Below are positions 1 through 64,000 of a stretch of DNA of 64,000 nucleotides, piece by piece (positions within the stretch are counted from its first letter, which is position 1; the number at the start of each line of letters is the position of its first letter). The notes beneath the pieces were generated by a model, which ran no database searches, had not been told where the DNA came from, and saw nothing but the letters and a program-made list of their open reading frames with translations. The translations under genes were made by a program, and so were the position numbers. The stretch comes from Planctomycetaceae bacterium (GTDB lineage: Bacteria; Planctomycetota; Planctomycetia; Planctomycetales; Planctomycetaceae), in assembly GCA_002724315.1 (NCBI GenBank), contig PBOJ01000134.1, forward strand, positions 1 through 64,000. The letters run 5' to 3'.

Positions 1-186
1 CAAGACAGACATCGCCGGTTTCTTCTCAGAATCGTCCGACTCCTTGCCATCTCCACCCTCAGCGCGGCCCGCCTGCTGGGCACGAGCCTGTTCCAGGACA
101 GAGGCTCCCTTCGTGGATGGAGTTTTTTTTCTGGCCGGCTTGCCTGCACCGCCGGAACCCTGTTTTCGGGCTTGCTCAAGAACCGA
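1..186 (-). repeat. repeated SVLEQAR motif in protein tail
   Basis: Within the partial membrane-protein gene the heptapeptide SVLEQAR is encoded at 166..186 and again at 82..102. A third copy begins at 1..9 (SVL) and is cut by the window edge. The spacing is 28 and then 31 codons, with a Lys/Gly/Ala-rich linker between copies. The codons differ between copies, so conservation seems to act at the protein level and not through recent DNA duplication. Confidence 0.75.
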
Positions 187-891
187 AGAGGGCTTGGCAG
201 CCGGTTTGTCTTGAGTTCTGGATGCTGTGGCAGGTGCGGGCTTGTCCGCAGTGTCGGCGTCGGGTGCCATTTGAGGTGGATTCTCATAAATGGACCCGAC
301 GATCTTCTCCAGATCGCCGTCCCGCTTCAGCCACTTTCTTTGCCTGGCCACATCCTCAGCCACGTTGATGGCCGCGTTGGCGCTGGTGTCGATCTTGCCC
401 GAGACCTCCGATATCGACTTGTCAGCCAGGAACTGCATCGAAGCACACTGGTAGGGCACCTGGTCGATGAATGTCTCGTTGGGCACTCGCGTGGTCAACA
501 ATCTCGGCAACACCTGCTGAAACGCCAACCCGACAACACCACTGAGGATGATCACCGCAGTGGTCAACCAAAGACCAATCTCGACCGGACCTCCCCAACG
601 AAACCCAGCGTGGAACAGGATGAAGGCAACACTGAGCAACCCAAGCCAGATGTGTCCCTTGAGCCAGAACTGGGCGCTGCCGATCCGCCAGGTCGGCACT
701 TGTCGACGCGCCGAGAGCAGGCCGGCAAAGATCATCATTGCCGTCCCGACCAGCCCAAACACGAGGCCGGGAAGGCTCCCTCCGGACACTCCGGAGGCGT
801 CGGCGGCGTAAGACACATACGCAACGGATCCGAACCCGAGGACAACCAGCGTGAGCAAAAGCCACTGCCTGTGTGAGCGATCGAGGATCAA
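1..891 (-). CDS. membrane protein with HX13H helix and repeat-bearing tail (partial)
   Basis: The gene runs off the left edge, so only its first 297 codons are visible. The start is a TTG at 889..891 interlocked with the TGA stop of the preceding gene, which points to translational coupling. Four hydrophobic segments are visible at about residues 10-29, 40-60, 79-97 and 104-124. The third carries His80 and His94, an HX13H spacing typical of b-type heme ligands in cytochrome-b-like helices. After about residue 130 the chain becomes soluble, then rich in Lys, Ala and Pro, and repeats the motif SVLEQAR. Seen: the helices, the histidine pair, the repeats. Inferred: a membrane electron-transfer partner of the four-cluster ferredoxin encoded just upstream. 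The heme assignment is not proven, because the other visible helices have no histidine. Confidence 0.8.
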   Translation of the reverse strand, partial: MILDRSHRQWLLLTLVVLGFGSVAYVSYAADASGVSGGSLPGLVFGLVGTAMMIFAGLLSARRQVPTWRIGSAQFWLKGHIWLGLLSVAFILFHAGFRWGGPVEIGLWLTTAVIILSGVVGLAFQQVLPRLLTTRVPNETFIDQVPYQCASMQFLADKSISEVSGKIDTSANAAINVAEDVARQRKWLKRDGDLEKIVGSIYENPPQMAPDADTADKPAPATASRTQDKPAAKPSSVLEQARKQGSGGAGKPARKKTPSTKGASVLEQARAQQAGRAEGGDGKESDDSEKKPAMSVL

Positions 892-3188
892 GAAGCCACC
901 CCCCCGTTTCCGCTCACGCCGGAGATTTCCTCCGACTCGAAAAAGAACCCTCGGGCGTTAACTCGGATCGCTGCTTCGTGTGGACAGGAGTAAACACACG
1001 AGGGTTCCCCGCTCGACAGCGAACTGCACATGTCGCAGACAACCGCCCGATTGGTCACCTTCTTGACCTCGGCGTCCTCCCCCAGCAGGCTCAGTTGTTG
1101 CTCGTTGGGTTCGACCGGGACGGGCAGATGGTTCATCTGGATCGACCCGTACGGGCACTGATCGGCACACAGGCGACATCCGATACACCAGTTGCGAATC
1201 TGGATCTCACCACTGTCCCCCCGATTGATGGCCCCGACCGGACAGCCAATCATGCACACTGGGTCGAGGCATTTGCGACAGGTCAATGGGACCAGGAAAT
1301 TCTCGAATCGGGGGCCATCCAGATAGAGCCTCGTGTTGCCATCATCGTGAGCAGCAATACAGGCATCGACACACGACCCACAACGCGTACAGCGATCCAG
1401 GTCGATCAGCATCAACTGCTGTCCCTGGACGAGTCCGAGTTGTTCAAATCGGGGCGTCTGCTGTCGCAGCGATGCGGGATCGACGGCCATTCGGCTGGCC
1501 TGGTCCTGCCGGTCACGTTGGCGACGGCGAACGATGTCGTCGATCGAAGACTTCAGGGAATGCGATGACTGCATCATCTCGTGAAGAATGTCACGGGGAA
1601 TGCGGACCAACTCGACGCGCGATGGCACGGCCCCGGTACGCGAATCCGGAATCCGCTGATGGAAACCACTGTCCGGATGGTCGTAGGCCACGCACGTGGC
1701 GTTGCGGGGCTCATCGAGCACGACACCCATTTCGCCCAGCGAATCGCCGCGGCCCAGGTAGGCTAGCGTCCGCCTTGCCCCCACCGACTCGTCCCGCCTG
1801 GGGATCCCGGCGGGAAACGCCAGTTCGAGCAACCAGCGGCGACAGGTCCTCAGCTCAAGCTGTGACCAGTTCTGGCAATTGTCGGGGTAGTCTGCCAGCA
1901 AGTCGTCAAAGTCAGCGTCGCCGAACAACGCCGAGACATCTGCAGTCGTCTTCCCCAACTCCTTGGGAAAATTGTCGACGAGGATGAACGAATTGAGTGC
2001 ATCGAGAATCTGCTGGTTGATCACGTCCGAGACCTCGCCGGACTCGGCCCTCGCAACCAACTCATCTTGCAGCGAATCGTCGAAAACGGTGGCCACCATA
2101 CCGGCCACCAGTTCGGCATTCTCGCGACACGCTGACGCGAGATCGGCATAGATCACAGTCCAATCGCTCGCTTCAAACTCGGCCATTCGCAGGCTCGTCC
2201 ACGCGTTGGCGACCACCTTGACCACTCCACTGCGGATGACGTAGATGCAGTCCGACTCACCGAATTCCTCGCAGATCACACCACCGGATTCGAAGTCGAC
2301 CAGTTCGACATGTTCTCGCAGCTTCGAGAACTCCGCCTCATTGAGTTCATTGAAGAGCGAGAGCTGCCGGATGTGCCCCTCGAGCACCCGCTCCCGATAC
2401 ACCGCATCCATCCGCAGCTTGTACTTTGGGTCGTTGTGGAGAGTGTCGAGGACATTGCGAACCATCTCGAGCAAGTAACACTGCCCGGTGGCCACGACAG
2501 TTGCCGATCGGGGAGACCGGTTCATGCAGCTCATCTCTCCAAACAGCTCACCCTCGTACAACGGGGCCTGCCGGGTCTCGCTGTCGATGTCCGAGGGACC
2601 GTCGATGGGGATCAACCGAGACCCATCGGGTGCGGCAGCCTGCTGCCGGCGGACACCAAAGAGATTGTTGAGCCACCCCTTGAATCCCCTCGAGCGAAGC
2701 GTGGGCTCCAGGGACACAACCAACTGGGCCGCGGCGACCTGCTCGAGTTCCCTCCGGGCCGACGCGTCAGCGGATTCGAGTTGTTCGCAGCGATCTTCGT
2801 ACGCGGCAATCTCCTCCTCGTACTCGACGACCAACTCGGCCCGCTCCAGTGCGTCAAGCGGCTCGAACCCACGGTGATCGACGGTCTCGCCGTCGGCCAT
2901 CGACTGCAGAGTCTGGAGTTGCTGACGACGAATCGCGAGAACATCCTGGCTGGTCAGGATCGCGAAAGCCGTCGCTCCAGCATCGCCCTGCTCACAGATC
3001 ACTCGTCCCGGTTCACAACGTCTCAGGACAGTGAAACCCGGAAATCGGTCAAATGACGGAGTCTTCTTGAGTTCATCGAACAGAGAGATCTGCTGCAATT
3101 CAACGGCCGTCAGCACTTCGTCGGCCTCACCGAGCGACTCGGCAATCTCCGAGAGGTCCGGAGGCAACATTGCTGCAGACTTGGCCAT
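888..3188 (-). CDS. split cyclic-nucleotide-binding domains fused to a four-cluster 4Fe-4S ferredoxin
   Basis: This 766-residue protein has two parts. The C-terminal part (about 600-745) is a DmsB/NrfC/HybA-like ferredoxin with four cysteine sets: CTRCGSCVDAC, CRKCLDPVCMIGC, CIGCRLCADQC and CDMCSSLSSGEPSCVYSC. This predicts four [4Fe-4S] clusters. The N-terminal part has CRP/FNR-type signatures such as PGRVICEQGD near 60 and GELFGEMSCMNRSPRSATV near 220. A second pair is VICEEFGESDCIYVIRSG near 310 and GDSLGEMGVVLDEPRNATC near 500. Each putative cNMP domain is therefore interrupted by an insertion of 100 residues or more. No signal peptide is visible, so it is probably cytoplasmic. Its stop overlaps the start of the membrane-protein gene. 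Inferred role: a nucleotide-gated or redox-sensing electron carrier for that partner. Confidence 0.9.
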   Translation of the reverse strand: MAKSAAMLPPDLSEIAESLGEADEVLTAVELQQISLFDELKKTPSFDRFPGFTVLRRCEPGRVICEQGDAGATAFAILTSQDVLAIRRQQLQTLQSMADGETVDHRGFEPLDALERAELVVEYEEEIAAYEDRCEQLESADASARRELEQVAAAQLVVSLEPTLRSRGFKGWLNNLFGVRRQQAAAPDGSRLIPIDGPSDIDSETRQAPLYEGELFGEMSCMNRSPRSATVVATGQCYLLEMVRNVLDTLHNDPKYKLRMDAVYRERVLEGHIRQLSLFNELNEAEFSKLREHVELVDFESGGVICEEFGESDCIYVIRSGVVKVVANAWTSLRMAEFEASDWTVIYADLASACRENAELVAGMVATVFDDSLQDELVARAESGEVSDVINQQILDALNSFILVDNFPKELGKTTADVSALFGDADFDDLLADYPDNCQNWSQLELRTCRRWLLELAFPAGIPRRDESVGARRTLAYLGRGDSLGEMGVVLDEPRNATCVAYDHPDSGFHQRIPDSRTGAVPSRVELVRIPRDILHEMMQSSHSLKSSIDDIVRRRQRDRQDQASRMAVDPASLRQQTPRFEQLGLVQGQQLMLIDLDRCTRCGSCVDACIAAHDDGNTRLYLDGPRFENFLVPLTCRKCLDPVCMIGCPVGAINRGDSGEIQIRNWCIGCRLCADQCPYGSIQMNHLPVPVEPNEQQLSLLGEDAEVKKVTNRAVVCDMCSSLSSGEPSCVYSCPHEAAIRVNARGFFFESEEISGVSGNGGVAS

Positions 3189-3363
3189 TAGCTTTCTCTG
3201 ATGGGGAACTTCACGACGTTGGGACGAAATCGATTATGGTCTGCCCCACGCCCTACGGCAAACCGATCAGAATTCGAAATCGGCAACCGGTCTTGCGGAA
3301 AATCCACAGGGTAATCGACACTGAAAGGCGTACCACAGCAACCGGGCCCTGAGGCTGACGCCC

Positions 3364-3774
3364 GTGACCTTGCACGAACTGAAGTTCGTTCGACAGTACG
3401 AAGGAGAAATGCTGCGTCGTTGGTTCGACGACGACGAGGGCATCTTTGACTTAATCGCCTGGGTCGACGACAACGACGTCGTCTCCGGCTTCCAACTGGC
3501 ATACAACTTCAACGGCGAAGAACGGGCGATCACTTGGCTGGGAGATGCCTTCAGCCACCGCAACGTCGATCCGGGCGACGACTCACCGCTCTCCAACGAC
3601 AGCTCGGTACTGGGTGACACGACGAGCTACCCGTTAGTCGAGATCATCAGGCGATTCGACAAGAGCAGCCGGGACATCGCTCCGGACGTCCGCTCCGTGA
3701 TGCTCGAGAAACTCGAGCAATACGCTGAAACACTGCAGACGGCTCTACCCGACCAGTCTCCCACCAAGCCCTAG
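3364..3774 (+). CDS. hypothetical protein, 136 aa
   Basis: I do not recognise this family. The start is a GTG; the next internal Met (MLRRWFDDD) would remove about 16 residues. The protein is acidic and soluble with no signal peptide or membrane segment. Residues 20-60 contain many Asp/Glu and aromatic residues (RWFDDDEGIFDLIAWVDD), and the C-terminus looks helical. It is transcribed divergently from the ferredoxin gene across a 175-bp gap and converges on a DUF1501 gene. Its TAG stop interlocks with the TAG of that gene in the shared sequence CTAG at 3771..3774. Confidence 0.7.
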   Translation: MTLHELKFVRQYEGEMLRRWFDDDEGIFDLIAWVDDNDVVSGFQLAYNFNGEERAITWLGDAFSHRNVDPGDDSPLSNDSSVLGDTTSYPLVEIIRRFDKSSRDIAPDVRSVMLEKLEQYAETLQTALPDQSPTKP

Positions 3775-5177
3775 AGCAATTCCGGGACCGGGCGTCCACC
3801 CTCGGTGACGATCGGGATCGGTCGACCGCTGCGGTTGGTCCAGTGCGTGTCGAGCCCGATACCGAGGTGACGGTAGGTGGTCGCGGCGAGGTCCTGGGGA
3901 CGAACCACGCCGGATTTCACCGCCGACCCGTTGCGGTCGCTCTCTCCGATCACCTGCCCGGCCGGCATTCCGCCGCCCGCCACGACCATGGACATCACCT
4001 TCGCCCAGTGGTGACGCCCGGCCTTCTCGTTGATCTTCGGAGTGCGGCCGAATTCGCCCATCATCATCACGAAGGTGTCATCGAGCAGCCCGCGGGTATC
4101 GAGATCGGTCACCAGGGTGGCCATCGCGCGGTCGATCCGCGGGCAAAGCGGTGTCAGCCCCTTGCTGATCCCGCCCCAGCGAACATCGTCGCCGTGGTGG
4201 TCGAAGTAACCCCACGCGCCGCTGACCAACACGAATGTCACGCCGTGCTCGACCAGTCGCCTGGCCAGCAACGCCTTTTCACCTACGCTGCAACGCCCGT
4301 ACGCGTCACGGGTTGTCGCGGCCTCCTGCGACATGTCGAAAGCCTTCTGGACCTTGCCCGAGACGACCATCTGGTAGGCCCGCCTCTGGTTCTGGTCGAG
4401 ACGATCCAGGGTGTTGCGTTGATCAAGATCACGACGAAAACGATCGAACTCCTGACGCAAACCAGCCCGATCGGCCAATCGGGATGCCGCGATGCCCTTG
4501 GGCAACGCGAATTTTCCGGTCAACTCAAGCCCCTTGACCGGTTCGTGCGTGGGCCCCATTTCGCCGGCACCGTAGACATCGCTGGTCCAACTCTTGGCCA
4601 GTCCCACGAACCCGGGCATGTCGACGTCGTTGCCACCACGGAACTTCGAGACCACCGATCCCATCGAGGGGTAACCACCACCGTCCTTGCCATCGTTGGT
4701 TCGACGCGCCAGCGGGTTGCCCGCTTGCATCGTGATCGGTGTGTGGTTGCTGGCACTGCAGTCGACCGCCCGCAGGATCGACAGCTTGCCAGCCATCGCC
4801 GCCTGCATCGGCAGGTGTTCACCAAAACGGACGCCGGGAATCGCCGTCGGAATCGTCCCGTAGGGACCCCGAACCTCACGCGGCGCATTGGGCTTGGGAT
4901 CCCACAGGTCCAGTTGGCTGGGACCCCCGGAGAGCCAGAACAGGATCACAGCCTTGCGTTTGTTTGAACCGGACGCCCCCCCGGCAGCCGAGGCCTCGCG
5001 AGCCGCCAGCAACTCGGGCAACGTCAGCCCGCCCACGCCCGCGGCTCCCGTCTGGAGAAACCAACGCCTGGAACCGACACGGATCGTATCTTCAGCAGCC
5101 GGACGAAATGGCGAAGCGAGCGTCTGATCGGCGTGGTGAGCGTCGTGCTCGTACCCGTGGCTGGCTGAACTCGTCAT
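3771..5177 (-). CDS. DUF1501 family Tat-exported protein
   Basis: DUF1501 proteins (alkaline-phosphatase/sulfatase-like fold) are abundant in planctomycetes and usually exported by Tat; their substrates are largely unknown. The 468-residue product has SRRWFLQ at 36-42 followed by a hydrophobic stretch, as in a Tat signal. Family landmarks are ILFWLSGGPSQLDLWDPKP near the start of the mature protein and MMGEFGRTPKINE towards the C-terminus, then GRHHW. I chose the ATG at 5177 because a longer in-frame extension would bury the Tat signal behind about 130 atypical residues. It stands alone without a PSCyt1 partner, unlike the DUF1501 at 31609. Substrate unknown. Confidence 0.93.
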   Translation of the reverse strand: MTSSASHGYEHDAHHADQTLASPFRPAAEDTIRVGSRRWFLQTGAAGVGGLTLPELLAAREASAAGGASGSNKRKAVILFWLSGGPSQLDLWDPKPNAPREVRGPYGTIPTAIPGVRFGEHLPMQAAMAGKLSILRAVDCSASNHTPITMQAGNPLARRTNDGKDGGGYPSMGSVVSKFRGGNDVDMPGFVGLAKSWTSDVYGAGEMGPTHEPVKGLELTGKFALPKGIAASRLADRAGLRQEFDRFRRDLDQRNTLDRLDQNQRRAYQMVVSGKVQKAFDMSQEAATTRDAYGRCSVGEKALLARRLVEHGVTFVLVSGAWGYFDHHGDDVRWGGISKGLTPLCPRIDRAMATLVTDLDTRGLLDDTFVMMMGEFGRTPKINEKAGRHHWAKVMSMVVAGGGMPAGQVIGESDRNGSAVKSGVVRPQDLAATTYRHLGIGLDTHWTNRSGRPIPIVTEGGRPVPELL

Positions 5178-5328
5178 CGATAGACTCCGCTGAGTAACCC
5201 CAACTGTCGTCAACGCCTCTAACCTAAGGAAATCGGTCGTCGACGATTGAACCTCAAATCGCGTTAATGGATTGTATAAGTCTTCACCAATTCGAATCAA
5301 TCTTGCCATTTCACGGAATCCCTGGTCC

Positions 5329-6948
5329 ATGAGCCGTTTCAACCTCTCCACCGCCATACTGCTGTTGGCAACGGTGACTTCCCTGCCGGCAGCCAAGCCT
5401 CTGAAAGCCCCTGACGGACTGTTCAAGGACCTCAACGACTCGAACGCCACGAGCGTGATCCTGCTCAGAGAGACCGAGTTGTTCATCGACGGTCGGCTGA
5501 TCTCCTCGATGAAGGGAGCCCGTCGAAAACTGAACCAGCCGGTCAAGCACAAACAGAACCCGCTGCTGGTCGCGGACAAGCCGTGGGAAGTGGGAGGGCC
5601 CGGATACGGGACGGTGCACTACGACCCAAAGACCAAGTTGTTCCGGATGTGGTACCAGACCTGGAAAAAGAAGAAGGGGATCTCCGAAGGCAACCTCTGC
5701 CTGGCCACCTCCCGGGACGGGGTGAAGTGGACCAAGCCGGTGATCAACAAGGACACCGGCACCAACCTCGTCTCGCCACCGGACGTCCCCGGATTCCAGT
5801 GCCCCGGAATCATCCGCGACGACAACGACCCCGATCCGGCACGGCGCTACAAGATGCTTTTCAGCTGCGCCCCCAACAACAAGTCGAGCTCGTGGATGAG
5901 CAGCGCCGGCTTCTCACCCGACGGGATCCACTGGACGACGGTCAAGCCACTGAAGATCATTCCCTTCAGCGACACGCAGGTTTGCCCACTGTGGGATTCC
6001 CGCAACCGCCGCTACATGGCGATCCTGCGATTCGGCCCTCCCAACGTGCGACTGGTCGCTCGGACCGAGAGCGAGGATTTCCTTCACTGGTCGCCGAAGG
6101 TTACCGTGTTCCGCCGCACAACCCGCGATGCGGTGCAACAGACCCAGTTCTACCAGATGGCCCCCATGCCCTACGCCGGTGGCTTCATCGGTCTGATCGG
6201 GGCCTATCACAACGAGTCCCTGAAACCGATCACTCCCGACAAGCCGTGGACGGACCGGCAGGACCTGCAACTGGCCTACAGCCGCGACGGGGTGATCTGG
6301 TCGCGGGTCGGTGGCAGTGGCACGGTCTCCTACTCCGAGTTGATGGCGAAGCGGGACTGGGGTCCCAGGGCCCGCGCATCGGTGTTCCTGCCCTACGGCG
6401 ACATGAAGAGGAAGGACTGGGACTGGGGCTATGTGATCCCGTACTTCACTCCCGACCCGATCGTCGTCGGCGACCGCATTCACTTCTACTACGCCGGCAC
6501 CGACGCCAAGCACTGGTGGACCTGGACCGGCGATCCCCCCAAGCTGGACCCCAACCCCAAGCCACCCAAGAAGGGCGTCGGCCTGGCCACTTTGCGAGTC
6601 GACGGATTCGTCTCGGTCGAAGCCGGACCCAAGGGGGGTTCGATGACCACCCGGCCGATCCTGTTCCTGGGTGACACGCTGACGGTCAACGCCGAGGCCA
6701 AGGGCGGTTCGCTGACCGTCGAGGCACTCGATGCCGAGGGGAAACCGATCAAGAACTTCGGGATCGAATCCTCGGTGCCGCTGACCTCCGACAGCATCAA
6801 CCACAAGCTGGCCTGGAAAGGACAAGCCGACCTGCACCAACTGCAGGGACGCCCCATCAGGCTCCGCTTCCATCTCAAGGGGGCCAAGCTCTACTCGATC
6901 ACGCCCGGCACCCGACACGCTCATTACATCCAGTCCTACGACCAGTGA
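5329..6948 (+). CDS. exported beta-propeller glycosidase-like protein (GH32/43-like)
   Basis: The 539-residue product begins with a signal peptide (MSRFNLSTAILLLATVTSLPA). The mature part repeats propeller-type motifs such as TSRDGVKWTKPV, FSPDGIHWTTV and YSRDGVIWSRV, and resembles the N-terminal five-bladed propeller of GH32/GH43-like proteins. The Trp-rich stretch HWWTWTGDPP precedes a C-terminal beta-sandwich-like region. I chose ATG 5329 because a possible upstream TTG would put 19 charged residues ahead of the signal sequence. The gene lies 39 bp before the next exported glycosidase-like gene, suggesting a shared transcript. Inferred role: periplasmic or extracellular polysaccharide processing. 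The exact substrate and catalytic acids cannot be read with confidence. Confidence 0.82.
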   Translation: MSRFNLSTAILLLATVTSLPAAKPLKAPDGLFKDLNDSNATSVILLRETELFIDGRLISSMKGARRKLNQPVKHKQNPLLVADKPWEVGGPGYGTVHYDPKTKLFRMWYQTWKKKKGISEGNLCLATSRDGVKWTKPVINKDTGTNLVSPPDVPGFQCPGIIRDDNDPDPARRYKMLFSCAPNNKSSSWMSSAGFSPDGIHWTTVKPLKIIPFSDTQVCPLWDSRNRRYMAILRFGPPNVRLVARTESEDFLHWSPKVTVFRRTTRDAVQQTQFYQMAPMPYAGGFIGLIGAYHNESLKPITPDKPWTDRQDLQLAYSRDGVIWSRVGGSGTVSYSELMAKRDWGPRARASVFLPYGDMKRKDWDWGYVIPYFTPDPIVVGDRIHFYYAGTDAKHWWTWTGDPPKLDPNPKPPKKGVGLATLRVDGFVSVEAGPKGGSMTTRPILFLGDTLTVNAEAKGGSLTVEALDAEGKPIKNFGIESSVPLTSDSINHKLAWKGQADLHQLQGRPIRLRFHLKGAKLYSITPGTRHAHYIQSYDQ

Positions 6949-6987
6949 TCGGAACGCTGATTGATCCGACACCACGGAATTGCCGCC

Positions 6988-8505
6988 ATGAACGCTCCGC
7001 TGGCCACACGCCTCGTCCTGCTGACACTGGTTTCGTCCTCGGTTTTTTCCGTAGCCAATGCGGCCGAACCCGGGCCGGATTCCCCGAAACGGTACCGCGT
7101 GATCTTCAACAGCGATGGCCACGGTGTTTTCAAGGACGCCGGGGGAGATCTCGATCAGTGGATCACCAACCTCTTCGGCCCTCTCGAGAACAGCCACGTC
7201 GATGCGTTGTTCTGGTGTGACGGAGCCGGAGGGAACACGGCCAACTACGACAGCCAGGTGCTGGAACGAACCGGGGCCCGGGTCGGAAAAACCGACCCGA
7301 AACTGCAAGCCCTGATCGACCAGGGCAACGACCCGCCGCGAGTGGTCGTCCGGGAAGCCCACAAGCGAAAACTCGACGTCTTCTACTCGTTCCGGATCAA
7401 CGACATCCACGACTCGTTCATTCTCGACGAGCAACCCACGTTCAAGGTCAAACACCCCGAATGGCTGCTGGGCAAGAAGAAGTACGGGGCGGTGACCAGC
7501 TACCCGACGGCACTGAACTTCGCGGTGAAGGAAGTCCGTGACCTGAAGTTTCGAGCGATCGAGGAAGTCTTCACCAAGTACGACTTCGACGGACTCGAGG
7601 TCGACTTCCTTCGTGGTGCCCCCTACTTCCTGCCCGGCACGGCAAAGAAGAACGCACCACTGCTGACCGAACTGGTGTCTCGCTACCACCAGTTGCTCCG
7701 CCGACAGTCGAAAAAACGGGGCCGCCGACTGCAGTTGGCCGTCCGCGTTGACGAGTCGCTGGCCGCATGCGGCCGTGACGGATTCGAAGTGGCCAAGTGG
7801 ATCGAGCAGGGCCTGGTCGACCACGTGATCCTGGGAAGCGGAGTGATTGACATCGAGATTGCCCAGTTCCGCAAGCTGGCCCGCCCCCGCGGTGTTCACG
7901 TGTACCCGTGTCTCTACGGCTGGCCGAGCCGCTACTCGCCGATCCCCCGCAAGCTGGCCGCCGCCATGGCGCTGAATTACTGGCAGCAGGGAGCCGACGG
8001 CATCTACCTGTTCAACTGGTTCCCCCACACCCGCAACAACTCCGAACAGACCGGTCCCTGGATGGCCTCGATGCTCGACCGCATCGGAGACCCCGCAGGC
8101 CTGCGGGCAAGCGAACCCGAGTTGATGTTCGTGGTCGACCGGGGACGGCCGGCCGGCGAGTATCCCAGCAATTGGCTGCACTGCATTCTGCCCAAGGCCC
8201 TCGAACCGGGTCGTCCACTGGGACTTCGGTTGCGAGTCCGTGAAGACCTCTCGAGGAAAACGAAGTCGTTGACGCTTCGGCTGCAGGTGGACAACCTGCA
8301 GGCCGGGGACCGACTCGCCGTGACGATCGGTGGCAAACCGGTCACCGGCTGGAAATCGGCCGGAAAGGACCGTGTGGAAACATCGGTCTCCCGGTCCCTG
8401 ATTGCCAGGGGTGACAACGCCGTGAAGCTGGTCCTGGTCAAACAGTCCAAGACCAGCAAGGCCCCACGGGTGGCACGAGCCGTTGAACTCGACGTCCGCC
8501 GCTAG
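6988..8505 (+). CDS. exported GHL-type putative glycoside hydrolase
   Basis: The 505-residue product has an N-terminal signal peptide ending near VANAAE. The body looks like a TIM barrel of the glycosyl-hydrolase-like families related to GHL10/GH10: strand motifs YDFDGLEVDFLRG, LQLAVRVDESL, VDHVILGSG and GADGIYLFNWF. The acidic residues in GLEVD and RVDES are candidate catalytic positions. The last 100 residues (from about LGLRLRVRED) look like a beta-sandwich accessory domain. ATG 6988 is preferred over an upstream TTG at 6961, because it places Met directly before the hydrophobic core. It converges on a dehydrogenase gene with interlocked TAG stops in CTAG at 8502..8505. Confidence 0.78.
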   Translation: MNAPLATRLVLLTLVSSSVFSVANAAEPGPDSPKRYRVIFNSDGHGVFKDAGGDLDQWITNLFGPLENSHVDALFWCDGAGGNTANYDSQVLERTGARVGKTDPKLQALIDQGNDPPRVVVREAHKRKLDVFYSFRINDIHDSFILDEQPTFKVKHPEWLLGKKKYGAVTSYPTALNFAVKEVRDLKFRAIEEVFTKYDFDGLEVDFLRGAPYFLPGTAKKNAPLLTELVSRYHQLLRRQSKKRGRRLQLAVRVDESLAACGRDGFEVAKWIEQGLVDHVILGSGVIDIEIAQFRKLARPRGVHVYPCLYGWPSRYSPIPRKLAAAMALNYWQQGADGIYLFNWFPHTRNNSEQTGPWMASMLDRIGDPAGLRASEPELMFVVDRGRPAGEYPSNWLHCILPKALEPGRPLGLRLRVREDLSRKTKSLTLRLQVDNLQAGDRLAVTIGGKPVTGWKSAGKDRVETSVSRSLIARGDNAVKLVLVKQSKTSKAPRVARAVELDVRR

Positions 8506-9563
8506 CGTTCCACCAGCGGCCACCGAGGGGTGACGGCCGAGTTGACGATGTTCTCGCCAGTCGGCCAACGGCCCTGGAGGACATCGACCAGGTTGGTGAC
8601 GCTCCCTTCGACCACGTCCCGTCGACTTTCGACGCTGAAGGCCGCCACGTGGGGCGTCAGCACGATGTCGTCTCGCCCGAGCAACGGGTCACCGGTTGGA
8701 GGCACCTCGTCGGGATCGTGCACATTGATCCGTTCGAACACGTCCAGCCCGGCTCCACGCAGACGGTTCTCGTCCAGGGCCGTGACCAGCGCCTCCTCAT
8801 CGACAATCGCCCCGCGCGAGGTGTTGATCAGAATCGCATCCGGTTTCATCCGGGACAGGGCCTGGGCATCGAGCAGGTGCCGGGTCTCGGCCGTAAGCGG
8901 CAGGTGCAGCGAGACGTAATCGGACCGAACAAGCAGTTCCTCCAGGCCAACAAGCTCGACCTCCAGTTCGGCCACTTCCGGGTCGTCCACCTCCCGTCGC
9001 CGCGTCGCCAGCACCCGCAGCCCGAACCCGCGTGCCCGCCTGGCCATCGCCTTGGCCGAGCGGCCGAAGCCAACCAGGCCCAGGGTCCGGCCCGGCAGCC
9101 GATGATTGCGACCCGAGACCTTTCGCGAACCGGTCCAGTGGCCGGCGGCCGTGTCATGATCCATCCGCTTGAGCTGTCTTTCGAGAGCCAGCAGCATCGC
9201 CATCGCGTGGTCGGCCTGCTCCTCGACACAGAAATCGGGAACGTTGGTCACCAGGATTCCCCGACGTGTGGCCTCCTGGACGTCGATCCGGTCGGTGCCG
9301 GCACCCATCCTGGAGATCACCCGGCAACGGTCCATCGCTGCGATCACCTCAGCCGGCAGCTTCACGCTGACGGCGAACACCGCATCGGCACCGGCCACCA
9401 CCTGCTGCAGCTCCGCCACCGATTCCGATTCGACCGGTACCGGTTCGATCCCGAATCGCCCGCACGCCTCGCGTTCTTCCTGCGACGGAGGAAACAACTC
9501 GGCATTGAGCCGTACGATGCGGCACTCGGCAAGCGAAACAGGGCCAGGCTCGGAATTGCTCAT
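8502..9563 (-). CDS. D-2-hydroxyacid dehydrogenase (NAD-binding)
   Basis: A 353-residue member of the D-isomer-specific 2-hydroxyacid dehydrogenase family, which interconverts 2-hydroxyacids and 2-ketoacids with NAD(P)H. Seen: the dinucleotide-binding GLVGFGRSAKAMARRA near 160, the catalytic Arg in NTSRGAIVDEEAL, the Glu in GAGLDVFER and the His in LTPHVAAFS. No ACT domain follows, so it is not the long SerA type. The start is 9 bp from the stop of the upstream SDR gene, so the two form a probable operon that could run sequential redox steps on a sugar acid. Its TAG interlocks with that of the convergent glycosidase gene. Confidence 0.9.
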   Translation of the reverse strand: MSNSEPGPVSLAECRIVRLNAELFPPSQEEREACGRFGIEPVPVESESVAELQQVVAGADAVFAVSVKLPAEVIAAMDRCRVISRMGAGTDRIDVQEATRRGILVTNVPDFCVEEQADHAMAMLLALERQLKRMDHDTAAGHWTGSRKVSGRNHRLPGRTLGLVGFGRSAKAMARRARGFGLRVLATRRREVDDPEVAELEVELVGLEELLVRSDYVSLHLPLTAETRHLLDAQALSRMKPDAILINTSRGAIVDEEALVTALDENRLRGAGLDVFERINVHDPDEVPPTGDPLLGRDDIVLTPHVAAFSVESRRDVVEGSVTNLVDVLQGRWPTGENIVNSAVTPRWPLVER

Positions 9564-9572
9564 GTCCTGGAC

Positions 9573-10421
9573 CTAGCCGCGACGGCCACCGCCGGATTCG
9601 AATCCGTCTGCCGATTCGGCCCGCAACCAGCCCGGGGTGCCTCCAGCGTTCATCGCCAGGTTGCCACCGTCCATCGGGATCAACGCCCCGGTGATCCAGC
9701 TGCCGGCATCGGACCCCAGTAACAATGACAACCCCCGGATGTCATCCGGCACGCCCATCCGACCGGCCGGGATGCCACCCAGGAACATCCGTTCCAGGTG
9801 CGGATCGGATTCCATGCGGCGTGTCAGTCCCGGGTTGATCACCTGGGCGGGCAGGATCGCATTGACCCGCACCCCCCGACCGGACCACTCGGTCGAGAGC
9901 TCCCGGGTCATCTGTACGACGGCACCCATGGCCATCGAGTACGAGAGGTGTCGTCGGCCCAGGGCACTGATCGAGGCCAGCGAGCCGATGTTGATAATGC
10001 TGCCCCGGCCAGCAGCCAGCATCCGCTTGCCGGCCTCGCGACACGACACGAACCGGCCAATCACCAGGCCGTTGAACGCCTCAAGCAACTCCTCGCGGGT
10101 CATCTCGACAGGCTCGGCAAGCACCCCCTCACCGGCCACGTTGCCGGCAACATCGATCCGACCGAACTCCGTATCGATCGTCCGGTACAGTGCCTCGATC
10201 GCGTCGCAGTCGGACACATCGCACGAGATTGGCAGGGCACGGCGACCGAGTTCCTCGATGTCGGCAGCCGTCTGCCGGTTGGATTCTTCGTCACGGTCAA
10301 CCACCACCACGTCGGCACCGGCCCCGGCAAAAGCCAAAGCCATCGCCCGCCCCATGCCCCGGCCAGCTCCGGAGACCATCGCCACGCGATCGGTCATGTC
10401 AAACGTTTCAGACGGTGTCAT
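9573..10421 (-). CDS. short-chain dehydrogenase/reductase with Lys-to-Met active-site change
   Basis: A 282-residue classical SDR fold: cofactor motif SGAGRGMGRA near the N-terminus, VAGNVAGEG (equivalent of NNAG), and a GSLAS serine region before SYSMAMGA. The canonical YxxxK reads Tyr161-Ser-Met-Ala-Met165, so the catalytic lysine is methionine. Most SDR oxidoreductases need this Lys, so the protein may be inactive as a dehydrogenase or use altered chemistry. Other features (PAGRMGVPDDIRG, TGALIPMDGGNLA) are intact. ATG 10421 is preceded by a good GGAG ribosome site. It sits immediately upstream of the 2-hydroxyacid dehydrogenase gene. Confidence 0.9.
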   Translation of the reverse strand: MTPSETFDMTDRVAMVSGAGRGMGRAMALAFAGAGADVVVVDRDEESNRQTAADIEELGRRALPISCDVSDCDAIEALYRTIDTEFGRIDVAGNVAGEGVLAEPVEMTREELLEAFNGLVIGRFVSCREAGKRMLAAGRGSIINIGSLASISALGRRHLSYSMAMGAVVQMTRELSTEWSGRGVRVNAILPAQVINPGLTRRMESDPHLERMFLGGIPAGRMGVPDDIRGLSLLLGSDAGSWITGALIPMDGGNLAMNAGGTPGWLRAESADGFESGGGRRG

Positions 10422-10750
10422 CGCGTTGAGTCTCCAGAAATTTAGCCGTCGTGGGGATCTCTCGAATTCGGCGGAGGACGATTCTCCATGTGACGCCTGC
10501 CGGTTGCAATGCAAGCAACTGCCCGACGAGCCAATGACGATCTCCCACCAACCGAGGCGTGCGAGCAGTCAAGCTAGCCCCGATTCGATGCACACCCTCC
10601 ACAAGCAACTTGGGTTTTCCGGCCTGACTCCGAAAATCACCACAAGAAAACCTCTCGAGACTCGAATAGATATTGGAGTTCAGACTCTGATTCCTTTCCA
10701 GAATTTGATCCGTCGAGAAGTCCGTCCTCAAAATCGGAGCGAAAAAAACG
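10422..10750 (+). other. 329-bp divergent intergenic region
   Basis: No gene is seen between the SDR gene (leftward) and the small membrane-protein gene (rightward). It should hold promoters for both. The ribosome site of the SDR (GGAG) lies at its left end, and GGAGCG precedes the ATG at 10751. The stretch around 10630-10680 is AT-richer than its surroundings. I could not fix a -35/-10 pair with confidence. Confidence 0.6.
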
Positions 10751-11068
10751 ATGCAGAAGGTTACCGGAATCGGCGTGTTTTCTCTGGCCAAGTTCCAGGG
10801 CTTCTTTGGAGCGATCATGGGATTTCTGGTTGGCCTGTTTTACGCAGCCATCACCCTTCTGGTTACCACACTCGGCGTTGGAATGGCCGGTCCGGATGGC
10901 GGTGACCTGATGAAACTGGCCGGCTTGGGCGTGACGGGAGCGATCGTCATGATCATCGTGTTACCGATCCTCTTCGGGTTGTCTCAATTCATCTTCTCGC
11001 TGTTTTTCGGCGCCATCATGAATGTCGCGTTGAAAAAAACCGGGGGAGTGGAACTGCGAATCGAATAG
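10751..11068 (+). CDS. small two-helix membrane protein, 105 aa
   Basis: The protein begins with the conserved-looking segment GVFSLAKFQGFFGAI. It has two hydrophobic spans at about 17-42 and 58-92, with a Gly/Asp-rich loop between them, and ends in GGVELRIE. The pattern of SLAK near the N-terminus and GG-E-(L/I) at the C-terminus resembles a widespread small bacterial membrane family that I know only as hypothetical. There is no signal peptide beyond the first span. The ATG has a GGAG sequence about 10 bases upstream. The next gene begins 154 bp later behind its own candidate promoter, so this gene may be monocistronic. Function unknown. Confidence 0.8.
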   Translation: MQKVTGIGVFSLAKFQGFFGAIMGFLVGLFYAAITLLVTTLGVGMAGPDGGDLMKLAGLGVTGAIVMIIVLPILFGLSQFIFSLFFGAIMNVALKKTGGVELRIE

Positions 11069-11135
11069 GAGTCGGCTTCCGGGTTTGTCGTCGGTTTCAC
11101 GACAGGCGGAGAGAAACGGATTCCCGGTGGAACCA

Positions 11136-11164
11136 TTCACCGGACACGCGAGGTCTGGTACGGT
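11136..11164 (+). promoter_or_regulatory. candidate promoter for the PQQ-propeller gene
   Basis: TTCACC at 11136..11141 and TACGGT at 11159..11164 are separated by 17 bp. The same -10 hexamer, with the same spacing, precedes the rpsU gene. A start near 11171 would leave a leader of about 50 nt. Confidence 0.4.
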
Positions 11165-11222
11165 TCGCGGATGGATTCCGTTGTTTCGGAGCCCATCCCA
11201 CTTTCCCCGAGGACCGGACCCA

Positions 11223-12641
11223 ATGCGTTTTGCTCTCTGCCTGCTGATGATTCTGGCCACAGCCACCGGGTCCGCCACGGCGGACGATTGGCCACAGTTC
11301 CGCGGCGTGGGAGGACGGGGACTGGCCGAATCGTCCCGGAGGTTGCCGACCGAGATCGGGCCCGACTCGGAACACATCGCCTGGAAGATCGCCTTCCCCC
11401 CTGGGCACTCCTCGCCGGTACTTCACGGCAAGCGGCTGTTTCTGACCGCCGTCCGCGACAAGGCGCTGGTGACCATCGCGGTGTCCCGGTCCAAGGGCAA
11501 GATCCTGTGGGAGCAAAAGGCCCCTTACAAGAAACTCGAGGAAATCCACGCCATCGGAAGCCACGCCCAACCCAGTCCCGCTACCGACGGGAAACGGGTC
11601 ATCAGTCTGTTCGGATCCAGCGGTCTCTACTGCCACGACGTTGACGGACGGTTGCTGTGGAAAAAGGAGATGGGACCGTTCAACAACGACTTCGGGGCGG
11701 GCACCTCACCGGTGATCGTTGACGACCTGGTGATCACCGTCCAGGACCACGATACCGACAGTTTCGTGGCCGCCTACGACAAGAAAACGGGGCGGCTGGC
11801 TTGGAAGACCGATCGCGCCGAGTTCCCTCGCAATTACTGTTCCCCGGTCATCTGGCGAGTCGGCGGCAAGAAGCAGATCATCGTCGCCGCCACGCTCCGC
11901 GTGGTCGGATACGATCTGAAGACCGGTAAGGAATTGTGGACGGTGCGGGGACTCTCACGGGCCGTCTGCAATACCCCCGTCGTGGGAGGTGACGGCAAGC
12001 TCTACGTGGCCGGCTGGGCCCGTGGCGGTGACATCGACGAGCGAATCAGTGTCGAACCGTTCGCCAAGCTCGTGGCCGCCCGAGACAAGAACAAGAACGG
12101 GACTCTCGAACGCGAAGAACTCGAAAAGGGCCACGCCATCGAGCGGCGGTACCCGCAGGTCGATCGCGACAAGACCGGCACGATCACACGCAAGGAGTAC
12201 GAGTACTACCGCAACCTGTTTGACGTCGCCCGCAACGTTGTGATGGCGATCAAGCCGGGAGCCAGTGGAGACGCCACCAAGACACACGTGGCGTGGGAGT
12301 ACCGACGGCACATCCCGTTCTGTGCCTCGCCGTTGTTCTTCAACAACACGGTCTTCACCGTCAAGGACGGTGGCATCCTGACCAGCCTTGATGCCCAAAG
12401 CGGGAAGCCGCTGCAGACCAAACGAGTGGCCGGTGCCGGCAACTACTACAGTTCCCCGGTCGCCGGTGACGGCAAGGTCTACCTGCTGGACCAGAAAGGG
12501 CGGTTGAGCGTGGTCAGCGGCGAAGGGAAGTGGAAGGTGCTTCACCGGGCACAATTCGGTGAAGAGACCTACGCAACGCCGGCGATCGTCGACGGGCGGA
12601 TCTACCTGCGAACCGATGGGCACCTGTACTGCTTCAGGTAA
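11223..12641 (+). CDS. exported PQQ-like beta-propeller protein with an EF-hand pair
   Basis: The 472-residue product has a signal peptide (MRFALCLLMILATATGSATA). The mature protein begins DDWPQFRG, the usual start of planctomycete PQQ-like (BamB/quinoprotein alcohol-dehydrogenase-like) propellers. Blade motifs include GKILWEQKAP, GRLLWKKE, GRLAWKTD, GKELWTVRG and GRLSVVSGEGKWKV. Between blades, at about residues 288-299 and 314-325, lie two EF-hand calcium loops (DKNKNGTLEREE and DRDKTGTITRKE). So an EF-hand pair is inserted in the propeller. ATG 11223 directly precedes the hydrophobic core, so longer upstream starts were rejected. Probably periplasmic; the ligand is unknown and calcium binding is inferred from the loop consensus. 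Confidence 0.88.
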   Translation: MRFALCLLMILATATGSATADDWPQFRGVGGRGLAESSRRLPTEIGPDSEHIAWKIAFPPGHSSPVLHGKRLFLTAVRDKALVTIAVSRSKGKILWEQKAPYKKLEEIHAIGSHAQPSPATDGKRVISLFGSSGLYCHDVDGRLLWKKEMGPFNNDFGAGTSPVIVDDLVITVQDHDTDSFVAAYDKKTGRLAWKTDRAEFPRNYCSPVIWRVGGKKQIIVAATLRVVGYDLKTGKELWTVRGLSRAVCNTPVVGGDGKLYVAGWARGGDIDERISVEPFAKLVAARDKNKNGTLEREELEKGHAIERRYPQVDRDKTGTITRKEYEYYRNLFDVARNVVMAIKPGASGDATKTHVAWEYRRHIPFCASPLFFNNTVFTVKDGGILTSLDAQSGKPLQTKRVAGAGNYYSSPVAGDGKVYLLDQKGRLSVVSGEGKWKVLHRAQFGEETYATPAIVDGRIYLRTDGHLYCFR

Positions 12642-12695
12642 CCGTCCGGACGAAGTCCGCATCGGTGGTGACCAACGCGCCGGAGAAACCGTGTG

Positions 12696-13946
12696 ATGAT
12701 TCGAACAATCGGTTATTTGAGCTTGCTGTGGTGTGCCGGGAACGGCCCAGCGACAGCTGCAGAGAACGCCGCCCCGACTCTGCAGCGCCAGGTGTTATTT
12801 CGCGCGGGAGAGGGAAACTACGGCGGTTACCGGATTCCCTCTTTGCTGGTCACCAAGACACCACAGACGGTGTTGGTTTTCGCGGAAGCCCGCCAGGCCC
12901 TCGATGGATTCGGTGTGCCTTTTCCCGACAGGGCCGTGACCGAAATTGTCATGCGCCGCAGTGTGGACGGGGGTCGTACCTGGTCCAAACGCCGGGTGGT
13001 CGTGCCATCAAAGAAGGTGACCACGGGCAATCCGTGCGCGGTACTCGATCGCCAGACGGGGACCGTGTTCCTGTTGTTTTGCCGTGGAATCGCTCCCGCC
13101 AAGGCCGGCGAAACGAACAAGACTGCACACATCATCAAGAGCACCGATGATGGCCTGACGTGGTCCGCACCGGTAGACATCACCGGTGCGGCAAAAGGGA
13201 AGAACTGGAAGCACATCTTCACCGGGCCCGGGCACGGCATCCAGTTACGCAGCGGTCGATTGCTGATGCCCTGTGTCGGTCAGTACGGAGTCCAATTCAG
13301 TTACATGCTCTACAGCGATGACCACGGCAAATCGTGGCGGCGGACCGCGGCGTTGTCTGGGGAGGCAATGCTGGACAACAAACTCACCTGGCTGAAACTC
13401 GGCAAGAAGCCATTACGCTACTCGCCGGAAAATGTGAGTGACGAGTGTGACGTCCTGGAGTTGGCCGACGGCAGAGTGTATTTCAACGCCCGAAGTCGCC
13501 TGGAGGTTGGCTACCGTGCTTATGCATACAGTCGCGATGGAGGCCTGAAATGGTCGCGGGTGAAGTTCCATCCCCAGCTTCCCGAGTCCGTCGTGGACGG
13601 GGGACTGGCACGCTTGCCCCGGGAGAACGTCCTGCTGATGTCTCGGCCGACCTACCAGTACAAGAACGGAATGCCCTACGGGGGAGTGTGGTCGCACCGC
13701 CGCAATCTCACCATCAGTGCCAGTTTTGATGACGGCCGAACATGGCCACTTGCCCGGCTGATTCACAAGGGTCCCGCCGCTTACAGCGACTTGGCGGTCC
13801 TGCCCAATGGCGAGGTATTGTGCTTCTACGAAGGGGGGAAGAAGTTCCGGTACGAATCGATGCTATTGGCCCGATTCAATCTCTCCTGGCTCAAGAAGCC
13901 TCCCGCACTGAAGGTCGGATCGCCGAAGAGTCGGAACCGGAAGTGA
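12696..13946 (+). CDS. exo-alpha-sialidase (GH33-like)
   Basis: A 416-residue exported sialidase/neuraminidase, which releases terminal sialic acids from glycans. Seen: an N-terminal signal peptide, the arginine-bearing YRIPSLL motif, and five Asp-box repeats (SVDGGRTWS, STDDGLTWS, SDDHGKSWR, SRDGGLKWS, SFDDGRTWP). A late YSDLAVLPNGEVLCFYEGG supplies the expected Tyr and Glu positions. These are strong GH33 family markers, although related six-bladed propellers with other specificities share them. A GTG at 12693 immediately precedes the ATG. The gene follows the PQQ propeller by 54 bp and may be co-transcribed. Confidence 0.88.
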   Translation: MIRTIGYLSLLWCAGNGPATAAENAAPTLQRQVLFRAGEGNYGGYRIPSLLVTKTPQTVLVFAEARQALDGFGVPFPDRAVTEIVMRRSVDGGRTWSKRRVVVPSKKVTTGNPCAVLDRQTGTVFLLFCRGIAPAKAGETNKTAHIIKSTDDGLTWSAPVDITGAAKGKNWKHIFTGPGHGIQLRSGRLLMPCVGQYGVQFSYMLYSDDHGKSWRRTAALSGEAMLDNKLTWLKLGKKPLRYSPENVSDECDVLELADGRVYFNARSRLEVGYRAYAYSRDGGLKWSRVKFHPQLPESVVDGGLARLPRENVLLMSRPTYQYKNGMPYGGVWSHRRNLTISASFDDGRTWPLARLIHKGPAAYSDLAVLPNGEVLCFYEGGKKFRYESMLLARFNLSWLKKPPALKVGSPKSRNRK

Positions 13947-13972
13947 TCCGCCAGGAAGTCACTCAAACCCAA

Positions 13973-14010
13973 AACAGGGAGTCGGACCCCAGCGGTTCCG
14001 ACTCCCTGTT
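13973..14010 (-). terminator. intrinsic terminator of the sigma-factor operon
   Basis: Perfect 14-bp arms at 13973..13986 and 13997..14010 flank a 10-nt loop. On the minus strand the hairpin is followed by a T-rich run (TTTTGGGTTT) from 13974 downwards. It lies about 55 bp beyond the rpoD stop. No T-run follows on the plus strand, so it mainly serves the leftward operon. Confidence 0.8.
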
Positions 14011-14065
14011 CGGCTTCAACCGGTCGCCTGACCCAGCGACTTGGTCTGTTGCCCAACCAGCGTGA

Positions 14066-15706
14066 CTAGGGTGCCAAGCCGGTCAGTTGACTCTGGCTGA
14101 GGAACCCGGCCAGGCGGGCCCGGCGACGAGGATCCTGCAACTTGTCGAACGCCTTGGCCTCGATCTGCCGCACCCTCTCGCGGGTGACACCAAAGATCAG
14201 GCCAACCTGCTCAAGCGTGTACGGGTACCCGTCGCCGATGCCGTAACGCAGCTTCAGGATCTCCCGCTCGCGGTAGGTCAGTGTCTCGAGCACCTGGTTG
14301 ACTTCCTTGCTGAGCATCTTGTTGGCGGCCACCTCAGACGGACGCGCCGATCCGTTGTCCTCGACGAAATCACCCAGGTCGGTGTCGTCGGTGTCGGAGA
14401 TCGGCCGGTCGAGACTGGCCGGTGATCGGGCGACGGCCAGCATCGCGCGAGCTTCCTCCAGCGGCACTCCCGCCGCTTCCGCCAGTTCCTCGGTCGTCGG
14501 CTCACGGTAGTGCTCGTGCAGGAAACGGTTGCGGGCCTGGTTGAGGGCCCACATCGCCGATGTCATGTGCACCGGCAACCGGATGGTGCGGCCGGCGTCA
14601 GCAATCGCACGCGTGATCGCCTGGCGAACCCACCAGGTGGCATACGTCGAGAACTTGTGACCGCGGAGATACTCGTATTTCTCGACTGCCCGCATCAGCC
14701 CCGAGTTGCCTTCCTGGATCAGGTCCAGGAAGCTCAGGCCCCGCTTTCGGTACTTCTTGGCAATCGAGACGACCAGCCGCAGGTTGCCGTTGGCCAGGTC
14801 CTGCTTGGCCTGCTCGTAATCGTCGTCGGCCACGGCGATCCGCCCCAGCCGTTCGGTGATCGAGGCGGGTGTCTCGAGGGTCAGTTCTCGGAGTTCCTTC
14901 AGTTCGGCCCGTGCCTCGGCAGCTCGCCCGTTCTTGGCTCGCCGAAGGGTGGCGTCCAGTTCTGTCATCCGAGCGGCAATCTGCTCGTACTGCTCGAAGA
15001 TCGGACCGAGCTTCTGCTCGCGGAGTCCAAGTTCTTCAAGAAGCTTGACCATTCGACGCCGGGTGGTCTCCAGGCGTTCGGCCGCCTCACGTCGGACCTT
15101 CTGCGACGTTCTCGACAGGTTGATCAACTTGAAATCGTCGGCGAATTCCTGGCGCAGCCGTGCGATGGTGACCAGATTGGGTCCCAGACGACCCTGCACC
15201 TGGCTCTTCTCGCGACCCTCGGTCACACAAACCTCGATCGTACGATCAAACGGCAGTTCGCCGGCGTAGACCTTCGAGAGCATGTCGACGGCACGGTCGA
15301 AGATGAACATCGCACCCAGAACCAACCGGCGGTACTGCTTGCGAGTGATGTCGATCCGCTTGGCGACCGAGATTTCCTGGTCGCGATCGAGCATCGGCAG
15401 GCGGCCCATCTGTCGGAGGTACATGCGGATCGAATCGGCAGTGACACCCTGTTCGCTCCCGTCCCCGTCGCCACCGCGTTCAGGCTTCTGTGGTCTCGGC
15501 GCAAGCGCCGTGGCGATGTCACCGCATGCCGACCGGTCGGCGCGGACTCGCAACCCACGCTCGGCCAATGCCTCGAGCAACAGGTCGAGCTTTTCGCAGA
15601 TCTCGGCCTTGTCCGGCAGGTAACCGCAGACGTCTATGAAATCCAACCCACCATCGGCCTCAGCCGCGGCGACCAATTCGTCAAGCCTCTTGTCAAAACC
15701 GTACAC
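14066..15706 (-). CDS. rpoD: primary RNA polymerase sigma factor (sigma-70/SigA)
   Basis: The product recruits core RNA polymerase to housekeeping promoters. Regions in order: a short 1.1-like segment (about 1-50), then [20 protein letters not shown] (1.2). Next is a large charged non-conserved region (about 130-290), then [20 protein letters not shown] and [19 protein letters not shown] (2.1-2.2), and [17 protein letters not shown] (2.3-2.4). Region 3 starts at RLPVHM. Region 4 has [13 protein letters not shown] and the helix-turn-helix [15 protein letters not shown] chose GTG 15706 (546 aa): it gives [12 protein letters not shown] as in relatives and has GAGGA about 8 bases upstream. A TTG at 15730 would add 8 residues with no visible ribosome site. 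The gene is followed by a strong terminator. Confidence 0.97.
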
Positions 15707-15815
15707 GTCTCTGTCCTCGTTCGTCGGCAACTTTGCCGCTTATTGGGTTTTCTGTTTTTGTCTCGAGTTGATCTGTCGCACCGCTGCTGTCGTCAGGGTC
15801 GACCGACCTGTCAGT

Positions 15816-16289
15816 TCAGGCTGCGGTCGAAGCGTCGGCTTCGCTCAATACGTCGTGGATCGCCTGCGGTGTTTGCGCCTGAGACAGGAATTGTCGGAAT
15901 GTGTCTTCCTGCAGATGCCGCGAAACGGTCTCCAGGGCCTGCAGGTGGTCCTGGGGAGCGTCGGGAGGCGAAACCAGCAGGAAAAAGACTCGGGTCGGTC
16001 GTCCGTCAAGACTGCCGAATTCGATCCCGGATTCCCCGACACCCACCGTTGCCACCACGCGATCGACAGCCGGGTGCTTGGCATGGGGAATCGCAACACC
16101 GTTGCCGATTCCGGTCGTACCGAGTTCTTCCCGGGCGATCGTCGCCGAGACGACACTGTCGCGATGATCAGCCGAAAGCGCATCGGCAGCGACCAGGGAA
16201 TCCACCAGTTCAGCAATGACACCATCCCGGTCACTGGCCGAGAGCGAGGATGTCACCGCATCGTGGTGGACGAATTCCGAAAACTTCAT
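15816..16289 (-). CDS. ptsN: PTS EIIA-like nitrogen regulatory protein PtsN
   Basis: A 157-residue single-domain EIIA(Fru)/PtsN-type protein, which accepts a phosphoryl group from HPr-like proteins and acts mostly as a regulator. The phosphorylatable His69 lies in GVAIPHAKHPAV, and the RPTRVFFLLVSP-DHLQAL core follows. No EIIB or EIIC domain is attached or adjacent, which supports regulation and not sugar uptake. ATG 16289 is preferred because it starts MKFSEFV; an in-frame ATG 18 bp earlier is possible. It lies 27 bp after a small conserved gene and 85 bp before the sigma factor, in one leftward operon. HPr and EI are not in the window. Confidence 0.93.
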   Translation of the reverse strand: MKFSEFVHHDAVTSSLSASDRDGVIAELVDSLVAADALSADHRDSVVSATIAREELGTTGIGNGVAIPHAKHPAVDRVVATVGVGESGIEFGSLDGRPTRVFFLLVSPPDAPQDHLQALETVSRHLQEDTFRQFLSQAQTPQAIHDVLSEADASTAA

Positions 16290-16316
16290 GAGTCGAGTCC
16301 TTTTCAAGCCGATGGC

Positions 16317-16664
16317 TCAGATCGCCAGCGGCTCCCCCTGCTCCTCAATCACGTCCTCGGCCACACCCGAATTTGACGCCGACATGGTCGACACGGCATT
16401 CAACACTGCCGAAGTGACAGCCGCCTTCCCGTGGTCGTAACTGTCCCGCTCGTCCCACAAAGGCACACCGGCCGCGTACCGGGCCTGCAACATCATCACC
16501 TTTTCCATCGACCCCGGAACCGCGATCGTCGGTTCCTCGGGATCCAGTTCCGTCGCGTCAGCCGACAACCCAACCCAGGGACTGTCTGTCGAGGTCACAC
16601 CATCCGTCTGTTTTGTCCACGCTTGATCCGTCACCTGTTTTTCTCCGTTCCTTCCAACCGTCAT
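16317..16664 (-). CDS. small conserved planctomycete protein, 115 aa
   Basis: First gene of the apparent operon with ptsN and rpoD. The core PTIAVPGSMEKVMMLQARYA followed by AGVPLWDERDSYDHG matches, in my recollection, a short protein recurrent in planctomycetes (pattern PGTPEKV-LA-R---G-PLWHP-D). No function is known to me. The N-terminal 40 residues are low in hydrophobic residues and may be flexible; no signal peptide or membrane span is seen. GAAGAG precedes the ATG, and an internal GTG start is possible. The unusually long gene-free region upstream suggests that it begins the transcript. Confidence 0.72.
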   Translation of the reverse strand: MTVGRNGEKQVTDQAWTKQTDGVTSTDSPWVGLSADATELDPEEPTIAVPGSMEKVMMLQARYAAGVPLWDERDSYDHGKAAVTSAVLNAVSTMSASNSGVAEDVIEEQGEPLAI

Positions 16665-17103
16665 CTCTTCACTGTCCTTCCGTCTAGATTGACCCCCGGT
16701 CGATATGCCGGGCGTTACGACTCGTTTTTGTCGTTTGTTCGTGTGTCTGCGTTCGTGAATCTCTTCTCTTCTCTATCTCTCTACCCACCTCCGTGGCCCG
16801 AGTCACCAAAAACCCTTGCCTTCAGGCCTCAGTCTCTCATTCTTTTCCCCGATGATTCGGCTCGCGCACTCTGGATAAACTGAGACCCCATCTGGGAGAT
16901 TCGGGAATGACGTATTTCGGGGAAGCCCGTCATCCTGCGATGCAACGCCCGGGGTCGGTTCGTGCTGTGACGAACCTGCAACCGAATGGTTGTGTACGTG
17001 ACCAAGTCCTGTCCGTCGATCTGGTTGCTGATCCGACTAGTAATCCAGGTATCGTGGCCCGCAATTTGTGCATCAACCTACGGATGCGTCTTTATATGCA
17101 AAT

Positions 17104-17121
17104 CACGTGATCACTCACGTG
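17104..17121. promoter_or_regulatory. operator-like inverted repeat
   Basis: CACGTGA at 17104..17110 and TCACGTG at 17115..17121 form a perfect 7-bp inverted repeat with a 4-bp spacer, next to an AT-rich TTTATATG stretch. Each arm contains the palindrome CACGTG. The symmetry suits a dimeric DNA-binding regulator, but no regulator is identified. Confidence 0.35.
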
Positions 17122-17241
17122 CATCGACCTCGGGTTTCCAGAGACAAGCGTCACTGCGACCGGTGCGACAGGGGGAAGCCGCAAGGGTGAAAACAGATGC
17201 CGCAGCAGGCTGTAAGGTGGGACGGGGTCAGGTTTTTGAAG

Positions 17242-17271
17242 GACCCCGCAAGTCTCATGGTGGGTCTTTTT
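17242..17271 (+). terminator. weak hairpin with T-run, possible terminator or attenuator
   Basis: GACCCCG at 17242..17248 can pair with CGGGGTC at 17223..17229 (7 bp). Alternatively its GACCC can pair with GGGTC at 17262..17266, which is followed by TTTTT at 17267..17271. The mutually exclusive pairings resemble an attenuator. The stem next to the T-run is short, so the call is tentative. Confidence 0.3.
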
Positions 17272-17428
17272 GGTCTCTCGGAACCCGGATCATTGAAGCA
17301 ACTCATTCTCAGTCTGTTTCTCCTGTAAAGTCAACCCCCCACATGCCGATTTGTTCCAGTTTTTACGGGTAAAACGTTGTTGATGCGTTCCCGGCCAGAC
17401 CACCAGATCGATGATGATCACGGCACCC

Positions 17429-17458
17429 TTGTCGCCAGCCGCGACGCTCTGATACGTT
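17429..17458 (+). promoter_or_regulatory. candidate promoter for the Nramp-like gene
   Basis: TTGTCG at 17429..17434 and TACGTT at 17453..17458 are separated by 18 bp. Transcription from about 17465 would leave a leader of roughly 70 nt before ATG 17538. Confidence 0.38.
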
Positions 17459-17537
17459 GACCCGTCCGCCACTCCGGCAAACCGGCCGTCCCCGGCGCAT
17501 CCCACATTCTCTCAGTGCCACTTTCGAGATCCACGCC

Positions 17538-18983
17538 ATGGCTTCCGATGACCCCACATTGTCCGGTTCCGAGGACTCCCAAGGGGGCACTCCGGCCAGT
17601 TCCGATTCCCCCAGCTGGAAGGCACCCCCGCGAACCTGGGGCGGCATGCTGCTGGCGATCGGACCGGCCATCGTCGTCAGCGGGTCGGTGATCGGATCGG
17701 GCGAGTTGATCAACGTGCCGGTACAGGCGGCCAAGTTCGGCTTCGTGCTCTTCTGGGCCGTGATCCTCAGTTGCCTGATCAAGTACTTCCTGCAGGTCGA
17801 ACTCGGCCGTTACTGCCTGGTGCACAACCGCACCACGATCCAGGCACTCAACCAGGTGCCGGGTCCGAAGTTCCGAGGCACGGGATGGATCGGCATCCTC
17901 TACATCGTCGGCTACACGATCTCGGTCGTCACTGTCGGCGGAATCATGGCTGCCACCGCCGGTTTGTTCACGAGCGTGATGCCGATCAGCGACGACGCCG
18001 ACACGTCAACGATCGTCTGGGGATTGAGCATCTTTGTACTCGTTGGCGGAATCCTCTGGTTCAGTCTCTACGGGGTTCTCGAAAAACTGATCGCGTTGCT
18101 CGTCTGCGGTTTCAGCCTCTCGGTCGTCATCGCCCTGTTACTCCTGATCCTCAAGCCCAATCCCGAGTACCCGCTGTCGATGGCGGACGTGGCCAAGGGG
18201 ATGACTTTCTCGCTGGGTGATCCGCTGGAGCGATCTGCCGTACTCTTCGCCGTGATCAGTCTGCTGGGTGCCCTGGGCACCACGGCCAACGAGATGTTCA
18301 TGTACCCGTACTGGATCCTCGAAAAGGGCTACGCCCAAAACCTCGGCTCGGCTGACGACGAAGGCTGGGTGGATCGGGCCAAGGGCTGGATCAAGGTCCT
18401 GCAGGTCGATGCCGGTGTTGCCACGCTGCTGGCCACCGTGATCACCGCCGCCTACTTCCTGGTTGGCTGTGCCATCCTGCACAAGCGGGGTGAGGTCCCC
18501 ACCGGAATGAAGGTCGTCGAACAACTCTCGCAGATCTACACCGAGACCTACGGCGCGTGGTCGTACAGCGTCTTCATGTTCGGTGGTTTCTGTACCCTGT
18601 TCTCGACCATCGTCGTTGTCGTAGCGGCCTCGGGACGTATGTGGACCGATCTGCTCTCGAGTATGGGCACCTTTCAGTATGACGACGACACGGCGAGACG
18701 CCGGTACAACCGGATCTTCCAGAACCTCTACCTGATGGCCTTCCTGGGAATCACGCTCTATTCGACCCTGTTTGGAGCCGCTCCCGAAAAACTGGTGATC
18801 ATGGGCCAGTTCATCAACGGCCTGGTCAACACGCCGCTGTTGATGATAGGGATCCTCTACCTGTCCTTCAAAACCGACAAGCGGTTGAGGATGTCAACGA
18901 TCACCTCTGTCGCGTTGATCGTCACCGCCATCGCCATCCTGTCTTGTATCGTGATGGGCTTTTTTGGCGGCGGCGGACACTAG
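17538..18983 (+). CDS. Nramp-family transporter homologue
   Basis: A 481-residue inner-membrane protein with about eleven hydrophobic segments after a 35-residue polar N-terminus. The first helix reads GPAIVVSGSVIGSGELI, the position where classical Nramp metal transporters have the metal-binding DPGN. The helix-6 region reads NEMFMYPYWILE in place of the usual MPHN. It therefore belongs to a divergent Nramp-like branch, and Mn/Fe transport should not be assumed. ATG 17538 is used because upstream in-frame starts add a polar stretch of 27 residues without a ribosome site. It converges on the large TPR/VCBS gene with only 4 bp between stops. Confidence 0.85.
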   Translation: MASDDPTLSGSEDSQGGTPASSDSPSWKAPPRTWGGMLLAIGPAIVVSGSVIGSGELINVPVQAAKFGFVLFWAVILSCLIKYFLQVELGRYCLVHNRTTIQALNQVPGPKFRGTGWIGILYIVGYTISVVTVGGIMAATAGLFTSVMPISDDADTSTIVWGLSIFVLVGGILWFSLYGVLEKLIALLVCGFSLSVVIALLLLILKPNPEYPLSMADVAKGMTFSLGDPLERSAVLFAVISLLGALGTTANEMFMYPYWILEKGYAQNLGSADDEGWVDRAKGWIKVLQVDAGVATLLATVITAAYFLVGCAILHKRGEVPTGMKVVEQLSQIYTETYGAWSYSVFMFGGFCTLFSTIVVVVAASGRMWTDLLSSMGTFQYDDDTARRRYNRIFQNLYLMAFLGITLYSTLFGAAPEKLVIMGQFINGLVNTPLLMIGILYLSFKTDKRLRMSTITSVALIVTAIAILSCIVMGFFGGGGH

Positions 18984-18987
18984 ATTC

Positions 18988-21900
18988 CTACCAGCCCCGC
19001 TGGTAACGGGTGTTGAATCTGCGATGCAGCCGATCGCGCGACTCGACCGGGCGACCGGTCTCGGGCAACGGTCCCACCGTGCTGCCGTCGCCGGTGTAGA
19101 GATCCATGTCCTTGCACCAGCCAACGGTTTCGAGGACCAGCCGCCGGGTCCAGCCCTGCGGAGGCTCGCTCTCTGGAACTTCGAACTCGACGTGGATCTC
19201 CTCGCCCGGACCGAAGATCGCCACCGCATCGTCTGCGGTGCCGACCAGTTCTCCGACCGCTCCGAACCGGGTGTAGAACCCCTCGGGGTCGATGATCTCG
19301 GGGTGAGCAGCCCGGGTGGTGTAATCGAAATGCGGCCGGAACTGCTCCTTCAACTGCCGCACCATGAAACCGCTCTCCCGCAGGTCCGCCACGGCCAGCT
19401 TCAATTCCTGTCGAACCAGGTCCGGACAATCTTCGCTGCGGATCACCGTCAACCGGTCCCAGTAGATCTCGAGGTTGGTCCGCAATCTCAGTGCCGTCGT
19501 CCCCGATGGCAGCCTGTCGGTTGACAGCGGAAGCGCCATCTGGCGAGGCATCCCGCCGGGGTACCCGAAGCTCGCCGCCAGCTCGACCCAGTTCCCCTTC
19601 GCGTCTCGTGCCTCCAGCGTCGGAGGTTCGAAAGCCGCCTTGGCCTGCCAGGCCGAGAACGCCGTCTGCGAATAGGGGAATTCGACCCAGCCGTCGGCCA
19701 ACAGCACCGGTCGGCCCGGCCCACGGTCCAGAGGCTCGGCGAACTCCATCACCAGCACGTGTTCCCCGGCCAGTCGGCCCAGGAACCGGCTGTCGAGTCG
19801 TCCCACATCGGCCGCCCTGTGATCGACACTGCGAACCTGTGACGTCACATCCTGGCCACGTTCATTGGTGACCCGCTTCGGATCCTGGCTGACCCGGAAA
19901 GTGAGGGGACGACCGGTCGGATCCGGCAACGCGGTGGCCAGTCGTTCGTCGAGCACCATCTGCCAACCCGGCGGCACGTCCCAGGCCACCAGCCCCACCC
20001 GGTCCAGGTACGTCAGTTCAGGCATCGGCTCGGTCAGTTTCAACCGAAATCGCCCGTCGGCCGGCTGAGCCAGTCCCGCCGGCAGCAGGAAGTTCTCGGT
20101 CGGATCCGATGGCGCGTACGTCCCCGGTTCAATCAGGTACCCCATCCCACCGACAGCCAGCAGATCACTGACAAAGCGATAATCCGTGCCATCCCAGGCG
20201 AACAGCACCGGACAACTGGTCGGCATCTTGTCCTCTTCCTCGATCAGGTGACGCACTCCGGCGGCCAGGTTCAACCGGGCCTGGGTGACTCCCTCGGACC
20301 AGATGATCTTCAGGAAATCGGCACGTTCGGCTCCGGCCGATCCAATCGCCACCGGCTGCAGGCTCTGTCCCGCACCCGAATCAGCCGGCAGCGAATCGCC
20401 TCGGATGGTCCGACCTCCGGCACGGACGAGCACCGTGTTTCCCAGTCCCGACGCATTGGACCGTTCGCGATAACTGCCCTTCTTCTTTCCCGACAGGGCG
20501 ATCGAGAAGAACCGGTAGCGGCCGACGCCGGCAGCCCACGCCATCGGTGCCCCGTCGACGGTGGCACCGACAACTGCCGGACCGCGAGCGGGGTCCGTCA
20601 CGACAGTGGTCCATGTCCCCAGCGGGTCGTGCTCCCCCGAATCGGCCAGCTGCAACAGATCGGATTTCTTCACGTCGACCGGCAGCCTCCAGGCCGCCCA
20701 GCCGCTGGTTCCCACCAGCAGTTCGACGCGCCCGTCTCCGGTCACATCCGCCAGGGCGATCCGCACCGCACCCTCCCCGATCGCTCCGGAGGTGTCTCCG
20801 AATCCCAGCAGCATCTTGTCCCAGCTGCCGTCGGGCTTGTGGGTCCAGCGGACCACTGAGGCGGAGTCGACGGCGTAGAGTTCGACCTGCCCGTCGGCAT
20901 CCACATCGCCGGCCACCGCAGCTGAGAATGGAGCCCGGGACAGTTGGCCGGGTGTCTTGTCGGCATGGTAGCGCCAGCTGCGGTCGTTCCACAACAGGAT
21001 GTTCCCGACCGGTTTGGCGTCGTCCGCCTTGGCGGGCGGACCCAGCAACAGGATGTCCAGGTCACGGTCGCCGTCAAAATCGGCGACGACGGTGGACGCC
21101 GAGACAGCGCCCGAACGGTCAACGCCCACCTTGGCGCTGATGTCCTCGAACGTGCCGTCCCGGTTGTTGTTGAGCAGTTGGGCGGGCTTGTCCCGGTGGA
21201 TCAGCAGCAGGTCCAGGTCAGCGTCGTGATCGAGATCCAGGCAAACGCCGTCGATCGTCTCAGCATCGGCTCCGGCCGCCTTGGCCTTGGCCGTCACGTC
21301 GTTCCACTCCCCGGACTTCGACTGCCGCCACAACTGGTTGGGTCCCCTGCGACACAGGTAGACATCCACCAGTCCGTCGTTGTCAAAGTCACCCCACAAC
21401 GGTGCGACCACATCGGGCACCGCGGCCAGTGGATGGTCCTTGGCCAACGAGAATCGATCGGATTCCTTGGCCGGATCCGATCCCAGCAGCACGTGATTGC
21501 CATCGGCAGCGACCAGGAACAGGTCCTGGTGTCCGTCGCCGTTGATGTCGCACGTGGTCAGGCTGGCCCCGGCAGGCACGCGGACCGACCCGGCCGACGC
21601 GATTTCTGCCGGGGGCTCAAACAGTGACCCCTCGGGCCTCTTGACCGGCTGCACATCGCCGGAGGACAGTCCGACACGGATCACCAGCCCCTTGGCGCCC
21701 ATCAACGTGTACTTGTAGTCGAAGATAACCGACAGCGGATGGTTGCGGAGCAGGCTGAACTCCTCCATGTGCCGCCCCGATTCTTCGTATTTCTTCTCCT
21801 GCCGCAGCAGGTCCCAGCAACGGTAGTGGGCCGACTGGAAATACGGCTCCAGTTCCAGTGCCTTCTGGTACCACTTGATCGCCTCTGCCGCGTGATCGTC

Positions 21901-22425
21901 TTCCAGGCAACGAGCCAGGAAATAGGCCGAGTGCGGATCGCGGGGGTCCTGCTTGACGGCCCGCTGGAACTGGACCTCCGCCTGTCCGATCCGGGCGGCG
22001 TGAAACAGCGAGATGCCCAGGCAGTAGGTCGCCTCGGCGTGGTCGGGATCGGCAGCAACAACCTCCTCGAGAATCGGGACGGCCGACGCCCCCTTCTGGG
22101 TGTGCTGGAGCACGGCGATGGCCAGGTTGACCTTGGCGTCAAGCCAACCGGGATTGGCATCGACCAGCTTCTGGAAGACCGCCATGGCCTTGGAGTAGTC
22201 GTACTGCTCCATCAACCCGGCGCCACGGTTGTTCTCCGAAACCAGCTCGGCAGTCACCCGGAACGGCGGATCAGCCGCCTGGTTGCCCTGGCCAGACGTC
22301 CCGCTTCCCCCGGCATCAGGAGCCGGCGGATCGTCGAAACAACCGGCCGACAGTCCCAGCAGCAGCAGCAGCAGAACGACATTTCCCGACCGGGACTGTG
22401 ACACTCGACATCGGCCCTCGATCAT
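18988..22425 (-). CDS. TPR and FG-GAP/VCBS repeat lipoprotein, 1145 aa
   Basis: The N-terminus has a hydrophobic leader and lipobox LSAGC (Cys29), predicting a lipoprotein. Residues about 60-230 form TPR units (PGWLDAKVNLAIAVL, HAEATYCLGISLFHA, AIKWYQKALELEP). Residues about 280-650 carry FG-GAP/VCBS calcium-binding motifs (DINGDGHQDLFLVA, DFDNDGLVDVYLC, DLDHDADLDLLLI, DVDADGQVELYAV, DVTGDGRVELLVG). The C-terminal region begins CPVLFAWDGTDYRFVSDLL, a module seen after VCBS repeats in ASPIC/UnbV-like proteins. Its start overlaps the nitrilase stop in ATGA, so the two are translationally coupled. Inferred: a surface or periplasmic scaffold. The partner is unknown. Confidence 0.88.
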   Translation of the reverse strand: MIEGRCRVSQSRSGNVVLLLLLLGLSAGCFDDPPAPDAGGSGTSGQGNQAADPPFRVTAELVSENNRGAGLMEQYDYSKAMAVFQKLVDANPGWLDAKVNLAIAVLQHTQKGASAVPILEEVVAADPDHAEATYCLGISLFHAARIGQAEVQFQRAVKQDPRDPHSAYFLARCLEDDHAAEAIKWYQKALELEPYFQSAHYRCWDLLRQEKKYEESGRHMEEFSLLRNHPLSVIFDYKYTLMGAKGLVIRVGLSSGDVQPVKRPEGSLFEPPAEIASAGSVRVPAGASLTTCDINGDGHQDLFLVAADGNHVLLGSDPAKESDRFSLAKDHPLAAVPDVVAPLWGDFDNDGLVDVYLCRRGPNQLWRQSKSGEWNDVTAKAKAAGADAETIDGVCLDLDHDADLDLLLIHRDKPAQLLNNNRDGTFEDISAKVGVDRSGAVSASTVVADFDGDRDLDILLLGPPAKADDAKPVGNILLWNDRSWRYHADKTPGQLSRAPFSAAVAGDVDADGQVELYAVDSASVVRWTHKPDGSWDKMLLGFGDTSGAIGEGAVRIALADVTGDGRVELLVGTSGWAAWRLPVDVKKSDLLQLADSGEHDPLGTWTTVVTDPARGPAVVGATVDGAPMAWAAGVGRYRFFSIALSGKKKGSYRERSNASGLGNTVLVRAGGRTIRGDSLPADSGAGQSLQPVAIGSAGAERADFLKIIWSEGVTQARLNLAAGVRHLIEEEDKMPTSCPVLFAWDGTDYRFVSDLLAVGGMGYLIEPGTYAPSDPTENFLLPAGLAQPADGRFRLKLTEPMPELTYLDRVGLVAWDVPPGWQMVLDERLATALPDPTGRPLTFRVSQDPKRVTNERGQDVTSQVRSVDHRAADVGRLDSRFLGRLAGEHVLVMEFAEPLDRGPGRPVLLADGWVEFPYSQTAFSAWQAKAAFEPPTLEARDAKGNWVELAASFGYPGGMPRQMALPLSTDRLPSGTTALRLRTNLEIYWDRLTVIRSEDCPDLVRQELKLAVADLRESGFMVRQLKEQFRPHFDYTTRAAHPEIIDPEGFYTRFGAVGELVGTADDAVAIFGPGEEIHVEFEVPESEPPQGWTRRLVLETVGWCKDMDLYTGDGSTVGPLPETGRPVESRDRLHRRFNTRYQRGW

Positions 22426-23441
22426 GGATTCTCTCCCGTCGTTGCAGCCGGGCCCGTTCCCGACCGTCCCCGTCCCCGGTCGATCCGTTCGCGAATCTCC
22501 TCGCCGGTCAGCGGGTGGCTGGCAGCCGACGGCAGCCAGGACTGCTCGAGGTAGGTGTGAACTTCGCTTCGGAGATGGCTCCGCATGTCGTGGCCCACCC
22601 GACGCTGCCGTTCGGCCCGCAATGCGGCCAGATCGATCGGAGCCACCACCACCTTCTCGCCCGGTCCCGCATCGGCCTGGGCCAGGACCCGGCCATCAAA
22701 GTCAACCACCATGCTTCCACCCGGCCAACTGAAAGGCGGGTAGTTTTCGAAGGCCGCCCCCTGGTTGCAGGCGACGACAAAGGCGGTGTTCTCGGCCGCG
22801 CGGGCCCGGTTGAACAGCGTCCACCAGTCCATCGGTGGCGTCGCTCCCCAGGGATCCATGTAAGCCGAGACCCGGATCAGCACCTCGGCCCCGTTGAAGG
22901 CCAGTTGCCGGATTGTCTCGGGGAACAACCAGTCGTAGCAGATCGCCGCGCCCAGTTTCCCCAGTTCAGTATCAACCACCGGGAAGGGATCGTCGGTGTA
23001 ACCGTCCAGGTCGTGGGGACTGGCGTGCAGTTCCCAGGGGATCCACGGGTTGACCTTGCGGTACTTCGACAGCACGCCGTCAGCCCCGACCAGGCAGGTG
23101 GTGTTGAACAGCACCCCGGGCCAGTCCGGGTCGGTTTCGATGAACGACCCGGTCTGTACCAGGCAACCGTACTTGGCCGCCAGGGACTGGTAGGCCTCGG
23201 TGTGTTCGTTGGGAATCTCGACAGCCAGCCGCTGCGTGAGCATCTCGACCGAGTCATAAATCGGGGCGGCGTGAGCAAACTCGGGAAACACCAGCAGACG
23301 CACATCGTGGAACGGCTCGTAGCCGACGATCGTCTGTTCGGCGATCGCACACATCCGGCGTGTCCGCTCGGCGATCTCCTCCCGGTCCGACGGGCAGGGA
23401 AAGTCGGTCTGGCAACAGGCGGCGTAGTAGCGTTCGGACAT
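22422..23441 (-). CDS. carbon-nitrogen hydrolase (nitrilase superfamily)
   Basis: A 339-residue cytoplasmic nitrilase-superfamily amidohydrolase. The Glu-Lys-Cys triad is visible: Glu54 in FPEF, Lys129 in KYRKVNPW, and Cys168 in GAAICYDWLFPE. Length and motifs suit an aliphatic amidase or N-carbamoyl-amide hydrolase branch, but substrate cannot be read from sequence. It is the upstream member of a two-gene unit whose second gene encodes the TPR/VCBS lipoprotein; the genes overlap by 4 bp. The pairing of a soluble amidase with an exported scaffold is unusual. Confidence 0.92.
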   Translation of the reverse strand: MSERYYAACCQTDFPCPSDREEIAERTRRMCAIAEQTIVGYEPFHDVRLLVFPEFAHAAPIYDSVEMLTQRLAVEIPNEHTEAYQSLAAKYGCLVQTGSFIETDPDWPGVLFNTTCLVGADGVLSKYRKVNPWIPWELHASPHDLDGYTDDPFPVVDTELGKLGAAICYDWLFPETIRQLAFNGAEVLIRVSAYMDPWGATPPMDWWTLFNRARAAENTAFVVACNQGAAFENYPPFSWPGGSMVVDFDGRVLAQADAGPGEKVVVAPIDLAALRAERQRRVGHDMRSHLRSEVHTYLEQSWLPSAASHPLTGEEIRERIDRGRGRSGTGPAATTGENP

Positions 23442-23514
23442 GGTGACCCGGTGGGTGAAAACTGGCCGGGGGTTCCTACGTACAGGCGACGGGATGCGCG
23501 AGAAGCAATTTCCG

Positions 23515-25620
23515 TCAAATGATCAATCGCACCCCGCCGAGGCTCGCCTGGTCGTACTTGAAGTTCTTTCCGTGGGACCCGATGAACATCAGGTTCTTGG
23601 GAATGTTCCATTCCTCGGAACACCGGTGGATCAGTGCTGGGCTGAACGTCCCCTCCATTTCGACGAACTCGAGATCGATTTGCGGATACGCATCGTCGAG
23701 CACCTTGAGATCATCCTCGAGCTTGGTGGGCTCCTCGGACTGACGCTCCACCACTGTCACAACCTTGATCCGCTTGGTCTGCTCGTTGTCACGAACGTAC
23801 TCGACAGCCCGTCGCAGGTTGTCCACCTTGTCACCGCGGGTGAAGAAGACAACCTGTTGCGAATTGATCTGGTCAATCTTCTTGTCGATGCCCCTGGAAA
23901 TGCTCCCCAGGAACTTCGCCACCCACTTGCTGTGATACCGGATGACCAGGCACGCGGACTTCAACAAAATGACCCTCCAGAGCATCAGCATCACAACCGC
24001 CAGGGCAGGGATGAAGTAGTACAGGAAGACCATGAAGTAGTCGGGCTTGTCGACGGCAATTCCGGTCAGCGCGGCAGCAGCAGCGGCGGTGGCGATCAGC
24101 ACGAAGATCCAGGGAGCCCGCTCGGGCTGGGCACCGGCCAGCCTGGCGCGACGCACTTTCAGCAACATGTTGCCCACCGCAAACAGGACCATCACCGACA
24201 GGAACGACAGCGTGTAGACGCCGGCCAGGGCCTCGAGTGCCCCGTCGGTGACCACCAGGACCGAGACGGCCAGGATGAAGAAGGCGATGATGATCCGGTG
24301 CGTGGTGCCGAACCGCTTGTTCTTCTTCAACAGGAACTGGGGCAGACAGCGGTCGAGTGTCATGCGGTGGACCAGCCCGGTCACACCGACGTAACTGGTC
24401 AACACGGCTCCACTGAGCACCAGCGCGGCGTCGACGGAAATCAAGAGCTTCAGCCAGCCGCCGGCGGTCACATCGCCCAGGTGGGCCAACAGGTGGTCCT
24501 TGTGGAAGCCCACCTCCTCCACGGGAAGAACCGCCAGTGTCAGAAAGGCCATGGACGGATTGAGAATCGAGACTGCGATCCACATGTTCCTCAGCGTCTT
24601 GGGAAAAACTCCCGGTTCCTGTTCTTCAACGAAGTTTGCCGAACTCTCGAAACCCGAGATTCCCAGCATCGCAGCACAGAACCCGAAGAACAGCGCCACA
24701 AGCAGGCTCGACTCCGTCAGCACCGCCAGTTGTCGTTCGTGGCCAGCGGACTCCTTCTCATCACCCTCGTGAACCTCGCCCTCCTGGACCAGCACCTCGA
24801 CTCCACTGGTGCCGATCCGCCACCGGCCGTGAGAGCCTTCGACCGGCGTCACCGTTTCGCCATCGACATCGAGTCCCTTCGCCTCGAGGAACGCCATGAG
24901 CGATGCCGGGAGAGTCCCATTCCTCAGGTCCTTCTCGACACGATCAATCTCCCGGTTCTTCTGGTCCGTCGTCCGGTCCGGCGGTGCGTCTTCCCGGAAG
25001 CGTTTCAGCATCTCGCCCGAAACGATCATCTGGCGATGCACGGGTGCCGACAGGTCCGCACCGCCCTCGAAGTTCGCACCGAGATGAGCCTCGCTGCCGT
25101 GGCCCATGACCCAGACGATTCCGACGATGATCAGCAGGCCCAGTGTGACCAGGTGCGTCAGGAAGATCCCGATCGCCACCTTGGCACTCTCGGTGATCCC
25201 CACGATCGTCAGGATCATGAAGACCGCCAGCAGTCCGACGGTGGCGGCGATCTCGGGCAACCCATCCCAGATCGAGCGAACGTAGTGAACCGCCTCGATG
25301 GCCGAGATGACCGCGGTGGCCATGTAGGAGAGCAGTGTCAGGCAGGCGGCAACCGACGCCCGGGACTTGCTGGTGGTGTTCAGCAGGGCGTTGTAGGCAC
25401 CGCCGTTGAGTGGCAGGGCGCCGACGACCTCGGAATAGATCTTGCGGAACAGAAACAGCACCGCCGCGACGATCAGCAGCGAGAACGGTGACAGGTGGCC
25501 GGCGGCCATCGTGGCCAGCGCCGACACGTAGAGACAACTCGACGTGATGTCGTTGCCGCAGATCGCCGTTGCGGCCAACTGTCCCAGCTTCTTGTGACCG
25601 GGTTGCTCGGGACTCGCCAT
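23515..25620 (-). CDS. APC-family amino-acid permease with soluble insertion and C-terminal USP-like domain
   Basis: A 701-residue inner-membrane transporter. The first helix region (KLGQLAATAICGNDITSSCLY) and following segments fit the amino acid-polyamine-organocation superfamily, with about twelve hydrophobic spans. Two additions stand out. A hydrophilic insertion of about 120 residues (roughly 190-310, from MLKRFREDAPPDRTTDQ to EGDEKESAGHERQ) lies between membrane segments. After the last span, a C-terminal tail of about 130 residues resembles a universal-stress-protein fold (INSQQVVFFTRGDKVDNLRR, RIKVVTVVER, FIGSHGKNF). ATG 25620 gives a normal MASPEQPG start; a longer GTG/TTG start was rejected. 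Substrate unknown. Confidence 0.88.
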   Translation of the reverse strand: MASPEQPGHKKLGQLAATAICGNDITSSCLYVSALATMAAGHLSPFSLLIVAAVLFLFRKIYSEVVGALPLNGGAYNALLNTTSKSRASVAACLTLLSYMATAVISAIEAVHYVRSIWDGLPEIAATVGLLAVFMILTIVGITESAKVAIGIFLTHLVTLGLLIIVGIVWVMGHGSEAHLGANFEGGADLSAPVHRQMIVSGEMLKRFREDAPPDRTTDQKNREIDRVEKDLRNGTLPASLMAFLEAKGLDVDGETVTPVEGSHGRWRIGTSGVEVLVQEGEVHEGDEKESAGHERQLAVLTESSLLVALFFGFCAAMLGISGFESSANFVEEQEPGVFPKTLRNMWIAVSILNPSMAFLTLAVLPVEEVGFHKDHLLAHLGDVTAGGWLKLLISVDAALVLSGAVLTSYVGVTGLVHRMTLDRCLPQFLLKKNKRFGTTHRIIIAFFILAVSVLVVTDGALEALAGVYTLSFLSVMVLFAVGNMLLKVRRARLAGAQPERAPWIFVLIATAAAAAALTGIAVDKPDYFMVFLYYFIPALAVVMLMLWRVILLKSACLVIRYHSKWVAKFLGSISRGIDKKIDQINSQQVVFFTRGDKVDNLRRAVEYVRDNEQTKRIKVVTVVERQSEEPTKLEDDLKVLDDAYPQIDLEFVEMEGTFSPALIHRCSEEWNIPKNLMFIGSHGKNFKYDQASLGGVRLII

Positions 25621-25810
25621 GTGCCTGTCCGAAACTCCCGCAATGCGGCACCGGGTCGTGCCGATATCATCAGAAACCACTCATTCCAAGGTCACCAGCC
25701 TACAGACCCTGTCCCGGTTTTCACAACATCGACTGCCACCTCGCCAGGACCGACGTACGAATCTGCGGGCTTGACCGGGCACACGACCGGATGGTACCGA
25801 GTCTACTGTG

Positions 25811-27229
25811 ATGACCTCTTCGATCAGCCCATCAACCGTCTCCTCGGCCACCGTTTCGCCCGGTCCCAGCGTCGGCCGCCGCGAACTGCTCCGGCTCAGC
25901 CTCGGTGGCCTGACTCTTCCCTCGCTGCTCTCGGCACGAGCCACGGCCAAAACGTCCGTGGCCGGCGACCGTACGGCGGTGATCCTGGTCTGGTTACAGG
26001 GCGGAGCCAGCCACCTCGAGACCTACGATCCCAAGCCTCTCTCGGGTTCGGCCTACCGGGGTCCCTACGATCCCATCGCCACCCAGACCCCGGGAATGAG
26101 GATCTGCGAACTGCTGCCGCATCATGCCAAAGTGTCGAACCGATTCAGCCTGCTGAGATCGATGGTCCACACCGGGTTCTGCCACCAGCAGGGAACCCAG
26201 CAATTGCTGACCGGCCACCCGGTCCGGATTCTCAAGCAGAAACCCGATCATCCCGACCTGTTCTCGATCGTGCACCGCCTGCGGCGGAGTGCCTACAGCG
26301 GACTGCCCAACTACGTCGGAGTGAACCCCGTGCCGTATGCGGGTGCCGCCTACCTCGGGCCGGCCTACGAACCGTTCGCCGTCACCGGCGATCCCAACGG
26401 CAGCGGATTCCAGGTGCCCAACATCGGGCTCAGCGACAAGCAGAAGCTGGCGCGAATGCGCGAGCGGATCGGGCTGAGGCGAAGCCTGGATCGACTCAGC
26501 CGCGACGCCGACCAGTACCACCAGATGAAGGCGCTCGACGAGTTCGAGACCCAGGCGCTGGACGTGCTGACCGGTCCGGCCGCCAAGCGGGCCTTCGACC
26601 TGGACAAAGAAACTCCCGCCACGCGTGACCGCTACGGTCGAAACCGTTGGGGCCAGCAGGCCCTGCTGGCCAGGCGGCTTGTCGAATCGGGAGTGGACCT
26701 GGTCACGACGACCTTCAACGGATCCCTGTGTGGGCGGGTCGGCAACTGGGACGACCACGCGGTCAACCACAACGTCTTCGAGGGCCTCAAGCACCGTTGC
26801 CCGTTCTACGACCAGGCGGTGGCGGCGCTGATCGAGGATCTCTTCGAACGGGGACTGGATCGACGGGTGATGGTGGTGGTGACAGGAGAATTCGGACGCA
26901 CGCCCAAAATCTCGCACGTCGCCAGTTCGGGCAAAGGCGTCGCCAGTGCCCCCAAGGGGACTGTCCAGCCTGGCCGGGACCACTGGCCCCGGGCCACCTC
27001 GATCCTGTTCGCCGGTGGAGGAATCACGCCGGGACAGGTGATCGGAGCCACCGACACCCGGGGCGAGGATGCGACCGATCGGATTGTCGGTCGAGACGAC
27101 TTCCTGGCGACAATCTACCGTCACCTGGGAATCGATTCCGACCACCTGGCCCTGGCCGACTTCGCCGGGCGTCCGATACCCGTGATCAGAAACGGCACGC
27201 CCATTCAAGAGCTGACCGCACCGGGTTAG
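25811..27229 (+). CDS. DUF1501 family exported protein
   Basis: A 472-residue paralogue of the DUF1501 products at 3771 and 31609. The N-terminus carries GRRELLRLSLGGLTL, a Tat-like signal. Landmarks: VILVWLQGGASHLETYDPKP, CELLPHHAKVSNRFSLLRSM, VTGEFGRTPKIS, RDHWPRATSILFAGGG. ATG 25811 directly follows an in-frame GTG. No PSCyt1 partner adjoins it; the following genes are unknown cytoplasmic proteins. As for the whole family, enzymatic activity is unproven. Confidence 0.93.
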   Translation: MTSSISPSTVSSATVSPGPSVGRRELLRLSLGGLTLPSLLSARATAKTSVAGDRTAVILVWLQGGASHLETYDPKPLSGSAYRGPYDPIATQTPGMRICELLPHHAKVSNRFSLLRSMVHTGFCHQQGTQQLLTGHPVRILKQKPDHPDLFSIVHRLRRSAYSGLPNYVGVNPVPYAGAAYLGPAYEPFAVTGDPNGSGFQVPNIGLSDKQKLARMRERIGLRRSLDRLSRDADQYHQMKALDEFETQALDVLTGPAAKRAFDLDKETPATRDRYGRNRWGQQALLARRLVESGVDLVTTTFNGSLCGRVGNWDDHAVNHNVFEGLKHRCPFYDQAVAALIEDLFERGLDRRVMVVVTGEFGRTPKISHVASSGKGVASAPKGTVQPGRDHWPRATSILFAGGGITPGQVIGATDTRGEDATDRIVGRDDFLATIYRHLGIDSDHLALADFAGRPIPVIRNGTPIQELTAPG

Positions 27230-27395
27230 CCGATCCCAGTCGAACGGACCGACTGGAACCGTCAAGTCGGGTTGGCACGATGGTGCGGACTGTGAGACGT
27301 CTGTCGCGCGGCGGGGACCAACCCCCGGAATCCGGTGCCGAGACGGCCAAAAACTTGTTGAGACGCCGCCGTGGGTGTGTGAGCATGAAGTGACC

Positions 27396-28022
27396 ATGCT
27401 GACTATCTGTAGCGACCCCCTGCCACGAACCGACCTGACCTACGCGGCGTTCCGCGCCAGTTTCCATGAAACGCTCGAACGCCTCGTCCTGGCCAGGCAG
27501 TTCGACCAGGATCCCTGGCAGAACTTCGGGTTCCTGACACAGGTCCCGTTCCTGAAGTCCGTCCCGCCCCAGGTCCAGCTCGACCTGCTCGCCGAAACCT
27601 GGCACCGGCATGTCTGTTCGGAGACCCACGTGGCCTCGCTGATCGACGAGGCAGTGATCTTCGCGGCGTGCGAAACCGCCGCCCGGATGGCTCGAGTCAA
27701 CCTCGAGGAACTCGCCGACCTGCTCGAACGCGGGCCGCAGAGGCTGATCCGCGACGTCCAGGGCGGACTGGCCGAGGCCATGAAACATCTCCACATGGCA
27801 CTCGACTGTGAAGGGGACTTCCTGGTGATCTCGCAGTTCGAAGACCTGCCGCCGGACGAGGCACGGAGGATGAAGAGCGAGCTGTGTATCGAAGAGGAGC
27901 GGGTCGACGAGTTGTTCGACGTGCTTGGCCGCTGGCGAGTCACTCCCGGATTCGGGAGCCGACTCGAAGGCCTGCTCTCGGAACGCGAAATCCGGCACGC
28001 CCTCCAGGTCGTCTCCGACTGA
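27396..28022 (+). CDS. hypothetical soluble protein, 208 aa
   Basis: I do not recognise this family. The product is acidic, helical-looking and lacks a signal peptide. Notable segments are PWQNFGFLTQVPFLKSVPP near 45 and EEERVDELFDVLGRWRVTP near the C-terminus. It has a Cys/His cluster around WHRHVCSETHVASL and ACETAARM, but not in a recognisable metal-binding spacing. ATG 27396 is preferred; a GTG 21 bp upstream is in frame. A short lysine-rich gene follows after 30 bp, so the two are probably co-transcribed. Confidence 0.75.
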   Translation: MLTICSDPLPRTDLTYAAFRASFHETLERLVLARQFDQDPWQNFGFLTQVPFLKSVPPQVQLDLLAETWHRHVCSETHVASLIDEAVIFAACETAARMARVNLEELADLLERGPQRLIRDVQGGLAEAMKHLHMALDCEGDFLVISQFEDLPPDEARRMKSELCIEEERVDELFDVLGRWRVTPGFGSRLEGLLSEREIRHALQVVSD

Positions 28023-28052
28023 CCCTTTCCACGGCAGCAACGGCCGCGTCCC

Positions 28053-28457
28053 ATGGCACGCAAGAAGACGACCAAGAAGACCTCCGCAGCCAAGAAAACA
28101 TCAGCCAAGGCCAAGAAGGCACCGTCGTCCGGCAAACGCAAAAAAGCCTCGGCCAAAAAAACGTCGGCTTCGCTGGGACGCCCGAAAATTGCCGGCACGG
28201 CCGAACTGGACCTGGAATTCAAGGGTGACTTTGGCGCCCGGCAGATCTTCCAGTTCCTCGATGTCCAGACGTTCAAGGAACTCGAGGAATTCAGCCCGCA
28301 GGAGATCACCGACAGGGTGATCACCCCCCTGGTGCAGGCTGTCGAGCGAATCCGCAAGCAACTGGCGATGGCCAACCGTCATCTCGCGGGTGACCAGAAG
28401 TTCGCCCGATCTTTCCAGGAGGCGCTGGCCGAGGTGACCGGTGCGACCCGAAAGTGA
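28053..28457 (+). CDS. protein with histone-H1-like lysine-rich N-terminal tail, 134 aa
   Basis: The first 40 residues are almost entirely Lys, Ala, Ser and Thr (MARKKTTKKTSAAKK and onward), like eukaryotic H1 tails and bacterial H1-like proteins. Residues about 45-134 form a separate acidic, helical-looking domain (KGDFGARQIFQFLDVQTFK, PLVQAVERIRKQLAMANRH). The tail predicts nucleic-acid or ribosome contact; the domain's role is unknown. A similar tail occurs on the 102-residue protein encoded at 50237. It lies 30 bp downstream of the unknown 208-residue gene. Confidence 0.8.
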   Translation: MARKKTTKKTSAAKKTSAKAKKAPSSGKRKKASAKKTSASLGRPKIAGTAELDLEFKGDFGARQIFQFLDVQTFKELEEFSPQEITDRVITPLVQAVERIRKQLAMANRHLAGDQKFARSFQEALAEVTGATRK

Positions 28458-28486
28458 ACGTCGCTACGGCACCCGGACGGTCCGAA

Positions 28487-28516
28487 TTGACCGGTGTCCT
28501 CGGGCGCGGCTAGTCT
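28487..28516 (+). promoter_or_regulatory. candidate promoter for the PSCyt1-DUF1501 pair
   Basis: TTGACC at 28487..28492 and TAGTCT at 28511..28516 are separated by 18 bp (17 bp if the -10 is read as CTAGTC). Transcription from about 28523 would leave about 60 nt of leader before ATG 28582. Confidence 0.48.
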
Positions 28517-28581
28517 GAGGGCTGGTTGTGGTCCGGGGTCTTTCCGGAACCGGCACGAACCCGTTCTCTGGCGGAAACGGC

Positions 28582-31572
28582 ATGCGGACTCTCTCGAACC
28601 TCATCCCGATCGTGGCCCTGGCCGCCGGCCTGTTGGCTCCCGCCTGCCACACCCGACCACTGACGGCGGCCCCGCCCACGGCGATGGTCTACGAAACCGA
28701 TATTCGGCCGCTGCTGGTGGCCCGCTGTGGCCGCTGCCATGCCGGCGGCAAGACCAAGGGTTCGCTCGATTTGGGCAGCCTGGGCGGCATCCGCCGGGGC
28801 AGTGAATCCGGTGCGGTGGTGATTCCTGGAAAGCCCGAGAAGAGCCTGCTGGTCGAGGTGCTTGCCGAGGGCAGCATGCCGCCAGATGGAAAGAACCGGC
28901 CCACCAAGGCGGAGGTGAACAGGATCACCGCGTGGGTCCGTGACGGTGCCAGGACCCGCGGCGGAGACTTCAACGCCAAAGCGGCCCTGACCCAGGAGGA
29001 TGTGCTGCCGATCCTGTTCACCCGCTGCGTGGTCTGCCACGGCGGCCGGGAAAAAAAGGGAGGGCTCGACCTGAGAACCCGTCGGGCAATGCTCAAGGGC
29101 GGCAAATCCGGACCGGCCATCGTTCCGGGAAAACCCGATGCCAGCCTGCTGGTCAAGAAGATCCACGACCGCGACATGCCTCCACCGAAACTTCTCGTCG
29201 ATTTTGGGATCCGGCCCGTCGAGGCCGGTGAATTCGAGACAATCCGTGGCTGGATTGCTGCCGGAGCCCCCGAGGTGAAAGTCGTTGTCGACGTGGCCGG
29301 TTCCACACCCGATCGACTGGTCAGCCAACAGGATCGCGACTTCTGGGCATTCCGCACACCGAAGAAACCTCCGGTGCCGCGTGTGGCGAAACCAGACCTG
29401 GCTGCAAGGATCTCCAATCCGATCGACGCGTTCCTGCTGAAGGCACTTGAAGCCAAGTCGCTGGGATATTCCCCCAAAGCCGATCGGCTGACCCTGGTCC
29501 GTCGCGTCGCGTACGACCTGACCGGATTGCCGCCCACGTGGACTCAGGTCGAGATGTTCCTGAGCGACAAGCAGCCGGGAGCCTACGCGCGGATGGTCGA
29601 CCGGTTCCTGGCCAGCCGACACTACGGCGAACGCTGGGGGCGGTACTGGCTCGATTTGGCCGGCTACGCCGATTCGGAAGGCAAGCGGTCAGCCGACCCG
29701 ATCCGTCCCCACTCGTGGCGGTACCGCGACTACGTGATCCGCGCGTTCAACAACGACAAGCCCTACGACCGTTTTCTGCTGGAACAGATCGCCGGAGACG
29801 AACTGGCCGATGTGGCCAGCGCCGAGACAATCACCCCGGAACTGATGGACAACCTGGTGGCGACCGGTTTCCTCAGGCAGGCCCCCGACGGCACCGGCAG
29901 CGACATCGTCAACACCGTGGTCGAACGCTTCGAGGTGGTCATCGACGAAATCGACGTGCTCGGCTCATCCGTCCTAGGACTGACCGTCAAATGTGCCCAG
30001 TGTCACAATCACAAGTACGACCCGATCCCGCAGCGGGATTACTACCGGCTGGTCGCCGTGTTCCAGGGGGCCTACGACGTCTACGACTGGCTCAAACCTT
30101 CCTTCGTCCCCGGACAGACCAAGAGCAAGGCGGTCGGCCGCGTGTTGCCCTACCTGACCGCGGTCGAGCAACAGCGACATGCGGCCTCTCGCGCCGTCGT
30201 CGAAAAACAGATCGCCGACACGAAACAGGAACTCGCCGACCTCAAGACATCCCTGGAAAAACAGCACGCCGAGAAGCGATTGGCCGGCCTTCCGGAGGTC
30301 CTCCGGGAGGATCTTCGCCGGATGCTCGCCACACCCGCGAAGAAGCGGGACGCGGTGCAGAAATACCTGGCCGGCAAGTTCGAGAAACGGCTGTCGATCA
30401 CCGTTGCGGCACTCAAGAAACAGAACCCCCGGTTCAAGAAACTCACCAAGACCACCAACGACCGGGTCAAGCAACTCCAGGCAGAAATGCCGGTCGAACC
30501 GCGAATCCGGGCGCTTTGGGACCGCGGCGACCCGTCCCCGACCTGGCTGTTCCGCAGGGGCCAGTACAACAAGCCGGGCCACCGCGTCGGCCCCGGTGTC
30601 CCCAGTGTCCTGACCGACGGAAAAACGCCTCTGGCGATCAAGCCCCCCTGGCCGGGCGCCCACTCGACGGGTCGTCGGCTGGCGATGGCCCGCTGGCTGG
30701 TCGACCCTGACCATCCGCTGACCGCCCGGGTAATGGTCAACCGGATCTGGTTCCACCATTTCGGCCGTGGCCTGGTCGAAACACTCTCGAACTTCGGCAA
30801 CACCGGCAGCCGCCCGTCTCATCCCCAGCTCCTCGACTGGCTGGCGCGTACGTTGATCGAACGGGGCTGGAGCATCAAGCGGATGCACCGGCTGATGATG
30901 AATTCGGCGGCCTACCGGCAGGTTTCGGCGATCCGTCCACAAGCCGAGACGATCGATCCCGAGAATCGCCTGTTGTGGCGGATGCCATTGAAACGTATGG
31001 ACGCCGAGGTGGTCCGCGACAGCATCCTGGCGGTGGCCGGCCGGTTGCACGACACGCCCTTCGGTCCACCCGACCCGGTCGATGTCCGCCCCGACGGACT
31101 GGTCACCTCCCGGGAAGCCTCCGACGGATGGCGCCGATCGGTCTACATCCGGCACCGTCGCAAGCACATGCCGACGATCCTCGAGACCTTCGACCTGCCG
31201 CAGATGATCCCCAACTGCGTCGAGCGGCCCGATTCGACCGTCGCCAGCCAGGCTCTCCACCTGTTCAACGACGGCATGATCCGCAAGCTTTCCGACGCGT
31301 TCGCCGAACGGGTCACCCGCGAAGCGGGCCGAGAACCGTACAAGCAGGTCGAGCGTGCTTACCAACTGGCGCTCAACCGTATGCCCAGCGACACCGAACG
31401 CGAGGTGGGACTGGCAGCGCTCGAGGAATTGACCCGGCTCTGGCAACAGAAAGCGGCCGACACACCGGCAAAGTCCGGGAAGCAAAAGTCGCCGTCCACA
31501 CCGTCAGAACGGGCTCTGGCGACCTACTGTCACACTCTGCTCAACTCGGCCGGTTTCCTGTTCATCGACTGA
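28582..31572 (+). CDS. PSCyt1/DUF1549/DUF1553 exported cytochrome-like protein
   Basis: A 996-residue exported protein typical of planctomycetes. After a signal peptide it has two tandem PSCyt1-type heme motifs: CGRCH at 49-53 and CVVCH at 149-153, each followed by a KGGLDL-type segment. The DUF1549 region starts at ISNPIDAFLLKALEAK and contains a third motif CAQCHNHKYDP at 471-475. The DUF1553 region starts near STGRRLAMARWLVDPDHPL with VMVNRIWFHHFGRGLVETL. Heme attachment is inferred from CxxCH. ATG 28582 directly precedes the hydrophobic leader. The DUF1501 gene follows by 36 bp, the usual pairing; the joint function of these pairs is unknown. Confidence 0.94.
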   Translation: MRTLSNLIPIVALAAGLLAPACHTRPLTAAPPTAMVYETDIRPLLVARCGRCHAGGKTKGSLDLGSLGGIRRGSESGAVVIPGKPEKSLLVEVLAEGSMPPDGKNRPTKAEVNRITAWVRDGARTRGGDFNAKAALTQEDVLPILFTRCVVCHGGREKKGGLDLRTRRAMLKGGKSGPAIVPGKPDASLLVKKIHDRDMPPPKLLVDFGIRPVEAGEFETIRGWIAAGAPEVKVVVDVAGSTPDRLVSQQDRDFWAFRTPKKPPVPRVAKPDLAARISNPIDAFLLKALEAKSLGYSPKADRLTLVRRVAYDLTGLPPTWTQVEMFLSDKQPGAYARMVDRFLASRHYGERWGRYWLDLAGYADSEGKRSADPIRPHSWRYRDYVIRAFNNDKPYDRFLLEQIAGDELADVASAETITPELMDNLVATGFLRQAPDGTGSDIVNTVVERFEVVIDEIDVLGSSVLGLTVKCAQCHNHKYDPIPQRDYYRLVAVFQGAYDVYDWLKPSFVPGQTKSKAVGRVLPYLTAVEQQRHAASRAVVEKQIADTKQELADLKTSLEKQHAEKRLAGLPEVLREDLRRMLATPAKKRDAVQKYLAGKFEKRLSITVAALKKQNPRFKKLTKTTNDRVKQLQAEMPVEPRIRALWDRGDPSPTWLFRRGQYNKPGHRVGPGVPSVLTDGKTPLAIKPPWPGAHSTGRRLAMARWLVDPDHPLTARVMVNRIWFHHFGRGLVETLSNFGNTGSRPSHPQLLDWLARTLIERGWSIKRMHRLMMNSAAYRQVSAIRPQAETIDPENRLLWRMPLKRMDAEVVRDSILAVAGRLHDTPFGPPDPVDVRPDGLVTSREASDGWRRSVYIRHRRKHMPTILETFDLPQMIPNCVERPDSTVASQALHLFNDGMIRKLSDAFAERVTREAGREPYKQVERAYQLALNRMPSDTEREVGLAALEELTRLWQQKAADTPAKSGKQKSPSTPSERALATYCHTLLNSAGFLFID

Positions 31573-31608
31573 CCCGAATCGACCACGCCTCCCCTCCGGG
31601 AATCTCCC

Positions 31609-33075
31609 ATGACCAATCCGCTCGCCCGCCGCGATTTTTTCCGCAGTGCCGCCGACGGGCTCTACGGCACCGCCCTGGCCTACCTGTTCGGACGCGAATT
31701 CTATGGCGGTTCCGGCCTGCTGGCCGCCGACGCGCCGGCTCCGCCACGACTCTACGATCTCTCACCCAAACAACCTCACTTCCAACCGCGTGCCAAGGCG
31801 ATCATCCAGTTGTTCATGCAGGGTGGCCCCAGCCAGGTCGACCTCTTTGACCCCAAGCCGACCCTCGAACGTCACCATGGCCAGTCAGTCTTCAAGGACC
31901 TGGCCGCCGACGTGTCGAGTCCTGAGGCCGCTGGGGGCCTGATGCGGAGCCCGTGGAAATTCGCCCGGCATGGACAAAGCGGGACCTGGGTCAGCGAGTT
32001 GCTGCCGCACACCGCCCGCCACGTCGACCGAATCGCCGTGGTCCGCTCGATGTACAACACCCACCCCAACCACGAACCGGCACTCTACAAGATCCAGTCG
32101 GGCAAGCTGCTGCCGGGTCTCCCCTCATTCGGGTCGTGGGTCGCCTACGGGCTGGGCACAGAGAACCAGAACCTGCCGGCCTACGTCGTCCTGGACGACC
32201 CCCAGTCGCGTCTTCCGGTCAACGAGATCCAGAACTGGCAGTCGGGATACCTGCCACCGGTCTACCAGGGCACACGCATGCGTCCCACGGGTTCACCGAT
32301 CCTGAACCTGACACCGGAAAAATCGCGACAGCGGCCCGAGCCGGTCGTCGCGGCCAGCCGGAGACTGTTGGCACGGCTCGACCGGATTCACAAGACACAG
32401 CGACCCGGCCAGTTGCGACTCGACGCCCGGATCTCCAGCTACGAACTGGCCGCGCGGATGCAGATGACCGCCTCCGACGCACTCGACATCGGCCAGGAGA
32501 CCCAGGGCACCCAGAAAAACTACGGCATCGGTGACAAGGTCACCGACAACTACGCCCGGCGGTGCCTGATGGCCCGACGGCTGGTCGAACGCGGTGTGAG
32601 ACTCGTGCAGATCTACACACGCGGCCAGATGTGGGACAACCACAGCAACATCGGCAGCAGTCTGGTCGGCGCCTGCCAGCACACCGACCAGCCGGTTGCT
32701 GCCCTGCTCGACGACCTGGCCGAACGCGGCCTGCTCGACGACGTGCTGGTCGTCTGGGGCGGCGAATTCGGACGCCTGCCGATCGCCCAGATCCGGCCCG
32801 GCAGCGATCCGAAAAAAGCCGGCCGAGACCACGGTCCAGCCGGGTTTTCGATCTGGATGGCCGGGGCCGGAATCCGCGGTGGTACTGTCTATGGGACGAC
32901 CGACGAGATCGGTTACCGGGCGGTCGAGAAGCGGGTCAGCGTCGCCGACTGGCATGCCACGATGCTCCACGCGCTGGGCATGCACCACCAGGACCTCTAT
33001 TTCGACCGGCACGGATTCCGTGAACGGCTGACCGGGACCGACAAGGTCCGGGTGGTCGAGGAACTGTTCACCTAG
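31609..33075 (+). CDS. DUF1501 family protein paired with PSCyt1 protein
   Basis: A 488-residue DUF1501 protein encoded 36 bp after its PSCyt1/DUF1549/DUF1553 partner. It starts MTNPLARRDFFRSAADG, a Tat-type twin-arginine. Landmarks are IIQLFMQGGPSQVDLFDPKP, WVSELLPHTARHVDRIAVVRSM, VVWGGEFGRLPIAQ and RDHGPAGFSIWMAGAG. It is the long form with the NQNLPAYVVLDDP insertion, unlike the shorter solitary copies at 3771 and 25811. Its TAG stop interlocks with the convergent SpoU gene in CTAG at 33072..33075. Confidence 0.94.
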   Translation: MTNPLARRDFFRSAADGLYGTALAYLFGREFYGGSGLLAADAPAPPRLYDLSPKQPHFQPRAKAIIQLFMQGGPSQVDLFDPKPTLERHHGQSVFKDLAADVSSPEAAGGLMRSPWKFARHGQSGTWVSELLPHTARHVDRIAVVRSMYNTHPNHEPALYKIQSGKLLPGLPSFGSWVAYGLGTENQNLPAYVVLDDPQSRLPVNEIQNWQSGYLPPVYQGTRMRPTGSPILNLTPEKSRQRPEPVVAASRRLLARLDRIHKTQRPGQLRLDARISSYELAARMQMTASDALDIGQETQGTQKNYGIGDKVTDNYARRCLMARRLVERGVRLVQIYTRGQMWDNHSNIGSSLVGACQHTDQPVAALLDDLAERGLLDDVLVVWGGEFGRLPIAQIRPGSDPKKAGRDHGPAGFSIWMAGAGIRGGTVYGTTDEIGYRAVEKRVSVADWHATMLHALGMHHQDLYFDRHGFRERLTGTDKVRVVEELFT

Positions 33076-33821
33076 GACGGGTTGAGCACCGCCAGCGCCA
33101 CCGCCGCCGCGACCGACGCATTGAGCGAGGCGATCTCGCCCCGGGGCGCCAACCGGCAGACGACGTCGCAGTGTTCCAACGTCAATCGTCTCAGGCCCCG
33201 TTCCTCGCTGCCGATCACCACCAGCCAGTCCCGGTCCGCCTCGGACAACTCCTGTTCCCCCCGCTCGCTGGTCCCCATCACCCACAACCCCGCATCACGA
33301 GCCTGCCGCAGCGACCTCGCCAGGTTGCTGGCCCGGGTGAACGGAACATGCTCGAGTCCACCCGAGGCCACATCGTAGGCCGCCGAAGAAATCGGCGCGG
33401 ACTGATCGGTGGTCAACAACACACCCCGGACGCCGAAAAATGCGGCCGTGCGGAAGATCGCTCCGATGTTGTGAGGATCCTGTAGACGATCCAGTGCCAG
33501 CCAGATCCCGTGCCGATCCCCTCCGGCAGTGGACAGCAGTCGATCAAGACCGACGTCGGACCGTTCACGAACGCTGGCCGACGCCGCAGCAGTTCGCCCT
33601 CCCGATCGGTCCTTGTCTCCCCTCTTGTCACGCCGCCCGCGGCCGGCGGCGGCCCCCCCCATCCGACCGGTCCGGACCGGCACTCCCACGCTTTTGGCCA
33701 GATCGGAAACCTCTTGCCAGGCCCCGCGCGGCGAACGATCGCCGAAACGAACCTCGATCACGTCACCGGCCCGCGTCTCGAGAGCCGCCAGCACACTGTG
33801 CGGGTTCTTCAGTTCGAGCAT
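33072..33821 (-). CDS. TrmH/SpoU family RNA 2'-O-ribose methyltransferase (second of tandem pair)
   Basis: A 249-residue SPOUT-fold methyltransferase. The three SpoU motifs are visible: DRLQDPHNIGAIFRTAAFFG, VVIGSEERGLRRLTLEHCD and ASLNASVAAAVALAVL. A basic Arg/Gly-rich linker at about 50-80 (GRGRRDKRGDKDRSGG) separates a short N-terminal domain from the catalytic domain and may bind RNA. It overlaps the upstream paralogous SpoU gene by 13 bp. The motif-2 and motif-3 sequences differ from that paralogue, so the two probably modify different sites. Target unknown. Confidence 0.93.
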   Translation of the reverse strand: MLELKNPHSVLAALETRAGDVIEVRFGDRSPRGAWQEVSDLAKSVGVPVRTGRMGGAAAGRGRRDKRGDKDRSGGRTAAASASVRERSDVGLDRLLSTAGGDRHGIWLALDRLQDPHNIGAIFRTAAFFGVRGVLLTTDQSAPISSAAYDVASGGLEHVPFTRASNLARSLRQARDAGLWVMGTSERGEQELSEADRDWLVVIGSEERGLRRLTLEHCDVVCRLAPRGEIASLNASVAAAVALAVLNPS

Positions 33822-34615
33822 TCCGGACCATCCTTCGCTTCCCGCCTCTGGCGGTCGACTTCGTAGAGCAAAACTCCGGCAGCAACCGCGGCGTTGAGCG
33901 ATTCGGTGCGGCCGGTCTGCTCGATTCCGATCCGTCCACTGCAGATCTCCAGCACATCGTCGGCGACACCGTGCCCCTCGTTGCCCACCACAAGAGCCAC
34001 CGGGCCGGCCAGGTCACAGCTGCGAGCAGCTCGGGAGTCCTCGGCTACGGCCGCCAACACGTTGACACCATCGCGACGCAGTTGCATGACCAGCGCGACC
34101 AGATTCCCGGACCGGGCGATGCGGACGTGGCTGACGGCACCGGCCGAACTGCGGGCGACGTGACCGTTGATCGGCGCGTGGTCTCCGGACACCACCACTC
34201 CATCGACCCCGAGAATTTCGGCCGACCGCAGGATAGCGCCCAGGTTGTGAGGATCCTGCACGGCGTCCAGCAGCAGCCACAACGGCGAACCGTCCGTCTC
34301 CGCGAGCATCGACTCCAGGGCCAAAAACGGATACTCACCCATCCGGACCAGTACCCCCTGGTGCTGATCGGTGTGACACCGTGCGCGAATCTCATCGCCG
34401 CCGACCTTCCTCAACTCCACACCCCGTTCGGCGGCCAGGTCCCTCAATTCCTCGGACACATGCTCGCCGATCCGCTCGGACACCCACAGGTCACGGATTG
34501 GCCAATGCCCTCCGCGCAATGTCTCCAGCACAGCGCGACGACCCCAGATCCAGTCTCCGGGCCGATTGCGATCGGCCCGGCCGCTGCTCTTCCCGCCTGA
34601 GGACCGCCCGTCCAT
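33809..34615 (-). CDS. TrmH/RlmB-like RNA 2'-O-ribose methyltransferase (first of tandem pair)
   Basis: A 268-residue protein with the RlmB layout. An N-terminal RNA-substrate-binding domain (GRRAVLETLRGG, ARCHTDQHQGVLVRMGEY) is followed by the SPOUT domain with DAVQDPHNLGAILRSAEILG, VVGNEGHGVADDVLEIC and ESLNAAVAAGVLLYEV. RlmB makes Gm2251 in E. coli 23S rRNA; that assignment is reasonable here but not proven. The gene overlaps the next SpoU gene by 13 bp, so both proteins are made together. It is divergent from aroA across 90 bp. Confidence 0.92.
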   Translation of the reverse strand: MDGRSSGGKSSGRADRNRPGDWIWGRRAVLETLRGGHWPIRDLWVSERIGEHVSEELRDLAAERGVELRKVGGDEIRARCHTDQHQGVLVRMGEYPFLALESMLAETDGSPLWLLLDAVQDPHNLGAILRSAEILGVDGVVVSGDHAPINGHVARSSAGAVSHVRIARSGNLVALVMQLRRDGVNVLAAVAEDSRAARSCDLAGPVALVVGNEGHGVADDVLEICSGRIGIEQTGRTESLNAAVAAGVLLYEVDRQRREAKDGPECSN

Positions 34616-34705
34616 ACTGGTTCCCTCGCCCGCTGCCGGCCCGCCACGGTGGGCCTCATCCGTTCCCGATTCTGGAATCTGCCGTTTGTCGCGGCAAGCC
34701 CGTCG

Positions 34706-35992
34706 ATGGTCTCACCACCACGCCCCATCGTGCCGGTCACCCGACCGGTCACCGGTTCAATCCGTCCGCCGGGCTCCAAGAGCCTCACCAACCGGGCGGT
34801 GGTACTGGCCGCAATGGCCCGGGGCGAGTCCCGGTTGAACGGCGTACTGCAGAGCATCGACACGCGCGTGATGCTCGATGGGCTGTCGGCCCTGGGGTTC
34901 GAGATCAGCGAGGGTCCGGGCGACGGGGAAGTGCGGATCGTCGGAACCGGTGGGCGAGTGCCGGCCACGTCGGCCAACCTGCATCTCGAGAACAGCGGCA
35001 CCAGCATCCGGTTCCTCACCACGCTGGTCACCCTGGGAACCGGACACTACACCCTGGACGGAAACGCCCGGATGCGGCAGCGACCGATTGGCGACCTGGT
35101 CGAGGCCCTGGCCCAACTGCAGGTCGACGTCACGTGCCCCGCCGGAACCGGCTGCCCACCGGTGTCGGTGACATCTGACGGCCTGGCCGGTGGACGGGCG
35201 ACGCTGTCCGGCAGCATCTCGAGTCAGTTTCTCAGTGCCCTGCTGATGGCGGCCCCCTCGGCGGCCGCTCCGGTCACCCTGGTCGTCGACGGGCCCCTGG
35301 TTTCACGACCCTACATCGACATGACACTTGCCCTGATGAACCGCATGGGTGCGGAGGTGATCGAGAATCCGCGGGGCAGCTTCACGGTGTCGCCCACCGG
35401 TTACAACGCCATCGAGCTCGACATCGAACCCGACGCCTCGGCGGCCAGCTACTTTCTGGCGGCCGCAGCAATAACCGGCGGCCACGTGACCGTCGAGGGC
35501 CTGGGCCCGGAGGCACTGCAGGGCGACGTGGCGTTTGGCGATTGCCTGGCCCGGATGGGGTGCACCGTCGAGACGACTCCCGAGGGGCTGAGTGTCACCG
35601 GCGGCAACCTGGTGGGAATCGACGTCGACATGAACGCGATCAGTGACACCGCCCAGACACTGGCAGTGGTGGCGGCTTTTGCCGAGGGCCCGACCCGCAT
35701 TCGCGGAATCGCTCATGTTCGCCACAAGGAGACCGACCGGGTGGCCGCGACGGTGACCGAACTGCAACGGCTTGGCCTGACCGTCGACGAACACGACGAC
35801 GGCCTGACGATCCATCCCGGGCCGCTTTCCGCCGGCGAAGTCCAGACCTATGACGATCATCGGATGGCGATGAGCTTCGCGGTGGCCGGTCTGGCCTCAC
35901 CGGGAATCGTCATCGCCGACCCCGACTGCACCGCGAAGACCTACCCCGGCTTCTTCGAGGATCTCGAGCGGCTGTGCGAGGACGGCCGATGA
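34706..35992 (+). CDS. aroA: 3-phosphoshikimate 1-carboxyvinyltransferase (EPSP synthase)
   Basis: Transfers enolpyruvyl from PEP to shikimate 3-phosphate in the chorismate pathway. The 428-residue sequence shows PPGSKSLTNRAVVLAAMARG (phosphate-binding), ENSGTSIRFLTTL, RHKETDRVAATVTEL and YDDHRMAMSFAVAGL, all expected. I chose ATG 34706 (MVSPPRPIVPVTRPV), which starts just before the first catalytic motif; a longer in-frame ATG at 34649 adds an untypical 19 residues. The stop overlaps the next gene in ATGA, so the RNA methyltransferase is translationally coupled to it. Confidence 0.97.
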   Translation: MVSPPRPIVPVTRPVTGSIRPPGSKSLTNRAVVLAAMARGESRLNGVLQSIDTRVMLDGLSALGFEISEGPGDGEVRIVGTGGRVPATSANLHLENSGTSIRFLTTLVTLGTGHYTLDGNARMRQRPIGDLVEALAQLQVDVTCPAGTGCPPVSVTSDGLAGGRATLSGSISSQFLSALLMAAPSAAAPVTLVVDGPLVSRPYIDMTLALMNRMGAEVIENPRGSFTVSPTGYNAIELDIEPDASAASYFLAAAAITGGHVTVEGLGPEALQGDVAFGDCLARMGCTVETTPEGLSVTGGNLVGIDVDMNAISDTAQTLAVVAAFAEGPTRIRGIAHVRHKETDRVAATVTELQRLGLTVDEHDDGLTIHPGPLSAGEVQTYDDHRMAMSFAVAGLASPGIVIADPDCTAKTYPGFFEDLERLCEDGR

Positions 35993-37362
35993 CACCTCCC
36001 CCGAAAACGGCCCGGCAGATCGCCTTCGATGTGCTTCAGCAGTGGCGGCAGACGGGTAAGTTCGCCGGCCCGCTGCTCGAAACAGCATTCTCACGGACGA
36101 ACGATCTCCGGCCGGCCGACCGGGGATTGTCCAGCGAACTGGTCTACGGGGTGATCCGTCGGCAGGCGACTCTCGACGCCGTCCTCAAACCGCGGCTGAA
36201 GCGACCACCCGACCAGGTCGAACCGCCACTGTGGACGCTGCTGCAACTGGGCACCTACCAGTTGCTGTTCTTCTCAGCCGATTCCCACCACGCGTCGGTT
36301 CACGAAACCGTCGAGTTGTGCCGGTGGCTCGAGAAATCCCGCTGGACCGGCTTCGCCAACGGCGTGCTGCGATCGGTGCAGCGCGACATCTCCGACAAGC
36401 CGGCCGGCACGGCGGCAGCCGACACGATCCCCATCCGACCGGACCAGTTCCTGAGCCTGGCCAGCCCGCTGATGCCCGATCCCGGCAGTGATCCAAACCG
36501 GTACATCGCCTCCGCGGGCAGCCTGCCAGAGTGGCTGGTTGAAAACTGGTCATCGCGATTCGACTTCGACGAACTGCTGCGGATGTCCATGTGGTTCAAC
36601 ACTCCGGCAACGACCTGGCTGCGAGCCAACCCGCTGCGGACCGATGGCGAGCAACTGGTGGCCGACCTGGCCGCAGCGGACATCGACGCCACGTTCGACG
36701 ACAGCCAACAGATGGTTCGCCTGGGCAGCAGCACCCACGTGCCGAGCCTGCCGGGTTTCGGCGACGGCCACTTCACCGTTCAGGATCCTTCGGCCGCTTC
36801 GGCGGCCAGGTTGCTGGCTCCCGTGCCCGGACAACAGGTTCTCGATCTGTGTGCGGCGCCAGGAACCAAGTCGACTCACCTGGCCGAGCTGATGGAAAAC
36901 CGTGGCCGGGTGGTGGCAGCCGACTCGCACCCCGGACGACTCAAGCTCATCGCTCCGGCAGCAACCCGTTTGGGACTGTCGACCATCGAAGCGGTGCTCG
37001 TGGACGAATCGGGGGACAACCTGCCACCGGGACCGTTCGATGCAGTGCTGGTCGATGTGCCCTGCTCCAACACCGGGGTCCTGGGCAAACGTCCCGAAGC
37101 CCGCTGGCGGCTGGAACCCGATGAACCCGAACGGCTCTCCAGGCTGCAATGGAATCTGCTGGAACGGGCCGCCGAAAGAGTGACACCGGGCGGGCGGCTG
37201 GTCTACTCGACCTGTAGCATCGAACCCATCGAAAACGAAGACCTGGTGGCAAATTTCCTGCGGCAGCATCCCGATTTCGAGCAAATCGACGTCAGGCGAC
37301 ACGTCCCCGGTTGTCCCGCAGACGGTGGGTTCCAGGCACTGCTGACACGTGGCAACGGCTGA
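35989..37362 (+). CDS. rsmB: 16S rRNA m5C967 methyltransferase RsmB-like
   Basis: A 457-residue protein with an N-terminal NusB-like RNA-binding domain (about 1-135) and a C-terminal Rossmann m5C methyltransferase domain. Seen: the AdoMet site VLDLCAAPGTKSTHLAELM, the VDVPCSNTGVLGKRPEARWR motif with the base-releasing Cys, and the nucleophile Cys in YSTCSIEPIENED. The arrangement matches RsmB (Sun), which methylates C967 of 16S rRNA. It starts within the aroA stop (ATGA), a coupling with no obvious metabolic logic. Confidence 0.93.
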   Translation: MTPPPKTARQIAFDVLQQWRQTGKFAGPLLETAFSRTNDLRPADRGLSSELVYGVIRRQATLDAVLKPRLKRPPDQVEPPLWTLLQLGTYQLLFFSADSHHASVHETVELCRWLEKSRWTGFANGVLRSVQRDISDKPAGTAAADTIPIRPDQFLSLASPLMPDPGSDPNRYIASAGSLPEWLVENWSSRFDFDELLRMSMWFNTPATTWLRANPLRTDGEQLVADLAAADIDATFDDSQQMVRLGSSTHVPSLPGFGDGHFTVQDPSAASAARLLAPVPGQQVLDLCAAPGTKSTHLAELMENRGRVVAADSHPGRLKLIAPAATRLGLSTIEAVLVDESGDNLPPGPFDAVLVDVPCSNTGVLGKRPEARWRLEPDEPERLSRLQWNLLERAAERVTPGGRLVYSTCSIEPIENEDLVANFLRQHPDFEQIDVRRHVPGCPADGGFQALLTRGNG

Positions 37363-37377
37363 GCCAAGCCCGGTCGC

Positions 37378-37407
37378 TTGTCCACGGCTCGCGCGACGGA
37401 TTACACT
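37378..37407 (+). promoter_or_regulatory. candidate promoter for the LRR gene
   Basis: TTGTCC at 37378..37383 and TACACT at 37402..37407 are separated by 18 bp. The -10 matches four of six sigma-70 consensus bases. Transcription from about 37414 would give a leader of about 54 nt. Confidence 0.5.
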
Positions 37408-37467
37408 GAGGAAACGAATTTGACCTCAAACGTACAGTCCTCCAAGAGTCACCCGGGAACACTCATC

Positions 37468-38382
37468 ATGCGTCGACTGACCAGCCTCTTCACGCTCACC
37501 GCTCTCCTGCTGACCATCCTCGGTGGACCCGCCACCGCGCAGGACAAGAAAGCCAAGAAAGACAAGAAGGCCGCCAAGAAGGCACCGGCAGCCAAGAAGA
37601 TTTTTCCCGATGCGAAGCTCCAGGCGGTCATCACGGCGATCCTGAAGAAAAAGCAGGCCAAGACCGATCCAATCCAGGAAGCCGACCTGAAGACGATCTT
37701 CTTTCTCGAAGCACCGGGCAAGGAGATCACCAACCTGTCCGGCTTGGAGAAGTGCCCGAACCTGGCTCTGATCAACCTCTCGAAGAACGGCATCACTGAC
37801 CTCAAGCCGCTGGCCGGTCTCAAGAACGTCCAGTCGCTGGACCTTTCGAAGAACAAGATCGCCGACGTCACTCCGCTGAAGGGCCTGGCCAAGTTGCAGT
37901 ACCTGCAGTTGGAGCACAACCAGGTGGCCAAGCTCGATGGACTGGGCGGGCTGAAAAAACTCTCGGCGCTGTACCTCAGCAACAACAAGGTCGCCTCGGT
38001 CGCCCCGTTGAAGGGTCTCGAAAAGCTCTCGAGTCTCTATCTCGACAACAACAAGGTCGCCGACCTGGCCCCGCTGAAGGGCCTCAAGTGGGTCGCCAAC
38101 CTCGCGCTGCGAAACAACCAGGTCAAGGACGTCGCGGCCCTGGGAAGCATGACCGAGCTGCGATACACGTTCCTGGAAGGCAACAAGGTGACCGACCTCG
38201 GTCCGCTGGTGACGATGGCCCAGAAGGACGCCAAGGGCGACCGCAGGTTTGCTCCCTACTGGAACCTCTACGTCTCGGGCAACCCACTCTCCGACGCTGC
38301 CAAGGGCGGCCAGATTGCCGCCTTGAAGAAGGTCGGCGTGCGAGTCGACCCGAAGCCTAAGTCGAAGAAGAAGAAGAAGTAG
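37468..38382 (+). CDS. exported leucine-rich-repeat protein with lysine-rich ends
   Basis: A 304-residue protein with a signal peptide (MRRLTSLFTLTALLLTILGG) and then an exposed Lys/Ala segment (KKAKKDKKAAKKAPAAKK). About eight 22-residue leucine-rich repeats of the internalin-like type follow (LALINLSKNGITDLKPLAG, VQSLDLSKNKIADVTPLKG, LSSLYLDNNKVADLAPLKG). It ends in DPKPKSKKKKK. Such LRR proteins usually bind proteins. The charged tails at both ends of a secreted protein are unusual and might hold it to anionic surfaces. It has its own candidate promoter. Confidence 0.88.
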   Translation: MRRLTSLFTLTALLLTILGGPATAQDKKAKKDKKAAKKAPAAKKIFPDAKLQAVITAILKKKQAKTDPIQEADLKTIFFLEAPGKEITNLSGLEKCPNLALINLSKNGITDLKPLAGLKNVQSLDLSKNKIADVTPLKGLAKLQYLQLEHNQVAKLDGLGGLKKLSALYLSNNKVASVAPLKGLEKLSSLYLDNNKVADLAPLKGLKWVANLALRNNQVKDVAALGSMTELRYTFLEGNKVTDLGPLVTMAQKDAKGDRRFAPYWNLYVSGNPLSDAAKGGQIAALKKVGVRVDPKPKSKKKKK

Positions 38383-38385
38383 AGT

Positions 38386-38404
38386 CGGTCCAGAACCCGG
38401 ACCG
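38386..38404. terminator. weak hairpin between convergent genes
   Basis: CGGTCC at 38386..38391 and GGACCG at 38399..38404 form a 6-bp stem with a 7-nt loop in the 26-bp gap between the LRR gene and surE. There is no T-run, so termination is only a possibility. Confidence 0.25.
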
Positions 38405-38408
38405 GGTC

Positions 38409-39155
38409 TCAGCCATTTTCGCCGGTGCCGCGGAGCCGCCATGACGAATTGGCTGCGGCCTGCGCCGCGCAGACCGGCACCACCTCGGTCAGGCTGATGG
38501 CGCCGTTGAAGCACACGTCGACATCCCCGCCGGGATCACGCGGGCGATTGTAGTAGTCGATTCCGTAGAGAACGCCCTGCCCGGCCGGGTGATAGGCAAC
38601 CGGAAGAGGGTGAGGATCAAGCGGGCACTCGACCAGTTGGGACTCCCCGGTCACCTCACGCGGATCGGGAAAATTGATGTTGAAGTACCCTCCAGTGGCC
38701 GGACGCCGCTGCAGCAGTTCCTCGAGTGTCCTGCGGAGCATCGGCGCCACCGTCGACCAGTCAAAGGGGCCGTAGTGGCGAATGAACAACGACAGGGCAA
38801 TCGCCGGCACGTGGAACAGCCCCGCCTCCCGGGTCGCCCCCACAGTTCCGGACATGTAGACATCGACTCCGAGGTTGGCTCCGGCATTGACTCCCGAAAG
38901 CACCCAGTCAACCTCGAGCTGCTGCTCGATCAACCCGATGCGGACGCAGTCGGCAGGGGTTCCGTTGATCGAGAACCGGCCACGACCATGGGTCTGAAGT
39001 GTCAGGGGCTTCTCAACCGTCACGCGGTGGCTGCAGCCGGAGAGCGGCCCATCGGGAGCCACGACCACCACCTCGCCAAATTCCTCCGCCACCTCCGCCA
39101 GCAACTCCAGCCCCGGTGCCCCGATCCCGTCATCGTTTGTCAGCAGAAATCTCAT
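38409..39155 (-). CDS. surE: 5'/3'-nucleotidase SurE
   Basis: SurE dephosphorylates nucleoside monophosphates (and short polyphosphate in some bacteria). The 248-residue product starts MRFLLTNDDGIGAPGLELL with the metal-binding NDDG. It continues with SGCSHRVTVEKPL, SINGTPADCVRIGL, and SGVNAGANLGVDVYMSGTVGATREA. All catalytic motifs are present and the length is usual. It is divergent from the ornithine cyclodeaminase gene across 92 bp. Cytoplasmic; no partner genes of the pcm/nlpD type are nearby. Confidence 0.95.
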   Translation of the reverse strand: MRFLLTNDDGIGAPGLELLAEVAEEFGEVVVVAPDGPLSGCSHRVTVEKPLTLQTHGRGRFSINGTPADCVRIGLIEQQLEVDWVLSGVNAGANLGVDVYMSGTVGATREAGLFHVPAIALSLFIRHYGPFDWSTVAPMLRRTLEELLQRRPATGGYFNINFPDPREVTGESQLVECPLDPHPLPVAYHPAGQGVLYGIDYYNRPRDPGGDVDVCFNGAISLTEVVPVCAAQAAANSSWRLRGTGENG

Positions 39156-39247
39156 CGTTATCGGCTCGAACTGGCGGTGATCGAAGACTGGCGTAAAATC
39201 GACGCGGCTGAGTGTAACAACTGCGATTGGTGGCGGGGAGCAGGTCG

Positions 39248-40183
39248 ATGACGGTACAGGTTCTGGGTGACGGAGATGTCCAACGACTGATCACGATGTC
39301 CGAGTCGGTCGAGGTGATGGCCGAGGCGTGTCGTCGACACGCGGCCGGCACACAAGCGGCCCCGGCCCGTCTGGCGGCCCCGCTGGAGTGGGGTCAGTTG
39401 GTCTTCACCGCCGGTGCCTACACCAACCCGACCGGAGGCCGAATCGGCTTTCGCGTCTACGACATGGAACACTTCGGAAGCGCCAACCGCGACGAACTGG
39501 TCGCCGTTTTCGATACCACCGACGGGTCGCTCGTCGGGCTGGTTGCCGGCAGCGCCCTGGGACCGTTGAGAACCGGGGCCATTGGTGGAGTCGCTGTCGA
39601 CACCCTGTCTCGAGCCGACGCCCAGACGCTCGGCCTGGTCGGCACCGGCAAACAGGCCCGTACCCAGTTGCAGGCCGCTTGTGCCGTGCGGAGATTCACT
39701 CGCATCCGCGCCTTCAGCCGAACCGAGGAAAGCCGCCGGGAGTTCTGTCGCGAAATGTCCGGGACGGTCGGCGTGGACATCGAGCCGGCCAATTCGGCTC
39801 AACAGGCGGTGTCCGGCGCCGACGTGGTGATCTGTTCGACGGTCAGCAACAGCCCGGTGCTCGAGGCCGACTGGATCGAGGCGGGGACGCACGTCCAGAA
39901 TGTCGGCCCGAAATTTCGCGACAGCAGTGAACTGCCGTCGGCCCTTTACGAAAGGGCCAACGTGCTGGTCACCGACGCCCCGGCACAATTGGCCGACTAC
40001 GGCGACCGGTTCCTGGTTGCGGGCACACCTGACGCGGAACGGGTCGTGTCCCTGGGCGAGGTGATCTCCGGGGACGCGGAAGGTCGTACCGGCGACGACC
40101 AGGTCACGCTCTTCTGCTCGTTGGGATTGGCCGGCACCGAGGTGGCTTTGGCCGACCGGCTGCTGGAGTTGGCCGCGGCGTAA
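39248..40183 (+). CDS. ornithine cyclodeaminase/mu-crystallin family protein
   Basis: A 311-residue NAD(P)-dependent enzyme of the OCD/alanine-dehydrogenase/ketimine-reductase family. Seen: the FTAGAYTNPTGGRIGFRVYD region, GSALGPLRTGAIGGVAVDTL, and the Rossmann motif LGLVGTGKQARTQLQAA. Family members convert ornithine to proline or reduce cyclic imines; several lysine/arginine-handling variants exist, so the exact reaction is open. ATG 39248 is chosen over an upstream GTG because it gives MTVQVLGDGDVQRL. It converges on a three-gene unit encoding an aldo/keto reductase, FAD oxidoreductase and RidA, all fitting imine chemistry. Confidence 0.88.
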   Translation: MTVQVLGDGDVQRLITMSESVEVMAEACRRHAAGTQAAPARLAAPLEWGQLVFTAGAYTNPTGGRIGFRVYDMEHFGSANRDELVAVFDTTDGSLVGLVAGSALGPLRTGAIGGVAVDTLSRADAQTLGLVGTGKQARTQLQAACAVRRFTRIRAFSRTEESRREFCREMSGTVGVDIEPANSAQQAVSGADVVICSTVSNSPVLEADWIEAGTHVQNVGPKFRDSSELPSALYERANVLVTDAPAQLADYGDRFLVAGTPDAERVVSLGEVISGDAEGRTGDDQVTLFCSLGLAGTEVALADRLLELAAA

Positions 40184-40206
40184 CCCGGGAGGCCACGACA
40201 CCGCGA

Positions 40207-40959
40207 TCACCCGGCCGCGGCCACGTTTTCGGCCAGGTGCCCGGCATCCAGACTTCCGACAACCAGGGAGCTGACACCCGGCTGATCCAGAACGAACCGG
40301 ATCGATTCGGCCGCCGGCAAACGCCCGGAGGCGAGCCCCTTCTTGACGACCACACCGATGCCCCGCTGGTGAGCCTCGTGGATCACCGGTTCGTGCGAGC
40401 GATCCGCCGGGTGGTACTCGACCATCAGCACGTCGGCCCACCCGATCGCCCGCCGCGCCCCATCGACGGTTTTTCCCGAAAAGCCAATCGCCCGCACCCG
40501 GCCCTCGGACTTCAGTTCCAGGAGTGTCTCCACCACGCCGGTGGCGTCCTGGATCGGCAGGTCCTGGCCGTCGGAGTGCACCAGGACCACGTCCAGCGTC
40601 TCGCGACCCAATCTGCGAGCACTTCGCTCGACACTCTCCCGGGTCGCCTCGGCGGAAAAGTCGTACCGCGACACACCGTCCTGGAACGTCTCACCGACCT
40701 TGGTCGAGATCACCGGGTGAGACGAGTGATCGGCCAGCACCCGCCCGAGACGTTCTTCACTGAGCCCGTAAGCCGGGGCGGTGTCGATGTAGTTGATGCC
40801 CAGCCCCAGGACCCGGCTCAGCAAATCATCGACCTGCGTTTGGTCGGGCAGCTCGTAGGCCCGCTCGTACTTGGCCCCCTGGTTGCGACCGATCTTGAAC
40901 GCCCCGAATCCCAGCGGGGATACCTCCAGGCCGGTGCGTCCCAGCGGGCGAGTGATCAT
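40207..40959 (-). CDS. aldo/keto reductase
   Basis: A 250-residue AKR, slightly short for the family. The tetrad is visible: Asp and Tyr in INYIDTAPAYG, Lys in VISTKVGE, and His in VVLVHSDG. ATG 40959 (MITRPLGRTGLEVSPLGFGAFKIG) begins the first strand as in relatives; a much longer in-frame start adds an Arg-rich stretch typical of a spurious extension. It lies 34 bp after the FAD oxidoreductase gene, probably last in the RidA-FAD-AKR operon. NADPH dependence and substrate are inferred from the family. Confidence 0.88.
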   Translation of the reverse strand: MITRPLGRTGLEVSPLGFGAFKIGRNQGAKYERAYELPDQTQVDDLLSRVLGLGINYIDTAPAYGLSEERLGRVLADHSSHPVISTKVGETFQDGVSRYDFSAEATRESVERSARRLGRETLDVVLVHSDGQDLPIQDATGVVETLLELKSEGRVRAIGFSGKTVDGARRAIGWADVLMVEYHPADRSHEPVIHEAHQRGIGVVVKKGLASGRLPAAESIRFVLDQPGVSSLVVGSLDAGHLAENVAAAG

Positions 40960-40993
40960 GTTCGGGTCTCGGACATCGCGACCGGCGTTGGAC

Positions 40994-42244
40994 TCAGGCG
41001 GCCCGACGCGAAGTCGCCGTTGCGGAAAGCGGCAACCAGCCGGTGGCTGTCTCCCACGGAGGCCGAGCCACCTCCGGACGCGGCCAATCGATGGCCTCGA
41101 GATCCACCGAAACACCGGGGACGGTCGGCGGTGCCATCTGCTCCAGGATCCCGGCAACCTGCTCGGCGAGCACCGGTGCCAGGGCCAGCTTGGTCGGCCA
41201 GGCGGTGATCGTGTTGCCGTCAGTCAACAGGCTCTGGGTCTCGGGACGCCGGCCACCTTCGGTCGCTGCCTCGGCACGGTCCACCCGGTAAGATGTCGCC
41301 TCCAGCGACACCAACTCCAGCCCCGGCAGGACTTCGGCCAGTTCCCTCGCGGCGTGGGCAACCAGTTCTCGCCGCCCCATCGACACGCCATCCTCGGCCA
41401 CCTGCCCGCCCAGTTGCCAGACGGTGCGGCCCTCCCCGTCGACCGACGAGGTGATCGTCATTCGTGTGCGGGCGCCATCAACCTGGTGACCGCAGAGTTC
41501 CGGCAGTCTCCCGGCTTCACCTCTTACCATCACCATGTGCAGCGGACGTCTCTGCATCACGCCGGTGACCAGTCCCGCTCGCTCGCGGAGGACCGCGTTG
41601 CCGGATCCGGCAGCCAACACGACAGACCGGGGAGCGATTTGCAGCGTGGCACCCGGAAGACTGTCCCACGGGTGCCGGATTCTCAGCTCGGCGACCTGTC
41701 CCGGTCCGTCCAGTCGCCAGTCTGTGTGATCCGGGTCATAGAGAAAGATCCGGTGGAGATGCCGAGTGGCCAGGCACGCGAGCAGGCTGCCCGGATCGAT
41801 CACCTGTTCGTCGATCACCGCCACAGAGCCGGGGTGACCGACGAGCACGGCGGGACGTTCACCTGATGAGACCGTCCGAGGAGTGACTTCCAGCCCCAGC
41901 CGAGCCCCGAGAAAACCGAGCCGGGATCCCAACGATTTCCCGCGCCAAAGAAAACATGTCTGGCTGCGAACCGTGACATCACTGAGATCGGGGTCGCGGC
42001 GTCCGGCCAGGCAGTCGGCCCAGACACGGGGCATCTGTTTGACACCCAGCGCCGAACCGGTCGGGCTCCCGGCCAGCGAGTACTTCAGTCCCCCGTGAAT
42101 GATCCCCTGGGCCGAAATGCTCTGGCCGGTGCCCAGTCGTGAGGACTCCAACAGCAACACATCGTGCCCGCGCCGGACGAGTTCATCGAGCAGCCAGAGG
42201 CCGGCAACGCCGCCTCCGAAAATCACCACATCCGGTCGTGCCAT
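40994..42244 (-). CDS. FAD-dependent oxidoreductase (DAO/GlpD-like)
   Basis: A 416-residue flavoprotein. The N-terminus has the FAD-binding GGGVAGLWLLDELVRRGHDV with the acidic end of strand 2 (LLLES). It continues with SAQGIIHGGLKYSL, which resembles the glycerol-3-phosphate/L-2-hydroxyglutarate oxidase branch of the D-amino-acid-oxidase superfamily. A second FAD-contact region reads RSVVLAAGSGNAVL. No signal peptide is seen. The upstream RidA-like gene (76 bp away) suggests that the oxidase yields an unstable imine or enamine product, which RidA would hydrolyse. The substrate is unknown. Confidence 0.85.
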   Translation of the reverse strand: MARPDVVIFGGGVAGLWLLDELVRRGHDVLLLESSRLGTGQSISAQGIIHGGLKYSLAGSPTGSALGVKQMPRVWADCLAGRRDPDLSDVTVRSQTCFLWRGKSLGSRLGFLGARLGLEVTPRTVSSGERPAVLVGHPGSVAVIDEQVIDPGSLLACLATRHLHRIFLYDPDHTDWRLDGPGQVAELRIRHPWDSLPGATLQIAPRSVVLAAGSGNAVLRERAGLVTGVMQRRPLHMVMVRGEAGRLPELCGHQVDGARTRMTITSSVDGEGRTVWQLGGQVAEDGVSMGRRELVAHAARELAEVLPGLELVSLEATSYRVDRAEAATEGGRRPETQSLLTDGNTITAWPTKLALAPVLAEQVAGILEQMAPPTVPGVSVDLEAIDWPRPEVARPPWETATGWLPLSATATSRRAA

Positions 42245-42320
42245 GGCCTGGGTCCTGGGGGGGCCGACGACGCGTCCGCCTCCAGCGACCTTTTACCCGG
42301 TGAGGTGGTCGGAGGAAAGA

Positions 42321-42782
42321 TCAGTCGCCGACCTGGACGATCGCCTCGACCTCGACCGGGATGTTCCCCGGCAACGCGCCCATCCCGACGGCACTGCGGG
42401 CCGCACGGCCATTCTCGCCGAACACCTCGACCATCAGGTCGCTGAAACCGTTGATGACCTTTGGTTGAGTCCCGAAGTCCGGAGTGCAGTTGACCATCCC
42501 CAGCACCTTGACGAAACGGGAGACGCGATCCAGGCTACCCAGGTGGGCACGGAGGGTGGCGAGGACGGCCAGTCCCACGACACGGGCCGCGGCATTGGCC
42601 TCCTCTTCACCCATCTCCTCGCCCACCTTGCCGGTGATCATCGTGCCGTCGGTCTGCACCGGGCCGTGACCCGAGACGTAGCAAATGTCACCAACCTGCA
42701 CGACCGGCATGTAGGTACCGCCGGGAGTCGGGGGGGTGGGCAATTCGAGACCCAGTTCGGCAATCCTGGCTTCGGCACTCAT
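42321..42782 (-). CDS. RidA/YjgF/UK114 family protein
   Basis: A 153-residue Rid-family protein; RidA hydrolyses reactive enamines/imines made by PLP or flavin enzymes. Seen: YMPVVQVGDICYVSGHGPV, GEEANAAARVVGLAVLATLRAHLGSLDRV, and ARSAVGMGALPGNIPVEVEAI. The last contains the usual G-LP--(I/V)-VE signature, but the canonical Arg of active RidA is not seen at the usual R-(C/A)-V position, so it may be a divergent Rid subgroup. ATG 42782 has GGAGAAAC just upstream. It is first in the leftward unit with the FAD oxidoreductase and aldo/keto reductase. Confidence 0.9.
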   Translation of the reverse strand: MSAEARIAELGLELPTPPTPGGTYMPVVQVGDICYVSGHGPVQTDGTMITGKVGEEMGEEEANAAARVVGLAVLATLRAHLGSLDRVSRFVKVLGMVNCTPDFGTQPKVINGFSDLMVEVFGENGRAARSAVGMGALPGNIPVEVEAIVQVGD

Positions 42783-42897
42783 CGGTTTCTCCTGATCGGT
42801 CTCTCGGGCCAGCTTACCGGCCAGCCGGAATCGGTCCCGAGCATACGGACTGACTTCGGCCCTGCCAAACCAGAAACGGCCGCTGAGTATTAGCCGC

Positions 42898-42925
42898 TTG
42901 CACACTGAACACAGAAACTTAGAAT
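42898..42925 (+). promoter_or_regulatory. candidate promoter for floA
   Basis: TTGCAC at 42898..42903 and TAGAAT at 42920..42925 are separated by 16 bp; the -10 matches five of six consensus bases. Transcription from about 42932 would leave a leader of about 60 nt before ATG 42993. Confidence 0.5.
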
Positions 42926-42992
42926 GTGGCGGTGGGTGTTTTCGCGTCGACCACGCCGGAACACAACTCGTGATTCTCAGGAAATAGACACC

Positions 42993-43925
42993 ATGCATCC
43001 TGCTCTCTGGCCCGTGGTCTTCATCGGCGGGCTCCTGTTTCTTGTCTTCCTCTGGCTGCTGGTACCGTTATTCCCGACGTGGATTCGGTCATTGACCAGT
43101 GGAGCAAAGATCGGGCCCCTGAAACTGGTGTTGATGCGGTTGATGAAGATCAATCCCCACGTTGTGGTCCAGGCCCGGATCATGGCGGTCCAGGCAGGCC
43201 TTGCCGACGTGGAGACCAGGAGCCTGGAGGCACACTACCTGGCTGGCGGCAACATCCTGCGAGTGGTCCAGGCGCTGATCGCCGCCACACGGGCACGGCT
43301 GGGATTGAACTGGGACACCGCCGCAGCAATCGACCTGGCGGGCCGTGACGTTCTCGATGCCGTCCGGACCAGTGTCGACCCCAAGGTGATTGACTGTCCC
43401 GACCCTTCGCGGCACGGCCGCACCACACTCGACGGCGTCGCCAAGAACGGGATTCAGTTGAAGGCCCGCGCCCGGGTGACCGTCCGCACCAACCTCTCTC
43501 AACTGGTCGGTGGCGCAACCGAAGAAACCGTGATCGCACGGGTGGGTGAGGGCATTGTCAGCGCGATCGGATCCTCCGACAGCCACGAACGTGTCCTCGA
43601 ACAACCGATGCTGATCGCCCGGGCCGTTCTCGATAAGGGCCTCGATTCTCAGACCGCATTCGAAATCGTTTCGATCGACATCGCCGACATCGATGTGGGT
43701 GAAAACGTCGGGGCACGACTGCAGGCCGACCAGGCCGAGGCCGACATGCGGGTCGCTCGAGCCAAGGCCGAAGAACGCAGGGCCCAGGCCGTCGCCCAGG
43801 AACAGGAAATGAAGGCCGAAACTGTCGAGAACCGGGCCGAGGTGGTGCTGGCTGAAGCCGAAGTGCCGCAGGCGATGGCCAACGCCTTCCAGCAAGGCAA
43901 CCTGAGGGCCGAAGATTCGATTTAA
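42993..43925 (+). CDS. floA: flotillin-like protein FloA
   Basis: Flotillins scaffold membrane microdomains. The 310-residue product has one N-terminal hydrophobic segment (about 8-30), then the family core: [67 protein letters not shown]. After [19 protein letters not shown] it has the Ala/Glu/Arg coiled-coil tail ([29 protein letters not shown] split over about 250-290). It ends [13 protein letters not shown], as in FloA. ATG 42993 is chosen because an upstream start adds Arg-rich residues before the membrane segment. A candidate promoter lies 70 bp upstream. Confidence 0.94.
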
Positions 43926-44052
43926 CCGTTATCAACCCACCGAAACGGTCGGGTCCCAAGCCAGCCACCGGCTGGAGTCGAAAACAGACTCGAGCGGATG
44001 CTCGAACTTGATGCCGACAGATTCAACAACTGGGACAGACGGATAAAGTGTC

Positions 44053-44262
44053 ATGAACGAGATGACGCAAGTGGAACTGACGACAGCACAACGTGACCTG
44101 TTGCTTCGTGGCCTGCAATTCGTCCGTAGTTCGGTGAAACTCTCGCTCGGTGAAAGTCGCTTGCCGGACGAGCAGCGAACGGAGCAGCTCGAAGCGATCG
44201 AGGCGCTGGAAGAGCATCTCCGCGGGAACCTCGCCAGCCAGCCTTCGGCCAATCTGTCCTGA
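44053..44262 (+). CDS. small hypothetical protein, 69 aa
   Basis: A short acidic helical protein (TTAQRDLLLRGLQFVRSSVKLSL, then EQRTEQLEAIEALEEHLRG) similar in pattern to a short protein I associate with planctomycetes. No function is known to me. GGATAAAG precedes the ATG at a suitable distance; an ATG 9 bp further in is also possible. It ends 21 bp before the thiolase-like gene on the same strand, so co-transcription is likely. Confidence 0.7.
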   Translation: MNEMTQVELTTAQRDLLLRGLQFVRSSVKLSLGESRLPDEQRTEQLEAIEALEEHLRGNLASQPSANLS

Positions 44263-44283
44263 GCCTCGCCTCCCCACACGCCC

Positions 44284-45330
44284 ATGCGGTTTCAGCACGT
44301 CTGCGTCGAGGCCCTGTGCTATCGGCTGCCCGACGAAGTGGTGACGTCGGCGGACATCGAGAACCGCCTGGACGGGATCTACCGACGGCTCGACCTGCCC
44401 GCTGGCCGGCTCGAACTGATGACCGGCATCCGCGAGCGGCGGTTCTTTCCACCGGGAACGCTTCCCGGTGAGATCAGTGCCCTGACCGCCCGTGATGCGG
44501 TAGTCGCCAGCGGGATCGATCCATCACACTTCGGTCTGCTGGTCCACGGATCGGTTTGCCGCGATCAATTGGAACCGGCCACCGCCAGCGGTGTGCACGC
44601 ATCCATCGGGTTGCCAGCCCACACCATGATCCTGGATGTCAGCAATGCCTGTCTCGGATTGCTCAACGGGTGCCTGATGCTGGCGAACATGATCGAACTG
44701 GGCCAGGTCACCGCCGGAGTCGTGGTGGGAACCGAAATCGGCCGTGGACTGGTCGAAGGCACGATCGACTCGCTGCTGAACGACCCGCAGCTGACCCGGC
44801 AATCGATCAAGCCCGCATTCGCCTCACTGACGATCGGCTCCGGATCGGCCGCCATCGTACTCTGCGATCGCCGGATTTCTCGGACCGGTCACCGGTTACT
44901 CGGTGGGACCGTCCGTTCGGACACCGAAGCCCACCGGCTTTGTGCCGGAGGGGTCTCCAACCAGGACCACGGCGACGATCGGCCCCGGATGGAAACCGAT
45001 TCCGAAGCGTTGTTGCACGCGGGAATCGAGCTGGCAGCGGCGACGTGGGACGAAACCCGGGCTGTGCTCGGCTGGACCAACGACAGCGTCGACAAGTCGT
45101 TCACGCACCAGGTCGGGCGGGCCCACCGCAACCTGCTCTACGAGCGGCTGGGACTCGATCCGGAGATCGACTATTCGACCGTCGAATTCCTGGGCAACAC
45201 CGGCGCCACGGCGTTGCCGATTGCCGCAGCGATGGGTGCCGAATCCGGGCACGTGGTTGCCGGAGAACACGTGGCCTGGCTGGGAATCGGCAGCGGGTTG
45301 TCGAGTGTCATGCTGGGGTTCGAGTGGTAG
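44284..45330 (+). CDS. thiolase-superfamily condensing enzyme, KAS III/OleA-like
   Basis: A 348-residue condensing enzyme. The Cys-His-Asn triad is complete: Cys123 in [10 protein letters not shown], His275 in [10 protein letters not shown] and Asn305 in [11 protein letters not shown]. The C-L-G-L-L-N-G motif after the nucleophile resembles OleA, which joins two acyl-CoAs head-to-head to start long-chain olefin synthesis, more than FabH (usually A-C-x-G). OleB, OleC and OleD are not adjacent. The alternative is a FabH-like 3-oxoacyl-ACP synthase; sequence alone does not settle this. The 3' end overlaps the convergent dehydrogenase gene by 23 bp. Confidence 0.85.
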
Positions 45331-46375
45331 GCGGATCCACACCCAGCCCCCGCCCGGTCTCGCACAGCGACGCCCAGGTCCCCGAATCCAGCGGCACGCC
45401 CTCGGCCAGGCGTTCGGCCATCGTCGCCGCGCTGCGGTCGCCGGCCAGGCGAATCGCATCGACCCCGGGCTTGCGGTTTACCCCTCGAACGAATTCGATC
45501 AGCTTGTCGGCCTCGCCAAGGAAATGCCCCGTCCCGGCAAACCGCTCGGGATCCCAGACCACGAGCAACACGTTGTTGGTCCCCGGCGCCCCGTCGGCCG
45601 CCGGCGGACAACTTCCGCCCGAGAGACCTCCGACAAGGATGTCCAGCAGCAACGAGAGCCCAAAACCCTTGTAGTCTCCCATAGGCAGAATGGTGCCCCG
45701 CGGGTCGCTGAAACGAACTGCCGGGTCGGTGGTCGGATTGCCGTCGGCGTCGATCAGCCACCCTTCCGGGCACTGCTGACCGGCAACGTGTTGCACCAGC
45801 ACCTTTCCGTTGGCAACGACACTGGTCGAAATGTCCACGACCAGTGGCTGATCGCTGGTGGGAACTCCAATCGCAATCGGATTGGTACTGACGGTCGGCT
45901 CAGTTCCCCCGGGTGGTGCCACGCACTTGAGCACCCCGTTGTCATTGACGGTCACCAGCGCCGCCCGGCCCCGTGTCGCCACCGCCTCGGCCCATTCCCC
46001 CACTCGCCCGACATGGCCACATCGAACCAGCGTTCCACAGGCCACCCCCAGCACGTCGACCTTGGCCTCCAGTCGCTCGATCAGGCGAGTCATCTGCACC
46101 ATGCCGAAACCGAAGGCGGCGTCGGCACAAATCATCGCCGGTGTCTCAGACTGCACAACCAGGTCGGCAGCGGCCACCAGTTCACCGGTATCCAGCAACG
46201 GCAGGTAACGCGGAATGCGGACGACACCGTGGGAGTCGTGGCCACGGAGATTCGAGCCAACCAGGCTGGAGGAGACCAGGTCGGCTTCCTCGAGCGGAAC
46301 CCCGGCGGCCTGAAACAACGACGACGCGAACCGCTCCAGAGAATCCGCGTCCACCCGAATGCCCGAAGCCATCAT
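45308..46375 (-). CDS. Ldh2-family malate/L-lactate/ureidoglycolate-type dehydrogenase
   Basis: A 355-residue NAD(P)-dependent oxidoreductase of the Ldh2 (malate/L-sulfolactate/ureidoglycolate dehydrogenase) fold. Seen: [17 protein letters not shown] with the conserved His, [35 protein letters not shown], and [22 protein letters not shown]. The start ATG overlaps the upstream alpha/beta-hydrolase stop (ATGATG), so 46375 or 46372 can serve. Translational coupling to an exported hydrolase suggests catabolism of a released hydroxyacid, but the substrate is unknown. Confidence 0.9.
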
Positions 46376-48417
46376 TCTCCCGTCTCGTTCTTCGATTCGC
46401 TTTTGTCTTTCGGCTTTGGGTCGGCCAATTGCCAAGCCGAATCGAACAGCCCTGCCCACTTGATGGACTCGTCGTACCCGCCCGACTTGTTGCGGGAGAA
46501 CGCCTGGACGGCGATGTCCCCCAACCGGGGAAACAACCACGAGTTGGAGTTCTTGAAATCGGGCTCGTGAAACGTGTGGCCCGAGTTGATGACGACGTAG
46601 CGGTTGGGGTTCAGCGGGTTGGGGTAGATCATCGAGAGTCCGTGCGTGGCCGGGTCGTAACTCTTGCCCGCCACCCGAATCGCCTCCCGGGTCCACTCAA
46701 CCGGCAACCTCTGGATCACCCTGGCCATCACCGCATTCGAACCGGGATCGCCAAAGAGCACCAGGTTGTTGGTGGCGATCATTTCGTCACTGACCGCAGT
46801 GTCATCGACCACCCGAATCCGCCCGCGGAGCCACTTGTCGAACTCGTGACCGAAACGATCCAGCGTCCAGCGTGCCCAGTCAGCCTGCGACTTCGCCCAG
46901 GGGGTCCCGGTGCCACGGACACAGACAAACGGCCGCATGAACGCGTCGTCGATTGGCCCCTGGAGATTCCGCCGCTTGTTGAGATCGACGTTCTTCTGGA
47001 AGTTCCTCGAGCTGTCGTAGTCCAGAACGTTCCAGTCCTTGCCGTTCTTCTGGTAATAGACTCCCGGCAGAAGTCCGTCGGCAGCCGTCGCCAGCCGGTG
47101 ACCGACACCGTCGATCTCGATTCGGTCGGCCACATCACGAGAAACCTGGAGAGCGACGACATTCCGCGTACGCAGTTTCAGCGTTCCATCAGCCGCCCGG
47201 GCCGCCTGCACGATTGCGGGCCGATACAACTCCCCCATTTCCTCGACCGTCAACCACTCGCAGACGTTGTACTTGACCGTCCAGGTGACGAAACGGATTT
47301 CGGTTCGACCGGGATAGGGGCGACGCCCCTTGAGAGCATGCTCCTGGTGGAATGCCATGAACTCCTTGAACGAATCGGGGTGAAACCTGTGTCCCGTCCC
47401 CGGGCCAATCAGCAGCTTGATCGGCACGCCCAGCCGCTTGGCTCGTGCAACCATCGTCGTGCTGGCCAGCAGCTGCTTGTCGATTTCCCCGCCGTAGGTA
47501 CAAACGGGAACGTTGAAGGCATTCAACGCGTAGGGAACGACGTCGTAGATCGACAGCGTCCTGTGCTGGTGATCGGGTCGCTGCTGGGTCTGCTCCTGGT
47601 ACTTGTAGAAATCGACGAATCCAGCACCCGGACCCACCGAGGACCAGCGGCTGGGGTGATGCAGGCCCAGGTGCCAGGCACCGGCACCGCCCATCGAGAA
47701 TCCCCAGAGCGTGATGCGACGGTTGTCGATGCGGAACCGCCGCTCGACATCGGCCAGGGCCTCGAACACGTCGGTCTCGCCGGCGTAACGATAGGCGTTG
47801 TTGGTGCGACCAAAGACATCCAGTTGCAGAAACACCTGGCCCTTGGGCAACGCCTTGCCCTCGTGCTGAGCAATGAAACGGAGTTCGTTGAGCGTGCCTC
47901 CCCGGCCATGCAACTTCAGGTGCAGTCGGTGGCGGGTGCCGGAACGGGGATTGATCCCGGCGGGCAACGAAATGGCATACGGTTGAACCGAACCGTCCAC
48001 CTCCGAATAGTAACCCCGGATCGTGCTGCCGGGCCGCAGCACCCAGGAGGGTTTTCCGGCGGCCAGTTCTTCAGCCCGTCGCGTGCCGGTCCGCAGGGCC
48101 TTCTCGGCGTAGCCCACCCACGCCGACCCCCCCTTGCCCGATCGTGGTGCGTAGAACTCCTTGTGACGCACCGCCCATTCGATCGCCTTGGCGAACACCT
48201 CGACATCTGCCACCAGTCGGCGATTGATCGATTCGTCTCGCTTCAGCTTGTCGATCCGCGCGACCAGCGCCTTGCGACCAGTCTCCAGCCGGGCAGCAAC
48301 CTCTGCCGGCGGTGCCTGCGCCGAAGCGATCGGTGTGAGACCGGCCAGGACCACCAGCCAGCTCAGCGGCAACCGTCGGCCCAACATTCGATCACACCAT
48401 CGGTTGCCTCGCGTCAT
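46372..48417 (-). CDS. exported alpha/beta hydrolase (esterase/peptidase-like), 681 aa
   Basis: After a signal-type N-terminus (RRLPLSWLVVLAGLTPIASA) comes a helical stretch and a propeller-free alpha/beta hydrolase domain. The nucleophile elbow reads GFSMGGAGAWHLGLHHP (Ser in GFSMGG), RLHLKLHGRGG supplies an oxyanion-type strand, and GPGTGHRFHPDSF supplies the catalytic His. The C-terminal 250 residues (from about FVTWTVKYNVCEW) lack a recognisable family but include IATNNLVLFGDPGSNAVM, seen in similar planctomycete hydrolases. Acyl or feruloyl esterase activity is more likely than peptidase, but this is inference. It is coupled to the Ldh2-type dehydrogenase. Confidence 0.85.
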   Translation of the reverse strand: MTRGNRWCDRMLGRRLPLSWLVVLAGLTPIASAQAPPAEVAARLETGRKALVARIDKLKRDESINRRLVADVEVFAKAIEWAVRHKEFYAPRSGKGGSAWVGYAEKALRTGTRRAEELAAGKPSWVLRPGSTIRGYYSEVDGSVQPYAISLPAGINPRSGTRHRLHLKLHGRGGTLNELRFIAQHEGKALPKGQVFLQLDVFGRTNNAYRYAGETDVFEALADVERRFRIDNRRITLWGFSMGGAGAWHLGLHHPSRWSSVGPGAGFVDFYKYQEQTQQRPDHQHRTLSIYDVVPYALNAFNVPVCTYGGEIDKQLLASTTMVARAKRLGVPIKLLIGPGTGHRFHPDSFKEFMAFHQEHALKGRRPYPGRTEIRFVTWTVKYNVCEWLTVEEMGELYRPAIVQAARAADGTLKLRTRNVVALQVSRDVADRIEIDGVGHRLATAADGLLPGVYYQKNGKDWNVLDYDSSRNFQKNVDLNKRRNLQGPIDDAFMRPFVCVRGTGTPWAKSQADWARWTLDRFGHEFDKWLRGRIRVVDDTAVSDEMIATNNLVLFGDPGSNAVMARVIQRLPVEWTREAIRVAGKSYDPATHGLSMIYPNPLNPNRYVVINSGHTFHEPDFKNSNSWLFPRLGDIAVQAFSRNKSGGYDESIKWAGLFDSAWQLADPKPKDKSESKNETGE

Positions 48418-48467
48418 CACAACTGCCTCATTCCGATTGAAAACACGGTGGCCGCCCGTCCTGGCGG

Positions 48468-48680
48468 TCAGGCTCCACCGGCCGTCTCGGCCGATTCGAA
48501 CCCGCAATCACGGTGATTGCCGTCGCAGAAGGGACGGTTGTCCGAGGCTCCACAACGGCACAACGCGAACGAGTCCTTTTCGCCGAGGTCAAACGCGTCG
48601 CCGTTGGCGTCGGTCAATTCAACCGGGCCACTGACCAGAAAGGGACCATTCTCTCGCACACTGATCTGCACGTCAGCCAT
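48468..48680 (-). CDS. CDGSH iron-sulfur domain protein
   Basis: A 70-residue single CDGSH domain. The 3Cys-1His [2Fe-2S] site reads CRCGASDNRPFCDGNH, fitting C-X-C-X2-S-X3-P-X-C-D-G-X-H with Asn at the usual Ser/Ala/Thr position. Such small proteins are redox or iron-sulfur transfer factors. ATG 48680 (MADVQISVRENGPF) is preferred over an in-frame ATG 12 bp earlier. It is divergent from thyX across 215 bp. Cytoplasmic, no other domain. Confidence 0.93.
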   Translation of the reverse strand: MADVQISVRENGPFLVSGPVELTDANGDAFDLGEKDSFALCRCGASDNRPFCDGNHRDCGFESAETAGGA

Positions 48681-48895
48681 TGTGTGATTCATCCTGTGAA
48701 ATTCGAACCGGGGAAAAGCCGCCCATCGGCAGGCTGGTCAGAGACTAATCGCCGTTCCCGGGAAACGCAAACCGCGTCAGCAGCGGTCGACGTGGACTGG
48801 AAAACTCGCCGGTTCTCCACGACAATCCGCCAGCGATGTCGGTCCCGTCTCGAAAGCGGGCTGACACGGTGAGACATCACGGAGGACCGACGGGG

Positions 48896-49840
48896 ATGAA
48901 CAACGAGCCTGCCGAGTCAACCGGCGAGGACCGTGGGGAATTGGTCGACGGGTTGCGCTGGAAGAAGTTCGGCGTGCTCGACGACGGTTTCGTCTGCCTC
49001 GTCGATGTGATGGGGGATGATGGATCGGTCGTCCAGGCCGCCAGGGTCAGTTACGGTGCCGGCACCCGCAAGGTCTCCGACGATCGGACGCTGATCCGCT
49101 ACCTGCTCAGGCACCGGCACACGACTCCCTTTGAGATGGCCGAGATCAAGCTGCTGGTGCGGGTGCCGATGGACTGCTGGCGACAGTGGATCCGGCACCG
49201 CACCGCCAACGTCAACGAGTACAGCACCCGTTACTCGATCGCCATCGACGCCTCGCAGGCAACTCCGCCGGAGTCTTGGCGATCACAGGCCGAAAGCAAC
49301 CGCCAGGGGAGTGGTGAGCTGCTGGATGAGGAGGTGGGCCGGGAATTGAGCCGGACTGAACAGGAACTGCTGGATCACTCCAAGCGGGTCTACCAGGAAC
49401 GGCTCGATGTCGGTGTCGCCCGCGAGCAGGCCCGCAAGGACCTTCCGCTGTCGACCTACACCGAAGCCTACTGGAAAGTCGATCTGCACAACCTGCTGCA
49501 CTTCCTGGCACTGAGAATGGACAGTCACGCGCAACAGGAAATTCGGGACTACGCGACAACAATCGGCGAGCAAATCGTACAACCACTGTTTCCGGTAGTC
49601 TGGGAGGCATTCCAGGACTACCGCGTCAGCGGACTGTTCCTGACACGGCTGGATCGTGAGGTGGTGGTTCGGCTGATGGAGCAAGCCGGTCAGGCCGGTC
49701 AGGTCCCTCCGTTCGACGAAACGATGTTCCTGGAAGCCCAGCATGACAACTGGAAACCGTTGACACGGTGCCGCGAGCGAGACGAATGCCACGACAAGCT
49801 GGCGGAGATGGGAATCGTCGAGCCCCGCGGCGGCCAGTGA
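48896..49840 (+). CDS. thyX: flavin-dependent thymidylate synthase
   Basis: Makes dTMP from dUMP with FAD and methylenetetrahydrofolate. The signature RHRX7S is present as RHRTANVNEYSTRY at residues 100-113. A first RHRHTTPFEMAEIKL motif precedes it, and ARKDLPLSTYTEAYWKVDL follows. The product is 314 residues, a little longer than the core enzyme because of an N-terminal acidic leader and a C-terminal extension. ATG 48896 has GGAGG about 14 bases upstream. No thyA is in the window. Cytoplasmic; likely monocistronic. Confidence 0.97.
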   Translation: MNNEPAESTGEDRGELVDGLRWKKFGVLDDGFVCLVDVMGDDGSVVQAARVSYGAGTRKVSDDRTLIRYLLRHRHTTPFEMAEIKLLVRVPMDCWRQWIRHRTANVNEYSTRYSIAIDASQATPPESWRSQAESNRQGSGELLDEEVGRELSRTEQELLDHSKRVYQERLDVGVAREQARKDLPLSTYTEAYWKVDLHNLLHFLALRMDSHAQQEIRDYATTIGEQIVQPLFPVVWEAFQDYRVSGLFLTRLDREVVVRLMEQAGQAGQVPPFDETMFLEAQHDNWKPLTRCRERDECHDKLAEMGIVEPRGGQ

Positions 49841-49881
49841 GAAAAGCCCCCTGAAAGCGATGCCCATCCTCATGCTTTCGG

Positions 49882-49910
49882 TTGGCCACCGCCGAAAGTT
49901 CTGTTACGGT
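49882..49910 (+). promoter_or_regulatory. candidate promoter for rpsU
   Basis: TTGGCC at 49882..49887 and TACGGT at 49905..49910 are separated by exactly 17 bp. Transcription from about 49917 would give a leader of about 36 nt before the GTG start of rpsU. This is one of the clearest promoter matches in the window. Confidence 0.6.
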
Positions 49911-49952
49911 AGTCCTTCGCCCTGAGGACACGAAGCACAACGGAGACACCCC

Positions 49953-50138
49953 GTGGTCAAGCTGCGACTACGTGACAACGAGAAGATTCAGGACGCCGTC
50001 AAACGGTTCCGCAAGCTGGTCGAACACGCCGGCATCAAGAAGGAAATGCGGCGTCGCGAATACTACGAGAAGCCGAGTGATGAGGCTCGACGGGCACGTC
50101 GTCGTGCGGCCCGACGAGCGCGAATGGGCCAGAAGTGA
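49953..50138 (+). CDS. rpsU: 30S ribosomal protein S21
   Basis: A 61-residue basic protein of the small ribosomal subunit. The sequence [20 protein letters not shown] and [21 protein letters not shown] are diagnostic. The start is a GTG at 49953, with GGAGA about 9 bases upstream. A candidate promoter lies 43 bp upstream and a long hairpin follows. The dnaG and rpoD genes that follow rpsU in proteobacteria are absent here. Confidence 0.96.
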
Positions 50139-50152
50139 GTCGCCAGTCGGCG

Positions 50153-50211
50153 TCACACCTTAAAGCCAAACAGCCGGGTACCAGGCCCGGCTGTTTGGCT
50201 TTAAGGTGTGA
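50153..50211. terminator. long perfect inverted repeat, probable bidirectional terminator
   Basis: Arms of 26 bp at 50153..50178 and 50186..50211 are exact reverse complements around a 7-nt loop. The repeat lies between the convergent rpsU and lysine-rich-tail genes. Each arm contains TTTGGCTTTAA-type sequence in place of a downstream T-run. The stem is longer than typical intrinsic terminators. Confidence 0.75.
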
Positions 50212-50236
50212 CCGCTGAACCGGCCACCAGAAGGGT

Positions 50237-50545
50237 CTACTCGTCTTCCGGGACCTCTGGTTCGGGGACGATCTCTTCCTTGATCGGCTGAACCCAGAAA
50301 AGTTTCTTTCCCTTGGCGGTCAGTTGCTCGGCCTTCTTGTCGGCATCCTTCCGCTTGCCGTAGTCGAAACGGCTCTCTTCACGCATCCCGCTGCTGTAGA
50401 CGCCCCAGATGAGCCGGTAACGTTTCGGCTCGGTCGACTTCTTCTTCCGCGTCGTTTTCTTGGCGGCCTTCTTCTTGGCCACTGACTTGGTGATCTTTTT
50501 TGCGGCCTTCTTGGTGGCCTTCTTGGTGGTCTTCTTCTTGGCCAT
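50237..50545 (-). CDS. protein with histone-H1-like lysine-rich N-terminal tail, 102 aa
   Basis: The first 50 residues are Lys, Ala and Thr with little else (MAKKKTTKKATKKAAKK and onward). The remainder is a compact-looking basic/aromatic domain (KRYRLIWGVYSSGMREESRF, DYGKRKDADKKAEQLTAKGK) and a Glu/Pro-rich end. The lysine tail predicts nucleic-acid binding, in the manner of bacterial H1-like proteins; the C-terminal domain is unassigned. ATG 50545 is chosen over an upstream in-frame start that adds MRSGRLRL. It converges on rpsU and shares the long terminator hairpin. Confidence 0.85.
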   Translation of the reverse strand: MAKKKTTKKATKKAAKKITKSVAKKKAAKKTTRKKKSTEPKRYRLIWGVYSSGMREESRFDYGKRKDADKKAEQLTAKGKKLFWVQPIKEEIVPEPEVPEDE

Positions 50546-50684
50546 CAGCCTCAATCTCCCAGACCGCAATTCACGCCCGAAACCCCTGCCACGTGAGCGA
50601 CAGGGATCTGGCTAGGATATCATCTCCGGAGGGATCGGACTACTCTCACCATCTTCCTCTCCTTCCACCAAGGAACCCCTCCCG

Positions 50685-51812
50685 ATGGGTCGCCTGAAAC
50701 ACGCCAAGCCGAAGGAAATCGGCATCGACGCCGATCGTCTTGATGTCGCCTACCGCCTCCTGAGAAAATGGACTTCCGGACCAGAGCCGCCAATCCCCGG
50801 AGGTGCGATCCTGGTCGGTCGTCACGGCCGGATCGTCCCACCCCGATTCTTCGGACGCCAGGGACCGGAGCCGGGTGCCGAGCCAATCCGCGAGGACGGC
50901 CTGTTCCTGCTGGCCTCGATTTCCAAGCCCATCACCTACCTGGCCGGAATGCTGCAGGTCGAGCGCGGACAACTGAACCTCTCGGACCCCGTCAGTCGCT
51001 ACATCCCCGACTTCGCCGCTCAACACAAGGAAGACACGCTTGTCGAACATCTGTTCACCCACACCTCCGGCATGCCCGACATGCTGCCAGACAACGCCGA
51101 CTTGCGGCGAAAGCACGCGCCGCTGAAGCGGTTCATCCAGGGTGCCATCGGGGCCACACCTCTCTTCCCTCCGGGAACCGACCGCAAGTACCAGAGCATG
51201 GGAACACTGGTGACGGCCGAACTTGTGCAAAGGCTCACCGGGCGACCGATTCGCGAAGTGCTCCGCCGCGAACTGTTCGAACCTCTGGACCTTGTAGACA
51301 TCGCGCTGGGCAGCCGAGGGCTGGATCGCCAACGGCTGGTGCGGGTCGAGGTTCCCGAATACCAGATCGGTTCGGACTTCGGCTGGAACAGCCGTTACTG
51401 GCAGGAATTCGGGGCCCCCTGGGGTGGAGCGTTTGCCTCCCCCGAGGACCTGGCGGTGATCTGCCAGTTGATGCTCGGAGACGGCCAGGTCCGTGGCACC
51501 CGCCTGCTGGCCCCGGCGACAGTGCGTTCGATGACCGAGAATCGCCTGGCCACCATGCCCGAGATTGCCCCCAGGGTGGCCGCCACGCGACCCTGGGGCC
51601 TGGGATGGAAACTGAACCACCGCGGCACTTCGGCCAGTTGGGGCGATGCGCTCGATGCCGACGTGTTCGGCCACACCGGTGCGACCGGAACGATGTGCTG
51701 GATGGACCGCCGACGCGACGCTTTCTGCATTCTGCTGACCAGCGGCATCCGTTCGAGGGCGCCCTGGCGGCTCGTCCATCTCTCCAATGCCGTCTCGGCT
51801 GCCATCATCTAG
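50685..51812 (+). CDS. serine hydrolase, class C beta-lactamase/EstB-like
   Basis: A 375-residue beta-lactamase-fold hydrolase. The catalytic SxxK is SISK at 78-81, and the third motif is FGHTGATG near the C-terminus. The second motif reads YQS (DRKYQSMG) where class C beta-lactamases have YxN, so esterase or peptidase-like activity is more likely than beta-lactam hydrolysis. No signal peptide is visible, which points to a cytoplasmic enzyme. An ATG with GGAAC and CCTCTCC context starts 140 bp downstream of the divergent lysine-tail gene. Substrate unknown. Confidence 0.88.
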   Translation: MGRLKHAKPKEIGIDADRLDVAYRLLRKWTSGPEPPIPGGAILVGRHGRIVPPRFFGRQGPEPGAEPIREDGLFLLASISKPITYLAGMLQVERGQLNLSDPVSRYIPDFAAQHKEDTLVEHLFTHTSGMPDMLPDNADLRRKHAPLKRFIQGAIGATPLFPPGTDRKYQSMGTLVTAELVQRLTGRPIREVLRRELFEPLDLVDIALGSRGLDRQRLVRVEVPEYQIGSDFGWNSRYWQEFGAPWGGAFASPEDLAVICQLMLGDGQVRGTRLLAPATVRSMTENRLATMPEIAPRVAATRPWGLGWKLNHRGTSASWGDALDADVFGHTGATGTMCWMDRRRDAFCILLTSGIRSRAPWRLVHLSNAVSAAII

Positions 51813-51978
51813 GCCCGCGGCAGAATTCGGCTACAAAGAACTTCCTGAAACTCGGAAACGAAATAACCAGAAAAGTTTAACCAACCGGAGTAACTCGTCC
51901 GATCAAAAGAACCAGCATCCGTGCCTGTGCGCGGGGTTTCTCGTACGCGGTTCGTACGCAACTGAGGAGAGTTGGTTC

Positions 51979-53058
51979 ATGCGACGTTTTCAGACATGGG
52001 CACTGCTGGTCACTCTGGTTACGGCCACTTACGGCACGAGTTCAGCGGGGCTGCCATCGTTCCAGGAGTTGTTTGGGGGGAAAAGGGCCAAGGCCAAGGC
52101 CAAGGCCGAAACTCCAACCACAACTCAGGATGCTAAGGCCTACAACACGAAAATGGCCGAGTCGATTGCTTCGGCACTGCGAAATGCGGGCCTGAGCGGA
52201 TACGACATTCAAATCCGGTTCCAGTCCGGCAAGGTCGCACTGACCGGGACAATCTCCGACACCGGCCAGAAGGCAGCGGTGACCCGGGTGGTGACGGGAG
52301 TTGGCGGCGTCCAGGCTGTCGACAATCAGCTGAAGGTGATTCCGGTCCAGCCGGTCGCGGCCACCCCGACGGCCACCAAGCCGGCCGCTGTCAAACCGGC
52401 CACCTTCACGGCTCCGCCCAAGTCGACTCCGGCCGACAAGCTGGCCAATCAGAAGAAGGCCGAGCAGATCGCCAGGGCGCTCGGAGCAGCCCGTTTGAGC
52501 AGTTATGACATCGAGATCCGGTTCCGACAGGGGACCGCTCAACTGGCCGGCACGGTCAATTCCCCCCAGGAACGGGCCTACGCCGAACAGATCACCGCCA
52601 AGGTTCCCGGCGTGATGCGGGTCGAGAACCAACTGGCACTCGGCCGTCGACCGTCGGGAATTCAACCGGCAGCCTATCAGCCGGCCGCACAGGCTCCTCC
52701 CGGACCTGGTCCGGCCCCGGGACCCGGACCGGCGGGACCTGGAGCAGGCCCGGCGATGCCGGCTCCGCCCAGTTATGGGCACCCCGGCGGTGGCGCCTCC
52801 AACGTGGTCTACAACATGCCCAACATGCCCAACCACGCCTGGCCCAGTTACGCGGCCTACCCCAACTACAGCCAGGTCGCATATCCCGAACAGTACAGTG
52901 CCAGCGCCTGGCCATACATTGGACCGTTCTACCCCTACCCCCAGATCCCGATGGGTTGGCGACAGGCTCAACTCGAATGGGATGACGGGCACTGGAGCCT
53001 CAACTTCCGTCCACGGACGGACAAGTGGTGGTGGTTCCTCAACCCCGAGAACTGGTAG
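51979..53058 (+). CDS. BON-domain exported protein with Pro/Tyr-rich C-terminus
   Basis: A 359-residue exported protein (signal peptide MRRFQTWALLVTLVTATYGTSSA). Two BON-like domains follow at about 55-115 (IASALRNAGLSGYDIQIRFQ) and 160-220 (IARALGAARLSSYDIEIRFR), separated by an Ala/Thr/Pro-rich linker. After these comes a Pro/Gly/Ala-rich stretch (about 235-265). A conserved aromatic C-terminus includes NMPNHAWPSYAAYPNYSQVA, SAWPYIGPFYPYPQIPMGWR and WDDGHWSLNFR, a pattern I recall from other planctomycete BON proteins. BON domains usually contact membranes or proteins. GAGGAG lies just upstream of the ATG. An envelope role is inferred. Confidence 0.88.
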   Translation: MRRFQTWALLVTLVTATYGTSSAGLPSFQELFGGKRAKAKAKAETPTTTQDAKAYNTKMAESIASALRNAGLSGYDIQIRFQSGKVALTGTISDTGQKAAVTRVVTGVGGVQAVDNQLKVIPVQPVAATPTATKPAAVKPATFTAPPKSTPADKLANQKKAEQIARALGAARLSSYDIEIRFRQGTAQLAGTVNSPQERAYAEQITAKVPGVMRVENQLALGRRPSGIQPAAYQPAAQAPPGPGPAPGPGPAGPGAGPAMPAPPSYGHPGGGASNVVYNMPNMPNHAWPSYAAYPNYSQVAYPEQYSASAWPYIGPFYPYPQIPMGWRQAQLEWDDGHWSLNFRPRTDKWWWFLNPENW

Positions 53059-53152
53059 GCGAGCGGGTCACTGACCAGAGATCGACGTATTTCCTCCCCG
53101 ATCCGGGGGGGGCGTTCGACCGAGAAACGGACCCTGTGCAGGGAACCTAGAG

Positions 53153-53728
53153 ATGACACGGAACAGACGACTTGCCATGTTCATGACGCTGGCCCTGGCC
53201 TGCTCGGTGAGCAGCGGGTGCTACATCTTCAACGGTGTCGTGAGCGTGGTGCTCGACGGAGCGAAGTTCTTCGTCACCACACCGATCATCCCGGTCAGCC
53301 CGTACTTCAGCGAGATGATCGAAGACACCTATCACGAGGAAGAGCGTTACGGCAAGGTGCCAGTGCTCGACCCGGTCGAGGGCGAAAACGCGCCTCTGTA
53401 CTGCCTGGATCCTCCATCCGAGGACGAGGTCATGCGGTCGCTGCCTGACCAGGTCTCCGGAGGCTACGCGTTCCTGGCCGAGACGACCCGGAACAACGTG
53501 AAGATCGTCGTCGAGTTGATCGTTGACCGAGTCGACCCCTGCCGGTTCTACCCGATGGTCGGTCCGGCCAAGCTGCACCACTGCCACTACAAGGCCACGG
53601 TGTACTACGACAAGACCATCCGTTCTCACTGGCCGGTACCGTTCACCAACACCGATTCCACCCAGGACGTGGTCTACGTCGACCACGACCACCTGATCCG
53701 CTGTGCCGGGCCACCGACACCGCGTTGA
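53153..53728 (+). CDS. planctomycete lipoprotein, 191 aa
   Basis: A lipobox VSSGC with Cys23 follows a short hydrophobic leader, predicting a lipoprotein. The mature part has four further Cys (YCLDPP, DPCRFYP, HHCHYK, IRCAGP) and the segments SPYFSEMIEDTYHEEERYGK and VVYVDHDHLIRC. I do not know a named family, but the sequence looks planctomycete-specific. It follows the BON gene after 94 bp and is followed by a terminator hairpin, so it closes the transcript. Function unknown. Confidence 0.82.
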   Translation: MTRNRRLAMFMTLALACSVSSGCYIFNGVVSVVLDGAKFFVTTPIIPVSPYFSEMIEDTYHEEERYGKVPVLDPVEGENAPLYCLDPPSEDEVMRSLPDQVSGGYAFLAETTRNNVKIVVELIVDRVDPCRFYPMVGPAKLHHCHYKATVYYDKTIRSHWPVPFTNTDSTQDVVYVDHDHLIRCAGPPTPR

Positions 53729-53761
53729 TCCTGCGGCACATGGACACCAACCCATCACGCC

Positions 53762-53795
53762 CAAGCCCGGCGAGACACCGCTCTCGCCGGGCTTG
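53762..53795 (+). terminator. intrinsic terminator after the lipoprotein gene
   Basis: Perfect 14-bp arms at 53762..53775 and 53782..53795 enclose a 6-nt loop, followed by a moderately T-rich stretch (TGCTTGATGGGTTTG). It separates the lipoprotein gene from the TPR gene. Confidence 0.7.
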
Positions 53796-53927
53796 TGCTT
53801 GATGGGTTTGCTGCGAGGCGGCTACCATGTTGGTGGAGACCGGTTGCGGGGCAAGACGGGGAGACAGCGGGCCGCTCCCCAAATCCGCAGCTGTGTCGGA
53901 GCTTCCGCCCCGTCGAACCGACTGTTC

Positions 53928-56900
53928 ATGTGCCACCCGCCCCCCCGTTTGGCCTCGAAACTGACTCTCGCCGTATTCGTGGCGGTTCTGGCAACGTCCG
54001 CCACTCCGGTGCCCGGGCCGGTCTTCGCCCAGGCCACCGCCGATGACGAGTACCGGCTGGGGCTGGGTCACTACAAGCAGAAGAGATGGCCTCTGGCGGC
54101 CGAACACCTGCGGGCCTACATCAAGGCCCGCCCCAAGGGTTCCAAGGTCGCCTCGGCTCGCCTGCTGCTGGGCGTCTCGCTGACGCACCTCAAGAAGTAC
54201 ACCCAGGCCCGCTCGGAACTCAGGCGGTTTGTCGTCGATTTTCCCGAAGACCCGAACCGGCCGGAGGCGCTATTCCGGGTCGCCGAGTGCAGCTACCTGC
54301 TGGAGGACTGGGCCACCGCAACAACCGGGCTGAAGACCTATCTGAAGGACTCACCCAAACACCCGCTTCGCGATTGGGGCCAGTTCTACCTCGGGGACGC
54401 ACTGGTCCAGCAAAAGAAGTTCACCGAGGCCCGGGCCATCTACCGGAGTTCGCTGGCCGAATTCCCCAAGGGGAGCCTGGTCAACGAGATTCGGTTCGGA
54501 TTGGGCGTCTGCTGTGAGCGTGGCGGACAAACCGACGAGGCTCGAAAGATCTACAACCGCCTGGCCGCCGACAGGACCTCCCGGCACGCCGACAAGGCGC
54601 TCTCTCAGCTCGGATCACTCGAATTCAATGCCGGGCGGTTCGCCGAAGCCGCCGCCGCCTGGAATCGGCTGGCCAGGACCTATCCCAAGAGTCCGGAGGC
54701 TCCCGCGGCACAGCTCAATGCCGGCTACGCCCATTTCCAGCTGAAACAGTACGCCGAGGCGATCACCAGCTTCCAGTCAGCCCGTCTCCGCTCCGACCAG
54801 GCCGCCGAAGCAGATTACTGGCGAGGCGTGAGCCTCAAGGCATTGGACCGGACCGACGAGGCCATCAAGGCATTCGGGCAGGCCGAGACCGGCAAGCCCG
54901 GCACGGACCTGGCCCGTGACATCCAGTTCCAGTGGGCCGACACCGAGTTCCGTGCCGGCCGGTACTCCCAGGCAGCCACCCGTTTTCAGAACGTCGTCAC
55001 GCGGTGGCCCAAGCACCCCGAAGCCGACCAGGGGCTGCTATTCGCCACCGAGTCGATGCTGCTGGCCACCGAGAACCTCAGCGAACCGGCCCCGAGACAA
55101 CGGGCTCTCGACCAGGTCCAGAAACTGATCGACCGGTTCGAACGCGAGTACCCCAGGAGCCAGCTGACGACACGGCACCGTTTGCAGGCCGGACGGTTGA
55201 AAGTGGCTCGCGGGGGAAACACCAACCTCAAGGACGCCCAGGCACTCTTTCGCACCGCGATCGCACAGGGCGGGTCGGAGACAATCCGCAACCGTGCCCG
55301 GTACCAGCTGGCCCGAGTCGGCAGCCGACTGGGCAACGACCGGATGGTGCTGGAGACCCTCCGCCCCATCCTCGCCGCGATCAAGGACTCGAACCGACCC
55401 GGCGAATTCGACGACGCGCTGGTGCTGGCGGCTTCGAGTTTCCTGGCCAGCAAACAGCACAAGCCGGCAGCCGAATCCGCTGCGAAGTACCTCAAGAAAC
55501 ACCCCCGGGGGCCCCTGTCCCCTGATGCCCTGGCAGTGCTGGCCGAATCGAAACAACGGCAGGGCCAGGTGGCCGGCTCGGATCTCGCTCTGACCCAACT
55601 GGCCAATCTCTCTGGAACCAAACCAATCTACGCTCAGACGGTTCGACGAATGGCCGAATCGTCCTACGCGGAGAAGAACTTTCAGCGATCCGACCGGCTT
55701 TTCGGCAACCTGGTGGCCCTGGGTCCCGGCTCGCCCTTCCACGCCGCAGGACTCTCGGGCCGCGGCTGGAGCCTGTTCGAATCGAAGAAGTACGCCGAGG
55801 CCGCCGCGATTTTCGGACGGGTGGTGGTGTTGCATCCCAAGGACAAGCTGGCGGCCGAAGCGGCCTACAAGGCCGCCGAGTGTTTCGAGAAGGCGGATGA
55901 GCCCGAGAAGGCGGCCGAGGCATACCGGGTGGCGACCAAATCTTATCCGAACAGTTCATTCGCCTTCCTGGCTGCCCGTCGGGCAGCCCGCCTGCTGGCC
56001 CTCGACAAGAAGACCCCCCAGGCCGACGCGGCCTACGCGGCTCTGCTGAAACAATTCCCCAAGGCCAAGGACCGCGACGGGCTGATCTTCGAATGGGCGG
56101 GAATGCACGCCGACGCCGATGACTTCAAGAAAGCCGACGTGCTCTACAGGCAGTTGATTCGGGAACACCCCCGCAGCCGTCACGTCACCGCCGCACGTTT
56201 CAGCCTCGCCGAAAGCGATCTGCTCGCCGGAAGACTCGTCCAGGCGAGAACCGCTTTCCTGCAGGTCGCCCGCTCTCAGGCGGGAGACGACGAAGTCCGC
56301 CAGGACGCCCTGTTCCGGCTGGTGGGAATTGCCACCGAGGCCAAGCAGTGGGAGCAGGTCCGTGAACACGGCAAGGCGTTGAGAACGCGGTTCCCCAAGA
56401 GCCGGCACAGCTGGGAAGTCCGCTTCCAACTCGGGCAAGCCGCACTGCATCTCCGCGACTATCCGACGGCCCAGGCAGAATTGACGGCGGTCCTGGGACA
56501 GACCCGCAACGAGCAGGTCGCCGGAGCCTCCTGGTTCGACGAGGCCTGGGTGTTGTTGGCCGAAACACGGTTCCGCACCCGTGACTACGAAGGACTCGTC
56601 CGCACGGTCAACGATTTCCGACGCACCCGGCCCGGATCCAAAGTTCTCTACAAGGCCGACGAGGTGCTTGGACGAGGGATGCTCAAGAAGCCCCGTCCCG
56701 ATTTCACGGCCGCCCGCGAGGCCTTTGGGCGTGTCATCAGTTCAACCGAAGGTCGCAAGACCAAGACCGCCGCCCGCAGCCATCTGCAGATGGCCGATTC
56801 GTTCTATATCCAGAAGAACTTCCGCGAAGCCAAGAAACAGTTCCTGGCCGTGGAGATCCTCTACAATTTCCCCGACATCCAATCCCCGGCGTTGTTCCAG

Positions 56901-57044
56901 GCCGCGGCCTGCCAGGAGCAACTTCGGGAATTCGCCGAGGCGGTGAAGACGCTGGACATGTTGATCCGGAAGCACCCCGACAGCTCGTTTGCAGCGATGG
57001 CCAAGAAACGACTGCCTCGACTTCGACGTCTGGCTGGCTCATGA
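53928..57044 (+). CDS. large exported TPR protein (1038 aa)
   Basis: After a signal peptide ([19 protein letters not shown]) the protein is built almost wholly of TPR-like 34- to 37-residue repeats from about residue 40 to the C-terminus. Examples are [60 protein letters not shown] and [20 protein letters not shown]. No enzymatic motif is seen. The ATG at 53928 is used; a longer in-frame start puts about 75 Arg/Pro-rich residues before the signal. Its stop overlaps the ExbB/TolQ-like gene in ATGA. Inferred: a periplasmic scaffold (compare YbgF/BamD-like TPR partners of Tol systems) working with that proton channel. Confidence 0.9.
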
Positions 57045-57961
57045 CACGGTTCCCATCATCCGCACGACAGCTCGATCCCGAACGACAGTCGGCTCCTGCA
57101 GCAACCGAATCGACTTGGTACCCAATACGTCCGTTGCTGCCAGTCGTCCTTCTGGTGCTTGTTGGAGGCGTGGTGGCCGCTCAGGACGCCCCACCCGATT
57201 CCGGTGACACCGTCCCGGCAGCAGCCCCTGTTCCGGCAACGCCCCCCGTAGAGGACAGCGTCAACATGCCGACCGATCCGGTCGGGATCATGAAGCAGCT
57301 GGGCTGGATGGGCTGGGCGTTCCTGGCCCCCTTTGCCGTTGCCACTCTGATCGCGTTGTGGTTCAGCGTCGAACGCCTGGTGGTGCTGAAACGCAGCCGG
57401 GTGATTCCCAAACCATTCGTGGAACGGTTCCTCGAACACCTCCACCAGGGCAAGCTCGACCGCGACAGCGCGTTGAAGCTGTGCCAGCAAAGCGACAGCC
57501 CGGTCGCGGCCGTGTTCGCCCACGGAATCCGCAAGTGGGGCAAGTCGAGTGTCGAGGTCGAACAGGCGATCATCGATGGAGGCGAGCGGCAGGTCAGCGA
57601 GCTGCGGGCCCACCTCAGGGTCCTCAATGGCGTCGCCACCGTGACCCCGTTGCTGGGACTGCTGGGAACGGTACTGGGCATGATCCAGGCATTCAACGAC
57701 ATCGCCACGGCCGGCTCGATGGGAAAAACCGAACAGCTGGCCGTGGGCATTTCGCTGGCACTGCTGACGACTGCCGGCGGCCTGTTGATCGCCATCCCCA
57801 CGCTGATCATGTACATGTTCCTTTCGGGACGTGTCGACACGCTGGTGATGGAAATGGACTACCTGGCTCAGAACGTGGTCCAGTCGATCTCGGCCGAAGC
57901 ACTTGCCTCCCAGCCGCGGAAACGTCGCCGATCCGGTGGTGGCTCCAAGCAGGCGATCTGA
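57041..57961 (+). CDS. MotA/TolQ/ExbB-family proton channel
   Basis: A 306-residue inner-membrane protein of the ExbB/TolQ family, which uses the proton gradient to drive envelope processes. An N-terminal signal-like segment and a periplasmic Pro/Ala linker precede the first conserved helix ([20 protein letters not shown]). Then come the cytoplasmic region and the paired helices [20 protein letters not shown] and [20 protein letters not shown]. The C-terminus is basic ([12 protein letters not shown]). It is translationally coupled (ATGA) to the large TPR gene. No ExbD/TolR gene lies in the window, which is unusual as ExbB needs that partner. Confidence 0.94.
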
Positions 57962-58007
57962 CGCGATCCCGGCCCCTGGCAACGGGCTGGTCGATCCCGG
58001 TCTCATC

Positions 58008-58036
58008 TTGACCGGCAACAGGCGGAATCCTATCTT
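58008..58036 (+). promoter_or_regulatory. candidate promoter for FlgI-like and SMC genes
   Basis: TTGACC at 58008..58013 and TATCTT at 58031..58036 are separated by 17 bp. The -35 matches five of six and the -10 four of six consensus bases. Transcription from about 58043 gives a leader of about 140 nt before ATG 58184. Confidence 0.6.
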
Positions 58037-58183
58037 CCCGCCGCCTCAGCAGATTCTCTCACTTCCCACTCATCACTCCTGCACTCCCAACACCCCGTCG
58101 TGTCACTTCGCGACGTGGCCTCGCGCCTGAGGTCCGTTGCCAGCGGCGGGAACCCGGTGTTTTGCGCCAACGGAGCCCCACGG

Positions 58184-60325
58184 ATGAACTCCTCCCAACT
58201 TTCCCGATCGCAACCTGTCGGCCAAACCGTCCGGAAAGCGGTTTCTCCGACTCCCGGCCGCTGCCTGGTACTGGCCACCGCCTGCCTGATGACAACGATC
58301 GGGTGCCGTGGCGGCGGGCTCATCAATTCCGGCGATGGCTGGTGGCCCAACTCGTGGAACTGGTCCAGCCGGTCCCAGAGTCCCGGTGACTCAACCGGGT
58401 CCAAGGATTCGGACTCGGACCGGAATCCGTCGACGATCGGCGACTACGTGTCGATCAGCGGTCTGGGCATGATCACGCTGGAAGGCGTCGGGCTGGTCAC
58501 CGGTTTGGACGGAACCGGCGGGGATCCCAAACCGTCGCCGTTCCGGATGGCCCTGCTCAAGGACATCCAACGACGAGACGTCCCAAACCCCAAGGCCCTG
58601 CTGAGATCGCCGAGCACGGCCCTGGTCATCGTGCGGGCCTATCTGCCGCCGCTGATCCGCAAGGGAGAGTCATTTGATGTCGAGGTCCGGCTGCCACCCG
58701 GCAGCGAAGCCACCAGCCTCAACGGTGGCTGGCTGATGGAAGCCGACGTCTCGGAACGGGCCCTCGTTCCCGGGGAGGGAGTGCTCTCCGGACACGTCTT
58801 CGCTCGAGCCAAGGGACACGTCCTGATTTCTCACGGTGAGGGCGACATCGGCGAACTGGCCGGGGTCGTCCGTCGGGGCCGAGTGCCCGGCGGTGGGATC
58901 TCCCGGCGTGATCGCGACCTGACGATCGCACTCAAGAACCGTTACCGCAGTGTGAGAATGGCCAAACGCATCGCTGACCGGATCGGCACCCGGTTTTATG
59001 CGTACAACCGGCACGGAGTCCGCGAACCGCTGGCCAACCCGAAAACCGACCGCACGATCATGCTGAAGGTTCACCCCAAGTACCGGGACAACTTCCCCCG
59101 GTACCTGCAGGTGATCCGCAAGATCGCCATGCGAGAGGACGACGTGGAACGCCAGGTGCGGATGCAACAGCTCAGCGGTCAACTGCAGAAGGTCGAGTCG
59201 GCTCGGGAAACCTCCCTGTCGCTGGAGGCGATCGGCCCCAAATCGATCCCGTTCCTCAAACCCGCCCTGGACCACTCGGACTTCGAAGTCCGCTTCCACG
59301 CCGCCACCGCCCTGGCCTACCTCGACGACAACTCGGGAGCCAACGTACTGGCAGAAGCTGCCAGGCACGAGCGAGCCTTTCGGGTCTACGCATTGGCCGC
59401 CCTGAGCACACTTGAAGACGCCCCGTCACAGTTGCTGCTCCGGAAACTGTTGAAACCCCTGGTGATCTGTGACACCGATGGCTGTTCACACCAGGGCAGT
59501 CCGATCACAGGCCCCTGTCCCCGCTGTCAATCCGCCGGCCAGTTGAAGCAGAGCGCCGAGCTGCAGTACGGAGCCTTCCGGGCCCTGTGGACGCGGGACC
59601 GGCTCGATCCGACGATCCGGGGCGAACAGGTCCGTGACCTGTTCACCATGCACGAGGTCCAGTCCAACGGTCGCCCACTGATCCATCTGACCCAATTGCA
59701 ACGGCCCGAGATCGTGTTGTTCGGAACCGACCAGCAACTCCGGACCCCGCTGGCCATCCAGGCCGGAAACCACATCTGGATCAATGCCCAATCCGGCTCA
59801 CCGAAGGTCACCATCAGTCGCTACCAGGTCGGGCGCCCCCCCGTCCGGCGGACCGTATCGACCCGGGTCGCCGACGTGATCCGAACGACCGTCGAGCTGG
59901 GAGCCTCTTACCCGGACATCATCCAGATGCTTGTCCAGGCCCAGCGTCAACAGAATGTGGCGGGCCAGATTGCCATCGACTCCGTGCCGCGAACCGGTCG
60001 TGTCTTTTTCCGGGGAGGGGGCCCGAAGACCGGAACACGCACGACGCTCGGCTCGGCCAACAGCACCCCCAACCTCTTCTCGACGGTGCAATCGAGTACT
60101 CCCGGATCCGCGGACAACTCGGATGCGGATGAGGACCGGGAGGAGGTGAACCAGGCAGGGACCGACCCGGAGCCGGACAACCAGGAGAAGGAATCGCAGG
60201 AGAAGGCTGACGGATCAGCCAGCCTGGCCGATCGCCGGGCCACCGACCAAGTGTCCGAACCCGAAACTCGATCACAGGACGACTCGGGATCTCGGTTCCC
60301 GTTCCTGGAGAAGCTCTTCCGCTAG
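58184..60325 (+). CDS. FlgI-like lipoprotein with HEAT-like segment and zinc-ribbon-like motif
   Basis: A 713-residue lipoprotein (lipobox TIGC, Cys41). The part from about 75 to 270 matches flagellar P-ring protein FlgI ([59 protein letters not shown]). HEAT-like repeats follow at about 350-425 ([28 protein letters not shown]). Next is a C-X4-C-X10-C-X2-C set (Cys429, 434, 445, 448) resembling a zinc ribbon, and a disordered Glu/Asp/Ser-rich end. There are no flagellar neighbours, so this is probably a repurposed FlgI fold. ATG 58184 is used because a GTG at 58100 adds 28 polar residues. It ends 8 bp before smc. Function unknown. Confidence 0.87.
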
Positions 60326-60333
60326 CCCCCCGG

Positions 60334-63300
60334 ATGCTCCAGTCTCTCGACCTTTTCGGCTTCAAGAGCTTCGTCGACCGCACGCGGTTCGACTTCGATC
60401 CCGGGATCACCGGGATCGTCGGACCCAATGGCAGCGGCAAGAGCAACGTCGTCGACGCGATCAAGTGGATCCTCGGCGACCAGAGTCCCAAGAGCATGCG
60501 GGGCAAGGAGATGACCGATGTCATCTTCAACGGAGCCTCGGGACGGAAGTCGGCCGGCTTTGCCGAGGCCACTCTCACGTTCAACAACGAGAACCAACTG
60601 CTGCCGATCGAATCGTCGGAGGTTCAGATCGGACGCAGGATCTGGCAAAACGGGGACAGCGAGTACCTGATCAACGGCACAACCAGCCGACTGAAGGACA
60701 TTCGCAACCTGTTCCTGGGCACGGGGAGTTCCGCCTACAGCATCATCGAACAGGGCCGTGTCGGAGCCATCCTGCAGGCCAACCCCAGCACCCGGCGGGC
60801 GGTGTTTGAGGAAGCCGCCGGGATCAGCCGCTACAAGGCCCGGCGGATCGAAGCCCTCAGAAAACTCGAACGGGTCGGCCAGAACCTGCTGCGGCTGACC
60901 GACATCGTCGACAAGGACGAAGTCCAGCTCAACTCGACCAGGAACCAGGCCCAGAAGGCGACAACGTTCCGAAGAGTCTCCGAGGAGCTCAAGGAATGGT
61001 GGATCGGGCTGGCTGCCGACGACTACCGTGAACACTCTGCCCGGCTCGCCAGGATCGAGACAATCGTCTCGGACTTCGACACCCGCATCAACGAAATCGA
61101 AACCCGGAAGCAGGAATCCGAGCGGGTGCTCGCGGGAATCGACAAGGACACCAACTCGCTGGATGATCGCATCCGCCGAGTCGAGAGCCGCAGGGGAAGC
61201 GAACGCGAGCAAATCGCCAGGCTGGAAGCAACCGTCGTCCACCAGCGACGACGCAGTGAAGAACTCGACGGCGATCGACTCGAACTGACTCGCATTGCCG
61301 CGAGACTCTCTCACCGGTTCGGAGAAGCCGAACGGCTGGGTGAGCGAGCCGAGCTGGAACTCGAGGAATTTGTCGAGGCCTTCGAAGAAGCCACCCGGAA
61401 CCGCAATTCGGCCGCTGCGGAACTCGAGACGATCAACCGGCAAATCGAACTCGAACGGGGAAGGTTCGAGACGATCCGGAGAACCCAGCTCGAACAGACT
61501 CGCATCGTGGCTGCCTGCCACGAGAAGGTGACGGGACTGGAAGGCCGGCTGGGGACGCAGGAGATTGACCAGAAAGAAACGGCCGAGCAACTCGAACAAC
61601 TCGCCGAGCTCCGTGAGGAGTGCGAAAACACATTCGCGTCGCTGCAATCGCGAGTGGCAGAGCTGAAGGCGGAACTGGAAGCCATCGACGACAACGTGAC
61701 AGCGGCGAAAAAGATCCGTGATGGCTTGCTGGACCGGCAGACCGAAGCCGTCAAGGAACTCTCCGCCGCCCGCGAACGACGCAGCGGCCACCAGGCCCGC
61801 ATCGCGGTGCTCGAGAAACTCGAACGACGCCAGGAAGGCATCGGGCTGGGCGTCCGGGAGATCCTGGAACGGGCCCGCACTGCTGACCAAGCCCCGTGGA
61901 ACCTGATCCGGGGCAGCGTCTCGGACCTCCTGGAAGTCGACCTTGAACGAGCACCACTGGTCGACGTGGCACTGGGCGAATCCGCCCAGTGGATCGTCAT
62001 CGATCAACTCGCACCACTGGGAGACTACCTGCTGGAGCACACCAGCCGTCTCACCGACCGGGTCGGGTTTCTCTCCGCCGATGCACCCGAAGCACCTCAC
62101 TCGCCCTCATCGCCGGATCTCTCGGGTCAACCCGGCGTAATCGGTCCCGTCGCAGATGGTGTGCGGGCCCATGACGGAAACGGATGGTTGATCGGACGAC
62201 TGTTGGCCGGCTCCTGGATCGTCAACACACTCGCCGATGCCCTGAGACTGTCGCGCGGCCCCGGTCGGGGAGCGAGATTCGTCACTCTGCAGGGAGAAAT
62301 GATCGAGCGGGACGGAACGCTGATGGCCGGCCCAATCTCCACCGACGCTTCACCACTCTCTCGCCGCAGCGAACTCCGTCGACTCCGAACCGAACTCGAC
62401 GATCTGGAGGCACAAATCGAGGCCGACCAGGACCAGCTCGGTGACCTCGACGAATCACTCGTCTCGGCCGAATGCGACCACACCGCCGCCACATCTCTCC
62501 GCGAGTCCGCCGCCGACCGGATGGGACGAGCCGAAACTGAAGCCCGTGACCAGCAACGGGAACTGGAGAACACGAACCAGAAATACGAGACCCTGGCCGC
62601 CGAACTGGAGAGGCTCGAGCAGGACCGTCAATCGAGTCGACAGGAACTCGACACCGCACAACAGGAACAACACACCTCCGCCCAGAGGCACCAGGAACTC
62701 GAGGCCCAGGCCGCCTCGATCCAGGCCGACCAGGAAACTCTCCGCGAACAGCGGGCCGCCAGGGAAGAAACGCTCGACCTGGCTCGACTCGAAGTCACAC
62801 GGCAGGAGGAACGACGCAGCAGCCTTCAAGAGGCCTGCACGAGGCGAATTGAGGATCTCGATCGGCATTCGGACGAACTGGACGAAGCCAGACGGCGTCT
62901 CAGACAAACCGTCGAACAGCACCAGGACGTCAACCTCCAGATCCTCAATACCGGCAATCGACTCGCCGAACTGGCTCTCGTTGACGAACGCCACGGCCGT
63001 GACATCAAAGTGCTGGTGGCCGACCGGAATCGGTTGAAGCTCAAACGCACGAAGCTGGCCACCGAAGACAACCACCTGCTCGAGGAGATCGGACAACTCC
63101 GGCAGGAACAGCACAAGGAACAACTCAAGGCCCAGGAAATCCGTCTACAGTTCGACGCCATGAACACTCGACTCCAGGACGAGTACCAGATCGGACTCGA
63201 AGACCTGGAACATTCCGAGGCGTCCGCCTTTCAGCTTCACCTCGCCGAACTCGCCCGGCCTGACACCCAGACCGACCTCGGCGCGGACCAATCCGGAGAA

Positions 63301-64000
63301 GAACTCCCGGGCGATTCGGAGGAGGAACCGGCCACGGAAGAGAACACCGAAGCGGATCTGACAGAAGCAGAAGATCCTGTTCCGCTGCCGGAGCAGACCG
63401 GGGACAAGCCGGCAGAACCGCTCGAACCACCACCGGGTGTCACGTTCGAGGCGGTCCGAGACGAACTCGAAGCGAAGGTGTCCCGGCTGAGACGGAAACT
63501 GAAGATGATGGGGAGCATCAACACCGACGCACTGGATGATCTCGAGGAACTCGAGAAACGGTACGAACACCTGCAACACCAGCAGCAGGATCTGGTCAAA
63601 GCCAAGGCAACTCTCGAGGAGATCGTGCGACGGCTCGACGAGGAAAGCCAACGGCTCTTCCGCGAGTCGTTCGTCACCATCCAGGAGCATTTCAAAGAGA
63701 TGTTCCGGAAACTGTTCGGTGGCGGAGAAAGCGACATCATCCTTGAAGATCACTCCGACGTGCTCGATTGCGCCATCGACATCGTCGCCCGTCCTCCCGG
63801 CAAGGAACTCCGCAGCCTGTCCCTGCTCTCAGGCGGCGAAAAGACACTGACGGCCGTCGCCCTCGTGTTGGCGATCTTCAAGAGCAACCCCAGCCCCTTC
63901 TGTGTGCTCGACGAAGTCGACGCCGCCCTGGACGACGCGAACATCGAACGCTACACATCGGTTCTCACGGAATTCGCCGAGACGACACAGTTCATCATGA
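60334..64000 (+). CDS. smc: chromosome segregation ATPase SMC (partial at right end)
   Basis: SMC, with kleisin partners, compacts and segregates DNA. The gene starts at ATG 60334 and runs off the window; 1222 codons are visible. Walker A GPNGSGKS is at 30-37, long coiled coils follow, and the hinge lies at about 505-660 ([18 protein letters not shown]). The ABC signature LSGGE is at 1165-1169 and Walker [12 protein letters not shown] starts at 1191. The coil next to the C-terminal head is interrupted at about 976-1035 by an acidic and proline-rich stretch, unlike usual SMC proteins. Only a few dozen residues are missing. It follows the FlgI-like gene by 8 bp. ScpA and ScpB are not in the window. 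Confidence 0.97.

Follow-up and report, generated by a model that had tools for sequence, protein, structure and literature searches.

How would a ferredoxin that carries cyclic-nucleotide-binding domains pass its electrons on, and to what? Two overlapping genes at the start of a planctomycete contig, P1 and P2, raise the question; an earlier note had suggested that the pair could carry electrons into or out of the membrane in response to a nucleotide, marking that function as inference. We favour, with a probability of roughly 0.6 and without any bench test, a reading in which they form a conduit, gated by a cyclic nucleotide and independent of quinone, that carries electrons from a cytosolic donor to multiheme cytochromes in the periplasm or outside the cell. 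The window is the whole 64,000-nucleotide stretch analysed and starts at the first base of contig C112 of this genome (G000). Its features are:

888–3188, minus strand: P1, 766 aa; two cyclic-nucleotide-binding domains (CNBD1 and CNBD2) and a four-[4Fe-4S] ferredoxin
2895–3032, minus strand: N-terminal half of P1 CNBD1 (residues 53–98), from strands in the AF2 model
2481–2564, minus strand: phosphate-binding cassette of P1 CNBD1, GEMSCMNRSPRSAT; Gly, Glu and Arg in 40/40 aligned sequences
2199–2375, minus strand: N-terminal half of P1 CNBD2 (residues 272–330), from the AF2 model
1677–1772, minus strand: phosphate-binding cassette of P1 CNBD2, GEMGVVLDEPRNAT; Glu in 39/40 and Arg in 39/40 aligned sequences
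963–1415, minus strand: P1 ferredoxin domain with four [4Fe-4S] Cys sets (residues 592–742), from PDB matches and conserved Cys
1–891, minus strand: N-terminal part of P2 (TM1–TM4 and the start of the cytosolic loop), from comparison of ORF, contig and relatives
610–654, minus strand: P2 TM3 with HX13H (residues 80–94), putative heme b ligands; the two His are each in 32/33 aligned sequences
1–186, minus strand: start of the SVLEQAR motif array and of a 31-aa (93-bp) tandem repeat in the P2 loop, at the contig break

The P1 ferredoxin and its nucleotide-binding domains

P1 matches Pfam cNMP_binding over three stretches (E = 1e-21) and several Fer4 families, and its score of 77.1 bits against PF00027 is above the gathering score of 27.5. 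The cysteine sets fall at residues 600–610, 637–649, 668–678 and 718–735, and all 16 cysteines are invariant in 40 aligned sequences. The last 150 residues match PDB entries 7qv7_A (E = 1.2e-13) and 7z0s_B (5.3e-11), which are HycB3 of HDCR and formate hydrogenlyase subunit 2. On the strength of the 16 cysteines and these matches to solved members, the C-terminal domain is a HycB/DmsB-type four-cluster ferredoxin. In the AF2 model of P1 (pLDDT 81.8), Foldseek places PKA regulatory subunits at the top (2.4e-9) and also finds hydrogenlyase-type ferredoxins. The four 4Fe-4S cysteine sets and CRP-type motifs that had been noticed in the first product thus held, in both Pfam and the alignment.

Like PKA regulatory subunits and CRP, P1 has tandem domains with GE..R(S/N)AT cassettes, and the Gly, Glu and Arg of both cassettes are kept in 39 or 40 of the 40 sequences. 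It differs from them in that its output is a ferredoxin rather than a kinase or a DNA-binding domain, and in the long inserts inside both nucleotide-binding domains, one of which parts the N-terminal half of CNBD1 from its own cassette. That P1 senses a cAMP- or cGMP-type nucleotide is an inference, as there are no nucleotide-binding data. CISM beta/gamma modules and the HycB/HydN/DmsB ferredoxins share with P1 the four [4Fe-4S] cysteine sets and a cytochrome-b-like membrane partner. In contrast to these, no molybdenum or tungsten catalytic subunit was seen beside P1, P1 is fused to two nucleotide-binding domains, and P2 scores above the cut-off for no known gamma-subunit family.

A possible source of the putative signal lies nearby in a number of genomes. 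In 10 of 27 genomes P1 has a class III cyclase gene no more than 20 kb away, against 0.49 expected; these loci had been fetched before cyclases were examined, and the count is not corrected for shared ancestry. In this genome the cyclase is at C170:18901–19998, and its Lys and Asp, read by eye, fit an adenylyl cyclase. By the same kind of reading, the linked cyclases of relatives are without the usual Lys/Asp substrate pair, so the identity of the messenger is not fixed. Adjoining the cyclase of this genome is a gene for a protein kinase (L036:17544–18869) with an N-terminal nucleotide-binding domain, as read from sequence.

P2, a putative diheme b membrane protein

The TTG start of P2 (window 891–889) overlaps the TGA stop of P1 (890–888), as had been noted. 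The P2 frame leaves C112 inside the 93-bp tandem repeat, so the window holds only about half of the gene; the only reason P2 stops at position 1 is that the contig breaks at that repeat. Contig C170 of the same genome opens with the same repeat at 95–98% identity, and the P2 frame resumes there at G000:C170:3–713, with a second HX13H helix. In relatives, both HX13H helices are within single ORFs. Given the shared repeat and these single ORFs, C112 and C170 most likely join within P2, which we consider likely to be one gene, although the junction is inferred from repeat and relatives and has not been read through. The part of the gene beyond position 1 is thus most probably on C170, together with the remainder of the operon. 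The repeat that breaks the assembly occupies window 1–186 and L036:1–258. Tandem Repeats Finder detected no tandem repeat in window 1–4000 because only about one unit is present there; it was C170 that revealed the repeat.

In an alignment of 33 P2 sequences only four histidines are conserved in at least 32 rows: H81 and H95 (32/33) and H326 and H340 (33/33), in Pan216 numbering. They form two HX13H helices, of which the first is the one the earlier note had seen. The loop before TM3 (TM2–TM3) is strongly positive, with a mean of +4.2, which places the long loop of P2 in the cytosol and implies that both TM3 and TM5 should enter the membrane at the cytosolic face and leave it at the periplasmic one. 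With the two helices in the same orientation, the histidine pairs would lie at equal depth and could hold two stacked hemes, a geometry inferred from topology. P2 thus resembles a five-TM diheme b protein of no known family; heme binding is inferred, not shown.

Searches for a known relative gave little. The AF2 model of P2 (pLDDT 84.5) has no PDB match by Foldseek at E ≤ 0.001, and a profile search against PDB sequences returned chance matches only. Ferric_reduct (PF01794) stays below its curated cut-off of 28 bits, at 19.6 bits for the P2 of the window and 24.8 bits for that of Pan216; among P2 members its weak matches reach E = 2.5e-5 at best, and 11 of 33 have E ≤ 0.1. Profile searches also matched no transporter family and no known gamma-subunit family above cut-off, which leaves a non-heme transporter identity without support, and CXXCH is absent from the P2 ORFs examined. 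Diheme b proteins of the ferric reductase/NOX type are like P2 in having two helices with heme-type histidine pairs at HX13H spacing, and they probably share with it the task of moving electrons from NAD(P)H to an outside acceptor. Unlike them, P2 has no FAD/NAD domain and no PDB fold match, and its donor would be an Fe-S protein and its acceptor a multiheme one.

Between TM4 and TM5, the relatives of the window's P2 carry a cytosolic loop of low complexity that can reach about 700 residues and is studded with up to 13 copies of the motif S[PV]L(E/D)x(A/M)(R/K), for example SPLEMAR, SPLELMR and SVLEQAR. The P2 of the cultured strain Pan216, at 347 aa, does without such a long insert. It should be borne in mind, before the comparison with shuffling is read, that this motif was defined after inspection: 29 P2 loops hold 141 copies, where shuffling gives 0.1. 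When all ORFs of the fetched loci are compared, those with at least two copies are 32 P2 ORFs, P1 of a Schlesneria-like clade and one unannotated 220-aa ORF in L061 that overlaps P2. The P2 of the Schlesneria-like clade has no loop, and its P1 has the array instead:

L129:9929–13393: P1 carrying a SPLExMR-type array
L137:9836–13567: P1 carrying a SPLExMR-type array

That the array moves between P1 and P2 suggests the docking of a partner shared by both, which is again an inference. In the P2 of one close relative (L061:2930–4063) the copies cannot be counted, the stored record reading N (X) over the loop.

Gene order, cytochromes and electron donors

Beyond P2, contig C170 holds:

C170:763–2274: decaheme protein (ten CXXCH)
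C170:2339–3805: C554-like protein with four CXXCH and one CX4CH
C170:3806–5476: C554-like protein with five CXXCH
C170:5483–9757, convergent to the cytochrome genes: 1424-aa protein with nine CXXCH and LVIVD repeats
C170:9763–11652, convergent to the cytochrome genes: 629-aa porin-like protein

Many genomes of the class share the order P1–P2–decaheme–C554–C554 (tetraheme, pentaheme). Named genomes were scanned, and the best 80 of 487 matches gave 79 loci; ten contigs were too short to judge, which left 69 testable. In 60 of these, P2 lies no more than 3 kb from P1, with the decaheme gene in 52, and the pair is therefore conserved far beyond this strain. The nine other P1 loci had room on both sides but no P2 at such a distance. 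Most loci have C554-like proteins in the operon, and the porin-like protein, the nine-heme protein or both are found in 15 of the 79. The porin-like protein has no Pfam match, and its hydrophobic N-terminus and aromatic C-terminal residue are kept in relatives.

P1-like proteins occur in 78 of 156 sampled genera of the class (E ≤ 1e-20, all P1-like matches counted). The genome searches covered Planctomycetota only. In the P1 tree, rows of Planctomycetaceae or Phycisphaerales surround some records titled Kuenenia and Vicinamibacteraceae; as these titles are probably binning labels, we make no claim that P1 occurs in another phylum. Several Phycisphaerae and Singulisphaera sp. GP187 have the decaheme gene divided between a four-heme and a six-heme ORF (L113:12509–14127, L135:8405–9879). 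The nine-heme LVIVD protein (L036:5483–9757) has a partial match, far below the curated cut-off, to ExtM, a cytochrome of selenite/tellurite reduction (E = 1.2e-16).

The genes beside P1 in relatives indicate that the donor there is most likely NADH. A fused NuoE–NuoF gene adjoins P1 in eight fetched relatives, in seven of which a HoxU/NuoG module is fused to P1 itself; in the eighth, L143, the module is on a neighbouring ORF. In other relatives a gene near P1 encodes an NDH-2 (type II NADH dehydrogenase) that is fused with a nucleotide-binding domain; in Pan216 this gene is divergent from P1 and about 6 bp away. L142, L144 and L150 have an FNR/NqrF-like reductase near P1. These three designs are largely in different parts of the P1 tree (a quick tree with midpoint root). 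The NuoEFG/HoxEFU diaphorase offers the nearest comparison for the first design, except that here the electrons seem to reach a cytochrome b and multiheme c cytochromes rather than quinone or a hydrogenase.

In this genome none of NuoEF, the NDH-2 fusion or an NqrF-like reductase adjoins P1, and P1 has no HoxU/NuoG module. With no known donor gene beside P1, the donor in this genome is not identified. The only NuoF homologue is on contig C39, beside a 950-aa protein with a HoxU-like start; we rejected it as a dedicated P1 partner in view of its separate locus and of that 950-aa partner. One NDH-2–nucleotide-domain query matched nucleotide domains only.

A proposed gated conduit and its rivals

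Domains, conserved ligands, gene order, neighbours and neighbour statistics are shown by the sequence comparisons above; the mechanism that we build on them is not. In the proposed conduit, P1 would act as a cytosolic four-cluster ferredoxin reduced by a cytosolic reductant, in relatives most likely by NADH electrons that arrive through NuoEF and the HoxU/NuoG module, the NDH-2 fusion or the NqrF-like reductase. P1 would pass electrons to P2, a five-TM cytochrome with two hemes b stacked across the membrane between TM3 and TM5, and from P2 the electrons would reach the decaheme c and the C554-like cytochromes, and perhaps also the porin/nine-heme pair at the outer membrane. The two nucleotide-binding domains of P1 are predicted to gate this flow on cAMP, cGMP or a related messenger, and the multivalent array in the cytosolic loop of P2 may dock a partner protein. 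Electrons exported from NADH would run downhill without any of the energy being conserved, and that would be a reason for gating. What remains inferred is that heme and nucleotide are bound, that the flow is gated, that a partner docks and that electrons move outward, the last on the basis of the NADH-oxidising neighbours and of energetics. The nucleotide-responsive route first put forward as inference is thus supported by the second histidine pair, the multiheme cytochromes, the NADH-oxidising partners of relatives and the linked cyclases.

A bolder form of this reading, to which we give rather less than even odds, holds that the product of the class III cyclase directly switches a route that bypasses quinone and crosses the inner membrane, starting at NADH (or ferredoxin) and ending at multiheme cytochromes; an unclassified five-TM protein with two hemes b would be part of it, and a multivalent array would dock and so recruit the cytosolic enzyme.

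Three alternatives deserve mention, all of them unlikely. The same conduit may run inward, from periplasmic or extracellular donors such as Fe(II) or reduced multiheme cytochromes, through c cytochromes and P2, to cytosolic ferredoxin or NAD+. The anatomy does not fix the direction, related inner-membrane proteins have been proposed to be bidirectional in other bacteria (PMC6295460), and a porin-like and multiheme pair is nearby. However, relatives have flavoprotein partners of kinds that normally oxidise NADH. By established bioenergetics, an inward flow at about -300 mV, from the positive side of the membrane to the negative one, also needs a driving force, which we have not computed. Alternatively, the system may be a local supply of periplasmic reductant, in which the tetraheme and pentaheme C554-like proteins are terminal reductases (of nitrogen oxide, peroxide or similar) fed by P1, P2 and the decaheme protein. 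In favour of this are the presence of C554-like proteins in the operon of most loci, their weak matches to NrfH and UshA-like cytochromes, and the restriction of the porin-like/nine-heme pair to only some loci, but the C554-like proteins match no curated enzyme family above cut-off. Finally, the nucleotide-binding domains could be structural or bind another ligand, with P1 a constitutive ferredoxin and the cyclase linkage mere shared regulation, as the long inserts and the atypical substrate residues of linked cyclases might suggest, but the near-invariance of cassette Glu and Arg, the linkage itself and the nucleotide-binding domain on an unrelated NADH dehydrogenase beside P1 all speak against it.

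The proposed gated conduit would stand apart from the well-known inner-membrane entries to multiheme conduits, the EET quinol oxidases CbcL/MtrH/MtoC, ImcH and CymA, which are linked to the quinone pool (PMC6295460). P2 would share with them its position at the entry to multiheme c cytochromes, and CbcL also joins a diheme b to a multiheme c. The EET enzymes, however, draw on quinone and carry c hemes on the membrane polypeptide, whereas the P2 ORFs examined are devoid of CXXCH and the b hemes of P2 would be fed by a cytosolic ferredoxin with nucleotide-binding domains. To our knowledge, no inner-membrane entry to a multiheme conduit is switched directly by a cyclic nucleotide. We found no paper describing the P1–P2 pair in the open literature searched, which omits most subscription papers; as far as that literature goes, the parts are familiar, and their combination, and P2, have not been described before. 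This class of planctomycetes is mostly regarded as one of aerobic heterotrophs. If the reading is correct, planctomycetes would gain a switchable electron outlet, their many multiheme cytochromes would gain a testable role, and P2 would represent a new family of diheme b proteins.
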